Part shown: piece by piece, positions 1 through 45,080 of the stretch
Position numbering within the stretch: the stretch's first letter is position 1
How the letters are laid out: each line of letters begins with the position of its first letter
Virus record (IMG/VR): IMGVR_UViG_3300009537_000034
Coordinates: 1 to 45,080 of that record
Reading direction: 5' to 3' (one strand)
Length of the DNA stretch: 45,080 nt
DNA from: a virus
The notes under the pieces: model-generated
What the model saw: only the letters and a program-made list of their open reading frames with translations
Told to the model about the DNA's origin: nothing
Database searches by the model: none
Position numbers and translations under genes: made by a program

Positions 1-42
1 TGTCTACAAAAATGACGAATTTCTATGTATATTTTTAAAACG

Positions 43-76
43 TTGTGAACATGTTTGTGAACATTTTGTATATTTG
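43..76 (+). promoter_or_regulatory. Left-end promoter for the packaging genes
   Basis: TATATTTG at 69-76 is a perfect match to the Bacteroidota -7 consensus TAnnTTTG. A TTG at 43-45 lies 23 bp upstream, at the long end of the accepted spacing for the -33 element. The predicted start of transcription is near 83, before the ATG at 112. The promoter is embedded in the repeat cluster at 43-136, so it is probably regulated. The match is seen in the sequence; activity is inferred. Confidence 0.6.
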
Positions 77-136
77 ATATGTTCACAAATCGATAAAACC
101 CAATAAAACCAATGGATTACAGAGTGTTCACAAATC
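43..136. repeat. Operator-like cluster of four TTGTGAACAT / ATGTTCACAA repeats
   Basis: TTGTGAACAT occurs at 43-52 and 55-64 (12 bp apart, same direction). Its exact reverse complement ATGTTCACAA lies at 79-88, and a 9/10 copy, GTGTTCACAA, at 124-133. The two reverse copies share the longer 12-mer TGTTCACAAATC (80-91, 125-136). The first copy covers the -33 element, the second lies between -33 and -7, the third sits at the predicted transcription start and the fourth lies in the first codons of the first gene. This is the arrangement expected of a repressor or activator operator; the protein that binds is unknown. Confidence 0.6.
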
Positions 137-402
137 CAAAAATTATTCACCCCGCACTGTATATATTAAAAATTCTGTTTATGGTGTTGGCGGTTTATAC
201 CTTTATATATTGGTACAACCACCATAAAACAGTTGATTTTTGGTTGTCGCTTTACTTTTTGCACTACTCAATCCGCTTTGATCAACTGCGAATATGTTAT
301 GATCGGGTGTTGGTTGAAGAGTATAACCAGGCGTTGGAATTAAAAAACAGGTTGTTCAATCGTAGAAAACGCCGAAAACTAGGTATAACCCGCGAAAAAT
401 GA
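112..402 (+). CDS. Small membrane protein, function unknown
   Basis: The 96-residue product has one clear hydrophobic segment at about residues 16-34 and a second, less hydrophobic aromatic-rich stretch at about 40-55. The C-terminal third is very basic (RNRRKRRK near residues 83-90). It is the first gene after the left-end promoter, its first codons contain the fourth operator-like repeat, and its stop overlaps the start of the small terminase gene (ATGA at 399-402). The position before terminase suggests co-expression with packaging genes, but I recognise no family. Confidence 0.65.
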   Translation: MDYRVFTNPKIIHPALYILKILFMVLAVYTFIYWYNHHKTVDFWLSLYFLHYSIRFDQLRICYDRVLVEEYNQALELKNRLFNRRKRRKLGITREK

Positions 403-1052
403 TATGTACGCGCGCGGAGTTTTGCACTTTGGCCGGTATATCCAGGGCCAATTTATCAACATACATTGGCCGGGATAAGGTCGTTTTGGCAAATGATGGA
501 AAAACCATCGATACCGAACATGTTATAAACAAGGAATTTTTACAAGGCCGCAAAGAAAAAGGAAAGGGATTAATCGCCAATGAAAACACCCCCTCGAAAC
601 CCGCCACGGGCGGGGCATCCGGCGACCCCCCCGAACCATCCGGTAAAATGTCCGCGGCGGCGAAATCTGAATATGATAAAAAGGTTCTGGAAAAAAAGGA
701 ACTGGAATTAAAAAAGATGCGGGCCGAATTAGATAAAAAGCTAGTCGATACCCGGGTTGCCGAACAAAAATTATCAATATTAAAGGGTAATAATATCCCG
801 CTTGACGTAGTACAATCGATAGTCGCCCAATTTTCAAAGGCAATTATCAATAATTACAAGTCGTTCGCCGAACAACAAATTACTGAGTTTTGCCACAAAC
901 AGGGTATTTCAGAAGAAATTAGAATAAAACACATTTCGGAAAACATAAAAGGTTTGAATTTATTACATAAAAAGGCCGTTCGGGATGCCAAAAAACAAAC
1001 AAAGGCGGCCATCGGTAAGAAACAATTAAATGATGCCGCCACTGATGAATGA
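399..1052 (+). CDS. Small terminase subunit, Nu1-like
   Basis: The 217-residue product has an N-terminal winged-helix-like segment (about residues 5-45: AEFCTLAGISRANLSTYI, then VVLANDGKTID), a proline- and glycine-rich linker (about 60-85), and a long charged coiled-coil-like region (about 85-130) before a helical C-terminus. This matches lambda Nu1, in which a winged helix recognises the cos or pac site and a C-terminal part binds the large subunit. The coding sequence overlaps the large subunit gene directly downstream, as in Nu1-A. The assignment rests on fold pattern and position; sequence similarity to Nu1 is not obvious by eye. Confidence 0.7.
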   Translation: MICTRAEFCTLAGISRANLSTYIGRDKVVLANDGKTIDTEHVINKEFLQGRKEKGKGLIANENTPSKPATGGASGDPPEPSGKMSAAAKSEYDKKVLEKKELELKKMRAELDKKLVDTRVAEQKLSILKGNNIPLDVVQSIVAQFSKAIINNYKSFAEQQITEFCHKQGISEEIRIKHISENIKGLNLLHKKAVRDAKKQTKAAIGKKQLNDAATDE

Positions 1053-3084
1053 TATCGAAATAGACAATCATATAATTGATGAAATTTTTGAGGCGGCCGA
1101 ATTCGAGTTATCCGATATATTGCCCTCAGATTGGGCCGAAAAAAATCGGTTTATGACATCCGAGGTTTCACCAATTGAGGGTCCGTTTTCATTTAAACAT
1201 TCGCCATATACAAAGGAAATATTGGATCAGGTATCACCCACAAGCCCCGCCCGGGTGATTGTCGTTAAAAAGGGCGCCCAGGTTGGTTTTTCAACTAGTG
1301 TAATTGAAAATGCAATAGGTTGGATTATCAGCGAAAACCCCGGTAATGTGTTGTTTTTGGTTGGCCATGATGATTTGATTGAAAAGGCCATGAAAAAAGT
1401 TGATCAAATGTTGGATTCAACTGGTATTAGGCCGTTAATTAAATCAACAGCTAACAGATCTAAAAATAATAAATCGGGTGATAAGGACCGATCAAAGGAA
1501 TTTCCGGGCGGCATGTTATCGTTAGGCATATCAAACCACAAAACGTTGCGCCAACAATCTTTGAAATATGGTTTTATTGATGATTTCGAGGCGATGAAAT
1601 CCAGCACAAAAGAATCCGGCGGAACCGTTCCGATGATTAAACAGCGTTTTGCCGCGTATGCTAAATCATACAAACTATTCGAAATTTCAACCCCCGAGGT
1701 ATTAGAGAATTCAAATATTGAGGGTGAATACTTGAAGGGTGACCAACGTAAATTTCATGTTCCGTGCCCGTGTTGTGGAGAATTCATTGTTTTGTATTGG
1801 GAAATTGACAGCGAAATAAACGCCGGCGAAAAGGCCGGTATATATTGGGAGTTAAACGAATCTGGGCAATTGGATCGTTCATCGGTTGGTTATATTTGCC
1901 AAAAATGCGGTGATTTTTTCAGCGATAAATTTAAACCCGATATGTTATCGAGGGGGTATTGGGTGCCAACCGCCGAACCATTGGATCCAACATATGTTAG
2001 TTATCACATAAATTCATTGTATGCATCGGCATACATGTTTGGTTGGTCGCATTACGCCCAACAATATTTAGACGCCAACCCCCCCGGACAACCCCGTAAA
2101 GAAGATTTACACCAAACGTTTGTAAACCTGGTGTTGGGGGAGCCATACGAAATGCAGGGGGAAACCATCGAGGCCGAATCATTGATGCACAACATACGCC
2201 CATACCAAGTTGGTGTTGTTCCGGAAAAACAATCAATTGCGGATGGTAATGGAAGGATAATAATGCTAACTCTAGGCTCAGATATGAACGGAACGGCAAA
2301 GGATGAAAAGCGCGATTTCGATGATGATGCCCGTTTGGATTGGGAAATTATCGCGTGGTCCGAAACCGGATCATCATATTCTGTTAACCACGGCTCTATT
2401 GGAACGTTCCAACCATCACACATACGCACCAAAAAAGAACATAATCACCCAGACCGGGTTAAATGGACGTACAAACGAGGGGCAAAAAACTGTGTTTGGG
2501 ATGAACTGGATAACATTTTAGGGGTTGAAATACCGGTTGATACCGGCCGTAAAATGCAAGTATTCGCCGCCGGGCTGGATACCGGGCATTTATCGGAATA
2601 TGCATACCCATATATTGAAGCAACCAACCACCGGGTATATGGTGTTAAGGGTGATAAAATGCAAAATACCGGTGTTATAATTGATTCAGATAACAAGCTG
2701 TTTAATATATCAAAAGAAAATGCAAAACTTTGGTTGGTTAACGTCAATCGATATAAGGATATTTTGGCAACGTCCATTGGTCTAAATTGGGATCCACATA
2801 TAACTCCGAGCCAACCAGCTGATTATTTAAATTTCCCAACACCATCAAACGGTAAATATGCCCGGGCAAACTTTTTCGAACATTTCGAATCGGAACATAA
2901 GGTGGTTGAAAAGGGGCGATATATTTGGAAAAAAAGAAGTATACGGCACCAAAACCACCTTTTCGATTGTCGGATTTACGGCATGGCCATAAAGGATATT
3001 ATAGTTTCTTTGATATTGAAGAAATTAAAAATTCAAAACGGAACATGGGGTGATTTTGTTAAGGTTGTAACCAAACAAAAATAG
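1030..3084 (+). CDS. Large terminase subunit, GpA family
   Basis: This 684-residue protein is a GpA-type packaging motor and nuclease. The N-terminal ATPase has a Walker A-like KGAQVGFST at about residues 81-89 and a Walker B-like GFIDDFEA near 178-185. A zinc-knuckle pair follows (CPCCGEF near 244-250; CQKCGDF near 289-295), typical of GpA terminases. The C-terminal nuclease region begins with GSDMNG near residue 417, with further acidic and His residues (LDTGHLSEYAYP). Its length is close to lambda gpA (641). The start overlaps the small subunit gene; ATGs at 1030, 1033 and 1045 are all possible, the last giving an ATGA-type coupling. A terminator follows at once. Confidence 0.93.
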   Translation: MMPPLMNDIEIDNHIIDEIFEAAEFELSDILPSDWAEKNRFMTSEVSPIEGPFSFKHSPYTKEILDQVSPTSPARVIVVKKGAQVGFSTSVIENAIGWIISENPGNVLFLVGHDDLIEKAMKKVDQMLDSTGIRPLIKSTANRSKNNKSGDKDRSKEFPGGMLSLGISNHKTLRQQSLKYGFIDDFEAMKSSTKESGGTVPMIKQRFAAYAKSYKLFEISTPEVLENSNIEGEYLKGDQRKFHVPCPCCGEFIVLYWEIDSEINAGEKAGIYWELNESGQLDRSSVGYICQKCGDFFSDKFKPDMLSRGYWVPTAEPLDPTYVSYHINSLYASAYMFGWSHYAQQYLDANPPGQPRKEDLHQTFVNLVLGEPYEMQGETIEAESLMHNIRPYQVGVVPEKQSIADGNGRIIMLTLGSDMNGTAKDEKRDFDDDARLDWEIIAWSETGSSYSVNHGSIGTFQPSHIRTKKEHNHPDRVKWTYKRGAKNCVWDELDNILGVEIPVDTGRKMQVFAAGLDTGHLSEYAYPYIEATNHRVYGVKGDKMQNTGVIIDSDNKLFNISKENAKLWLVNVNRYKDILATSIGLNWDPHITPSQPADYLNFPTPSNGKYARANFFEHFESEHKVVEKGRYIWKKRSIRHQNHLFDCRIYGMAIKDIIVSLILKKLKIQNGTWGDFVKVVTKQK

Positions 3085-3106
3085 GCCCCGATGGACCTAC
3101 TTTTTT
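3082..3106. terminator. Bidirectional terminator between terminase and the glycan operon
   Basis: A hairpin with stem TAGG-C-CC / GG-A-CCTA (one C/A mismatch, loop CGAT) is followed by six T on the plus strand. On the minus strand the same hairpin is followed by a T-rich tract (TTTTTG). It lies exactly at the terminase stop and 31 bp beyond the end of the convergent operon, so it can stop transcripts from both sides. Confidence 0.65.
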
Positions 3107-3136
3107 ATAACTAAACCTGTACTAAAAAAAACAATA

Positions 3137-3922
3137 TTATCGCAATATAGGATTTTCTTTTAAAATCGTTTCGGATAAAACCAATTGCCGGCCCTGGAAA
3201 TAAAAAATTCGATCACCTAATGATGCGTATTTATACTCCTTTGTAAATTGTTCAATTTGTTCTGGGGTCCATCTAATCGATGCGGCCGCATTACGAAACT
3301 TGTTTTCAATGTCTTTTCGGATCATACTATAATGGTGCATTATAATATTGTCCATTGAGAATATCATGTATTTCTTGATGGGTTTTATTTTGGTTGCCGG
3401 ATCATTTCGAAGCGGGTACGGCGCGGCCATGTCAATTTTTGTATCTGGTCCCAACTCACAAATAAATGGCGCATAATAATCTTCTAACGGCCATAGCGCC
3501 CACGTATCATGTTTGTAATACGTTATCATTTCGGTAAATGTGTGGCTGTATTTATTTTGTTCACAGAACGTTTTAGCCCTTTTGAATTGGGCGGTATCAT
3601 AATAATGGTCGCATGCGGCAAATAAAAAGTGTGTACACCCCGATTTGCGCGCGGTATCAATCATTTTATTGTGTTTGTTTGTTTCGTTTTGTTTGGTGTT
3701 AACTATTAAATTCGGTTCGAAGCCAATAATTATAAATTTAGTTGAATCAAATCCATTAATTATTTCGTATATATCATCAATAATTGTTGGGTTTGTTTCG
3801 CCTTTGTTACTGACTTTTTGATAACAAATAACTATATGATCCACATCATTAATGATTTGGTTTATGCTACCAGATAACAACTCTAAACCATTCCAAACCG
3901 AATATAAAACACCTAATTTCAT
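3137..3922 (-). CDS. Putative glycosyltransferase (GT-A-like), last gene of glycan operon
   Basis: The 261-residue product starts with a GT-A-like first strand (MKLGVLYSVWNGLELL) and has a hydrophobic strand leading to an acidic metal-site-like motif (FLFAACDHYYD, about residues 98-108), as in family 2-type glycosyltransferases that use an aspartate motif to hold the nucleotide-sugar metal. Further His/Asp-containing segments follow (IIMHHYSMIRKD). It overlaps the acyltransferase gene by 4 bp (ATGA) and is the most distal gene of the leftward operon. Donor and acceptor sugars cannot be read from the sequence. The fold call is moderate; a transferase role is supported by the company it keeps. 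Confidence 0.6.
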   Translation of the reverse strand: MKLGVLYSVWNGLELLSGSINQIINDVDHIVICYQKVSNKGETNPTIIDDIYEIINGFDSTKFIIIGFEPNLIVNTKQNETNKHNKMIDTARKSGCTHFLFAACDHYYDTAQFKRAKTFCEQNKYSHTFTEMITYYKHDTWALWPLEDYYAPFICELGPDTKIDMAAPYPLRNDPATKIKPIKKYMIFSMDNIIMHHYSMIRKDIENKFRNAAASIRWTPEQIEQFTKEYKYASLGDRIFYFQGRQLVLSETILKENPILR

Positions 3923-4449
3923 CGTTTTCGTAAAAATGATGCCGGGTTTCCAACCACGATTTCATCGGCATTAATATCATTAACGACAACCCCACCCATG
4001 CCAACCAGAGCATTGGGCCCAATTTTGGCTTGATTTCTGATAATAGCCCCTAATTTAATTTGTGCGCCATCGCTGATTTGTGCGTAACCACCAATAATTG
4101 CCCCCGATGATAATTCGATATTATCGCCAATTTTAGCATCGTGCCCAACATGGCAATGGGCCATTATAATGTTGTTGGATCCAATATTGGTTGTTTGGCC
4201 CTCTTCTAATGGCCGTTGAATCGATACAAATTCGGATATAGTGTTATTATCACCAATAACAACTTTACCTTTAAACTCGGTCCAATCTGTATTTCGAATT
4301 TCGCCGTTGCCCCCAATCACCGAATAAGCACCAATAATATTGCCTTTGCCCATTTCAACGTTGGGGTGTATAATTGCCGTTTTGTGTACCTGGTTGCCAT
4401 TGGTATTTATCCAATCATTGTTGTATAGGCCATCAGCTTCATTTTCCAT
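3919..4449 (-). CDS. LpxA-like left-handed beta-helix acyltransferase
   Basis: The 176-residue product is built almost wholly of hexapeptide repeats ([LIV]-G-x-x-x-x) from about residue 25 to 165, the signature of left-handed parallel beta-helix acyltransferases. The central part resembles LpxA: the segment around AHCHVGHDAKIG (97-108) aligns with the LpxA stretch that carries the catalytic His, here His103, and VSIQRP (75-80) resembles the LpxA VTIHRG region. LpxA itself is about 262 residues with a C-terminal helical domain, which is absent here. The enzyme would transfer an acetyl or longer acyl group to an amino or hydroxyl sugar. It overlaps its neighbours by 4 and 11 bp. The acyl donor is unknown. 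Confidence 0.85.
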   Translation of the reverse strand: MENEADGLYNNDWINTNGNQVHKTAIIHPNVEMGKGNIIGAYSVIGGNGEIRNTDWTEFKGKVVIGDNNTISEFVSIQRPLEEGQTTNIGSNNIIMAHCHVGHDAKIGDNIELSSGAIIGGYAQISDGAQIKLGAIIRNQAKIGPNALVGMGGVVVNDINADEIVVGNPASFLRKR

Positions 4450-5794
4450 TCATTACGTTTTTTACCCATTCATCATTCGTTAAATGGGGGTTACTAAATC
4501 CGCGTTTTTTTCCGTTTATTACATCCGGGTGTAATCCGCTTATATCCTTTAAAATCCGTTTGTTATGTAAGTATTCATCTGGTAAAGATAAAACAAAATC
4601 CACAAAATCATTATCCAAAAATGGGTATCTGGTTTCCATTGTAAACGCTCCGCCCATTCGATCCTCAACAATTAAAACCCCCTGTAAAAACCGCCAATTA
4701 TATTCATCGTGTGTAACCCTGGAATAATCCATGGATAATGGCGGGTTTTCTGTTCGTTTTATAACCTGTTCAATTGGCCGGTTGTTTCGATGCGGATACC
4801 CCCCAAAAAGTTCGTCACCCCCCGCCCCAGAGTATAGCACCGTACAAAATTTCGAAGCCAATTTAGTTAATGCATAGTTCGTATAACATGATCCAACTTT
4901 TGGATCGTCTAACACATCAATTGCGGGTTTCAGATATTTATTAAATGTGGCATGATTGCAAATTAACGTGTAATGTTCCGATGTGCTATTTAATTTTATG
5001 TTTTCAATTTCACTGTATTTATCATCGGCGTAATCCACCGAAAAACAATAATCTGGATTCATGTATTTGGCCAGTATTCCGGAATCAATACCCCCAGATA
5101 AAAACACCCCGGTTTTTTGCTCCGTTGCGTTTCGCATAAATGCCATTTGCAAAAGCCCCCCCAAACGAATTCTGGCCGGCAAGTAATCGATTTTTATTTT
5201 ATTGGGGCGAATAAATGGCAGTTTTTTTATTCTAGTTATTCCATTGTAAATGGTGTTATCGGTCATTACCCCCAACGAGTGTTTCCAATCGATTACGGCA
5301 TTTTGATCTAATCCTAAATTCGGAAACATTCTTAATATTCCTTTAACCTCAGAACAAACATAAACAACCCCATCGCGTTCGTATCGATATAGTTGTTTAA
5401 TCCCATATCGATCCGTAAAAAATTTTAGTTCGGTTCCATTGTAGTATGCAACGGCAAAAAAACCGTTTAGTTCATCTAGGCGTTCGCCCTTGAATTTTTC
5501 TAAAAACTTAACCAATAATTCCGCATCACACGTTGTGGTTAATTCAATATCATATTTTATTGCGAGTTCCTTATAATTGGAAATATACCCGTTCAACCAA
5601 GCCTTGAAATCACCACACGTAAATGGCTGTTCATTAACTGTTTGATCAGTAATTTTTAACCAGTTATACCCAACGGCGGCATTATCAAATTCATCAATAT
5701 ATATTTGTGTGCCCCGCGTTTCCGTTGCCATCGCCATGCCCAGCGCATTGCCGCCCGGACAATCGCCCCCGATTACCGCACTAATCCCGCACAT
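4439..5794 (-). CDS. Asparagine-synthetase-like glutamine amidotransferase
   Basis: The 451-residue enzyme carries both AsnB-type domains with key motifs intact. The N-terminal glutaminase begins MCGI (Cys2 nucleophile after Met removal), with Arg27, the oxyanion Asn-Gly (68-69), CDAELL (Asp90) and DRYGIKQLY (128-136). The synthetase domain has the ATP pyrophosphatase loop SGGIDS (233-238) and GAGGDELFGGY (323-333). Family AsnB proteins are about 550 residues, so this is a compact version. It would move ammonia from glutamine to an AMP-activated carboxylate. In polysaccharide loci such enzymes (WbpS-like) amidate uronic acids, and a sugar acid is the better guess here given the glycosyltransferase neighbours. 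It overlaps neighbours by 11 and 14 bp. Confidence 0.93.
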   Translation of the reverse strand: MCGISAVIGGDCPGGNALGMAMATETRGTQIYIDEFDNAAVGYNWLKITDQTVNEQPFTCGDFKAWLNGYISNYKELAIKYDIELTTTCDAELLVKFLEKFKGERLDELNGFFAVAYYNGTELKFFTDRYGIKQLYRYERDGVVYVCSEVKGILRMFPNLGLDQNAVIDWKHSLGVMTDNTIYNGITRIKKLPFIRPNKIKIDYLPARIRLGGLLQMAFMRNATEQKTGVFLSGGIDSGILAKYMNPDYCFSVDYADDKYSEIENIKLNSTSEHYTLICNHATFNKYLKPAIDVLDDPKVGSCYTNYALTKLASKFCTVLYSGAGGDELFGGYPHRNNRPIEQVIKRTENPPLSMDYSRVTHDEYNWRFLQGVLIVEDRMGGAFTMETRYPFLDNDFVDFVLSLPDEYLHNKRILKDISGLHPDVINGKKRGFSNPHLTNDEWVKNVMNGK

Positions 5795-6422
5795 AGTTTA
5801 GTTTTTTTAGTAGTTCAATAAACGTATCGGTGTCGTTGGGTTTTTGTAAGTAGCTGTACGGCGCCGAATCTGGGTTGCGATTTTCAATTTTTGTAAGCGT
5901 GTATTTTTCGTTTTCCGTAGGAAATGCATATTCCGGCACAAACTCAGGATACGCCGAAAACGGGTATTTAATTTCAATGCCGGTTGCCTCGGAAATTTTA
6001 CGTTGTACCAAATCAGGATTTGATATAAGATCCTCGTACTTGATGGTAAGCACAATATACTCAGCGTATTGTTCAGCTTGTAAAATTGAATTCATCCACG
6101 CAAATGGATCATACATCCCCCACGCTTTAACCCAACTTTCGACCACGTGCCGGCCATCCCTAATGCAGTTTATTACCAATATATTGTCCAGTAAATTTAG
6201 GTGTTTTTCAATGTTGCCAGATGCAAGGGTATTACTAAAAATCGTTTTTTCAGTTCTTTTGCCAACGATAAAATCCGCATCAAAATCCGATGTATCCAGT
6301 GTTGTAAAATCCAACAACGAACATTCATCATTAATTATTTGGCACCTATCAAACCCGTAAAACAACCGGGCTAATAATGTGGTTCCGGACCGCGCGCAAC
6401 CGGTGATGTATATTTTTTTCAT
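5781..6422 (-). CDS. PAPS-dependent sulfotransferase
   Basis: The 213-residue product opens with the 5'-phosphosulfate loop of sulfotransferases (ITGCARSGTTLLARLF, residues 6-21) and has the 3'-phosphate motif CIRDGRHVVESW at about 86-97, with Arg88 and Ser96 in the expected places. These two motifs bind PAPS, the sulfate donor. The acceptor is probably a sugar hydroxyl because the gene lies between two glycosyltransferase-like and amidotransferase genes, with overlaps of 14 and 4 bp. The length is at the short end for carbohydrate sulfotransferases but the core is complete. Confidence 0.88.
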   Translation of the reverse strand: MKKIYITGCARSGTTLLARLFYGFDRCQIINDECSLLDFTTLDTSDFDADFIVGKRTEKTIFSNTLASGNIEKHLNLLDNILVINCIRDGRHVVESWVKAWGMYDPFAWMNSILQAEQYAEYIVLTIKYEDLISNPDLVQRKISEATGIEIKYPFSAYPEFVPEYAFPTENEKYTLTKIENRNPDSAPYSYLQKPNDTDTFIELLKKLNYVRD

Positions 6423-7138
6423 GGAAATATGTAATTAAAGTGACCTTCAATTATTTCTGAATCGATAATTACCGTATTATCCCAGAGTTCGAACGGGGTC
6501 ATGTTAATTTCGCTTTTTATATCCAAACCATACAACCCTTCGTTTTTTAGGTTGATTAATTCGGTTGTATAGGGTTGTGCAAGTTTTAGCCGCCTTTGCA
6601 TAGATGTATCTAATAAATGGCTATATTCATTGGTCCAAACCAACCAATCCATTTTTTTTAAAAGCTGTTTACTTAGGCACCTCCCAGCCCCACATAAATG
6701 CCCCTTTCGGTAATCTTCACGGTATCCACCCCAATATGATGCGCGTTTTGATACGACATTGTAAAAATAAAAATCAACGGTACCAAAATAATCAACCCCT
6801 TTATGCATCAATTCAATGTATCGTTCCATTAGGCCGAGCCCAATAATATCATCAGATCCAACACATAAAACATAATCCGCATCAATATCCCGAGCCATAA
6901 ACATGGTGGATTGCATTTTGGCCGCCAATGGCTGGTTTGGTATGTTGATATAATGAAACCCATGTTTTTCAACCAGTTCTTTGGATTTATTGCCCTCACT
7001 ACCGGCAACAATTGTAACTAATTCCGCCCCTTTTATGTTCTTTTCTAGGTGTTTAATGCCCTTTGCAAACATTTCAAAAACATCATGCCGCAACCAAACA
7101 CCGGTAATTATCGCAATTTTCAATCTTTTGTTTTTCAT
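6419..7138 (-). CDS. Family 2-like glycosyltransferase
   Basis: The 239-residue product has a GT-A-type N-terminus (LKIAIITGVWLRHDVFEMF) and a nucleotide-sugar motif DADYVLCVGSDDIIG (about residues 84-98), where SDD stands in place of the DXD metal site. The later CGAGRCLSKQLL (about 149-160) resembles the acceptor-side segment of GT2 enzymes. Both ends overlap neighbouring genes by 4 bp, so it is translationally coupled in the operon. The sugar donor is unknown. Confidence 0.78.
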   Translation of the reverse strand: MKNKRLKIAIITGVWLRHDVFEMFAKGIKHLEKNIKGAELVTIVAGSEGNKSKELVEKHGFHYINIPNQPLAAKMQSTMFMARDIDADYVLCVGSDDIIGLGLMERYIELMHKGVDYFGTVDFYFYNVVSKRASYWGGYREDYRKGHLCGAGRCLSKQLLKKMDWLVWTNEYSHLLDTSMQRRLKLAQPYTTELINLKNEGLYGLDIKSEINMTPFELWDNTVIIDSEIIEGHFNYIFP

Positions 7139-7821
7139 TGGGCAATGTGTTTTTCAAAGTCTTGTTTAATTTCTTTATGCATCGATTGATAAAAAAGAAA
7201 CGAATCAAGGTCGACCGTATTTTTTAAAAACTCTAAGTTTGTATCTGGGGTTCGGTACCGCTCCAATTTTGAATCATGGTATGCCCCACCAGTTTTTCCA
7301 ACATTATGTTTCATTCCTATTGAAATTATTTTTTTCGGCTGAAATGTAACACCGGTTTTTTCAAATTGTTGCCAAAGGTGTGCGTCTAAATACGGGTCGT
7401 TGTCTTTTGGGTATACAATTTCTAACCCTGGTTTAATTAATGTATTCATCGCCGATGCACGGCGAGGGTGAATCAATTGTTTGTATCGTGCCAAACCTAT
7501 ATGGTAATAATATGTGTAACCCGTACCAAACAACGGTGGTTCACCGTGTTGGCGCCATGCTTTGATCATTTCAGTTAAATAATTTGGCGCGTACCAATCA
7601 TCGTTTTCCATGAAAAATATGAGTTCAAACCCCCGTTGTGTAAAATACTCATACCCCTTTTTGTATCTGGGCGTAATATCACACTCATCATTAACAGATT
7701 TATAATCAACAAAATATACTTCCATAAACCCATCCAGATCCATGTTTAATATCATGTGTTGGCAATGCTTTTTAAATTTTGGCCGGTCGCCCCGATCAGG
7801 AATAACGATACCAATTTTCAT
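7135..7821 (-). CDS. Family 2-like glycosyltransferase, first gene of glycan operon
   Basis: The 228-residue product starts MKIGIVIPDRGDRPKF, a typical GT-A first strand, and carries FELIFFMENDDWYAPNYL (roughly residues 64-82), where ENDDW matches the E/D-N-DDW metal and donor motif of GT2 enzymes. A longer open frame reaches 7860, but the promoter element at 7839-7846 lies inside that extension and the extra 13 residues do not fit the family, so the start at 7821 is preferred. It overlaps the next gene by 4 bp. Confidence 0.8.
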   Translation of the reverse strand: MKIGIVIPDRGDRPKFKKHCQHMILNMDLDGFMEVYFVDYKSVNDECDITPRYKKGYEYFTQRGFELIFFMENDDWYAPNYLTEMIKAWRQHGEPPLFGTGYTYYYHIGLARYKQLIHPRRASAMNTLIKPGLEIVYPKDNDPYLDAHLWQQFEKTGVTFQPKKIISIGMKHNVGKTGGAYHDSKLERYRTPDTNLEFLKNTVDLDSFLFYQSMHKEIKQDFEKHIAQ

Positions 7822-7838
7822 TTTCGATTTGTTTGATT

Positions 7839-7846
7839 CAAAAGTA
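7839..7846 (-). promoter_or_regulatory. Promoter -7 element of the leftward glycan operon
   Basis: On the minus strand this reads TACTTTTG, a perfect TAnnTTTG. The expected transcription start is near 7832, leaving a leader of about ten bases before the ATG at 7821. A clear -33 TTTG at the right spacing is not seen, so the promoter may depend on an activator or on the hairpin elements upstream. Confidence 0.5.
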
Positions 7847-7885
7847 AATAAAAATTGCAAACTGAATTAACTGGGTTTTTTGCGA

Positions 7886-8022
7886 GTTTCCGGTGTCGGA
7901 AATACACCAACAACCCTATTACCGTTATAAACAATTCATTGTTAATATAGCTAGTTATGAACAATTTTAAATATACCCTGAATAATTATTAACCGCTTTT
8001 ACTGGGTTTCCGGTGTCGGAAA
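7886..8022. repeat. Duplicated hairpin GTTTCCGGTGTCGGAAA in the divergent control region
   Basis: GTTTCCGGTGTCGGAAA occurs at 7886-7902 and again at 8006-8022, exactly 120 bp apart. Each copy is an inverted repeat (TTTCCG, loop GTGT, CGGAAA). In the second copy the arms extend to ACTG-x-GTTTCCG / CGGAAAC-x-CAGT with one mismatch (8001-8028). Neither is followed by a T tract in the rightward direction, so operator or RNA structure is more likely than a terminator. A further palindrome, AACAAT-TC-ATTGTT, lies between them at 7930-7943. This non-coding region (7822-8242) separates the glycan operon from the tail operon. Confidence 0.7.
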
Positions 8023-8080
8023 CTCAGTTATAAGTGAATTAATGTTGTTAATAACGCTTTATTGGTGGTTATAAATCCAC

Positions 8081-8105
8081 AAACTAAACTAAACTAAACT
8101 ATACT
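8081..8105 (+). repeat. Tandem AAACT pentamer repeat
   Basis: Four perfect AAACT units at 8081-8100 are followed by one imperfect unit (ATACT). It lies in the intergenic region between the second hairpin and the late-promoter-like element. Such short tandem repeats can change length and so alter promoter spacing; no function can be read directly. Confidence 0.8.
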
Positions 8106-8157
8106 AGAGTAAAATAAATTGCGAATGAGTTTTAATTTTTAGTCTATGTTTGTTATC

Positions 8158-8208
8158 AAAAAAAAACGGGGAAAATAAAAAAAAGCAACCCACGACTTTT
8201 TATTTTTG
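8158..8208 (+). promoter_or_regulatory. Late-type promoter of the tail operon, copy 1 of a shared 23-bp element
   Basis: A 23-bp element (nine A, then CGGGGAAAATAAAA; 8158-8180) is followed after exactly 20 bp by TATTTTTG (8201-8208), a perfect TAnnTTTG. The same 23 bp, with the same 20-bp gap to a near-consensus -7, occurs at 21574-21624 before the prohead protease. No normal -33 TTG is present, so the element may replace it. The sheath gene starts at 8243. Confidence 0.65.
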
Positions 8209-8242
8209 AAGTCAGCAATATAAAATTAAAGCGCAAAATATT

Positions 8243-9757
8243 ATGGGATCAAACGCGGTAAGTCTCGAGTTAATTTCAAAAGTTACAGGGTATTTAATTT
8301 CAAAGGGAAATTTTAATACAGTAACACAAAATTTACCCCAATCTATTGCGATAATTGGCGAAGTAAACGAAGCGTTCCAAGGGTCCGTTACTTTTGATGA
8401 AGGGTATGAAATACTTTCAGCACAAGAGGCCGGCGAAACTTTTGGTTTCGGTTCACCCATACATATGGCAATGAGAATTTTGCGCCCGGTTTCGGGTTCT
8501 GGTGTATCAGGTATTCCAACAATTGTTTACCCACAGGAAAAAGCGGCCGGCGCAACCGAAAATATTTTGGAAATTGTTGCAACCGGTGTTGCAACCGCCA
8601 ACGTAACACATACATTAGTAGTTGCGGGCCGTACTGGATTAGATGGTGTATCATATGATTTTACTGTTAATACTGGTGATACGGCCGCGGAAATTCACGC
8701 AAAAATTGAGGATGCACTAAATAACGTTTTAGGATGTCCATTTAGCGCGGTATCAACTGATTATGAATGTACGGCAACATCTAAATGGGCCGGTTTAACA
8801 GCTGATGATTTAGATATAACTGTACAAACTAATAGTAATGCGGCGGGCATAACATATGCCGTTGCACAAACACAAGCCGGTGCCGGTACCCCATCCGTTG
8901 CCACATCGTTGGCGGCCTTTGGAAGTACGTGGCATACAGTTGTTTTAAATACATATGGTACCGTTACATCAGTAATGGATGCGTTGGAATCAACTAATGG
9001 AATACCGGACCCATCAACACCAACGGGGCGTTATTCAACTACCACAATGAAACCGTTTTTCGCGTTTACTGGTTCAGTTGCGGATGATCCATCATCGATT
9101 ACAGACACACGCCTGGATGATGTAACAATAGCAATATGCCCGGCACCATTATCTGATGGGCACCCATTAGAGGCGGCCGCAAATTGCGCGTTATTATATT
9201 GTCCACAAGCACAAAACGAACCACATACAGATATTTCCGGTAAGTATTTCCCAGACATGCCAACACCAACATCGATTGGCTCAATGGATACTTATTTAAA
9301 CCGCGATGCAATTGTTAAAAAAGGTTGCAGTACCGTTGAATTGTCATCTGGAAAATACCGTATGATGGATTTTGTAACTACTTATCATAAGGTTGGCGAA
9401 AACCCGCCACAATTCAGGTACGTAAGAAGTTTGACACAGGATTTAAACATATTTTACCAATATTATCTATTGGAACAAATTCACGTTGTTGATAAGGCAT
9501 TAGCGAACGATACCGATACGATATCGGTGAGCAACGTTATTAAGCCAAAACAATGGAAACAAATTTTATTCCAATTGGCTGATCAATTAGCCGCAAAAAG
9601 TTTAATCGCCGATACGCAATTTATGAAGGATAGTATTGCGGTAAATATTGGCGCATCGAATCCAGATAGATTCGAAACATCATTTCAATACAAACGTTCT
9701 GGTTTTGCGCGTGTTGCATCGACAACTGCCCAGGCTGGATTTAATTTTAGTAATTAA
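8243..9757 (+). CDS. Contractile tail sheath protein
   Basis: The 504-residue protein resembles Mu gpL-type sheath proteins: an N-terminal segment (LPQSIAIIGE, about 30-39), an inserted Thr/Ala-rich beta domain (about 100-230), and a conserved C-terminal core ending in a strand-rich tail (DRFETSFQYKRSGFARVASTTAQAGFNF). The C-terminal arm would link neighbouring subunits in the contractile tube. It is the first gene of the tail operon, directly before the tube gene, the order found in myophages. The start at 8243 follows an A-rich leader and the promoter at 8201. Confidence 0.85.
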   Translation: MGSNAVSLELISKVTGYLISKGNFNTVTQNLPQSIAIIGEVNEAFQGSVTFDEGYEILSAQEAGETFGFGSPIHMAMRILRPVSGSGVSGIPTIVYPQEKAAGATENILEIVATGVATANVTHTLVVAGRTGLDGVSYDFTVNTGDTAAEIHAKIEDALNNVLGCPFSAVSTDYECTATSKWAGLTADDLDITVQTNSNAAGITYAVAQTQAGAGTPSVATSLAAFGSTWHTVVLNTYGTVTSVMDALESTNGIPDPSTPTGRYSTTTMKPFFAFTGSVADDPSSITDTRLDDVTIAICPAPLSDGHPLEAAANCALLYCPQAQNEPHTDISGKYFPDMPTPTSIGSMDTYLNRDAIVKKGCSTVELSSGKYRMMDFVTTYHKVGENPPQFRYVRSLTQDLNIFYQYYLLEQIHVVDKALANDTDTISVSNVIKPKQWKQILFQLADQLAAKSLIADTQFMKDSIAVNIGASNPDRFETSFQYKRSGFARVASTTAQAGFNFSN

Positions 9758-9771
9758 AAACCCCATCAGGT

Positions 9772-10182
9772 ATGGCAACAATAGGCGGCGATTTTTCAGA
9801 GGTTCGGGTATCACACCCAACATTAGGCGACCACGTTTTTTATCCAAAATCTAACGAAGGAAACCCACGCGATCCAGGCGGTTTTAGAACTAGCGATGAC
9901 GCTAATATGGTGTCGGGTGATGGTGAACCGATTTGGCAAATGAACCAGGTTCGTGGATCTATTGAAGTTGTTTGTGCCGATGATGTGAATACCCGCGAGG
10001 ATTCAGATTTTGCCAGCCAATTGGCGGGCGACCCAACACCGGCGGACTGGATTTTTTCACATATTAGTGGCGTAACATGGGGTATGAATGGTAAACCAGT
10101 TGGCGACATACAACCAGATTCAAACGCTGGTACATTCACTATGAAAATTGCCGGTACTAAGCCGGTGAAAATCGTAGGTTAA
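9772..10182 (+). CDS. Tail tube protein
   Basis: The 136-residue product has the size and beta-rich, Gly/Asp-rich pattern of Mu gpM-type tube proteins, and sits between the sheath and the tail chaperones, the standard place for the tube gene. The end (GTFTMKIAGTKPVKIVG) is a beta strand typical of tube subunits. The tube is the inner cylinder through which DNA passes. The call is mainly positional. Confidence 0.75.
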   Translation: MATIGGDFSEVRVSHPTLGDHVFYPKSNEGNPRDPGGFRTSDDANMVSGDGEPIWQMNQVRGSIEVVCADDVNTREDSDFASQLAGDPTPADWIFSHISGVTWGMNGKPVGDIQPDSNAGTFTMKIAGTKPVKIVG

Positions 10183-10215
10183 CAGATCGAATTATTAACC
10201 CAAATCGAATAAATA

Positions 10216-10641
10216 ATGGATACAGAAAACCAAAAAGTGCCGTATGATATAGCCGGCAAAGAGGTAACGAAATGGCTGGATTATAAAAGAATCCCAGAAA
10301 ATAAACGCGAAGCCTTACAGGGCATGGTAGATAATTTAACCACGGCGGTTTCCGAGGGTACGCTATCATTAGACCATGAAAATTATGAGTGGAACCATAC
10401 GTTAGTTTTTCCATTGCAAAATGGCGAAGGTGAAACAACCGTAAACGAAATTAAATATAAGGCCCGCATTACTGATGTTGATTTATCAAGGTTTAAGCGT
10501 GTTGTAAAAGGCACCGATTTTGATGCATCATTGAAAAAAACAATTTTGGCGTTAACTGGTCAGGCATTAGGCGTTATTAATAATTTGGATTCATCAACTG
10601 ATAGACAAATAGCGGAATCGATCGCGGTTTTTTTTGTATAA
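10216..10641 (+). CDS. Tail assembly chaperone, short (G-like) form
   Basis: This 141-residue acidic, helical protein sits between the tail tube and the tape measure, where phages encode the G/GT pair that coats the tape measure during tail assembly. Its last codons contain an in-frame slippery T_TTT_TTT (10629-10635), followed by GTA and the TAA stop. Without frameshifting this short form is made; with a -1 shift translation continues to 10847. Confidence 0.8.
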   Translation: MDTENQKVPYDIAGKEVTKWLDYKRIPENKREALQGMVDNLTTAVSEGTLSLDHENYEWNHTLVFPLQNGEGETTVNEIKYKARITDVDLSRFKRVVKGTDFDASLKKTILALTGQALGVINNLDSSTDRQIAESIAVFFV

Positions 10642-10847
10642 TATCAGCCGATGAGGATGGGAGAGTTTATATATCAGATGCAACAATTGAAACATGGATA
10701 GCATCATGTGTTAGAACTTACCATTGGAACCCCCATTATTGCCAGCGTCTATATCTTGATGATATAGACGTTTTTGGTTTACAATACTGGTATAATGATG
10801 CCCTAGAGATTGAACGCGAAATTAACAACGCAAACAACAGCGATTAA
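10216..10847 (+). CDS. Tail assembly chaperone, -1 frameshifted (GT-like) form
   Basis: A -1 shift on T_TTT_TTT at 10629-10635 joins the 141-residue upstream frame to a 70-residue downstream frame (CIISADEDGRVYISDAT... ending NNANNSD), giving about 210 residues. The extension has no start codon of its own near the junction, is open to a TAA at 10845-10847, overlaps the tape-measure ATG (TAATG), and has a typical GT-extension look (WNPHYCQRLYLDDIDVFGL, QYWYNDALEIEREI). The T-like part recruits the tape measure and tube in lambda. Confidence 0.85.
10629..10635 (+). promoter_or_regulatory. Programmed -1 ribosomal frameshift site
   Basis: A run of eight T (10628-10635) contains the in-frame heptamer T_TTT_TTT, which fits the X_XXY_YYZ rule. 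The zero-frame stop follows two codons later. Position, phase and open downstream frame agree with the conserved tail-chaperone frameshift. Confidence 0.85.
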
Positions 10848-12847
10848 TGAAACCAATAATAGTACCGGCGATATTTAAAGCAAAGGATGAAATGACTAAG
10901 AACATTGCCCGCATGCAATCAAAAACAAAGATGTTTGCGCGCCAATTTTCTAGTGAATTCGATCGGGCCGGTAAAAATGCGTTTAAGTTTGGCCGCCGTA
11001 TGGCGGTTATGGGTGCATTGATCGCCGCCCCATTAGTTGTTGCCGCCAAATCCGCCGTTGATTTCGAGGCCCAAATGGGCAATGTTGCAACCCTGGTTGA
11101 TACTAGTGTTGAATCAATTGACAAAATGGGCGACAATGTTTTATCATTGGCCAAAAAATTGCCCGTTCCAATTAATGAATTAACGGCATCATTATATGAT
11201 ATTAGATCCGCCGGCATCGCATCCGAGGATGCAATGGCAACACTGGAATTTTCCGCAAAACTAAGTGCGGCCGGTCTATCCACCACAGAAGAGGCAACCA
11301 ATATTTTAACATCCGCCATGAACGCCTTTCGATCCGAGGGGTTAAGCGCGGCCACAATTGCCGATACACTATTTAAAACCGTAAAGGCCGGTAAAACAAA
11401 TATGTCCGAATTAGCCCAGGCGTTTGGATCCACGGCCCCAATTATTCAATCCGCGGGCATAAAATTAGCTGATTTCCAGGCGGCAACCGCGGCATTAACC
11501 ACGTTGGGTACACCGGCATCACAGGCACAAACACAATTAAACCAGGCAATTGCCAAATTAATGGGGCCAACCGCGGAAATGACAAAAGTGTTTAAGCAAT
11601 TAGGGGTAACAACCCACACCGAATTGATTCAAAAATATGGTACTCTAGGCAATGCGTTTGGCGCGGTCAACGATGAGATTGTGCGCCAGGGCCTTTCAGC
11701 TAAAAAAACATGGGGCTCGGTACAGGCACTATCAGGTGTTACGGCCTTATTAGGCGAAACCAACGGAACATATTTGGCAACATTAGAGGATATGCGTAAT
11801 GGCACCAATGCGTTGGATGAAGCATTTGAAAAACAAAAAGGCACGGCAAAATCCCAGATGCAAATAATGAAAAATAACGTTCAATCATTATCGATTAGTT
11901 TGGGGAAACTATTAATTCCAATGATTAATGAATTAATCGAAACCGTTGTACCATATATACAGGCGGCCGCCGATTGGGTTGGAAATAATAAGGAACTAAC
12001 AAAAACCATTGTTAAGGTTGCCGCCGGTATTGCCGCGGTTACATTGGCGGTTTCTGGATTATCATTTGTTTATGGTGCCGTACAAAAGGCAATGGTTGTT
12101 GCCAAATTTGCCATGCTCGCATTTAATGCCGTTGCCATGATGAACCCAATTGGCGCAATCATTGCGGGTGCATTAGCGGGTGCCGCCGCCGTTTACGCAT
12201 TGAGTAAAGCATTTGATACATCAACACGCTCTGAACGACTAAATGCCGAGGTTAAAAGCCGTGCAATGGATATTGCATCGGATCAATTAGCCGATGTAAA
12301 AATAATGTTCGCGGAATTAAGGCGATTAAAAGTCGGAACAGACGAATATAATAACACCCTTTCGGAACTTGAAAAGATACAACCAGGCATTACCGCCCAA
12401 TATAATTTACAAAAAGGTGCGGTTGAAGATCTAAACCGAGCCGAGCAGGAACTAACTAAATCAATTATGGCCCGCGCCATGGAAGAGGCCCGCGCTGAAT
12501 TGATAAAGGAAAAAATAAAAGCCGGTATTGAACGCTCCCAAGAGGAAACCGGATTTATGGATTGGGTAAAATCGGTTGGGGCAACGGCCATAACCGGCCA
12601 AGGGGTACGCGCCGAAGATGTTAAAAAGTTAGAGGCCCGCAAATTATTCCAGGATGCCAGCACATTAACCGAACAACAAGCGGCCGCCCAAACAAAAAAA
12701 GCCAACCCAGAGGCGGCCAAGGCACAACAACAAAATTTGAATATTAATATTTCCGGATTACCGGAAGGATCCAGCGCGGAAATGAGCGGCAAAAAAGTTA
12801 ATACAAATACGAGTGGCGGCATGCCACAATTGGCAACAAATTTATAA
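10847..12847 (+). CDS. Tail tape measure protein
   Basis: The 666-residue protein has a basic N-terminus, the conserved tape-measure core (about residues 65-330, with repeated Ala-rich helices around SAVDFEAQMGNVATLV and the SELAQAFGSTAPI region), then long hydrophobic helices (about 385-450: KVAAGIAAVTLAVSGL, NPIGAIIAGALAGAAAVYAL) that may insert in the host membrane. The C-terminus is charged and coiled. At about 0.15 nm per residue it predicts a tail near 100 nm. It follows the frameshifted chaperone with TAATG overlap. Confidence 0.93.
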   Translation: MKPIIVPAIFKAKDEMTKNIARMQSKTKMFARQFSSEFDRAGKNAFKFGRRMAVMGALIAAPLVVAAKSAVDFEAQMGNVATLVDTSVESIDKMGDNVLSLAKKLPVPINELTASLYDIRSAGIASEDAMATLEFSAKLSAAGLSTTEEATNILTSAMNAFRSEGLSAATIADTLFKTVKAGKTNMSELAQAFGSTAPIIQSAGIKLADFQAATAALTTLGTPASQAQTQLNQAIAKLMGPTAEMTKVFKQLGVTTHTELIQKYGTLGNAFGAVNDEIVRQGLSAKKTWGSVQALSGVTALLGETNGTYLATLEDMRNGTNALDEAFEKQKGTAKSQMQIMKNNVQSLSISLGKLLIPMINELIETVVPYIQAAADWVGNNKELTKTIVKVAAGIAAVTLAVSGLSFVYGAVQKAMVVAKFAMLAFNAVAMMNPIGAIIAGALAGAAAVYALSKAFDTSTRSERLNAEVKSRAMDIASDQLADVKIMFAELRRLKVGTDEYNNTLSELEKIQPGITAQYNLQKGAVEDLNRAEQELTKSIMARAMEEARAELIKEKIKAGIERSQEETGFMDWVKSVGATAITGQGVRAEDVKKLEARKLFQDASTLTEQQAAAQTKKANPEAAKAQQQNLNINISGLPEGSSAEMSGKKVNTNTSGGMPQLATNL

Positions 12848-13315
12848 ATGGCAACGGCGGATGTAAAATTAGTGGAATTAGGCGATGGCGGCGATGTTGT
12901 ATTAAACAACAATGATCTGGAATTAGTAACCGGATTTCAAAACATGCCATACATTGCATTGTTCGGCGGTAACTTAAAGCAAAGTACCACCGGCCCAAAA
13001 ACCAATGAACAAATTTTTGATTATTGGGGTAACTTTTTGTTCCATCCAACCACCCAACCGGTATGGTTTAATTCAAAAACGGAACGCCTATTAAATGAAG
13101 TTGCAATAACATCAGCTGGGCGTATCCAGATTGAACAGCAAGTAAAAAAGGATTTGGAATTTATGAATGCGTTCGCCAACGTTACGGTTTCAGTTAGTTT
13201 GGTAACCGTTGATCGAATAAAAATATACATTGAAATCATCGAACCAAATGTTGAACAACCAACATCGTATGGTTATATTTGGGATACGATGGAACAGGAA
13301 TTAACTGAATTATGA
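12848..13315 (+). CDS. Baseplate wedge protein, Mu gp46-like
   Basis: The 155-residue product starts with a short N-terminal beta segment, contains GFQNMPYIALFGGN (about 35-48), and has a gp25/gpW-like lysozyme-related fold pattern (WFNSKTERLLNEVAITSAGRIQIEQQVKKDLEF, about 75-107). In Mu, gp46 lies directly before the baseplate J-like gp47, as here. It immediately follows the tape-measure stop and overlaps gp47 by 4 bp. Confidence 0.8.
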   Translation: MATADVKLVELGDGGDVVLNNNDLELVTGFQNMPYIALFGGNLKQSTTGPKTNEQIFDYWGNFLFHPTTQPVWFNSKTERLLNEVAITSAGRIQIEQQVKKDLEFMNAFANVTVSVSLVTVDRIKIYIEIIEPNVEQPTSYGYIWDTMEQELTEL

Positions 13316-14439
13316 CAATACCAACTTTAAACCAATTGTATCTGGCAATCATCGCCGATTTGGAATCAAATCTAAGTATCACCATACCGTTGATTGGTAA
13401 GTCTTATTTACGCGCAAAAGCCATGGTTATGGCGGGGCGGCTATATCTTTTATACCTGTTAATTGCCCAGGTCCAAAAAAACATTTTTGTTGATACATGC
13501 GATGAGGAAACATTAGCCCGATTCGGTCAGGTTAAATTGAACCGCGATAGGTACCCCGCAACACAGGGCCAATATACCGTACTTTGTGTCGGAACAATTG
13601 GCGAAACAATCCCAGGGTCAACCCAATTTAAAGCAAATGATGACAGCCAGAGCCCCGGAAAACTATTTGTGGTTGATGCCGATTATGTGTTGGATGGTGT
13701 AAACATTTTTACGTTGCGCGCATTAGAGGGTGGAACAGACAGCCAATTAGCCATTGGCGATAAACTATCATTAACCGGACCGATACCATTAATTGATACT
13801 GAGGTAACGGTACAAACTGAATCAGTACAACCACAAGAGGCGGAAACCATTGAGGATTACCGCCAAAAAGTAATCAACGCATATCGATATGAACCACAAG
13901 GCGGGGCCGCGGCTGATTATAGGTTATGGTCAACCGAAGTACAGGGTATTGTACAGGCATACCCATACGCGACCAATGGCCAGGTATCAGAGGTTGATTT
14001 ATTTATAGAATCAGATGAACCAGATGGTGTACCAAGTGCCGCGGATTTGGCCAATGTTGAATCATCGATTGAGGATCCAACAAGCGAACGGCCAAGCCGA
14101 AAACCAATTACCCACATTGTAAATTATTTATCCATTACACCATTGGATGTTGATATTACTATAACGGATTATGAAGATTATACCGCCGCAAAAGATGCGT
14201 TAATTGAGGCGGCCATAACAGATGCATTAGCAGATATCCGCCCGTTTGTTTCCGCCATCGATGTGTTGGCCGATAAAAACGATTATTTCGATACCAATAC
14301 AATTGTTTCCATTATTTTGGCCGCGGTTCCTGGTTCGGTTTTTGGGGCGGTTACAATGACCGTTGGCGGCACCCCATATACATCGTTCATTTTTTCAAAT
14401 GGCGACATTCCAAAGTTGAATAACATAACATATGCTTAG
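13312..14439 (+). CDS. Baseplate J-like protein, Mu gp47 family
   Basis: The 375-residue protein has the baseplate J pattern: helical N-terminus, the beta-rich LARFGQVKLNRDRYPATQGQYTV region (about 62-84), EAETIEDYRQKVINAYRYEPQGGAAADYRLWSTEV (about 176-210) which is the signature segment, and a C-terminal domain with ITPLDVDITITDY. It forms the outer wedge of the baseplate. Overlaps of 4 and 8 bp with gp46-like and gp48-like genes show tight coupling. Confidence 0.9.
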   Translation: MTIPTLNQLYLAIIADLESNLSITIPLIGKSYLRAKAMVMAGRLYLLYLLIAQVQKNIFVDTCDEETLARFGQVKLNRDRYPATQGQYTVLCVGTIGETIPGSTQFKANDDSQSPGKLFVVDADYVLDGVNIFTLRALEGGTDSQLAIGDKLSLTGPIPLIDTEVTVQTESVQPQEAETIEDYRQKVINAYRYEPQGGAAADYRLWSTEVQGIVQAYPYATNGQVSEVDLFIESDEPDGVPSAADLANVESSIEDPTSERPSRKPITHIVNYLSITPLDVDITITDYEDYTAAKDALIEAAITDALADIRPFVSAIDVLADKNDYFDTNTIVSIILAAVPGSVFGAVTMTVGGTPYTSFIFSNGDIPKLNNITYA

Positions 14440-15196
14440 TACGATTCAAAAATTTATTGAAGCAACCAAGCAGTTATTACCAAATGGCCGCGCATTCCGC
14501 ATACCATCCGGTTCAGTTAAAGAACAAGTCGAAACAGGTATATTGGAATCACACGTTTCGGCGCATGATTCAGCCGTTGAAATCCTCGATAAGATTTTGC
14601 CAGACAATGATAATTTTTTGGCCGAGGATGCCACGCGATGGGAACAACGATTGGGGTTAATTGATGGTACCGGCGTACCATTAGATGATAGAAAGTTAGC
14701 CATTCGGCGTAAAATGAACCACCCGGGCGATATATTAGCCCGCCAATCGCGCGATTATATCGAACAGCAATTACAAGATGCTGGCTTTGATGTATATGTA
14801 TTCGAAAATATCCCGGTATCAACCCCGGCATCGGTTATTGTTGCCGCCATCCCAGAGTTGGGCGAAATGGGCGAACCAGAAATGGGCGAAATCGAAATGG
14901 GTTCGGCTTATTCTTATTATCCATCGTTATTTGTTGCCCCAGAAATGGGCGAACCAGAAATGGGTACCATGCAAATGGCCGGATATCAATACAACCAGTT
15001 AATTGTTAACCACATAAACGAGGCCAACGATGCATGGTATCAAATCGGCGATTACAGAACAACATTTTTCATATGCGATGATCCGGTGGGCACCTTTGCA
15101 GACGTACCAATAGAACGTAAAAATGAATTTAGGCAACTAGTTTTAAGATTAAAACCCGTTCAATCACAAGCAATATTATTTATCAATTATGTATAA
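14432..15196 (+). CDS. Baseplate/tail protein, Mu gp48-like (YmfQ family)
   Basis: The 254-residue protein lies directly after gp47 as in Mu. The N-terminal half (AIRRKMNHPGDILARQSRDYIEQQLQDAGFDVYVFEN, about 89-125) is typical of the YmfQ/DUF2313 family. A central insertion carries two copies of a Met-Gly-Glu-Pro-Glu-Met-Gly motif, and the C-terminus (VLRLKPVQSQAILFINY) is the conserved end. It links baseplate wedge and fibre attachment in related phages. Confidence 0.83.
   Translation: MLSTIQKFIEATKQLLPNGRAFRIPSGSVKEQVETGILESHVSAHDSAVEILDKILPDNDNFLAEDATRWEQRLGLIDGTGVPLDDRKLAIRRKMNHPGDILARQSRDYIEQQLQDAGFDVYVFENIPVSTPASVIVAAIPELGEMGEPEMGEIEMGSAYSYYPSLFVAPEMGEPEMGTMQMAGYQYNQLIVNHINEANDAWYQIGDYRTTFFICDDPVGTFADVPIERKNEFRQLVLRLKPVQSQAILFINYV
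14864..14964 (+). repeat. In-frame coding repeat (GEMGEPEMG motif)
   Basis: A 23-nt sequence beginning GAAATGGGCGAACCAG is present exactly at 14864-14886 and 14942-14964, 78 bp (26 codons) apart and in frame inside the gp48-like gene. It encodes EMGEPEMG twice, with extra degenerate copies (GEIEMG, TMQMAG). The unit could expand or contract by recombination. Confidence 0.85.
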
Positions 15197-15224
15197 TTCG
15201 TAACTTAGCAAAAAACCAAACAAT

Positions 15225-15791
15225 ATGGCAATTGAATTAGTAAATAAAACAAACACCGAGGCCGCCGGCGGCGATTATCCGTATGGCGATGTAAGGGATA
15301 AAACGGTTTCATTGGCCGGTACCATTTGGGATCGCAACACAATGTCGGATTATATCCAGTTTTTCCATAAAATGATGGCCGAGGCCGGCGTCACATATAA
15401 CGGCCTTTTAGATAACGATTATAATGGATGGCAATTTTATGAGGCGTTCCGGATCCTAACCAAACCATATAAAGTTTACGAGGCAATAATTGCTCAATCG
15501 GGTGGTGGTGCCCCATCCGTTGTGGTATTGGGGAATAACGAAATTGGCGCGATTGTTTGGACCCGAGACAGTACCGGGTATTACATTGGCACGTTGTCCG
15601 GCGCATTCACATCGAACAAAACCCAAATATTTGTAATGGGTCCTGCGTTTGGTGCCGCAACACCTACAATTGTTGGCGCGACCAGGTTATCAAATGATAC
15701 CGTTGGTATTAAAACATGGGATGATGCCGGCACATTAACCGATGGGTTATTGGTGGGGCCTAACTCATTAACGATTAAAGTATTTGATTAA
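15225..15791 (+). CDS. Putative tail fibre or baseplate-associated protein
   Basis: The 188-residue product follows gp48-like, where Mu-type phages place the fibre gene. The N-terminus (LVNKTNTEAAGGDYPYGDVRDKT) and a middle segment (YNGWQFYEAFRILTKPYKVYEAIIAQSGGGAP, about 67-98) suggest a docking part, followed by a beta-rich C-terminal domain. I do not recognise a named family; fibre or adaptor role is positional. Confidence 0.5.
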   Translation: MAIELVNKTNTEAAGGDYPYGDVRDKTVSLAGTIWDRNTMSDYIQFFHKMMAEAGVTYNGLLDNDYNGWQFYEAFRILTKPYKVYEAIIAQSGGGAPSVVVLGNNEIGAIVWTRDSTGYYIGTLSGAFTSNKTQIFVMGPAFGAATPTIVGATRLSNDTVGIKTWDDAGTLTDGLLVGPNSLTIKVFD

Positions 15792-15837
15792 TCAGGATAA
15801 TATATAAATCTGATTATCAGTATGTTATTTATTTTGA

Positions 15838-16602
15838 ATGAAGATAAAAGTAGATGTTACAGAAATAGACGATTATGCCAAAAAATTATCGCGGCTACAT
15901 CGTAAACATTTGCCATCGGCGGTACGTGCAACATTGAGCGGTGCCGCATTTGAAGTAAAAAAAAATACGCTGATTAAGTCAACGCAACGCAAATTCACCA
16001 ACCGGGAAAAGAATTTTTTCAAAGCAAATTCAAAAGTAATACCGGCAACCGGATTTAACATTGATACAATGCAATCGGTTGTGGGTATGGTTGAGAATAA
16101 ACTAAAAGGCGGCAATAATTTTGCGGTTAAAGACCTGGAAAAACAAGAGGCCGGCGGGATCATTTCAAACAAGGCGTTTATACCCATGCGTACCGCGAGG
16201 GTTTCAAAGTCTGACCGTAAAAAAGTAAGATCAGCCAACCGCCTTTCAGATCTAAAAGGCCGCCGCATAACGCCAGTAAATAAAAGTTCTGGAAAAACAA
16301 AAAAACAACAGTTTATACGTGCCGCGATGTACTCAATACAACATGGTGATGGGTATGTTTTAGGACATCGAACAGCCGGCGGCGGTCGTACCCTTTGGAA
16401 AATAAACAGTATTTCACAAAACGCCCGTAATCGGTCGCTAAAAATAAATGCCGTTCCACTGTATAATGTATTGAAGGGCCGAACTGTACGCGTTAAACCA
16501 ACCAATTATATGGCAGTGGCGGCGGAAATGGCGACCAAAAAAATACCGGCAATTTGGGAAAAGGAAGCAAAATTTCAAATTAATAAAGCGATGAAATTAT
16601 GA
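15838..16602 (+). CDS. Putative tail completion protein (GpZ-like)
   Basis: The 254-residue product is strongly basic, starts with the DVTEIDDYAKKLSRLHRKHLPSAVRATLSGAAFEVKKNT pattern seen in GpZ/HK97gp10-type tail completion proteins, and ends in an amphipathic helix (KKIPAIWEKEAKFQINKAMKL). Such proteins help finish the tail end that meets the head. It overlaps the gpN-like gene by 4 bp. Sequence support is moderate, and the place inside the baseplate genes is unusual for this family. Confidence 0.5.
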   Translation: MKIKVDVTEIDDYAKKLSRLHRKHLPSAVRATLSGAAFEVKKNTLIKSTQRKFTNREKNFFKANSKVIPATGFNIDTMQSVVGMVENKLKGGNNFAVKDLEKQEAGGIISNKAFIPMRTARVSKSDRKKVRSANRLSDLKGRRITPVNKSSGKTKKQQFIRAAMYSIQHGDGYVLGHRTAGGGRTLWKINSISQNARNRSLKINAVPLYNVLKGRTVRVKPTNYMAVAAEMATKKIPAIWEKEAKFQINKAMKL

Positions 16603-17828
16603 GTTGGCCCGAACAATTAGAAGCAACATTTAAAATCACCACCGGCGATGGTTCCGAATATGATGTATTATATGTGGTTGGGTCCAATCAATATTCGTTC
16701 GAATTTAATATTTCGGAATTTGAATTTCCAGAAATATCCGGCACTAAAGTTGATCGAAGATTACCAAAGGGTCGCCGGTTTCCTTTAGAATTTTATTTTC
16801 AAGGTCCAGACCACATTGAAACCGCCGAACAATTCCGGATATCATCCCATGATTTGAACCCGTGGACACTTTTGCACCCGGTTTATGGTCAAATTGAAGG
16901 GCACCCAATTAGTATTGAAGTTGATAATTCAGGTATTAATACATCAAAAATTACCGTTTTGGTGGTTGAATCGATTAATGAAGATTTGCCAAGGGTCCGA
17001 AATGAATCGAGGGGTACAGCATTGGCCGCCGTATCAACTGGCAATACATCCGCCGCCGAATTCCTCGAAAATTTGGACCCGGCCGTTACTGATGTTGCAT
17101 TTATGCAACAAACGGTTGATGAACTATACACCGATGCCGTTGATTCAATATCCGATGATGCAATTGCCGCTGAATATTTCAATCTTTTTACCCGCGCAAC
17201 CAACGGAATAAATAATTTACTCAATGATGTAACAACTGCCATTTCCACCGCGAACGCATTTATTATTTACCCCGCCCAATTTTTAATCGATGTAAAAACG
17301 CGGCTAACAATTTTGAAAAACCAGGCCGAGGCAATGAGCGAACGCCTAGAAGATATTGGAACCCCCAACGAAAAACAATTATTTGAATCGCAAAAAGGGC
17401 TGATTGTATCAGCGTCTATTGAATCAACACTAAACCCAATTACGGATGATTACAAATCAGCCGTTGATGTGTTATATGTTGCGGGCGAATTAACGACATT
17501 ATACAATGATTTTATTGATGAGTTGGGCACACTTCAAACTGATGATGGCACCCAACCAGATTCGTATTTACCCAACCCAGACTTTTTATTTAATCTAAAT
17601 TTTGCAATGAATTACGCCGTTGCGAATCTTTTACAAATTGCATTATCAGCCGAGCAAGAGCGCATTATATATTTAGAGGCCCCGAGTAATTTAATAATAC
17701 AGGCACATCGATTTTATGGCCTGGATGATCAGGATGAAACCATAAAACGTTTCATCGATACCAACGACATACAAATGGGTGAATTATTACAAATACCAAA
17801 GGGCCGTAAATTGGTGTATTATATATGA
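16599..17828 (+). CDS. Mu gpN-like tail/DNA circularisation protein
   Basis: The 409-residue protein has an N-terminal DNA_circ_N-like domain (about residues 1-130) with LPKGRRFPLEFYFQGPDH and WTLLHPVYGQIEGHPISIEV, matching the G-x-L-x-HP-x-YG pattern of Mu gpN. A long helical middle (about 140-350) follows, and the C-terminus (DETIKRFIDTNDIQMGELLQIPKGRKLVYYI) resembles a LysM-like tail-hub segment. It is coupled by 4-bp overlaps to both neighbours and precedes gpP as in Mu. Confidence 0.78.
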   Translation: MSWPEQLEATFKITTGDGSEYDVLYVVGSNQYSFEFNISEFEFPEISGTKVDRRLPKGRRFPLEFYFQGPDHIETAEQFRISSHDLNPWTLLHPVYGQIEGHPISIEVDNSGINTSKITVLVVESINEDLPRVRNESRGTALAAVSTGNTSAAEFLENLDPAVTDVAFMQQTVDELYTDAVDSISDDAIAAEYFNLFTRATNGINNLLNDVTTAISTANAFIIYPAQFLIDVKTRLTILKNQAEAMSERLEDIGTPNEKQLFESQKGLIVSASIESTLNPITDDYKSAVDVLYVAGELTTLYNDFIDELGTLQTDDGTQPDSYLPNPDFLFNLNFAMNYAVANLLQIALSAEQERIIYLEAPSNLIIQAHRFYGLDDQDETIKRFIDTNDIQMGELLQIPKGRKLVYYI

Positions 17829-18910
17829 TTTTAAAAATAAATGATAGATTCAAGGTACGCCAGGTTTCGGAATTCAGTAATTTCCGATTGTCTTTGGCGT
17901 ATGATAAATTTGGATCCTCATTTTCATTTAGTTTTTATTTCGACCCAAACAACCCGGCACACAAGGAACTAGCTTGTGTATCACATTTCCATGATTGCAC
18001 CATTGAACATAATAATGAAGTGTTAATAACAGGCTTTGCGATTTTCCAGGGGTTTACCAAAAGCCCGACAAAACAGCTGGCAACCATTTCCGGATATTCT
18101 AAACCAGGCTGGTTTGAGGATTGCCAAATACCCCCCGAAATTTACCCATTACAATCGGATGGTGTATCATTATTGAATATTGCAACGCGGGCCACATCGC
18201 CATGGGGTCCATCCACTAAATATAAAATAGGCATAAAGGTTGATGATATTGTTTCGGATAAAGTAAACAAGGCATTCAAAAAATCAACGGCATCTGAAAC
18301 AACCACCATTGCCAATTATTTACGCGAATTAGCCCAACAAAAACAAATCATTATCAGCCATGATAATTTGGGTAACATGCTATTTACACAGGCCGATACC
18401 GATAAGGACCCGATATTATCATTTGATTTTCGCGATGGCATGATACCCGGTACGGAGTTTAATTTAGATTTCGATGGGCAATCCATCCATTCACATATAA
18501 CAGTATTGCGCCAAGCATCCACCGAGGGCGGCAACGCGGGCCAATATACAATTCGTAACCCTTATGCCCCGGTCGTATATCGCCCAAAGGTTGTTAACCA
18601 ATCATCAGGCGATGATATTGATACCCGCGAGGCGGCATTACGTGAGTTATCAAAAGAATTGGAAAATATCAAATTAACCATTGATACGGATCGATGGGTG
18701 ATCGATGGCAAAATTATAAAGCCCAACAACATGATAACAATCTATTCACCAGAATTATTTGTTTGGCAAAAATCTGATTTTTTTATTCGTAGTATTGATT
18801 TTGTTGGCAATGAAACACAAACCACCGCAAAGATAAACGCCGTATTACCCGAGGTGGTAAACGGAAAATATCCGAAATCAATTTATGAAGGTATTAACAT
18901 GCACCCATGA
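17825..18910 (+). CDS. Baseplate hub protein, Mu gpP (gp44)-like
   Basis: The 361-residue product is a gp27-type hub candidate: beta-rich N-terminal half (SLAYDKFGSSFSFSFYFDPNNP, GYSKPGWFEDCQIP), then a segment of LysM-like character (TTIANYLRELAQQKQIIISHDNLGNMLF, about 158-185) and a C-terminal beta domain. It is followed by the gp45-like spike, the Mu order. The hub receives the tail tube and holds the spike. Confidence 0.82.
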   Translation: MILKINDRFKVRQVSEFSNFRLSLAYDKFGSSFSFSFYFDPNNPAHKELACVSHFHDCTIEHNNEVLITGFAIFQGFTKSPTKQLATISGYSKPGWFEDCQIPPEIYPLQSDGVSLLNIATRATSPWGPSTKYKIGIKVDDIVSDKVNKAFKKSTASETTTIANYLRELAQQKQIIISHDNLGNMLFTQADTDKDPILSFDFRDGMIPGTEFNLDFDGQSIHSHITVLRQASTEGGNAGQYTIRNPYAPVVYRPKVVNQSSGDDIDTREAALRELSKELENIKLTIDTDRWVIDGKIIKPNNMITIYSPELFVWQKSDFFIRSIDFVGNETQTTAKINAVLPEVVNGKYPKSIYEGINMHP

Positions 18911-19437
18911 TAACCGTAACTAAAGTTATATCATCCCGTATTGATTCATCAAATCGTTTGTTGGTCAAGTTCACGCGTATGGGAAAAGATGATACCCAGG
19001 AAACATTAACATCCGCCCCATACGGTATTGATTCCAACCCGATAAAAGATATGATTGCACTACATGCCACAACGGGTGTATCGGGTGAATCAGTTCTAAT
19101 TGGATATATTAACAAAAACGCCATTGCAGATATTGGCGAATTAAGATTATTTTCAACCGATGAATCCGGCACTGAGGTTATGTACTTACATTTGAAAAAT
19201 GATAGTACCATGGAAATCGGCGGCAACAATGATTATATGGTACGTTATTCAAAACTCGAAACGGCATTTAACCAGTTGAAATCTGATTTTAATTCATTAG
19301 TTAGTATATTTAACACACACGTACACACAGGTGTTACCCCCGGTGTAGGATCCAGTGGACCAACCCCATTATCGGTTGCATCATCGGGTGCCGATATAAC
19401 ACCGGCGAAAATTTTAAAAATAAAAACGTATCAATAA
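18907..19437 (+). CDS. Baseplate spike protein, Mu gp45-like
   Basis: The 176-residue product has an N-terminal OB-like part, then FNTHVHTGVTPG at about residues 136-147 with an HxH motif, which in Mu gp45 and P2 gpV chelates iron at the tip of the trimeric membrane-piercing needle. The C-terminal GVGSSGPTPLS segment is a typical tip sequence. It overlaps the gpP-like gene by 4 bp and closes the tail module. Confidence 0.88.
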   Translation: MITVTKVISSRIDSSNRLLVKFTRMGKDDTQETLTSAPYGIDSNPIKDMIALHATTGVSGESVLIGYINKNAIADIGELRLFSTDESGTEVMYLHLKNDSTMEIGGNNDYMVRYSKLETAFNQLKSDFNSLVSIFNTHVHTGVTPGVGSSGPTPLSVASSGADITPAKILKIKTYQ

Positions 19438-19763
19438 TGGCGAATAATAAAATATTGGTTTACAAACTAAATGTTGATTTTCGAACTAAGGCGAGCATCA
19501 AAGCAAAGATTGAAGAAATTGATGCCATTATTGATGAATTATTATCAACGGCTTTAAAATCTGTTACACAAGGTAATTACGCCGAATATGAATTAGATAC
19601 CGGCCAATCAAAAACCCGCATTAAATACACCAATGTAAAAACGGTTACGGATTCAATCGCCGCATATGAAGCGTTACGCGATTATTATATTAGTCGTTAT
19701 AATGGATCAACCGGCCGAATCCGATTAGTTGACGAATCAAATTTTACACACAATAGAAGATGA
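19437..19763 (+). CDS. Head-tail joining protein, lambda gpW-like
   Basis: The 108-residue product has a helix, a beta hairpin (YAEYELDTGQSKTRIKYTNV, about 45-64) and a second helix (VTDSIAAYEALRDYYISRYNG), which is the gpW fold order. Lambda gpW is 68 residues; the extra length is at the ends. Directly downstream lies the portal gene with a 4-bp overlap, as W precedes B in lambda. Confidence 0.68.
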   Translation: MANNKILVYKLNVDFRTKASIKAKIEEIDAIIDELLSTALKSVTQGNYAEYELDTGQSKTRIKYTNVKTVTDSIAAYEALRDYYISRYNGSTGRIRLVDESNFTHNRR

Positions 19764-21379
19764 ATATTTTAGGATTATTTGAAATTGGGATTACCACAAC
19801 GACAACCCCAGGCGGCAACATGCCAACAACAGATTACGTACAAAAACGCAAATCTGTTAATTCATTAATAATGCCATTGCACACCCAAACATTACCATTT
19901 GATGGTGAAAAATCATTGGGCGGCATGGGGTCCGCAATAAATTATATTCCGGAATATTACACCCTTTCAACCCGTTCATGGCAATCATACGCATCCAACC
20001 CCCTTTCGAAAACTATTATCGAAAAGTGGATGAACTGGATAATTGACAAGGGCCTAAAATTAAATGCAAGCCCCAATAAAATAGTTCTGAAAACTGAGGG
20101 CATTGTAATGTCAAAGGATGATCGGGAACAATTTAATTCGGTAGTGGAAGCGCGTTGGCAAGTTTGGGCGAATTCCAAAAATTCAACATTTGACAATAAC
20201 CAAACATTTAATGAAGCAACCCGAGACATTTATTTAAATTCAAAAATATCTGGTGATGTTCTGGTAATACTCAGGTATATAAAAGGGGTTGTTAAAATCC
20301 AATATATCGATGGCGCAAAGGTTCAAACACCATTTGATAAAAAAATCAACCAGGGACCCAATATTATTTCCAATGGTGTTGAGGTAACGCAAACCGGCCA
20401 AATTGTGGGGTACCATGTAAATAAGGGTCCAAATGATTATGATTTTGTTGAGGCATACAGTAAACAGGTTGGTTTACGTACCGCCTTTTTAGTAAAGGGC
20501 TCAAAGTGGCGTATTAATTACCACCGCGGGTTGCCCGTGATTGCAACCGTATTGGAAACACTTTCGAAAATAGACCGGTACCGCGAGGCATCGGTAGGTA
20601 GTGCTGAAGAGGTTGCAAAAATTGCATACCAGATTGTACATCAAAATTATTCGGATGGACGCAATCCATTTGGCGACGATTTATTAACCGCCTTTTCAAA
20701 CCAATCTGGTACCGGTGACGGTGAAATACCAGAAGATTCGGATGGTGAAGCATTGGCAAAACTGATTACAGCAACATTTCAAAAACAGGCCATTAATTTA
20801 CCAAAGGGCGCAAAAATTGAAAACGTAAATCAGAGCAACACCGTTGAAGGGTTTAACGATTTTTACAAACCCAATGCCGAAATTATTTGTGCATGTGTTG
20901 GTATTCCACCAAATGTTGCATTGTCTCTATATAACGATTCATACAGTGCATCGAGGGCCGCCACTAAAGATTGGGATCACACAATGGGAGTTGATCGAAA
21001 TTGGTTCAGCGCACAATACTATACATACGTTTATAAATTTTGGCTTTATACTGAGATTTTGAAAAACAAGATCCAAGCCCCTGGATATATTCGCGCGTTT
21101 ATTGAAAAGGATTTTATGATTACCGAAAGTTACGAAACGGTGCGTTTCACCGGCCCAATGTTTCCACACATTGACCCGGTTAAGGAAGTTAAAGCGGCCC
21201 GCGCTAAATTGGGTGATAAAGCCAAAGATGCGCCACTTTCAACAATTGAACAGGAAACCGAACTTTTGGGTATGGGTGATTCAGATGCGAATATTGAACA
21301 ATTCAGTGATGAAATTGCCAAATTAAAGGAAAACGAAATAATTGATGATGAGGTTATTGTTGATCCGGTTGATGATTAG
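19760..21379 (+). CDS. Portal protein, lambda gpB family
   Basis: The 539-residue product matches lambda-type portals: YYTLSTRSWQSYASNPLSKTIIEKW near the start, a DGAKVQTPF segment, and VGIPPNVALSLYNDSYSASRAATKDWDHTMGVDRNWFSAQYYTYVYKFWL (roughly residues 376-426), the conserved portal core. The last 30 residues are acidic. It forms the dodecameric ring through which DNA enters the head. The end overlaps a small convergent gene by 26 bp. Confidence 0.93.
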   Translation: MNILGLFEIGITTTTTPGGNMPTTDYVQKRKSVNSLIMPLHTQTLPFDGEKSLGGMGSAINYIPEYYTLSTRSWQSYASNPLSKTIIEKWMNWIIDKGLKLNASPNKIVLKTEGIVMSKDDREQFNSVVEARWQVWANSKNSTFDNNQTFNEATRDIYLNSKISGDVLVILRYIKGVVKIQYIDGAKVQTPFDKKINQGPNIISNGVEVTQTGQIVGYHVNKGPNDYDFVEAYSKQVGLRTAFLVKGSKWRINYHRGLPVIATVLETLSKIDRYREASVGSAEEVAKIAYQIVHQNYSDGRNPFGDDLLTAFSNQSGTGDGEIPEDSDGEALAKLITATFQKQAINLPKGAKIENVNQSNTVEGFNDFYKPNAEIICACVGIPPNVALSLYNDSYSASRAATKDWDHTMGVDRNWFSAQYYTYVYKFWLYTEILKNKIQAPGYIRAFIEKDFMITESYETVRFTGPMFPHIDPVKEVKAARAKLGDKAKDAPLSTIEQETELLGMGDSDANIEQFSDEIAKLKENEIIDDEVIVDPVDD

Positions 21380-21554
21380 GCGGGTTTTTTATATCATCCG
21401 GATACCGCTCTAATACCTTTCTTAAATGCGGGCGTATAAACTCAGATACCCCCGAATTTTGTTCGTATTTAGCAACATTTTTTAGTTGCCTTTTAATGTC
21501 CGGATTTACATTTGTTATTAACAACTCAACGCGACCTTTTGAACTTTTACCCAT
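21354..21554 (-). CDS. Ribbon-helix-helix-like small regulator
   Basis: This 66-residue basic protein is the only leftward gene in the head region. Its pattern is one strand (GRVELLITNVN) followed by two helices (PDIKRQLKNVAKYEQN; SEFIRPHLRKVLERYP), as in Arc/MetJ/CopG-type DNA-binding proteins. It overlaps the portal stop by 26 bp. A TATATTTG element on the minus strand ends only 4 bp before its ATG, suggesting a leaderless transcript. It sits beside the second copy of the 23-bp late-promoter element, so a role as autoregulator of that control region is plausible. The fold call is by eye. Confidence 0.6.
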   Translation of the reverse strand: MGKSSKGRVELLITNVNPDIKRQLKNVAKYEQNSGVSEFIRPHLRKVLERYPDDIKNPPNHQPDQQ

Positions 21555-21558
21555 GCGC

Positions 21559-21566
21559 CAAATATA
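21559..21566 (-). promoter_or_regulatory. Promoter -7 element of the ribbon-helix-helix-like gene
   Basis: On the minus strand the sequence reads TATATTTG, a perfect TAnnTTTG, ending 4 bp before the ATG at 21554. The mRNA would have almost no leader. The 23-bp late-promoter element lies just upstream on this strand, so the two opposing promoters share it. Confidence 0.45.
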
Positions 21567-21573
21567 ATCATCT

Positions 21574-21624
21574 AAAAAAAAACGGGGAAAATAAAATGCA
21601 TTTTTTTTGTTCTGTATAATTTAG
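21574..21624 (+). promoter_or_regulatory. Late-type promoter of the protease-capsid operon, copy 2 of the shared element
   Basis: The 23 bases at 21574-21596 are identical to 8158-8180. After the same 20-bp gap comes TAATTTAG (21617-21624), one mismatch from TAnnTTTG. A second possible pair is TTTG near 21606 with TAATTTTTTG near 21632. The protease gene begins at 21671. Confidence 0.6.
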
Positions 21625-21670
21625 TAACGTATAATTTTTTGAACAACGAATTGTTGATTTATACATAAAC

Positions 21671-22717
21671 ATGAAAAACGAAGTTTTACTATATGGTTTA
21701 ATCTGGGCGCAAAGTTCCGCCGACTTCATTAAGGCAATTAATGAAATCGAGGATGGGCACCTTACGATCCGGGTTAATTCACCAGGTGGTGAAGTTGGTT
21801 ATGGTTATGGGATGATCGCAAAGTTTAAGGAATTCGAGGGCGATAAAACTGTAAAAATCGATGGCATGGCACATTCCATGGCCGCGTATTTTGCAATTTA
21901 TGCGGATGATGTCGAATCGATAGATACGGCCAAAATGACAATTCACCGTGCGGCATATGCATCATGGTTTGAAAGTTCAATGGATGAATCCAGCCGTAAA
22001 TACTTAGAAGGAATCAATAAAGATTTGGAACGCGCTTTTAGAAATAAAGTAGATGTTGCCAAATTCGAAGAGATCACCGGCAAAAAGGTTAAGGAAATTT
22101 TTTCAATGGATGATCGTCTGGATGTTACCATATCGGCACAAGAGGCTAAAAAGGTTGGTATCATCAATAAAATTGTTTCCATCACTCCGAAAAAACAGAA
22201 AAAAATTCAATCGAGAATTGAAACCATTGCCGCAAAATACGGCCAGGAAATGGTACAATTGCCAGCGACAATTACGCCGGCCGCAACAAAAGAAAAATCA
22301 CCAGAAAATAATAATTCCATTATGAATAAAGCAGAACTAAAAGAAAAATTTCCATCGCTATATGCTGAAATTTTCAACGAAGGAAAAGAAGAGGGTAAAA
22401 CTGAGGCAGTAAAAGCAGAGCGCGACCGCGTTGGTGCATGGAACGCCTTTGCAAAAGTTGACCCAGAGGCCGTTAAAAAGGGTATCGAATCAGGCGAGGC
22501 GATAAGCGAAACGGCACGTTCTGAATTTGCGGTTAAAATGCAATCACCGGAATACCTTAAAAAACTGGAAGCGGACACAACCGCTAATGGTGGTTCTAAA
22601 ACAGTAACCAAAACACCAGAGGGCGAACCGGAATTAACACCTGAACAAAAATTAGAGGCCGAAATTAAAGATGCGGCCGGATTGCCAAAAGAAGAAAAAC
22701 AAACACCGGCGGAGTAA
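21671..22717 (+). CDS. Prohead protease (ClpP-like) with C-terminal scaffold domain
   Basis: The 348-residue protein has an S14/ClpP-type protease domain in residues 1-175: VNSPGGEVGYG (35-45), GMAHSMAAYFA with catalytic Ser69, MTIHRAAYASW with His92, and RLDVTISAQEAKKVG with Asp151 before the family ending KKVGIINKIVSI. The remainder (about 218-348) is charged, helical and ends in a Pro/Glu-rich tail, as in lambda gpC where the scaffold Nu3 is the nested C-terminal part. It matures the prohead and degrades scaffold. Confidence 0.9.
   Translation: MKNEVLLYGLIWAQSSADFIKAINEIEDGHLTIRVNSPGGEVGYGYGMIAKFKEFEGDKTVKIDGMAHSMAAYFAIYADDVESIDTAKMTIHRAAYASWFESSMDESSRKYLEGINKDLERAFRNKVDVAKFEEITGKKVKEIFSMDDRLDVTISAQEAKKVGIINKIVSITPKKQKKIQSRIETIAAKYGQEMVQLPATITPAATKEKSPENNNSIMNKAELKEKFPSLYAEIFNEGKEEGKTEAVKAERDRVGAWNAFAKVDPEAVKKGIESGEAISETARSEFAVKMQSPEYLKKLEADTTANGGSKTVTKTPEGEPELTPEQKLEAEIKDAAGLPKEEKQTPAE
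22322..22717 (+). CDS. Predicted nested scaffold protein (Nu3-like internal start)
   Basis: An in-frame ATG at 22322, preceded by an A-rich leader, begins MNKAELKEKFPSLYAEIF and gives 131 residues, almost the length of lambda Nu3. The region is acidic, helical and Pro/Glu-rich at the end, as expected of a scaffold. In lambda, Nu3 is made from an internal start inside gene C in the same place. Independent translation is inferred. Confidence 0.55.
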   Translation: MNKAELKEKFPSLYAEIFNEGKEEGKTEAVKAERDRVGAWNAFAKVDPEAVKKGIESGEAISETARSEFAVKMQSPEYLKKLEADTTANGGSKTVTKTPEGEPELTPEQKLEAEIKDAAGLPKEEKQTPAE

Positions 22718-22797
22718 TCCACCGGATTTAAGAACCGAATAAAAACAAAAACATCACCAGTTCATTGGATTTACCAATGTAACACAAAATAAAAATT

Positions 22798-23238
22798 ATG
22801 GGATTAGAATCTAGTTCATATGCCGGCGGAATGAGAACATCGCAATACGATTATTCGAAAATTTTCATTTTTGGAAATTCATTTGCCGATGGTCAAATTA
22901 ATAACTCAACGTATGATGATGTAACGCATCCAATTGGTACGTTAATGGGTCGTGTATCTGCAACCGGTTTACTGGTTCCATGTGCAACCGGCGCATCTGA
23001 TGGTAGTCAGTACCCGGTTGGTGTTTTGGCGGATGAATATACAGTTCCGGATGGCGAAACAATCAATGTACGTATTTGTACAGCTGGTGAAGTTGATGAA
23101 AACAAAATTGTTTTTGATGGTTCCGATGATTTCGATACAGTGGTTGAATCGAAAACAATGCGTGATCGTATTGGATCCGATACCGTTGGTATTGTATTAA
23201 AATCGATTGATGAACTAGGCGCGGCCGATAACGAATAG
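22798..23238 (+). CDS. Head decoration protein, lambda gpD-like
   Basis: The 146-residue product contains DDVTHPIGTLMGRVSATGLLVPC (about 41-62) and SQYPVGVLADEYTVPDGETINVRICTAGEV, the gpD-family pattern of a beta-tadpole that trimerises on the capsid lattice. It lies between the scaffold/protease and major capsid genes, in lambda order. Lambda gpD is 110 residues, so this one has an N-terminal extension of about 25-30 residues. Confidence 0.85.
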   Translation: MGLESSSYAGGMRTSQYDYSKIFIFGNSFADGQINNSTYDDVTHPIGTLMGRVSATGLLVPCATGASDGSQYPVGVLADEYTVPDGETINVRICTAGEVDENKIVFDGSDDFDTVVESKTMRDRIGSDTVGIVLKSIDELGAADNE

Positions 23239-23298
23239 TTTAACCCGAAATAAAAACAACAAAAAAACAACACAAACTAATAATTTAAAAATTCAAAC

Positions 23299-24504
23299 AT
23301 GAAAGCGATTTTTTCAATCTGTATAGCATTATTTGTAGTTGCGGGATTAACGGCGACCATTGCCCCGGACACAATCGGAACGCCTGAATTCGGGTTAGCC
23401 GCCGTATCCATTACCGCGGTATCATTAGTTGTACCCCAAATACCGGGTGCATTGTTAAACACTATTGGTTTAGAGGCCGCGCGATCAGCCGTTACAAATG
23501 CAATTGTTGCCATTTATAACGAAAAATCCACCCCGGCCAGTTTTTTAAGTTCCTTTTTTCCATGGAGTTTTTCACCAACTAAATTGGTATCAATTGAAGT
23601 TAGGCGTGGAACGGAAAAAATCGCCGTTGATATTTTGCGGGGTACAGGAACCAATCTAAACAAAAAATCGCGGTCAACGATTAAAACAATGGAGCCGCCA
23701 TTATATGGTGAAGGTTTCAATGTAAATGAACTTGATGTTTACGATACAGCTTTTGGAACATTGGACCCGAAAATTATGGCCCAATTATCGACCGAGGCGG
23801 CCGATACTCTAAACGAGATTAAAAACAAGATTTTGCGCGCATACGAAAAACAATGTGCCGATGCACTGAATTCTGGTGTGATCACAGTTAGTAACGGTGA
23901 TAATATCGATTTCAAGCGAAAGGCGGCATCATTACAAGCATATGCGGCTGGTACGGATTGGACCGATGATACGGTTGACCCAATGGTTGCATTACAAACC
24001 GATGCCCAATGGATTCGTGAAAATGGAAAATCTCAGGGTGGAATATTCAACGTTATTATGGGCGCGGATGTGTTTAGTGCGATGACCAACAACGCGATAT
24101 TCCAAGCTAAATACGATTTAAAAGACGTACAATTGGGTGAATTGCGTGAACCTCAGAGGATGTCAACCGGTGGTACATTGCATGGTCGCGTTTCCGCTGG
24201 TTCATATAAATTTAATATATGGACATATCCAGAAGGGTACCGCGATTCTGCTGATGTATTCCAAAAATATATTCCAGATACGGATTATATCATGGTACCG
24301 GAAAACACCGAATTTAGAACGCAATTTGCATTGGTACCGCAATTGCCTGGTATGACACCATTGCGCCAAACAGATGGTGGTGCATTCGTATTTAACGAAT
24401 ACATCGATGTTAAAGGCCGTAACCACGTACAGGAAATTTTATCAGCTGGTGTTGCATTGCCTTTGGCAATCGACACAATTGTTACCCGCCAAATCACATC
24501 ATAA
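23299..24504 (+). CDS. Major capsid protein, lambda gpE-like, with hydrophobic N-terminal extension
   Basis: The 401-residue protein has the gpE-type capsid core from about residue 66 (EKSTPASFLSSFFPWSFSPTKLVSIEV, similar in plan to the lambda gpE start) to the end (VPQLPGMTPLRQTDGGAFVFNEYIDVKGRNHVQEILSAGVALPL). The first 65 residues are unusual: MKAIFSICIALFVVAGLTATIA looks like a signal or membrane segment and a second hydrophobic stretch follows (FGLAAVSITAVSLVVPQIPG). No other ATG or GTG can start the core, so the extension is translated unless a rare start is used; the prohead protease may remove it. Confidence 0.92.
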   Translation: MKAIFSICIALFVVAGLTATIAPDTIGTPEFGLAAVSITAVSLVVPQIPGALLNTIGLEAARSAVTNAIVAIYNEKSTPASFLSSFFPWSFSPTKLVSIEVRRGTEKIAVDILRGTGTNLNKKSRSTIKTMEPPLYGEGFNVNELDVYDTAFGTLDPKIMAQLSTEAADTLNEIKNKILRAYEKQCADALNSGVITVSNGDNIDFKRKAASLQAYAAGTDWTDDTVDPMVALQTDAQWIRENGKSQGGIFNVIMGADVFSAMTNNAIFQAKYDLKDVQLGELREPQRMSTGGTLHGRVSAGSYKFNIWTYPEGYRDSADVFQKYIPDTDYIMVPENTEFRTQFALVPQLPGMTPLRQTDGGAFVFNEYIDVKGRNHVQEILSAGVALPLAIDTIVTRQITS

Positions 24505-24525
24505 TTTTAAACTAAAATCGAAATC

Positions 24526-24939
24526 ATGTATTACGAAGTAACACAACGTTGGCTATCAGGAAAAGGCAATAAGGTTTGGAAATCCGGCGATATTGTAACC
24601 GCCTCAGATTTTCCACAAAATATTGATGAATTGGTTCGCCAGGGCCGTTTAAAAGCGCGTCCGGATATAAAGGATAAAGAAATTGATTTGGCTGATTTGA
24701 CCGGGGATTTAGAAACTAAATTACCGGAAACTGATGAATCGGATGATGATATATTAGATGAAAACCCAATGGGCGACCCACTATTTACAATAAAACGTAA
24801 AGGTGAGGATCATCCGGTATTTGTCGAGGATGATATCAATAAGTCCGAAATCGTTGCAGAATTAGAAGCGCGAAAAATACCGTTTGACAAGAAGAACAAA
24901 AAAGCGGTATTATGGGCACTACTGAATGAAAAAAAATAA
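24526..24939 (+). CDS. FI-like packaging/head completion protein
   Basis: The 137-residue acidic protein follows the capsid gene, as lambda FI (132 residues) follows E. The middle is rich in Asp/Glu (about 60-82). The end (DDINKSEIVAELEARKIPFDKKNKKAVLWALLNEKK) resembles a SAP/HeH two-helix nucleic-acid-binding motif. A role in terminase docking or head completion is inferred from position. It is followed by a strong terminator. Confidence 0.6.
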   Translation: MYYEVTQRWLSGKGNKVWKSGDIVTASDFPQNIDELVRQGRLKARPDIKDKEIDLADLTGDLETKLPETDESDDDILDENPMGDPLFTIKRKGEDHPVFVEDDINKSEIVAELEARKIPFDKKNKKAVLWALLNEKK

Positions 24940-24958
24940 ATAGTCTGTTTCATATGTA

Positions 24959-24982
24959 AAAGCCCCTTTTTAGGGGCTTTTT
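24959..24982 (+). terminator. Rho-independent terminator after the capsid operon
   Basis: AAGCCCC, loop TTTTTA, GGGGCTT followed by a run of T forms a textbook terminator 20 bp after the FI-like stop. It ends the high-expression protease-decoration-capsid segment. Confidence 0.92.
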
Positions 24983-25000
24983 TGTTCAAAAATTTGTGTA

Positions 25001-25384
25001 ATGGGGTTAATGAATCAGGTAAAATTAGATGTTGAAACCATCACAACAAATACCGATGAATTCGGTTTAACGCTTGCATTTGAGGCCCCAACCGGCGAAA
25101 CGGCAACCATTGTTGGTATCGCCCCAGATCATTCGAATGATTACGATGTAAATGGTAATCCGGTGATTGGAAAATTTACCCATGTTACAGTATCGGAGCA
25201 ACCATTATTAGATGCTAGTTATCCAACCCGCGATGATGATAATTTAATATCCTTTACGGATCATTTGGTAACGATTACATACGCCGATGGATCCACTAAA
25301 CAGTATATTGTGGACCATGTCCAACCAGACTATACAATTAATCTAATAAATATCATCTTATCAGATTACGATGCCGCTAATTAA
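25001..25384 (+). CDS. Head-tail joining protein, FII-like
   Basis: The 127-residue product has the size of FII-type head-tail connectors and the expected beta-rich layout (EFGLTLAFEAPTGETATIVGIAPDHS, then HLVTITYADGSTKQYIV). It follows the FI-like gene in lambda order and overlaps the next gene by 14 bp. ATGs at 25001 and 25010 are both possible. It starts only about 20 bp after a strong terminator, so its transcription relies on read-through or an unseen promoter. Confidence 0.6.
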   Translation: MGLMNQVKLDVETITTNTDEFGLTLAFEAPTGETATIVGIAPDHSNDYDVNGNPVIGKFTHVTVSEQPLLDASYPTRDDDNLISFTDHLVTITYADGSTKQYIVDHVQPDYTINLINIILSDYDAAN

Positions 25385-26174
25385 TACGCCCATAACGACC
25401 CGTTCATATGAATTAATTCGAAATCAAATCGGGTTAATTTTGGCCGATGAATTATTTAGGCAATCCGCCATAACATATGATGATACGATACCAACCAAAG
25501 TTTTCATTCAACGTGATAAGCCATTTACCCCAGATGAATTACCAGCGGTTAATGTTTCAATAGATGAAGCCGGGTATGATAACCATACCATTGTTGATCG
25601 GGATGGAACGTTTAAATTTGTCATCGATGTATATGGTAAATCAAAAAAATCCGCGAGTTCGGAAAAACGCGGGGATGAAATAACCAATGCATTGGTACAA
25701 CGTTTGGCCGGAATTGTTGAGGGTATATTATCGCATCCGGTTTATAATACACTAGCATTTACACCGCCATTTATCATGCGTTCAATTGTAACAGGTTTTA
25801 CCCCTGGAACAGTCGATGCGGGTGAGGCAACAAATTTATCGATGGTACGGGTTTCATTATCGGTTAAAGCGGATCAGAGCAACCCAGAGGCGACCCCAAT
25901 TAGTGAATTCATCGCCCAAACGCAATGGCAATTAGGCGAAACCGCGAACGGGTTTTTATGGACCACCGGATTAGTAACCCCCCCGCCCCCAATCGATGTG
26001 TGCGATCCGGCCGAATTATTTAATTCTAACAATACATTTAATCAGGAAATTCCAAGTGGCAACCCGTATGTATTACCCAATACAGAATATGATGTTTTTG
26101 TAAACGGTGTATTTGATCAATCGGTTATCGTTGTAACGTTGGATCCTGATGAAGATATTATAATAAACGTATAA
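25371..26174 (+). CDS. Putative tail terminator protein with C-terminal beta extension
   Basis: The first about 180 residues (TRSYELIRNQIGLILADEL ... LPAVNVSIDEAGYDNH ... GTFKFVIDVYGKS ... EITNALVQRLAGIVEGIL) have the alternating helix and strand pattern of gpU-like tail terminators. The last about 70 residues are a separate beta domain (NSNNTFNQEIPSGNPYVLPNTEYDVFVNGV). It lies between the FII-like and fibre genes. Role is inferred by position and pattern. Confidence 0.55.
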   Translation: MPLINTPITTRSYELIRNQIGLILADELFRQSAITYDDTIPTKVFIQRDKPFTPDELPAVNVSIDEAGYDNHTIVDRDGTFKFVIDVYGKSKKSASSEKRGDEITNALVQRLAGIVEGILSHPVYNTLAFTPPFIMRSIVTGFTPGTVDAGEATNLSMVRVSLSVKADQSNPEATPISEFIAQTQWQLGETANGFLWTTGLVTPPPPIDVCDPAELFNSNNTFNQEIPSGNPYVLPNTEYDVFVNGVFDQSVIVVTLDPDEDIIINV

Positions 26175-26175
26175 C

Positions 26176-27216
26176 ATGCCAACAATCACATTAAATAACG
26201 TTGCCCCAAAAGATGTTGCAGACGCACATTATGCCAATAAATCCAATCCGCATGAAGTAACCGCGGCCCAGGTTGGGGCATATACGATTTCAGAGGTTGA
26301 TGCTATTGTTGCAACGCTTGTACCTTATACTGGTGCAACACAAGATTTAGACATGGGCGGGTTTGGCGTTCTTTTAAATCATGCTCAGTTTAATTTAACG
26401 CCAACTGGTGTAATTGTACCTGGTCGAATGCAATGGCAGGATGATGTGGGCACAGTTAGATTAGGTTTAAAAAATGGCGATGTTACAAATGACATAGGAC
26501 TACAACAACACTGTTTTATTACCAATAAAGACACCGTTGATATGGTAAAGGGCGATGTTGTTTATATTGATGGCGCCCAAGGCAACCGCCTAGCCGCTAA
26601 ACTCGCATCTGCGTCTACGGAAATAACAAGTGATTCAACAATTGGGATAGTTGAAGAGGCAATTAACAAAAACAATTCCGGATTTATTATTATTCTGGGC
26701 CTTATCAAAAACCTGAACGCATCGGGTACTCCGGTTGGTGAAATTTGGGGCGAAGGCGACACACTTTATTTAAGTACAACGCCGGGGAAATTAACCAATG
26801 TTGCGCCCACAACGCCGGATCACATTGTTACCATTGGATATGTTGTTAGAAATAGCGCAACCGTTGGGCAAATCTTTGTTAATGTTGAAGAGGGGGCACA
26901 CTTATCAGAATTACATGATGTTTTAATTGCATCTCCATTAGGCGGTCATTACCTGGAATATGACAAGGCTAATACATATTGGAAAAATGTAGGTGTTCAA
27001 CATACGGTTGAATTAATTGATGAATTATCGGTGGACTATTACCCACCATACGCCAATCAAATATCTGGAATTGCCGCCCAAAAAAACGCCGCAACTATTA
27101 CCGTGTTGGTAAATGGTTCAGCATATTCATACGGCGATGCTATATCAGCATATGATAAAGTAACCGTTTCGGCATCCGTTGCGGATGTAGTATCATTTAA
27201 CATAAACGTACTATAA
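26176..27216 (+). CDS. Tail fibre protein
   Basis: The 346-residue product opens with NKSNPHEVTAAQVGAYTISEV (about 21-41), the tail-fibre docking motif N-P-H-x-V-T, continues with PYTGATQDLDMGG typical of fibre shafts, and has an intramolecular beta-rich middle. The C-terminus (ITVLVNGSAYSYGDAISAYDKVTVSASVADVVSFNINVL) is a compact beta domain similar in plan to the end of the preceding gene. The next gene begins at the last base of its stop. Confidence 0.78.
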   Translation: MPTITLNNVAPKDVADAHYANKSNPHEVTAAQVGAYTISEVDAIVATLVPYTGATQDLDMGGFGVLLNHAQFNLTPTGVIVPGRMQWQDDVGTVRLGLKNGDVTNDIGLQQHCFITNKDTVDMVKGDVVYIDGAQGNRLAAKLASASTEITSDSTIGIVEEAINKNNSGFIIILGLIKNLNASGTPVGEIWGEGDTLYLSTTPGKLTNVAPTTPDHIVTIGYVVRNSATVGQIFVNVEEGAHLSELHDVLIASPLGGHYLEYDKANTYWKNVGVQHTVELIDELSVDYYPPYANQISGIAAQKNAATITVLVNGSAYSYGDAISAYDKVTVSASVADVVSFNINVL

Positions 27217-27848
27217 TGAGCAAAGATATTTATATAAAAGCCAGGGCCACCGGATCATCACCAGCTGGAATTCAATATTTCGAACCCCACCACCTTTCGA
27301 AGTATGTAAATAATTTCGAAAACTATGATGCGGGTTGGAGAGAACAGAACGATGTGTGGTTGACTGCGCGACCTGAAACCCCCGCAACGATTCAAGCCTT
27401 AGATGTGGATGCAGTAGACCCATATAACACCCTTTTATATAATAATGTCTTTGGTAATAAAAACAGATTCACAAGGGAGGACGGAAGCCAAACACCACCA
27501 GGAAACAATGACACCGTTATCGACCATTTAACGGGGCGACTTTATTTAAAGTCAGACGGTACGTATAGAAACTTCGCAAATGCGGCCGCGCTTCATCAGG
27601 CAAACGGCTTCTACTTATTAACACAACAGGAATACTGGTCACTCAATGAGTGGGCCAACTTTAATATCACGATATTAGGCGTTAATTTTTCAACATCAAC
27701 GCAGCAGTCCTGGGCATGTAACAACGTTCCGGGCGACAACACCCGAGCAATAATTTTAAATAATAATTCATTTCCAATAACATCAACGGCAAAAACCAAC
27801 ACAAGACGAACGCCGATATATGTAAAAATTTGGGATCAAATAATTTAA
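27216..27848 (+). CDS. Putative receptor-binding tail protein
   Basis: The 210-residue product lies between fibre and SGNH hydrolase genes. The C-terminal half (GFYLLTQQEYWSLNEWANFN ... QQSWACNNVPGDNTRAIILNNNSFPITSTAKTNTRRTPIYVKIWDQII) has the Trp, Asn and Arg spacing of C-type-lectin-like or DUF1566-type receptor-binding domains. Base composition by eye differs from upstream structural genes, suggesting recent exchange. A binding role is inferred. Confidence 0.5.
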   Translation: MSKDIYIKARATGSSPAGIQYFEPHHLSKYVNNFENYDAGWREQNDVWLTARPETPATIQALDVDAVDPYNTLLYNNVFGNKNRFTREDGSQTPPGNNDTVIDHLTGRLYLKSDGTYRNFANAAALHQANGFYLLTQQEYWSLNEWANFNITILGVNFSTSTQQSWACNNVPGDNTRAIILNNNSFPITSTAKTNTRRTPIYVKIWDQII

Positions 27849-27849
27849 T

Positions 27850-29160
27850 ATGAACTTAGACACTTTTAACACGGCAATAGACAACGAAGCCTGCACGGTT
27901 GTATTCGTTGGCACTTCTGTAACGGAGGGATGGAACGCGCAAATGGAGGGGTTCAATATCTACTGTGAATACTTTATGCGCACACTTGAATCTAAATACC
28001 CTGATGTAACATTCACGTTTTACAACTTTGGTTTAGCTTCTCGTAAAATCGAGAACTATATAGATACAGAATTTAAAGGCGAGGCCACAGAGCCAGCGAA
28101 TAAAAACGATGGATATTATAGACCCCAAGAAACTTACGCATGGCAAGAGGCTTCAACAATAAATCAAACATGGATTGGCAAAGTAGATGCTAAAACGCCC
28201 GACCTCGTTATTATGGAATTCGGCATTAACGACACGCAACACCCTGAAGATTTTAAAACAGACTATGCAAGCGCATTAACAACGATGCAAGCCTGGACAA
28301 AATCGCCTAGCATATTGTTAATGACTTCTATACTTCCGACAATGGATAGTGACCCGTATATTGATAAGAACGGATTAATCAAAGCCTATAATAGAGAGGT
28401 AAGGACTTTAGCGGGTGAAAAAAATTGTGGTCTATTAGATGTGGGCAGAGAATGGCAAATACTGCGTGATGGTAGAGATCCATTGAACTACATGGAGGAA
28501 CAAATATCTTTAGATAACTTAACTTTAGTTTCAGGAGCCGCCGCAACGAGTAGGACATATAACTCATTAGTTAAGACTTCAGGAACTTCTATTTATGGAG
28601 TAACCAATACGAGCTCCGACTATGAATACGTAAGTGCTAAACTGATTGCCGATTATGACCCAGACGGTTCGGCCGCCATCGCTTCATTAGGCGTTAGATA
28701 TTTAAAAACAGACGCATGGAGTGAAGGCGTGTCTGTACAGATTACAGACACTAAAGCGAAGATTTGGGAGAACGGAACATTAAAGGTTAACAACACGCAA
28801 AGCGAAATAACACAAGGGCAAGATAACGCTATCGAGATAGTTATTGGGAAATACGATGTTACAGTAACAATCAATACAAACGAAGTAGCAACATACACCT
28901 CAGATACTAAACTAGACTATGGCAGAATTGCGGTAGGTGTTAAGAACGGTACTTTATCAGATGCTTATTTAGTGGGCGGTCGTTACGAAACCATCCACAC
29001 ACCAGAGTTCACTAATAACGAACTACTAGGAAACAACACGGGAACCGATTGGACAAATGGCGACTATTCAGAGGGCGGTAATAGTTTAAATCACCCATCC
29101 CGAACAGGATTAAGAAGGGCGTTCTATCCTGTAATTACAAACTTCTTAAAAATCATTTAG
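27850..29160 (+). CDS. SGNH/GDSL hydrolase with inserted beta-sandwich domain
   Basis: The 436-residue protein has SGNH blocks: VFVGTSVTEGWN with catalytic Ser23, YNFGLASRK with Gly61, and MEFGINDTQHP with Asn127 (GIND). The catalytic His candidate is near residue 415 (LNHPSRTGLRR), far from block III, because a beta-rich domain of about 170 residues (about 215-390, VSAKLIADYDPDGSAAIASLGVRY, DYGRIAVGVKNGTLSDAYLVGG) interrupts the fold and looks like a concanavalin-type lectin domain. Asp usually 3 residues before His is Ser or Asn here. Tail-borne deacetylation of surface glycans is likely. Base composition differs from upstream genes. Confidence 0.8.
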   Translation: MNLDTFNTAIDNEACTVVFVGTSVTEGWNAQMEGFNIYCEYFMRTLESKYPDVTFTFYNFGLASRKIENYIDTEFKGEATEPANKNDGYYRPQETYAWQEASTINQTWIGKVDAKTPDLVIMEFGINDTQHPEDFKTDYASALTTMQAWTKSPSILLMTSILPTMDSDPYIDKNGLIKAYNREVRTLAGEKNCGLLDVGREWQILRDGRDPLNYMEEQISLDNLTLVSGAAATSRTYNSLVKTSGTSIYGVTNTSSDYEYVSAKLIADYDPDGSAAIASLGVRYLKTDAWSEGVSVQITDTKAKIWENGTLKVNNTQSEITQGQDNAIEIVIGKYDVTVTINTNEVATYTSDTKLDYGRIAVGVKNGTLSDAYLVGGRYETIHTPEFTNNELLGNNTGTDWTNGDYSEGGNSLNHPSRTGLRRAFYPVITNFLKII

Positions 29161-29177
29161 TTTTTAAAATTAATAAA

Positions 29178-29303
29178 TTCGAACGGGTAATTTATGTTCG
29201 AATATGGGATGATGTAAATAGAATTAAAATTGATCGGTTGCACCATCAGATTCGAACGGTTAAATTATTATTGAAAATAATTTTTTTTAAGATATTGCAA
29301 TAA
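29178..29303 (+). pseudogene. Possible remnant of a tail-fibre C-terminus in a gene-free stretch
   Basis: The 213-bp gap after the hydrolase has no normal gene. One frame is open from about 29160 to a TAA at 29301-29303 without a usable start, and reads ERVIYVRIWDDVNRIK, close to the end of the tail protein at 27216-27848 (TPIYVKIWDQII). It may be what is left of a former fibre gene. The same gap has two similar direct repeats (ATTCGAACGGGTAA at 29177 and ATTCGAACGGTTAA at 29250) and three TTCGAA palindromes. Confidence 0.3.
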
Positions 29304-29373
29304 GAACAAAATAAATTGCCAATTACACCATCCGCCAATACGGTTTTTGCCTGGTGTAAAATGAATAATAACT

Positions 29374-29661
29374 ATGAAATGTAATTTAATTTTAGCAATA
29401 GGCCCCGGTGAATTAGAAGAATTGAAACGATCATTTACCGAGGCATACACCGGTAATTGGATGCCGTTATTAACAATTTCATTGTTAATAAGTATTATTG
29501 TTTTTTTAGCCGCGTTAATGATCCGGAGTTATTTAAAACAAAATGATAAGCGGCACACCGACAATGAGCAACTAATAAAGGAAATTTCAAAATCGAATTT
29601 AAGGTTATCACATATAGTAACCGAGCATAACACCGAATTAAAAAATTTGCGCTCTAGTTGA
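29374..29661 (+). CDS. Single-TM lysis-region membrane protein, holin candidate
   Basis: The 95-residue product has a short N-terminal part, one strong transmembrane segment (LLTISLLISIIVFLAALMI, about 32-50) and a charged coiled C-terminus (about 52-95). It begins the lysis cluster, directly before a second membrane protein and an amidase, with the stop and next ATG overlapping (TGATG). A holin or antiholin function is inferred from position only. Confidence 0.55.
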   Translation: MKCNLILAIGPGELEELKRSFTEAYTGNWMPLLTISLLISIIVFLAALMIRSYLKQNDKRHTDNEQLIKEISKSNLRLSHIVTEHNTELKNLRSS

Positions 29662-29951
29662 TGCCATGGTATAAATACATATGGTGGACAATGAAAGGCG
29701 TATTACATGATACATTAAAACGCCCAAACGCCCAGGGTGTTATCGTTTGGGATTGGGCGCAATTAACAATGTTTACTAGTTGGTTACTTGTTATATGGTT
29801 CGCCGTACAGGATTTTATAATTAACGGTATCCGCATGGATGTATTCAGTATTTTAGTTGGTGTTGCCGTTGGTACCAAGGGCGCCGAAATGATAACAGAT
29901 CGTATTAGTAAATGGAAATCAAAAAAATCGGATGATGTCAATATTGGATAA
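29661..29951 (+). CDS. Probable holin with two hydrophobic segments
   Basis: The 96-residue product (start ATG at 29661) has two hydrophobic segments (LTMFTSWLLVIWFAVQDFII, about 35-54; VFSILVGVAVGTKGAEM, about 61-77) and a basic C-terminal tail (RISKWKSKKSDD). The pattern fits a two-segment holin. It overlaps the amidase gene by 17-20 bp, as holin and endolysin genes often do. Confidence 0.62.
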   Translation: MPWYKYIWWTMKGVLHDTLKRPNAQGVIVWDWAQLTMFTSWLLVIWFAVQDFIINGIRMDVFSILVGVAVGTKGAEMITDRISKWKSKKSDDVNIG

Positions 29952-30603
29952 AATCATATTTCATAAAGAATTTACCGCGCGTGAATTCATTAAATTTCCA
30001 ACCCAGAAAAAACAAATTGTATTGCACCACACCGTATCACCAGAGGGTGTAAAAGGTGATATTAATTGGTGGTTAAAGGATGGAAAACGAATTGGAACCT
30101 GTATTATTGTTGCACATGATGGCACACCGCACCAGGTGTTTTCATCCAAATATTGGGCGTATCACCTAGGATTAGGTAATAAACACTTTGCCCGCCAAAA
30201 TATGCCGTACAAATCATTAGATCCGGCATCAATCGGTATCGAAATTGATTCATTCGGCGGTTTAAAATGGGATGATGAAAACAATTGTTGGCGTTCCGTA
30301 TATGGCCATAGGGTCGATTCTAATAAGGTTATTGAATACCCGGAAGGGTTCCGAGGGTTCAAAGCATTTGAACGCTATACAAAGGCGCAAATTGAAACCG
30401 TGCGCCAATTAATCCTTTTTTGGCACACTAGGTATGGCATACCAATTGATTATCACCCGGATATGTGGGATGTATCAAAGGATGCATTGAAGGGAAAACC
30501 GGGAGTTTATACGCACGTATCATATAGATATGATAAATCAGATTGCCACCCGCAACCAGATTTAATTGATATGTTGAAAAATCCAACCGTACCGGTATGT
30601 TGA
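29932..30603 (+). CDS. Endolysin: N-acetylmuramoyl-L-alanine amidase (Amidase_2)
   Basis: The 223-residue product has QIVLHHTVSPEG with zinc ligand His32 or His33, GIEIDSFGGL with the catalytic-side Glu (about 104-113), and a C-terminal THVSYRYDKSDCHPQPDLIDML carrying the second His and the Lys/Asp-Cys-His segment of Amidase_2 enzymes. It cuts the amide between N-acetylmuramate and L-alanine in peptidoglycan. Starts at 29932 and 29935 are both possible. It overlaps the spanin gene by 7 bp. Confidence 0.9.
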   Translation: MMSILDKIIFHKEFTAREFIKFPTQKKQIVLHHTVSPEGVKGDINWWLKDGKRIGTCIIVAHDGTPHQVFSSKYWAYHLGLGNKHFARQNMPYKSLDPASIGIEIDSFGGLKWDDENNCWRSVYGHRVDSNKVIEYPEGFRGFKAFERYTKAQIETVRQLILFWHTRYGIPIDYHPDMWDVSKDALKGKPGVYTHVSYRYDKSDCHPQPDLIDMLKNPTVPVC

Positions 30604-31145
30604 GGTTTAAAATAAATATATTGTTATGCCTGTTTATTTTGGTGGGGTGTCGATCCGCCCAAGACCATTTAAAACTGTTTTATAAAAAGGGCGGCACTAT
30701 TGAGAATAAAACAAAAATTGTTCGAATTACCGATACCATACCAGGTGCCGATGGTAAAGATTCTATTATATATCGAAATGTACCGTGTGATTGTCCAGAG
30801 CCCCAACCCCCCAAAACACGTTGGATGGTCCGGTTTGATAATCGCCGGTTTAGTGATAGTTTAAAAAACCTTCGGAAATTTTACAATGATTCAGTTGATG
30901 CCGAATTGAACAAGCTACAAACTATTATCGATGGGAAAAATGATAGTTTAAATATTGAGCGAAAACGGGATAAATCAGAGGATCGACACGAACGAAAAAT
31001 GAGTAATTCAAACGTTTTTTGGTCGTGGATTGGCCGCCGGTGGTGGTTATTATTAATAATTGGCTTTATCATCCGGCATTATTTGCCAAAAATATGGAGC
31101 CGATTTTTTCCAAAGATACCCCCAGATATCGACCCGCGCAATTAG
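30597..31145 (+). CDS. Unimolecular spanin candidate (lipoprotein with C-terminal TM)
   Basis: The 182-residue product starts with a lipoprotein signal (ILLCLFILVGC, lipobox Cys18), continues with a periplasmic region including a coiled-coil-like stretch (about 95-135), and has one transmembrane helix near the end (WWLLLIIGFIIRHYL, about 147-161) before a basic tail. An outer-membrane lipid anchor and an inner-membrane helix in one chain is the layout of one-gene spanins such as T1 gp11, which join both membranes at lysis. It follows the endolysin directly. Confidence 0.75.
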   Translation: MLRFKINILLCLFILVGCRSAQDHLKLFYKKGGTIENKTKIVRITDTIPGADGKDSIIYRNVPCDCPEPQPPKTRWMVRFDNRRFSDSLKNLRKFYNDSVDAELNKLQTIIDGKNDSLNIERKRDKSEDRHERKMSNSNVFWSWIGRRWWLLLIIGFIIRHYLPKIWSRFFPKIPPDIDPRN

Positions 31146-31234
31146 CCCCGTTTTTATTACAAAATTATTACCGGTATCGGCATCATCGCCGCCCCATTGA
31201 TTTTACCCCCGAATAAATAACAACAAAAATTTTG

Positions 31235-31263
31235 TTGCAAATTCAGATATTTATTTAACTTTG
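31235..31263 (+). promoter_or_regulatory. Promoter of the accessory gene block
   Basis: TTG at 31235-31237, 18 bp, then TAACTTTG at 31256-31263 is a strong Bacteroidota promoter match. Transcription would start near 31270, which fixes the first gene's start at the ATG at 31285 rather than at the upstream TTG codon. It lies in the 139-bp gap after the spanin, which holds no other feature I can support. Confidence 0.7.
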
Positions 31264-31284
31264 GTTTTCAATCGAAAGTCAATC

Positions 31285-31581
31285 ATGGAATTAATACATT
31301 CCACAAAGAACAAAGAAATACGCATTTTCAGCCATCCAGAGTATGGCCGCATTGCGATTTGCCGCGATATAATCGGGTTTAATTTGTGTGAAAAATTCGC
31401 CGCAAAATATAACGCGATAATTCCAACGCTTGCAATGGCAATTGATTTAAATAACAATTGTAAAAATTACTACCCTTTAAATACCTACGTAAAAGTTCGG
31501 CCGTTTAATGTAAAATTATCCGGGTCAATAAATCCACAACACAATGGCAAAAATGAAATTAATACATCAGACAAAGAATAA
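31285..31581 (+). CDS. Hypothetical protein, paralogue of the next gene
   Basis: The 98-residue product (start chosen by the promoter at 31256) begins MELIHSTKNKEIRIFSHPEYGRI and has IGFNLCEKFAAKYNA. The next gene starts MKLIHQTKNKEIRIYQHDFFGPI with ISIDLCIKYGRKFNV, so the two are tandem duplicates that then diverge. The basic, mixed alpha/beta N-terminal half could bind nucleic acid or protein; no family is recognised. It overlaps the paralogue by 29 bp. Confidence 0.65.
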   Translation: MELIHSTKNKEIRIFSHPEYGRIAICRDIIGFNLCEKFAAKYNAIIPTLAMAIDLNNNCKNYYPLNTYVKVRPFNVKLSGSINPQHNGKNEINTSDKE

Positions 31582-31879
31582 GGAAATTCGAATTTATCAA
31601 CATGATTTTTTCGGACCAATCGCAATTTCAAAACCATACATAAGTATTGATTTGTGTATAAAATATGGCAGAAAATTCAACGTGCGGTTTTGTGCTAATG
31701 ATTTATCAAAGGCGGTAATAAAATTTATGAGTGATTATTATAGTGTGCGCCGGATCCCACATCCAACACACCGAAATATTACCGAAATACCGCAATATGC
31801 AATGGATGAATTCAATTTATCAATACCATTTCAAAAGGAATTAATGGTGTTTCAGCAACAATTAAAACAACGTTTATGA
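31553..31879 (+). CDS. Hypothetical protein, tandem paralogue
   Basis: Alignment with the upstream paralogue favours the ATG at 31553 (MKLIHQTKNKEIRIY) over the ATG at 31544; this gives 108 residues. The first about 50 residues are conserved between the pair and the rest differ (here ANDLSKAVIKFMSDYYSVRRI and a Gln-rich end). It overlaps the next gene by 4 bp. Confidence 0.65.
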   Translation: MKLIHQTKNKEIRIYQHDFFGPIAISKPYISIDLCIKYGRKFNVRFCANDLSKAVIKFMSDYYSVRRIPHPTHRNITEIPQYAMDEFNLSIPFQKELMVFQQQLKQRL

Positions 31880-32160
31880 GCCGTACAGGAACAAAATTAA
31901 TCGATGCAGTACCCGAAAATGTTAAAGCTAAATTAAAATCAATGATGACAAAAGACACAGCCGCCCAACGCAAATTTTTACAGGAATTTGTGCATCACCA
32001 CCCGCAATTATCAATTGTTGGGGTTGCCGCTAGAATCGCATTAGAAAGCGGCCGCGAACAACAAATGATCGAGGATTTTAAATCACAAATGCAAAAACGC
32101 CCAGAGGCAACCGCGCAAATGTTGGGCCCAGAATTAACCGAACAATTAAAAAGCCTATAA
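31876..32160 (+). CDS. Hypothetical helical protein
   Basis: A 94-residue, largely helical product (VPENVKAKLKSMMTKDTAAQRKFLQEFVHHHPQ; RPEATAQMLGPELTEQLKSL). No family recognised. It is coupled to both neighbours by end-to-end or 4-bp contacts. Confidence 0.6.
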   Translation: MSRTGTKLIDAVPENVKAKLKSMMTKDTAAQRKFLQEFVHHHPQLSIVGVAARIALESGREQQMIEDFKSQMQKRPEATAQMLGPELTEQLKSL

Positions 32161-32766
32161 ATGAAAAAACCAAAAACAGACCCAAAAATTAATGTTCCAA
32201 ATTTTTCCGGCACCAATGGCGTTTGGGAGTTGGGATTAGTTGAGGTAATGCCGGGTGAATTACCCCCAGGTCAATGGAATGTAATTTGGTCGCCTGATAA
32301 AGAAAAAACAGATGATGGTAAATATGCCATGATTGCCATGATTTCACCACAATCTGGATTTAATGAAGAGGATTTTAACAATGCTGAAACCATGATACAG
32401 GCCGGCATTATCCGCCAAATGATTTCATGCAGTTTATTGGAGTTGTTCCGCTTATTTACCGCCCTGGTATATGAAATAAAAGGCGATGCCGAAAATCATA
32501 CAATAGAATTGGATTCAAATATTTTAGATGCCGCCCGCAGTGTATTACAAAAGCGCGGCCCGGTCCGGCATAATCTGTTTACAACATTGGCAACCCAGGA
32601 AAAGGTATTAGAATCATTACAACCGTTTTGGGATTTAATACACCAGGTACGCCAATTAGATGAATCACACACCGAAATTCACCAATCGGCAAAAATATGT
32701 GAGGCGATAAAAGGCCAATTAACATCATTGATAATGGCCGAAAATGCGAAATACGATCAAAATTAA
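32161..32766 (+). CDS. Hypothetical protein
   Basis: The 201-residue product has a beta-rich first third (VWELGLVEVMPGELPPGQWNVIWSPD ... YAMIAMIS) and a helical remainder (DFNNAETMIQAGIIRQMISCSLLELFRLFTALVYEI). It begins immediately after the previous stop. I recognise no domain; a structural or host-takeover role is open. Confidence 0.6.
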   Translation: MKKPKTDPKINVPNFSGTNGVWELGLVEVMPGELPPGQWNVIWSPDKEKTDDGKYAMIAMISPQSGFNEEDFNNAETMIQAGIIRQMISCSLLELFRLFTALVYEIKGDAENHTIELDSNILDAARSVLQKRGPVRHNLFTTLATQEKVLESLQPFWDLIHQVRQLDESHTEIHQSAKICEAIKGQLTSLIMAENAKYDQN

Positions 32767-32772
32767 AATAAC

Positions 32773-33159
32773 ATGAGATACCACCCAAAATTGAAAAAGG
32801 CCATGCGCCAAATACAACATATCATGGATGAACATGATATTGCCGGTTCAATCGTTTTACATACCCCAGGGTTTGGCGAACATTACATGAGAATCAACCC
32901 GAGTTATTCCGCCGCGAAATTCGAACCAATACCCGGACAAGAGGGCCAACAAATCCGCATGCATATAAAGGAAAAACAGATTGGCAAAAAACGCGCAAAG
33001 GAATTGGCCGAGGGTACCACCAACATGTTTACAATAATGAACGAATTGTTATTACATCATACGGTTATTACCCAGCATATGGCCGATGATTTAAATAAAC
33101 GATATAACCCCGATTCATCTGGTTCTGGTCATTCATCCATTGAATCACAAAATAATTGA
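32773..33159 (+). CDS. Hypothetical protein
   Basis: The 128-residue product starts with a basic helix (HPKLKKAMRQIQHIMDEHDIAG), has a beta hairpin (GSIVLHTPGFGEHYMRINP) and a C-terminal Ser/Gly-rich tail. The fold is unclear and no family is recognised. Confidence 0.6.
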   Translation: MRYHPKLKKAMRQIQHIMDEHDIAGSIVLHTPGFGEHYMRINPSYSAAKFEPIPGQEGQQIRMHIKEKQIGKKRAKELAEGTTNMFTIMNELLLHHTVITQHMADDLNKRYNPDSSGSGHSSIESQNN

Positions 33160-33160
33160 T

Positions 33161-33403
33161 ATGAAATTAAACATCACACCCAAGCCCGGTTGGAAAAAAC
33201 GCATTATATCATTCGTTTTATTCGCCGCCCTATATATGGCCCCCTTTGTACCATTGTTTGTATTTAAAAGTTCGTATCCTTTGCGCACGGTATATGAATA
33301 CCCCTTTTGGTTTGAACTATATACAAAATCGATAATGATTGGTTTTTTATTATGTTGGGCATATATGGTGCAACGTATTGTTAAATACTTACTGAATGAA
33401 TAA
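33161..33403 (+). CDS. Small two-TM membrane protein
   Basis: The ATG at 33161, 1 bp after the preceding stop, is favoured over an upstream TTG; 80 residues result. Two hydrophobic segments (IISFVLFAALYMAPFVPLFVF, about 12-32; SIMIGFLLCWAYMVQRIV, about 55-72) indicate an inner-membrane protein. It overlaps the cysteine-peptidase-like gene by 8 bp. Confidence 0.6.
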   Translation: MKLNITPKPGWKKRIISFVLFAALYMAPFVPLFVFKSSYPLRTVYEYPFWFELYTKSIMIGFLLCWAYMVQRIVKYLLNE

Positions 33404-33884
33404 GATTTACCAAAACGATTTTGGCATTACCACCGGTAATTGCATGCAAGCGGCATACGCATCATTATTTAGTGTGCCACTACATGAGGTGCCCCATTTT
33501 GTAGATCATCCGAATTGGCGGCTTAAATTGCGTGAATTTTACGAATCCCATGGGTATCGATTATGTTTCAGGGAAAAAAACCCGGCATTATTCGATGTTT
33601 TCGATTTCGCTGTACATGGATGGGAAACAAAACCAACCCAAAACGGTTTCGAAATGATAACCCAATTTGAGGGCATGAACGGTTTATTTGCCGCGGCGGT
33701 ATTTTCACCAACTTATTTCGACCCATCAAAAAACAATTTTACCATGCACCAGGTAATTATCGATCGAAATTTTAACGTGGTACATGATCCCAACCCAAAT
33801 AATCAAGGAATTAAACGTTATCCAATGGCCGGTGAGGTTGGATACAATGGTATTATTGAAATTGAATTAATACGTACATTATGA
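33396..33884 (+). CDS. C39-like cysteine peptidase fold protein
   Basis: The 162-residue product has GITTGNCMQAAYASLFSVPLHEVPHF with a candidate nucleophile Cys16, FTMHQVIIDRNFNVVHDPNPN with His118 and Asp131, the Cys/His/Asp order of papain-like C39 peptidases. Proteins of this type are common in phages without a nearby export ATPase, so the substrate is unclear. The previous and next genes encode small membrane or secreted proteins. Confidence 0.62.
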   Translation: MNKIYQNDFGITTGNCMQAAYASLFSVPLHEVPHFVDHPNWRLKLREFYESHGYRLCFREKNPALFDVFDFAVHGWETKPTQNGFEMITQFEGMNGLFAAAVFSPTYFDPSKNNFTMHQVIIDRNFNVVHDPNPNNQGIKRYPMAGEVGYNGIIEIELIRTL

Positions 33885-34171
33885 AACGATCACATTTAAT
33901 CGCGCGGGCTATTTGCGCCGCCCTTGCAATTTTTATTGGGGTCGCCGCCCTTATTACAATTACAACTCATGCAGTAACTGTTAATAATTCACCAGTTGAT
34001 TATACTATACGCGATGAAAACGGTGAATTCGGCCATATTATAGAAGTTGTAATTGATGATTGCGAATACATCGTATTATACGGCCGGGGTAACGGAATTA
34101 CCCACAAATCAAATTGTAATAATAAAGATCATAAAACCACACCAAATTATGAAAAGGATGCACATTTTTAA
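33881..34171 (+). CDS. Small exported or membrane-anchored protein
   Basis: The 96-residue product has an N-terminal signal or anchor (ARAICAALAIFIGVAALITITTHA, about 8-31) and a periplasmic part with CEYIVLYGRGNGITHKSNCNNKDH, which has Cys and His residues that could form a disulfide or metal site. It overlaps the peptidase-like gene by 4 bp. Confidence 0.55.
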   Translation: MKRSHLIARAICAALAIFIGVAALITITTHAVTVNNSPVDYTIRDENGEFGHIIEVVIDDCEYIVLYGRGNGITHKSNCNNKDHKTTPNYEKDAHF

Positions 34172-34733
34172 AGAACTGGAAAACGAACGGTTCCGCCAAA
34201 TAAAAAAGTTCGGCGAACAAAATATACCGTGTTTGGATCCAGTATTGTTAAACCGTGAAAATTCATGTACTCCCGAACGTATGTGTGAAGAGTATGGTAT
34301 ATTATCGCCCCAATCAGCCCAAACCCGATGTGATTCGGCATTTAAGTCTGGCAACGGAACGTATGCCCATATATTGATTGAAGAGGTTGCCGAGGCTATC
34401 GGCGAATTCGACCCGGTAAAACGCCGCGCCGAATTAATACAGGTTGCGGCCGTTGCAATTGGTTGGATCCAAAAAATAGACCGGTTGGCCGAGGCTGAAA
34501 CATTAGATATTACAAACCGTGATTATTGGTTAAAACGGGTTCATGTAATTGCCATTAAAAACGAAATGATACAATCTGATGATGAGGTAAGCCCAACCAT
34601 GAATGATATCGAACATCTTTTTAAACTCGAGAATATGATGGGTTACTTTTTGGACAATATGAGCCCCGCCGAGGCATTAACAAAGGAAATAATACGTTTA
34701 AAAAATCCAGTTGGCCATGGCGGAAAACAGTAA
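34149..34733 (+). CDS. MazG-like/DUF550-type phage protein
   Basis: The ATG at 34149 gives 194 residues. The N-terminal FKELENERFRQIKKFGEQN, CEEYGILSPQSAQTRCDSAFKSGNGTYAHILIEEVAEAIGEFDPVKRRAELIQVAAVAIGWIQKID (about 45-112) contains E-E-V-A-E-A with a following R-x-E-L, the helical metal-binding pattern of MazG-type nucleotide pyrophosphohydrolases. Members may cleave (d)NTPs to monophosphates. It overlaps both neighbours by 23 and 17 bp. Confidence 0.62.
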   Translation: MKRMHIFKELENERFRQIKKFGEQNIPCLDPVLLNRENSCTPERMCEEYGILSPQSAQTRCDSAFKSGNGTYAHILIEEVAEAIGEFDPVKRRAELIQVAAVAIGWIQKIDRLAEAETLDITNRDYWLKRVHVIAIKNEMIQSDDEVSPTMNDIEHLFKLENMMGYFLDNMSPAEALTKEIIRLKNPVGHGGKQ

Positions 34734-35508
34734 AATAGAATGGACCGATCACACCGTTAATTTATGGTGGGGGTGTGCAAAGGTGCATACAGGATGCAAA
34801 AACTGTTATGCCGAATACCTTTCAGATACGAGATATAAAAACGATTTATGGGGTGAAAACGCCCCCAGAAAACGCATTAAATCGGCGTTCAAAGATCTAA
34901 ATAAGTATCAAAGACAAGCCCGCGCCGAGGGGCGTAAAATTCGGGTATTCGTTGGTTCTATGATGGATATATTCGAGCCATCGAAACCATTGATAAATCC
35001 AATTGAGGGTTTCGAAACCACCGGCGATATCAGAAGAGAATTTTTCAATCAAATTGATATGGGGCTATTTCCGGACCTGGTATTTTTATTGTTGACCAAA
35101 CGCCCGGAAAATATAAATAAACACATTCCGCTGGATTGGCCATTTACCAACGTATGGTTTGGTACGTCAATATCAGATAATGATACAGCATACACAGCGT
35201 TGCGCCATTTAATAATGGAAACGCCGATGTTTTCGAATTTGTTTTTATCAATAGAGCCCCAAACCGGCCCCATTAATTTAAGGTCATCACAACATATTAT
35301 GGGTCGTATAGGTTGGATTATTCAGGGCGGCGAATCAGGCCATAAAAAAAGGCCGTTCAATATTGAATGGGCTGAATCCATGAAAGACCAATGTAAATTA
35401 CTCGGGATACCTTATTTTTTTAAACAAATCGACAAAGTACAACCGATTCCGGACCACTTAAAGATTCGAGAATTGCCGAACTTTTTCAATTCCGTAACAC
35501 TTAAATAA
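34717..35508 (+). CDS. DUF5131 (phage Gp37/Gp68-like) protein
   Basis: The ATG at 34717 gives 263 residues. The signature IEWTDHTVNLWWGCAKVHTGCKNCYAEYLS (about 7-36) has a C-x5-C-x2-C cluster that recalls radical-SAM-like iron-sulfur sites, and the middle has FLLLTKRPENINKHIP and NVWFGTSI, followed by WIIQGGESGHKKRPF. This family is widespread in phages and its biochemical role is not known to me. It overlaps the MazG-like gene by 17 bp. Confidence 0.82.
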   Translation: MAENSKIEWTDHTVNLWWGCAKVHTGCKNCYAEYLSDTRYKNDLWGENAPRKRIKSAFKDLNKYQRQARAEGRKIRVFVGSMMDIFEPSKPLINPIEGFETTGDIRREFFNQIDMGLFPDLVFLLLTKRPENINKHIPLDWPFTNVWFGTSISDNDTAYTALRHLIMETPMFSNLFLSIEPQTGPINLRSSQHIMGRIGWIIQGGESGHKKRPFNIEWAESMKDQCKLLGIPYFFKQIDKVQPIPDHLKIRELPNFFNSVTLK

Positions 35509-35519
35509 ATTAAAATAGT

Positions 35520-35798
35520 ATGAAAACAGGAGTAGAATTAATAGCAATGGAACGCCAACGCCAAATAGATGTCGAAGGGTGGGATGAATACCATGATGAT
35601 GAGCATGAAAAGGGCGAATTAGCATTGGCGGCCGCATGTTATGCAACTATACATACCGGCCGCCGCGATAACCCCGAACACCCGTTATGGCCCTGGGCAA
35701 AAAGTTGGTGGAAACCAACCCCAGATGATCGGGTAAAAGAGTTAGCCAAGGCCGGCGCACTAATCGCCGCTGAAATAGACCGATTAAACCGTATTTGA
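35520..35798 (+). CDS. Conserved phage protein of unknown function
   Basis: The 92-residue product has the recurrent phage pattern E-R-Q-R-Q-x-D-x-E-G-W (about 11-21), GELALAAACYA, LWPWAKSWWKP and ELAKAGALIAAEIDR. I recognise the pattern from many phages but it carries no established activity. Helical and acidic overall. Confidence 0.7.
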   Translation: MKTGVELIAMERQRQIDVEGWDEYHDDEHEKGELALAAACYATIHTGRRDNPEHPLWPWAKSWWKPTPDDRVKELAKAGALIAAEIDRLNRI

Positions 35799-35802
35799 TG
35801 TT

Positions 35803-35976
35803 ATGAGCATTATAAAAATCAGAGTTAAAAGCGGATCTGATGAAATTGAAATACAATTTCCAGAAGGTAAAACCACATCGATAGAAGTAAAAAAACCGGA
35901 CAAATCCACCACAACGCGGTTTACACCGATTTATGTGGTGGAACAATTAGTAATTCAAATCAATAAATTAAAATAA
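35803..35976 (+). CDS. Small hypothetical protein (57 residues)
   Basis: An ATG at 35803, 4 bp after the previous stop, encodes 57 residues (MSIIKIRVKSGSDEIEIQFPEGKTT ... VVEQLVIQINKLK). It fills the space exactly to the next gene with normal codon choice. Beta-rich N-terminal half, helical end. Function unknown. Confidence 0.6.
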   Translation: MSIIKIRVKSGSDEIEIQFPEGKTTSIEVKKPDKSTTTRFTPIYVVEQLVIQINKLK

Positions 35977-35977
35977 C

Positions 35978-36241
35978 ATGAAACAAACATTAGGACAAAA
36001 ACGAGTAAAAGCGGAATTCAACCCCGCGAAAAATGATTTAGTTGATCAGATCAAAAACAAATCAGCTGAGTTGATTGATTTAATAGAAACAATGCGCCCA
36101 GAGGCCAAACCAATTGGTCCAGATAGCGATATAATTGAATTAATTGGCGACACTGAATTGGATCGGGTTATGAATTTAGCCCAGGAAAAGATCGAAACTG
36201 GATGTATGTACGCTGTTAAAGCATGTTTCACCAACAGTTAG
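35978..36241 (+). CDS. Acb2/Tad1-like small protein (putative anti-defence sponge)
   Basis: The 87-residue product reads TLGQKRVKAEFNPAKNDLVDQIKNK then SAELIDLIETMRP, followed by LAQEKIETGCMYAVKACF. This two-helix hairpin, with the G-x-K-R-V-x-x-x-F-N-P start and A-x-x-x-x-E-x-x-x-M-x-A-V-K-A end, resembles small phage proteins grouped with the Acb2/Tad1 hairpin domain, which bind cyclic nucleotides and block CBASS or related signalling. The family link is from memory of the pattern; ligand binding is an inference. Confidence 0.5.
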   Translation: MKQTLGQKRVKAEFNPAKNDLVDQIKNKSAELIDLIETMRPEAKPIGPDSDIIELIGDTELDRVMNLAQEKIETGCMYAVKACFTNS

Positions 36242-36244
36242 AAC

Positions 36245-36709
36245 ATGCTAGGATTATTCAGAAAGAAAGTATTAAATGTAGATACCTTACTAAGGCGAAT
36301 AGGCCACAATAAAATCCACGTTAGCAATGGATATTCAATAGGATGGACTGGGTCAGGTGTTGTTGATAAAGAGGCGTTTGATAATAAATGGCTCAAAATT
36401 GGAATTGGGAGAACAATAAGTGGTCGAGGTGATTGGGGCGGCGGATTTGAATATTCATCTACATTTCCGATAAGAGTAACAATAGATAAAGACTATAACA
36501 TAAAGGCGGTTAAGTTTGATGATTTTTATAATAGTCGTGACAGCGAAAAAACCCAGCGTAAATGTGAAAATTATTGGAATAAAAATAATTTCAAAAAATT
36601 AGATGTTTCAGATATGGATGGCCTTAAAGAATTTATTGATTCAGCCTTTGAAAAATTCGCAGGGGTAAAAGATACTTTAACGGGTGGGGATAAATCGTAT
36701 AACATGTAA
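36245..36709 (+). CDS. Hypothetical protein
   Basis: The 154-residue product has a Gly-rich beta region (ISGRGDWGGGFEYSSTFPIRVTIDKDYNIKAVKFDDF, about 58-95) and a charged C-terminus. No family is recognised. By eye its codon use is more A/T-rich than its neighbours, so it may be a recent arrival. Confidence 0.55.
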   Translation: MLGLFRKKVLNVDTLLRRIGHNKIHVSNGYSIGWTGSGVVDKEAFDNKWLKIGIGRTISGRGDWGGGFEYSSTFPIRVTIDKDYNIKAVKFDDFYNSRDSEKTQRKCENYWNKNNFKKLDVSDMDGLKEFIDSAFEKFAGVKDTLTGGDKSYNM

Positions 36710-36713
36710 TGAT

Positions 36714-36857
36714 ATGAGTAAGAAAGAATCGCATTTTCAAATATGGTGGAAAACCAACAAAGCACTTTATGAGCCATTGAATGTTTCCGAGGATGTCGCC
36801 AGAACTATATGGAACGCGGCCATTGATGCCGTAATTATAGAAATTGCATCAAAATAA
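36714..36857 (+). CDS. Small hypothetical protein (47 residues)
   Basis: The ATG at 36714 lies 4 bp after the previous stop and gives 47 residues (MSKKESHFQIWWKTNKALYEP ... ARTIWNAAIDAVIIEIASK), aromatic in the first half and helical in the second. It fits the spacing between flanking genes. Confidence 0.55.
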   Translation: MSKKESHFQIWWKTNKALYEPLNVSEDVARTIWNAAIDAVIIEIASK

Positions 36858-36863
36858 ATAATT

Positions 36864-37106
36864 ATGGATAATGTAACGGTAACAATATTTGTTAAAGAAC
36901 AGGACTTAAACTATTTGGAGTTTATATTGCAAAGAATAAAAACTAATATTAGCCGGCCAATATTAGCCCCTAGGGAGCCATTGCCGCCTGGCGAACTAAA
37001 AAATAGCATACAGTATTCATATCAACCCTTTGCTAACTCTATTCGCGTAAACGTGCCTATTCGATTGTATTCTAAATTGGATATGCTGATAAACCCAGAA
37101 GAATAA
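36864..37106 (+). CDS. Hypothetical protein
   Basis: The 80-residue product has a beta-alpha start (NVTVTIFVKEQDLNYLEFILQRIKTN) and a Pro-rich middle (LAPREPLPPGELKN). Seven bases separate it from the previous gene. No family recognised. Confidence 0.55.
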   Translation: MDNVTVTIFVKEQDLNYLEFILQRIKTNISRPILAPREPLPPGELKNSIQYSYQPFANSIRVNVPIRLYSKLDMLINPEE

Positions 37107-37148
37107 CTAACACTAAAAATTGAATAATATTAGATCTAAATAATAATT

Positions 37149-37370
37149 ATGGAAAACTATATACACAGAAGTACGCTATTAAAGGCGGTAAAAATAATAA
37201 AGCAGTGGCATGATATGAACGACCGCAATGCCCCAGAAGAGATATTTAAAATTTACTATGAGCGATCACCAGAAATGGAAAGTATCCGGCTTGCGTTAGG
37301 TCCATACGATGAAATGAAAAACGAAGTAATTAGTGCAACATCTGTACCGGTTTCCAAAAAAGGCAGATAA
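37149..37370 (+). CDS. Hypothetical protein
   Basis: The 73-residue product is mainly helical (STLLKAVKIIKQWHDMNDRNAPEEIFKIYYERSPE). No family recognised. After it comes a 67-bp gap with the 14-mer AAACCCAATAAAAC that is also present near the left end. Confidence 0.55.
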   Translation: MENYIHRSTLLKAVKIIKQWHDMNDRNAPEEIFKIYYERSPEMESIRLALGPYDEMKNEVISATSVPVSKKGR

Positions 37371-37437
37371 ACCACGTTATTAACACCCCTCGAAACCCAA
37401 TAAAACAAAGAGTTTCACCCCCTATATTAACAAATCG

Positions 37438-37746
37438 ATGTTAACAAAAGAATTGTTACAGACAACAAATAATTTGTTACATTGCACCAAACAAATTGAA
37501 ATGGAATACACCGAACCAAAGGATAAAGCAGATATTAAAAAGGCGTTCACGGTGCTATGCATAGAACATGATACCAATCTATCAGCCTTTTGCCGTAAAT
37601 ACGGGTACGATTACCACGACATATACCAAAAAATGACCCGTTACACTATATCGCATAACCTGGTAAACGAAATGGTCGCAAAATTAGATCCGAAAAGGAA
37701 ATTACAGCGCATCAACGGTACATTAAAAATATCGCTCGTATTATGA
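37438..37746 (+). CDS. Putative helical regulatory or replication-associated protein
   Basis: The 102-residue product is basic and helical, with ADIKKAFTVLCIEHDTNLSAFCRKYGYDYHDIYQKMTRYT (about 30-70) resembling a helix-turn-helix arrangement. It is the first gene of the replication block, preceded by a small gap, and overlaps the next gene by 4 bp. DNA binding is inferred from pattern. Confidence 0.5.
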   Translation: MLTKELLQTTNNLLHCTKQIEMEYTEPKDKADIKKAFTVLCIEHDTNLSAFCRKYGYDYHDIYQKMTRYTISHNLVNEMVAKLDPKRKLQRINGTLKISLVL

Positions 37747-38012
37747 TACAGAAACCATTACAACAATCTGATTCATTCAAAAATGGATCGATTAAGCAGT
37801 ACAAAGAATTATTTCAAATCGTACACCCAGATAAACCAAAATTGGCCATTTCCGATATGGGATCACAGGCACATGTACGCCGCGGCGTTTTTTGGTCTGA
37901 ACGGAATAAAACATTGGTGCCGGGTAATCTATTATTTGCCGAGGAAAACAGCCAATTAGAATATGATGAATTTTTAGAACGGTTAAAAATGACAATTAGT
38001 AATTTGGATTAA
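37743..38012 (+). CDS. Hypothetical protein before the replication gene
   Basis: The 89-residue product contains YKELFQIVHPDKPKLAISDMGSQAHVRRGVFWSERNKTLVPGNLLFAEEN. No recognised family. It is followed by a 115-bp leader with two hairpins before the DUF4373-type gene. Confidence 0.5.
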   Translation: MIQKPLQQSDSFKNGSIKQYKELFQIVHPDKPKLAISDMGSQAHVRRGVFWSERNKTLVPGNLLFAEENSQLEYDEFLERLKMTISNLD

Positions 38013-38035
38013 ATAATTTAGCGTTATTGATCTTG

Positions 38036-38111
38036 AACGGTGCCAACCGTTTGTATGATTGATTTCGATTTGGAAGAGGGCGGCGGCCCCGCGTTGCCGC
38101 CTTTTTTTTTT
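38036..38111 (+). terminator. Hairpin plus strong terminator upstream of the replication gene
   Basis: A perfect hairpin AACGGT-GCCA-ACCGTT at 38036-38051 is followed by a GC-rich stem GGCGGC (38079-38084) / GCCGCC (38096-38101) and ten T (38102-38111). The second is a textbook terminator. It lies 17 bp before the next start codon (38128), so it acts as an attenuator for replication genes unless read-through occurs. It also forces the gene start to 38128. Confidence 0.85.
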
Positions 38112-38127
38112 AAAAACGAACAACACA

Positions 38128-38898
38128 ATGGCAAGACCCCCGAAATTAACGGTTGAATATTTCCCGCACCAAATTGGTAACGGTAAAAAAATGTTCACCA
38201 TCGAAGAAAGGTATGGCAATGATGGATACGCAACGTGGTTTAAAATCCTCGAGATTTTAGGCGATACAGCAAATCATTATTTAGATCTATCAGATCCAAC
38301 CGAACTAATGTATGTATCCTCAAAGTGTAAAATCGACCAGGAAAAATTAATTAACATACTAAACGATTTATGCCAATTGGATGAGATCGATCCAGACCTT
38401 TGGAGTGAAAAAATAGTATGGAATCAAAAGTTTGTTGATTCAATACAAAGCGCATACGCAAAACGAACGGTTCCATGTATAACAAAGCCCCGATTAATTG
38501 CAATGTTATACGAAAAGGGCAAAATCAAAAACATCAAACCGTTAAAAGAGGATGAAAACCCGAACCCAGAGGCCCCGACCAACAACCAAGGGTTTGATAT
38601 TGAACAGGCATTAAAGGAATTGGATATACCCAATGAAATGATACAGGAATGGATAAAGATACGCCGCCAAAAACGGGTTGTGGAATCCCAAATTGCATTT
38701 GATACATTCATTGAAGAGGTAAACCAAACAGGTTGGACCGTTTCACAAGTAATTAAAAAGTGTATTGGGCGTTCCTGGGCAACATTTGAGGCCGTATACA
38801 TCCAACCCGAAATAGATAAGAAAACATCACATAGTAATAACGGTGATAAAACCGATTGGAATACTGAAATAGAACAAACACATGGCACAAAAGATTAA
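38128..38898 (+). CDS. DUF4373-type phage replication protein
   Basis: The 256-residue product starts MARPPKLTVEYFPHQIGNGKKMFTIEERYGNDGYATWFKILEILGDT, the DUF4373 (Lin1244/Lin1753-like) winged-helix N-domain of phage replication initiators. The C-terminal part is helical with IRRQKRVVESQIAFDTFIEEVNQ. It is followed, with a 17-bp overlap, by the DnaC-like loader. The longer open frame from 38059 is excluded because the terminator lies within it. Origin recognition is likely but the origin is not identified. Confidence 0.83.
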   Translation: MARPPKLTVEYFPHQIGNGKKMFTIEERYGNDGYATWFKILEILGDTANHYLDLSDPTELMYVSSKCKIDQEKLINILNDLCQLDEIDPDLWSEKIVWNQKFVDSIQSAYAKRTVPCITKPRLIAMLYEKGKIKNIKPLKEDENPNPEAPTNNQGFDIEQALKELDIPNEMIQEWIKIRRQKRVVESQIAFDTFIEEVNQTGWTVSQVIKKCIGRSWATFEAVYIQPEIDKKTSHSNNGDKTDWNTEIEQTHGTKD

Positions 38899-39610
38899 AT
38901 CAATATCGGAATTGAACGAATTAATTCAATCCGACATAATAATAAAGCCAGATCGCCCTAAACAGCTGATGGACCAAAACAAATTCAATGAAATCTTTTT
39001 GAAAATATTGAATAATGCCGTTCTGGTTGCATCAAAGGGCCAAAGATCATTACAGATAACCAGCGAAAACGATTGGTTGTTTCAGGTAATAATGGCTTAT
39101 CTAAATCGTAATGAATCAGATAAGGCCCTTACCTATACAATCGAATTGGATGATAAAACCATATCGCGCACACTCGATTTAAATAAGGGTATCACATTAT
39201 TAGGTTCCTTTGGCGTGGGTAAATCTTTATTGTTGAGGTGTATATATGAAAATCGCGGCCAATTAGGTTTAAACGGTTACTTTGTTGATTCACGACAAAT
39301 ATTCGATGCACCAAAAAATAATTTGCACACCATTATTGGCCATGAAAAGTGTTGTTTATTCATTGATGATTTAGGCGATGAGCCCATTAAATCAGTTGAT
39401 TACGGCCAAGAGGATGCCCCGGTTGCATCAGTATTAAAACGGCGGTTGGATGCCTGGGAAATTTTCCCGGAATCGCCACGCCTGTTTATATCATCTAATT
39501 GTGGAATGAAAATATTAAAAGATCGTTATGGCGGCCGCATAATTTCGCGGATCCATGGCGCAACCAATGTAATAATAACCAGGCAATCGACTGATTACCG
39601 AAAAATTTGA
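38882..39610 (+). CDS. DnaC/IstB-like AAA+ helicase loader
   Basis: The 242-residue protein has Walker A GSFGVGKS at 108-115, Walker B LFIDDLGDE at 159-167, and the sensor-1-like LFISSNCG near 212-219, followed by an arginine-rich end (RYGGRIISRIHGATNV) as in DnaC-type loaders. It would place the host replicative helicase at the phage origin with the upstream DUF4373 protein. The N-terminal 90 residues are the partner-binding part. Confidence 0.85.
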   Translation: MAQKIKSISELNELIQSDIIIKPDRPKQLMDQNKFNEIFLKILNNAVLVASKGQRSLQITSENDWLFQVIMAYLNRNESDKALTYTIELDDKTISRTLDLNKGITLLGSFGVGKSLLLRCIYENRGQLGLNGYFVDSRQIFDAPKNNLHTIIGHEKCCLFIDDLGDEPIKSVDYGQEDAPVASVLKRRLDAWEIFPESPRLFISSNCGMKILKDRYGGRIISRIHGATNVIITRQSTDYRKI

Positions 39611-39613
39611 TAT

Positions 39614-39976
39614 ATGAAAATAGAACAACAAATACGAAATCTAATAATTGAACATCCTGAAAAAGAAATTGTTTTTATGACACATTACGAGGTGTGCCAA
39701 TCTGATGATTACAATTATTGGTTGGGCCACCCTTCAAAAGTAGTGATAACTGACATATACAATTATGATGGCCGTGTTTATTTTGATGATGATTTTGAGG
39801 ATTTAGAAGAAACGATTGAGGATAATATAATGTGGAAACGCGGAACCACCGGCGAATCAATCGAATTAAGTGAATCCGAAATTGATAAATTGGTTTCTGA
39901 TGAGATTAAACGATTAATTGAAATAAAAGAAATTAGATTTCAGGAAAAAACCATTTGTATTTATATACACGTTTAA
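39614..39976 (+). CDS. Hypothetical acidic protein
   Basis: The 120-residue product is very acidic in the middle (YFDDDFEDLEETIEDNIMW, about 56-74), a pattern seen in some DNA-mimic anti-restriction proteins but not diagnostic. It follows the loader with 3 bp between them. Confidence 0.55.
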   Translation: MKIEQQIRNLIIEHPEKEIVFMTHYEVCQSDDYNYWLGHPSKVVITDIYNYDGRVYFDDDFEDLEETIEDNIMWKRGTTGESIELSESEIDKLVSDEIKRLIEIKEIRFQEKTICIYIHV

Positions 39977-39994
39977 AATAAACTTAACATTTCG

Positions 39995-40315
39995 ATGCTA
40001 AAAGGCCCCGCCAACATAGAATTTAATAAATGGTACACCAACCGCAAAACAACCGATTATTCGTTGAATTATCGCGGTATGTTACAATCATGGGGTAACG
40101 CAACACCATTAATGGCATTTAATTGTTCGCCCGTATCAATGCGCTATGGAGTTTATTTAATATTCTTTTTAGAACATGATCGAAAAGCACCCGAACGCAT
40201 GAATAAACATTTACACGCGGTATTATATCGCCATTGCGGTATAGTTGATGCAATGAAATATGTAATTGAAAAGGAAGGGCAAATATTTAATGAAAAATAC
40301 ACTAAACAAACATAA
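39995..40315 (+). CDS. Hypothetical protein
   Basis: The 106-residue basic product contains PLMAFNCSPVSMRYGVYLIFFLEHDRKAPERMNKHLHAVLYRHCG. No family recognised. Confidence 0.5.
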   Translation: MLKGPANIEFNKWYTNRKTTDYSLNYRGMLQSWGNATPLMAFNCSPVSMRYGVYLIFFLEHDRKAPERMNKHLHAVLYRHCGIVDAMKYVIEKEGQIFNEKYTKQT

Positions 40316-40316
40316 T

Positions 40317-40820
40317 ATGATAGTTAAACATGTAACATGGATAAACGGGTTTAATGGATCCGTTGGAATCATAAATACCATAAATGAATCCGGCGAAAAA
40401 ACAATAAGGATTGGAATAGTGCCCGGTAATGATGAAAAAAAGGATATCGAATTTATAAAATCATTCGGTAGTAAAATATCGTTTGATGATATAAAAACGA
40501 TGTATAAGCATATTGCAACCCCGCCATATGAGTTTGTAACCAAAAGGTTAACATGGACCGGTGCAATTGATTACGCCACTAAGCGCGGCAAATACATACC
40601 ATCCGAAACCCAGATGAAACAAATACATGCCGGTAATGATTTTGATATAGAACTATGGACCAGCACAACCGACCCAAATGTTACCAATTTTGCCCGAACA
40701 AATAAGGGTTCAAAAATTAAGACTGGTACACTTTCGTTTATAATGGTGGATCATATAATACCCGATCAAAAATTATCATATTATCAAAACGATGCCGGAA
40801 CATGGGAGTTTTGCAAATAA
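40317..40820 (+). CDS. Hypothetical protein
   Basis: The ATG at 40317, directly after the previous stop, is preferred over the overlapping upstream frame; it gives 167 residues. The N-terminal half is beta-rich (VTWINGFNGSVGIINTINESGEKTIRIGIVPGN). No family recognised. Confidence 0.55.
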   Translation: MIVKHVTWINGFNGSVGIINTINESGEKTIRIGIVPGNDEKKDIEFIKSFGSKISFDDIKTMYKHIATPPYEFVTKRLTWTGAIDYATKRGKYIPSETQMKQIHAGNDFDIELWTSTTDPNVTNFARTNKGSKIKTGTLSFIMVDHIIPDQKLSYYQNDAGTWEFCK

Positions 40821-40933
40821 TATTCGTTTTGGTGGTGTTTAATCTGTTATTGGTGTTTATATGCCTTTTGTTTCGAATCGTTCGTTGGCTGGTTGCTGAT
40901 GATGAGGTAAAACAAGATTCTGATGAGTTCTAA
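40802..40933 (+). CDS. Small transmembrane protein (43 residues)
   Basis: The ATG at 40802 overlaps the previous gene's end by 19 bp and encodes 43 residues. Residues 4-24 (LQIIFVLVVFNLLLVFICLLF) form a single strong transmembrane helix followed by a basic turn and an acidic tail (ADDEVKQDSDEF). It overlaps the next small gene by 11 bp. Confidence 0.55.
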   Translation: MGVLQIIFVLVVFNLLLVFICLLFRIVRWLVADDEVKQDSDEF

Positions 40934-41087
40934 TTTAAAACGTGATGATGAGGTAATATACCGAGGCCAAACCGCTAAAGTGGTGTTTTTGTCAATCAAT
41001 CGGGCATGTATTAAATTTGATGAAAATGGCGAAACCATCCAAAAAATGGTAGATTATTCATCGATTAAGAAAAAAATCGAAAAATAA
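40923..41087 (+). CDS. Small beta-barrel-like protein (54 residues)
   Basis: The ATG at 40923 gives 54 residues (RDDEVIYRGQTAKVVFLSINRACIKFDENGETIQKMVDYSSIKKK), the strand pattern of a small SH3-like barrel. It ends 24 bp before a hairpin terminator and has good codon use. Confidence 0.6.
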   Translation: MSSNLKRDDEVIYRGQTAKVVFLSINRACIKFDENGETIQKMVDYSSIKKKIEK

Positions 41088-41110
41088 TTGAATTTTTTTT
41101 GCTTCTGAAT

Positions 41111-41143
41111 CCCTTATAAATAAGGGTTTAACGGTTTTTTTAT
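41111..41143 (+). terminator. Rho-independent terminator
   Basis: CCCTTAT, loop AA, ATAAGGG forms a perfect 7-bp hairpin (41111-41126) followed by TTTAACGGTTTTTTT. It separates the small genes upstream from the promoter at 41175-41204. Confidence 0.65.
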
Positions 41144-41161
41144 AAAATAATGGTAAAAATA

Positions 41162-41205
41162 AGTTGTATTTTACTTGTTATAGTTAAAATAGGTTGTATC
41201 TTTAC
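41162..41205 (+). promoter_or_regulatory. Strong promoter with duplicated TTGTAT motif
   Basis: TTG at 41175-41177, 19 bp, then TATCTTTA at 41197-41204 is a close promoter match. TTGTATTTTAC (41164-41174) and TTGTATCTTTAC (41194-41205) repeat about 30 bp apart, so either may be a -7 region or a regulator site. The gene start is set to the ATG at 41224. Confidence 0.65.
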
Positions 41206-41223
41206 GTTAAAACAATTAAGGAC

Positions 41224-41526
41224 ATGAAAACAATATTATTACAAAACACCGGCGAAGAATTAACCGACAAAGAATTAAAAAACAAATTGAAAAACGGTTT
41301 AATACTTCATTTCGACAACAATCAGTTTTGCGATGAATTTCAATCAGACGACCTGAGAGGCGGCCGAATAGAATTGAAAAAATGTTTTGGCCGATTTGAA
41401 TTTATCACATGGTTCAACGGTTCAATAAATCATTCTTCAAAGGGCTTAACGTCTTGTTTAAAAAATCTTCAAAGACTTTGTGATAAATTCGGATGCAAAA
41501 CAACCGAAATAAACGACGAATTATAA
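41224..41526 (+). CDS. Hypothetical protein
   Basis: The 100-residue product (ATG chosen because the promoter covers the upstream TTG frame) reads MKTILLQNTGEELTDKELKNKLKNGLILHFDNNQFCDEFQ and ends KFGCKTTEINDEL. It is the first gene after a promoter, so it may be made early. No family recognised. Confidence 0.6.
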   Translation: MKTILLQNTGEELTDKELKNKLKNGLILHFDNNQFCDEFQSDDLRGGRIELKKCFGRFEFITWFNGSINHSSKGLTSCLKNLQRLCDKFGCKTTEINDEL

Positions 41527-41563
41527 ACCAGGGGACTGAAAGGCCCCACAACAAATCGAAATA

Positions 41564-41911
41564 ATGGCAACAAAGCACACCCCGCAACCGTGGACAATAA
41601 AATTTTTAAATGAACAATGCAAAGATGATGGGAAATCTGACTTTTTTGTTCACGGACCAAATGAAATACTGCATTACGGCACGGAAATAATGATGGAAGA
41701 TTTCGGCGAACATAATGGTTATCCTCGCGAACAAAAATTAGCCGATGCCAAATTGATATCGGCCGCGCCTGAACTACTCGATGCATGTATGGCAACTAAG
41801 GCGTTTTTTGATGATATGCCTAAAGGCCAGTTTGGTAAAATTGTTTGTAACATCGGGTTAATGAACGATATGTTTATTGCGTTAGAAAACGCAACAAAAA
41901 AAGCTGTTTAG
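41564..41911 (+). CDS. Conserved phage protein of unknown function
   Basis: The 115-residue product starts KHTPQPWTIKF and has ADAKLISAAPELLDACMATKAF (about 65-86), the pattern of a widespread small phage family. Function is not established. Confidence 0.7.
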   Translation: MATKHTPQPWTIKFLNEQCKDDGKSDFFVHGPNEILHYGTEIMMEDFGEHNGYPREQKLADAKLISAAPELLDACMATKAFFDDMPKGQFGKIVCNIGLMNDMFIALENATKKAV

Positions 41912-41912
41912 A

Positions 41913-42107
41913 ATGGAGCGAAACAATATAATTGTACTAACAAAGGGGCTCCAGGTCGAAACCTGGGGTTCCATTACGGAAATTTGCGATGTTCATAAAA
42001 ATTTTAGTTATCTAACATTGAGAACAAAAAAATTTCCATTCACATATAAGGGCGTACACTTTCAAAAAGTACCGTACAGAACCAAACAAATCGATACCAC
42101 GTTATGA
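41913..42107 (+). CDS. Small hypothetical protein
   Basis: A 64-residue basic product (GLQVETWGSITEICDVHKNFSYLTLRTKKFPFTYKGVHFQKVPY) with strand pattern of a small beta domain and possible DNA or RNA binding. It overlaps the next gene by 4 bp. Confidence 0.55.
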   Translation: MERNNIIVLTKGLQVETWGSITEICDVHKNFSYLTLRTKKFPFTYKGVHFQKVPYRTKQIDTTL

Positions 42108-42781
42108 AATCAAAACCAATCATATTTTCCGAACCAATGGTTAAGGCCATTTTATCCGGAACAAAAACACAAACCCGCCGCATTATACGCATTCAACCAC
42201 AAAAGGATGCAATGGGTATATCTTTGGCAAAAGAATTAGGTAAGGGCGATAAAAACCGTTTTGGGTGCATTATTCAAAAGTCCGATGGCCTGGTTGATTT
42301 TGCAAAATGTCCATATGGTGAAGTTGGCGACCTTCTATATGTTCGGGAAAGATGGACCCGCGGAAAAATCGCGGTTGGTGAATTGCCTGATGGCCGCGAT
42401 TCCGAACCATACGTTTCGCAGTGTACAGGCGAAAACAATATTATTTATTATCAGCAATGCATTGAAAATGATGTTGATACCAGCGAATGCACATGGAAAC
42501 CATCAATTTATATGCCTAAATCGGCCTCCAGAATCTTTTTAAAGGTAACGGGCGTTAGAATTGAGCGTTTGAACGATATAAATGCGTCTGAGGCCATTAA
42601 AGAGGGTATTGAACCCATTTTAAACGCATATACGAACTACCAAAACCCACAATTTCCGACCAAATCACCAATACAATCATTCAGATCGTTATGGGAAAAA
42701 ATTCATGGCGGCGCATCATGGAATTATAACCCATGGGTGTGGGTTGTGGAATTCGAATTACAAAAACCATTAATACGCTAA
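42104..42781 (+). CDS. ASCH-like phage protein
   Basis: The 225-residue product starts KPIIFSEPMVKAILSGTKTQTRR (about 4-26), the ASCH-domain entry K-x-I-x-x-G-x-K-T-x-T-R-R, with GDLLYVRERWTRGK (about 73-86), WKPSIYMPKSASRIFLKVTGVRIERLNDINASEAIKEGI (about 127-166) typical of the phage ASCH subfamily. ASCH domains are RNA-binding or nuclease-like; the role here is not known. Confidence 0.78.
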   Translation: MKSKPIIFSEPMVKAILSGTKTQTRRIIRIQPQKDAMGISLAKELGKGDKNRFGCIIQKSDGLVDFAKCPYGEVGDLLYVRERWTRGKIAVGELPDGRDSEPYVSQCTGENNIIYYQQCIENDVDTSECTWKPSIYMPKSASRIFLKVTGVRIERLNDINASEAIKEGIEPILNAYTNYQNPQFPTKSPIQSFRSLWEKIHGGASWNYNPWVWVVEFELQKPLIR

Positions 42782-42783
42782 AC

Positions 42784-42963
42784 ATGTTAACAACCTCTGA
42801 AAAAAGGGAAATATTGGGCGAAATTGAACAATTAGAGGCGAAATTAACGGGCGACATGTTCCAAGACATGGAAACCCGCGATAAAATCCACAATTTAAAA
42901 ATGAAGCTGAACGGAACCAGGCCAAACGATACACATGTTGATTGTGTTGGTTGTGGATCTTAA
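42784..42963 (+). CDS. Small protein with C-terminal Cys pair
   Basis: The ATG at 42784, 2 bp after the previous stop, gives 59 residues: a coiled-coil-like helix (EKREILGEIEQLEAKLTGDM) followed by HVDCVGCGS. The C-x-x-C end may bind metal with a partner. No family recognised. Confidence 0.55.
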   Translation: MLTTSEKREILGEIEQLEAKLTGDMFQDMETRDKIHNLKMKLNGTRPNDTHVDCVGCGS

Positions 42964-42977
42964 ATAACTGTCAACAC

Positions 42978-43625
42978 ATGAAAGCGCTAAATTTATATGC
43001 TTGTTTGGGGGGAAACCGATTATTATGGGATAGTTGCGAGGTTACAGCGGTTGAAAATGACCGAGAATTAGCCAGAATGTATGCCGAACGATTTCCGAAT
43101 GATACGGTAATAGTAGCAGACGCCCACCAATACCTACTAGATCACTACAAAGAATTCGATTTTATATGGTCAAGCCCGCCGTGTCCGACACATTCAAGGG
43201 CTAGGTATTGGGGGAGTAAAGGAAATGGAAACACAAAAGAAGTTTATCCGGACATGGCTTTATATCAAGAAATAATATTCTTAAAGCACTTTATTGACGA
43301 GCCCGTAAAGTGGATAGTTGAAAATGTAACACCCTATTACGAACCACTAATACCAGGTTATAAGATCGGCCGCCATTTATACTGGTCTAACTTTCAATTA
43401 AACCAGCCGAATAAATTACGTAAGGCTGAAATATCAGACACTAAAGACGAACTAAAAAAGCTTTGCGCTTTTCATAATATTGACTTATCAGGCTACAAAG
43501 GCAAACAAAGAAAGGATAAAATAGCCCGCAACCTAGTAGACTATGAAGTAGGTAAACACATATTTGATATAGCACGAGGAATACACACGCATTACAATAC
43601 AGAACAGATAAGATTAGAATTATGA
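42978..43625 (+). CDS. Cytosine-5 DNA methyltransferase
   Basis: The 215-residue product has motif I LYACLGG (6-12), VENDRE (25-30), motif III-like VADAH (46-50), motif IV SSPPCP with catalytic Cys69, and motif VI WIVENVTPYYEP (112-123). The target domain is very short, as in small phage enzymes, and the end has GKQRKDKIARNLVDYEVGKHIFDIA. It would protect phage DNA from restriction, as no nuclease partner is nearby. The ATG at 42978 starts the conserved part. Codon use by eye differs from upstream genes. Confidence 0.85.
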   Translation: MKALNLYACLGGNRLLWDSCEVTAVENDRELARMYAERFPNDTVIVADAHQYLLDHYKEFDFIWSSPPCPTHSRARYWGSKGNGNTKEVYPDMALYQEIIFLKHFIDEPVKWIVENVTPYYEPLIPGYKIGRHLYWSNFQLNQPNKLRKAEISDTKDELKKLCAFHNIDLSGYKGKQRKDKIARNLVDYEVGKHIFDIARGIHTHYNTEQIRLEL

Positions 43626-43744
43626 GCAAAACCGAGATAAAAACACTTGAAGCGTTACACGCTGAAAAATTGAAACAACGAAACAAGTTAACGCAGGAAC
43701 TCACATTAATTCGCAAGGTGATTAAAATGGCTAAAAAACGTTAG
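43622..43744 (+). CDS. Small basic coiled-coil protein (40 residues)
   Basis: The ATG at 43622 overlaps the methyltransferase stop (ATGA) and encodes 40 residues, mostly one basic helix (EIKTLEALHAEKLKQRNKL ... KMAKKR). Overlap with the methyltransferase suggests a shared role, for example as a subunit or chaperone. Confidence 0.55.
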   Translation: MSKTEIKTLEALHAEKLKQRNKLTQELTLIRKVIKMAKKR

Positions 43745-43747
43745 ATT

Positions 43748-44071
43748 ATGGATGCACTAAAATGGATAAAAAGGAAATACCCAAAGTCTGCTCTTAAATT
43801 TATAGACGAGTTTGGATTAGATCAAATTGAAACTTATTGCAAGAATGGTAAATACAAATTAGGCGTTCTTGCTAAGAAACACATTTATGTCAATCATTAT
43901 GAAGAAGGGACTTTAATTATTTGGCGTAGGTATAAGGATTATTGGGAAGGTGAATGGACAGGAGATTTCTCCATGAAAGGAATAGTCAAGTGTGAAGAAG
44001 GTTTAACAAGTAGCGGATTTCATTCTATTGATATTCCTCACGGTGGTTACATTGAAGAAATCGAAGTTTAA
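43748..44071 (+). CDS. Hypothetical protein
   Basis: The 107-residue product has a helical, basic first half and a beta-rich second half (GTLIIWRRYKDYWEGEWTGDFSMKGIVKCEEG). No family recognised. Composition is more A/T-rich than the structural region. Confidence 0.55.
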   Translation: MDALKWIKRKYPKSALKFIDEFGLDQIETYCKNGKYKLGVLAKKHIYVNHYEEGTLIIWRRYKDYWEGEWTGDFSMKGIVKCEEGLTSSGFHSIDIPHGGYIEEIEV

Positions 44072-44086
44072 TAATTCGTTGATATT

Positions 44087-44284
44087 ATGAGAGAATTTGA
44101 ACACCCAAATATGCACGGAGGATTTGAATGTCCTATCTGTAAAACAGGAAAAGACGCACCAGTAGTTTTAGTACCAATACCCGACACACAAGACGGTAAT
44201 ACTTGTGAAGCAAAACAAGTCCATTCGGAATGTTACAAGGTTGTAATGAAGATGAACGGACATGAGGTAGAAATTGATAATTAA
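44087..44284 (+). CDS. Small zinc-ribbon-like protein
   Basis: The 65-residue product has GGFECPICKTGKDAPVVLVP (about 11-30) with C-x-x-C, and a later VHSECYKVV (about 45-53) that could complete a Cys2-His-Cys metal site. Function unknown. Confidence 0.6.
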   Translation: MREFEHPNMHGGFECPICKTGKDAPVVLVPIPDTQDGNTCEAKQVHSECYKVVMKMNGHEVEIDN

Positions 44285-44292
44285 ATCTTCCA

Positions 44293-44526
44293 ATGAGTAA
44301 ACCACAATACACATTACAGGGGACAAATGAAAAATGCAAAGTTTGTGACAAGCATCCAACAAAAGCCGGTTATGATGCTTGTTTGGGTGAATTACCACGA
44401 AATATAGTTATGAATGCGTGTTGCGGCCATGAAGATGTGAACGGTGCGTATATTCAGTTTTGGAATGGCGAGTGTATAAGGGGTGATAAAGCCCGACAAA
44501 TACAGGAAATTTTAAAAACAAAATAG
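44293..44526 (+). CDS. Small Cys-rich protein
   Basis: The 77-residue product has CKVCDKHPTKAGYDACLGELPRNIVMNACCGH (about 15-46), with C-x-x-C and C-C-x-H that suggest a zinc site. It ends in a helix (GDKARQIQEILKTK). No family recognised. Confidence 0.6.
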   Translation: MSKPQYTLQGTNEKCKVCDKHPTKAGYDACLGELPRNIVMNACCGHEDVNGAYIQFWNGECIRGDKARQIQEILKTK

Positions 44527-44527
44527 T

Positions 44528-44773
44528 ATGCGATCGATAGACAACTATAATATTAAGAATTACCGCGCTGTACATATACCCGATACGTTGGGGGGTGTAT
44601 GGTTTGTATTAAAAACTCAGTCAGTTGTTTACTATGTACCATTAGGTCGGGTAATGTCTACTAAGTTCTTTTTAAAAGAGATATGGACTACTGAGCGTCT
44701 TAATGATGCCGCACGTAACGGTGAGTTCGTACAGATTGAGCCCACACAAAATGTTAACGATATAAAAAGATGA
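44528..44773 (+). CDS. Hypothetical protein
   Basis: The 81-residue product is beta-rich at the start (YRAVHIPDTLGGVWFVLKTQSVVYYVPLG) and ends in a charged tail. It overlaps the next small gene by 4 bp. No family recognised. Confidence 0.55.
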   Translation: MRSIDNYNIKNYRAVHIPDTLGGVWFVLKTQSVVYYVPLGRVMSTKFFLKEIWTTERLNDAARNGEFVQIEPTQNVNDIKR

Positions 44774-44913
44774 GGACTTTTTGTCCACAATTCCACACAC
44801 CAATTGTTAATAAAATCATTCGATCATTTAATTATAGGCATGGCTATATCGGCACATTGTTGTATATTTACCACGCCATTGTGCTGTCTATGCAAGTAAA
44901 CAACACAAACTAA
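44770..44913 (+). CDS. Small hypothetical protein (47 residues), last gene of the rightward operon
   Basis: The ATG at 44770 overlaps the previous stop (ATGA) and encodes 47 residues (MRTFCPQFHTPIVNKIIRSF ... LLYIYHAIVLSMQVNNTN) with a hydrophobic stretch at about 27-41. It stops 3 bp before the terminator hairpin, as expected for a final operon gene. Confidence 0.5.
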   Translation: MRTFCPQFHTPIVNKIIRSFNYRHGYIGTLLYIYHAIVLSMQVNNTN

Positions 44914-44916
44914 TTG

Positions 44917-44952
44917 GCCCTCATAACATGGGTTGTGGGGGCTGATTTTTTT
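44917..44952 (+). terminator. Terminator of the rightward operon at the right end
   Basis: An 11-bp stem (GCCCTCATAAC / GTTGTGGGGGC, two G-T pairs) with loop ATGG is followed, after TGA, by seven T. It closes the rightward operon. Confidence 0.82.
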
Positions 44953-44980
44953 AATGGCGTTTGTTCATCCATAGTAATAG

Positions 44981-45033
44981 GCCCAGAGCATTGGCCCGCC
45001 GTTCATGCCCGGGCTGATTTTTCTGGGCTTTTT
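44981..45033 (+). terminator. Second, composite hairpin at the right end
   Basis: GCCCAGA (44981-44987) can pair with TCTGGGC (45022-45028), followed by TTTTT. A competing inner hairpin GCCCG / CGGGC (44994-45014) is followed by TGATTTTT, the same tail as the terminator just upstream. The rest of 44953-45080 has no gene I can support. Possibly a backup terminator. Confidence 0.5.
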
Positions 45034-45080
45034 CATTTGTTGAGGCATTGCCCTATTTCCTGTATATGTAATACAAAGTA

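Follow-up and report, generated by a model that had tools for sequence, protein, structure and literature searches.

A cassette of six genes lying between the TerL and tail sheath genes of a phage probably encodes a self-contained cytoplasmic system for virion glycosylation, in which one glycosyltransferase (GT1) would target a single sheath residue, Tyr174, and the remaining enzymes would extend and decorate the sugar. It also seems reasonably likely, from sequence comparisons among related phages, that GT1 represents a phage-specific GT-A family for O-glycosylation of a single tyrosine exposed on the outside of the sheath, and that phages trade tailoring modules at a fixed locus, thereby altering the glycan coat of the tail. 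The window considered here, 45,080 bases long, is one whole virus record.

The initial annotation placed six overlapping leftward glycan-modification genes at 3137-7821, and all six open reading frames are found there on the minus strand, intact and with adjacent frames overlapping by 4-14 bp. In order from the TerL end, they encode GT6 (3137-3922), a GT-A-fold glycosyltransferase with relatives elsewhere, including in Lak megaphages; LPX (3919-4449), a left-handed beta-helix (hexapeptide) acyl/acetyltransferase with HxGHD catalytic histidines; ASN (4439-5794), an asparagine-synthase-like glutamine amidotransferase with intact Cys2, SGGIDS, and GGDE; ST (5781-6422), a PAPS-type sulfotransferase with the P-loop GCARSGTTLL and an IRDGRHVVES motif; GT2 (6419-7138), a GT-A-fold glycosyltransferase with an invariant GSDD motif; and GT1 (7135-7821), a GT-A glycosyltransferase with an ENDDWY (DxD-type) motif and the proposed initiating transferase on Tyr174. 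TerL (1030-3084) flanks the cassette and is convergent with GT6; a hairpin with T-runs (3077-3104), possibly a bidirectional terminator, separates the two gene ends. The opposite flank is the tail sheath gene on the plus strand (8243-9757; PHROG 165 tail sheath, E 8.5e-82), whose product is the proposed glycan acceptor; the TAT codon of Tyr174, the proposed glycosylation site within the external sheath extension domain, is at 8762-8764 of the plus strand.

A divergent non-coding gap of 420 bp (7822-8242) lies between GT1 and the sheath gene and is predicted to hold promoters for both directions. The promoter first ascribed to the cassette itself was not substantiated: sigma-70-like matches exceed shuffled sequence by just ~2 sd, and a search for the Bacteroidota promoter pattern found no site in the gap or near the cassette. 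The gap also contains two exact copies (7887-7902 and 8007-8022) of the 16-nt hairpin palindrome TTTCCGGTGTCGGAAA, of which 0.06 copies would be expected by chance in the window and which is absent from 216 loci compared; the pair is possibly a regulatory or recombination site.

Profile and structure comparisons agree with most of the enzyme families first proposed. ST matches Pfam Sulfotransfer_3 (E 1.8e-8) and has both the 5'-PSB loop and the 3'-PB motif of PAPS-dependent sulfotransferases. ASN matches the Asn_synthase (3.1e-33) and GATase_7 (2.2e-16) profiles and has the N-terminal Cys nucleophile and the SGGxDS ATP-pyrophosphatase motif, as befits the glutamine-dependent amidotransferase first described; its score is under the asnB equivalog cut-off, so no substrate is assigned. 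The description of LPX as LpxA-like needs narrowing. Its hexapeptide fold is recognized (Hexapep 2.6e-20; LpxA-like 6.7e-31) and its HVGHD aligns with HIGHD of LpxA, preserving the catalytic histidine of the beta-helix, but the 176-aa protein is without the C-terminal helical domain of LpxA and scores 107 against an NCBIfam LpxA cut-off of 226; because the usual C-terminal domain is missing, LpxA itself is a less likely identity for LPX than a sugar O-/N-acyltransferase or acetyltransferase.

The cassette encodes three GT-A glycosyltransferases, where two clear and one probable had been counted from the letters. GT1 has a weak Glycos_transf_2 match (0.0028), and a 15-member GT1 profile matches the PDB glycosyltransferase 3bcv at 4e-4. 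Neither GT2 nor GT6 has a family match by profile; their AlphaFold models (mean pLDDT 91.9 and 89.9, respectively) have best Foldseek matches to GT-A glycosyltransferases (E 9e-10 for GT2 and 1.5e-8 for GT6). The early impression that the active sites are intact is borne out among relatives, which keep the E-x-D-D signature of GT1 (E72/D74/D75 invariant in an alignment of 15 relatives), G-S-D-D of GT2, Cys2/SGGxDS/GGDE of ASN, the HxGHD histidines of LPX, and the P-loop and RDGR motifs of ST; in GT6 the DxD motif keeps its last Asp, the first being Ala in the subgroup to which this GT6 belongs.

Relatives were collected by scanning IMG/VR with TerL, GT1, and GT6 alignments, which gave ~200 loci; alignments were required, single-protein scans of viral contigs with ASN or TerL having found zero close relatives. 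Described phages gave zero matches to GT1, GT2, or ST, and only Lak megaphages matched GT6 (28%). From these loci 48 distinct TerL-to-sheath intervals were extracted, 47 of them syntenic; six are empty (74-558 bp) and 41 hold a cassette, and these frequencies are not population estimates since part of the set was collected via GT1 or GT6. GT1 is present in all 41 non-empty intervals, and a scan with TerL only likewise found it in every cassette having both flanks. Type A, to which the window belongs, accounts for 15 intervals, all with GT1, GT2, LPX, and GT6 and ten with ASN; type B (18 intervals) combines GT1 and GT6 with extra GT-A families, which FkbM or other methyltransferase-like genes accompany in most cases. 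Three intervals are of type C and five are of other kinds, two of the latter having GT1 alone.

Mapped on a TerL tree of 44 tips, cassette type has switched at least 18 times and orientation three times; the bodies exchanged are of the amide/acyl/sulfate type found in the window and the methyltransferase type. The TerL-sheath junction is thus an insertion hotspot, where the site stays constant and its contents are exchanged. A second cassette site, between hub- and portal-side genes, occurs in four loci (L073, L109, L128, and L244), and unrelated phages also carry cassettes among their head and tail genes. The six-gene combination singled out at first holds as a cassette type, which recurs, and not as an exact set, which is one variant: ST is found in only one other cassette, that of phage contig L141, where it is 38% identical and retains both motifs.

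Several natural gene fusions indicate that the enzymes belong to one pathway: ASN-LPX, a single 664-aa open reading frame at 3605-5599 of L015 and present also in L110; GT1-GT2 (L150 and L170); and GT2-LPX (L146). The ASN-LPX fusion further suggests that these two enzymes act on the same substrate. The cassette genes are under purifying selection (dN/dS 0.05-0.23, comparable to TerL and the sheath gene), and orthologous cassettes, intact and syntenic, are carried by many phages, in keeping with the initial view that the cassette is probably functional. Decayed or disrupted genes are rejected by the same frames and dN/dS values. Also rejected are an assembly chimera, given the syntenic cassettes of related contigs, and a fragment of a host capsule or O-antigen locus at an assembly junction, as the junction and gene order of the window recur in L055 and further contigs. 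The cassette genes are nearly phage-exclusive; among 84,980 species of cellular genomes GT1 has eight matches, of which the four close ones are phage sequences.

The candidate acceptor emerged when structural proteins of cassette-bearing and cassette-free phages were compared for residues that differ. In the discovery set, residue 174 of the sheath is Tyr in every cassette-bearing phage, while the surrounding loop positions vary freely; most cassette-free phages, and Flavobacterium phage FCL-2, have N, D, A, A, or G there. Further sheaths, collected with patterns that excluded residue 174, brought the total to 89 distinct sheaths. Of the distinct sheaths, 52/52 have Tyr174 where the phage carries GT1 and 0/17 where it does not, three short-contig cases being set aside; with these ambiguous fragments counted against the association, the figures are 52/52 and 3/20 (Fisher p 8e-14). 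The column ranks first among 10,060 column tests (runner-up 2e-6), and in contigs outside the discovery set Tyr174 occurs in 13/13 sheaths with GT1 and 2/15 without (p 2.8e-6). Relatedness among the phages limits the number of independent comparisons: three well-supported independent pairs are available, all concordant (p 0.25), and the unsupported best tree gives six.

All 52 loops from GT1-bearing phages are exactly 17 residues long with Tyr at position 9, and their neighboring positions have entropies of 1.5-2.7 bits; loops from GT1-lacking phages are 17-20 residues long, without Tyr at position 9. Tyr174 aligns to Gly156 of gp20 of phage Milano, within an extension domain (residues 91-203) described as external (PMC10811340), and by this alignment the hypervariable loop with Tyr174 is predicted to belong to the external sheath domain. 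A single invariant Tyr in such a loop resembles an acceptor. Among the sheath columns ranked next for association with GT1, most (113, 116, 140, 148, and 152) likewise lie in the external domain, within window residues 109-175, hinting at a broader co-adaptation of the sheath surface.

Tyr174 tracks GT1 and not GT6, as it is retained in L027 and L074, which have GT1 only, and in type-C phages without GT6. Five sheaths have Tyr174 next to an empty cassette site. Two of these are on long contigs (L244 and L252); in both, searching the entire record located GT1 at a second location ~10 kb away, as Tyr174 had correctly predicted, and simple linkage to a neighboring cassette therefore does not explain the residue. 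The three others are on fragments (L026, L254, and L263) whose 5-9 kb do not include GT1, and two of these are close sisters of L252. L273 keeps Tyr174 with a partial cassette (GT2 and ASN) in which GT1 is not seen and may lie in the missing part; in this type-A cassette (L273:1-3159), a 94-aa hydrophobic open reading frame occupies the place of GT1 beside the sheath gene. Some GT1/GT6 cassettes occur in phages without a recognized relative of the window sheath, and the target there must differ.

In the proposed mechanism, GT1 would transfer the first sugar directly to the hydroxyl of sheath Tyr174, and GT2 and GT6 would extend the chain, presumably in subsequent steps. Decoration in the window phage could then comprise a uronamide formed by ASN, an acyl or acetyl ester or amide added by LPX, and a sulfate added by ST. 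The many copies of the sheath protein would present the glycan all around the tail. The window cassette has no recognized gene for nucleotide-sugar synthesis, so donor sugars must be supplied by the host. Masking of the virion, altered adsorption or surface contacts, or protection of the tail may be the benefit, and the frequent swapping of modules suggests pressure for variety, that is, diversifying selection on the glycan.

Of the candidate roles first listed, decoration of the virion, specifically of the tail sheath, is favored by the GT1-Tyr174 association, and remodeling of the host surface is less supported. In the latter case the cassette, in infected cells or lysogens, would alter the capsule or the LPS O-antigen of the host and so keep competing phages from adsorbing, the cytoplasmic transferases modifying lipid-linked precursors prior to export by host flippases. 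O-antigens are typically amidated, acylated, and sulfated, the usual minus-strand orientation of the cassette is moron-like, and the glycosyltransferases of Gratiaviridae have been interpreted in this way (PMC8008677). The island is found in many uncultivated phages related to phages of Bacteroidota, and one relative is a prophage integrated, together with a tyrosine integrase, next to tRNA-Lys in a Bacteroidota MAG (chromosomal contig of 94 kb). However, an integrase is present in only 6/37 virus records, is missing from most long ones, and was not found in the window (the record may lack ends); because phages both with and without an integrase carry the cassette, it is not tied to lysogeny. 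Membrane proteins are, moreover, nearly absent, only 4/264 proteins of recurring clusters having a hydrophobic segment; a flippase, a polymerase, and a lipid-primed initiating enzyme are all missing from the recurring cassette proteins, and export genes do not accompany the soluble enzymes of these clusters. Host-surface remodeling, which also leaves the tight tie of GT1 to one sheath residue unexplained, is considered unlikely.

Serotype-conversion cassettes of the gtr/oac kind, found in temperate phages, combine a membrane flippase with bactoprenol-linked transferases. The island resembles them in being a phage-borne set of glycosyltransferase and acyltransferase modules that varies between phages, but its proteins are soluble and an integrase is not seen in most of its phages. 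Classical gtr serotype conversion is rejected: no recurring membrane protein is present in the cassettes, hydrophobic segments are rare and as a rule absent from the cassette families of the window, and neither a GtrA flippase nor a membrane GtrB was found. Jumbo cyanophages and Gratiaviridae have polysaccharide-modification clusters whose proposed target is the host surface (PMC7824862; PMC8008677). These likewise have variable sets of glycosyltransferases, those of Gratiaviridae between portal and capsid genes; their gene sets differ from that of the island and come without a predicted acceptor.

Glycosylation of phage virions is known from few examples. In mycobacteriophages (Freeman et al., 2023, cited in PMC12619734), capsid and tail tube subunits reportedly carry glycans at their C-termini. 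Phage glycosyltransferases modify structural virion proteins there, as is proposed here; the predicted acceptor of the island is instead a Tyr internal to the contractile sheath protein, and the island adds enzymes for amidation, acylation, sulfation, or methylation in exchangeable modules. The mycobacteriophage example also lends weight to decoration of a different virion protein (capsid, tube, or fiber), Tyr174 being merely correlated, for instance by accommodating or binding the glycan. Against this, no residue comparable to Tyr174 was found in the tube, TerL, tape measure, or baseplate proteins (best 5e-5), and Tyr174, invariant within its variable external loop, has the look of an acceptor, so that this alternative is quite improbable. 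A screen of g10216 for GT1-associated residues found none.

That the cassette glycosylates phage DNA, protecting hypermodified cytosine or thymine against restriction, is very improbable indeed: many phage glycosyltransferases have such a role and one window protein has a partial C5-methyltransferase match, but relatives of thymidylate synthase/hydroxymethylase occur in 0/31 cassette-bearing records and a TET/JBP dioxygenase in 1/31 and not in the window, Tyr174 is left unexplained, and DNA hypermodification is rejected, as a source of hydroxylated bases was not found. The sole TET/JBP match is in the L083 record (G019:C1:42029-42391). DNA glycosylation, like host-surface remodeling, is thus less supported than sheath glycosylation.

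Autonomous glycosylation of virion proteins by virus-encoded enzymes is established in chloroviruses and mimiviruses (PMC4691112), which also combine glycosyltransferases with tailoring enzymes in gene sets that differ among close relatives; these are giant viruses of eukaryotes that make their own nucleotide sugars and have no sheath target, and an amidotransferase/sulfotransferase cassette was not noted for them. FCL-2 (Ficleduovirus) is the nearest described phage, with similar virion genes (TerL 38%, sheath 48%); unlike in the window, its TerL gene is followed by head genes, with no cassette or GT1, and its sheath residue 174 is Gly. In the literature searched, no glycosylated contractile sheath, sheath tyrosine target, or module-swapping tailoring island was found. 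If sheath glycosylation is correct, a widespread group of uncultivated phages bears an antigen-like, swappable tail glycan coat whose acceptor residue is predicted, direct tests of the modification and of its purpose become feasible, and the group would be a source of unexplored phage glycosyltransferases, possibly including protein-tyrosine glycosyltransferases.

Two further observations concern genes outside the cassette. Prevotella phage Lak-C1 (L003) encodes at 6178-8073 a 631-aa protein (TAG read as Q) with a GT6-related N-terminal part (28%) followed by a second domain. In the window, a DUF5131 protein (34711-35508; E 1.6e-46) is encoded in the early-side gene block of the phage.
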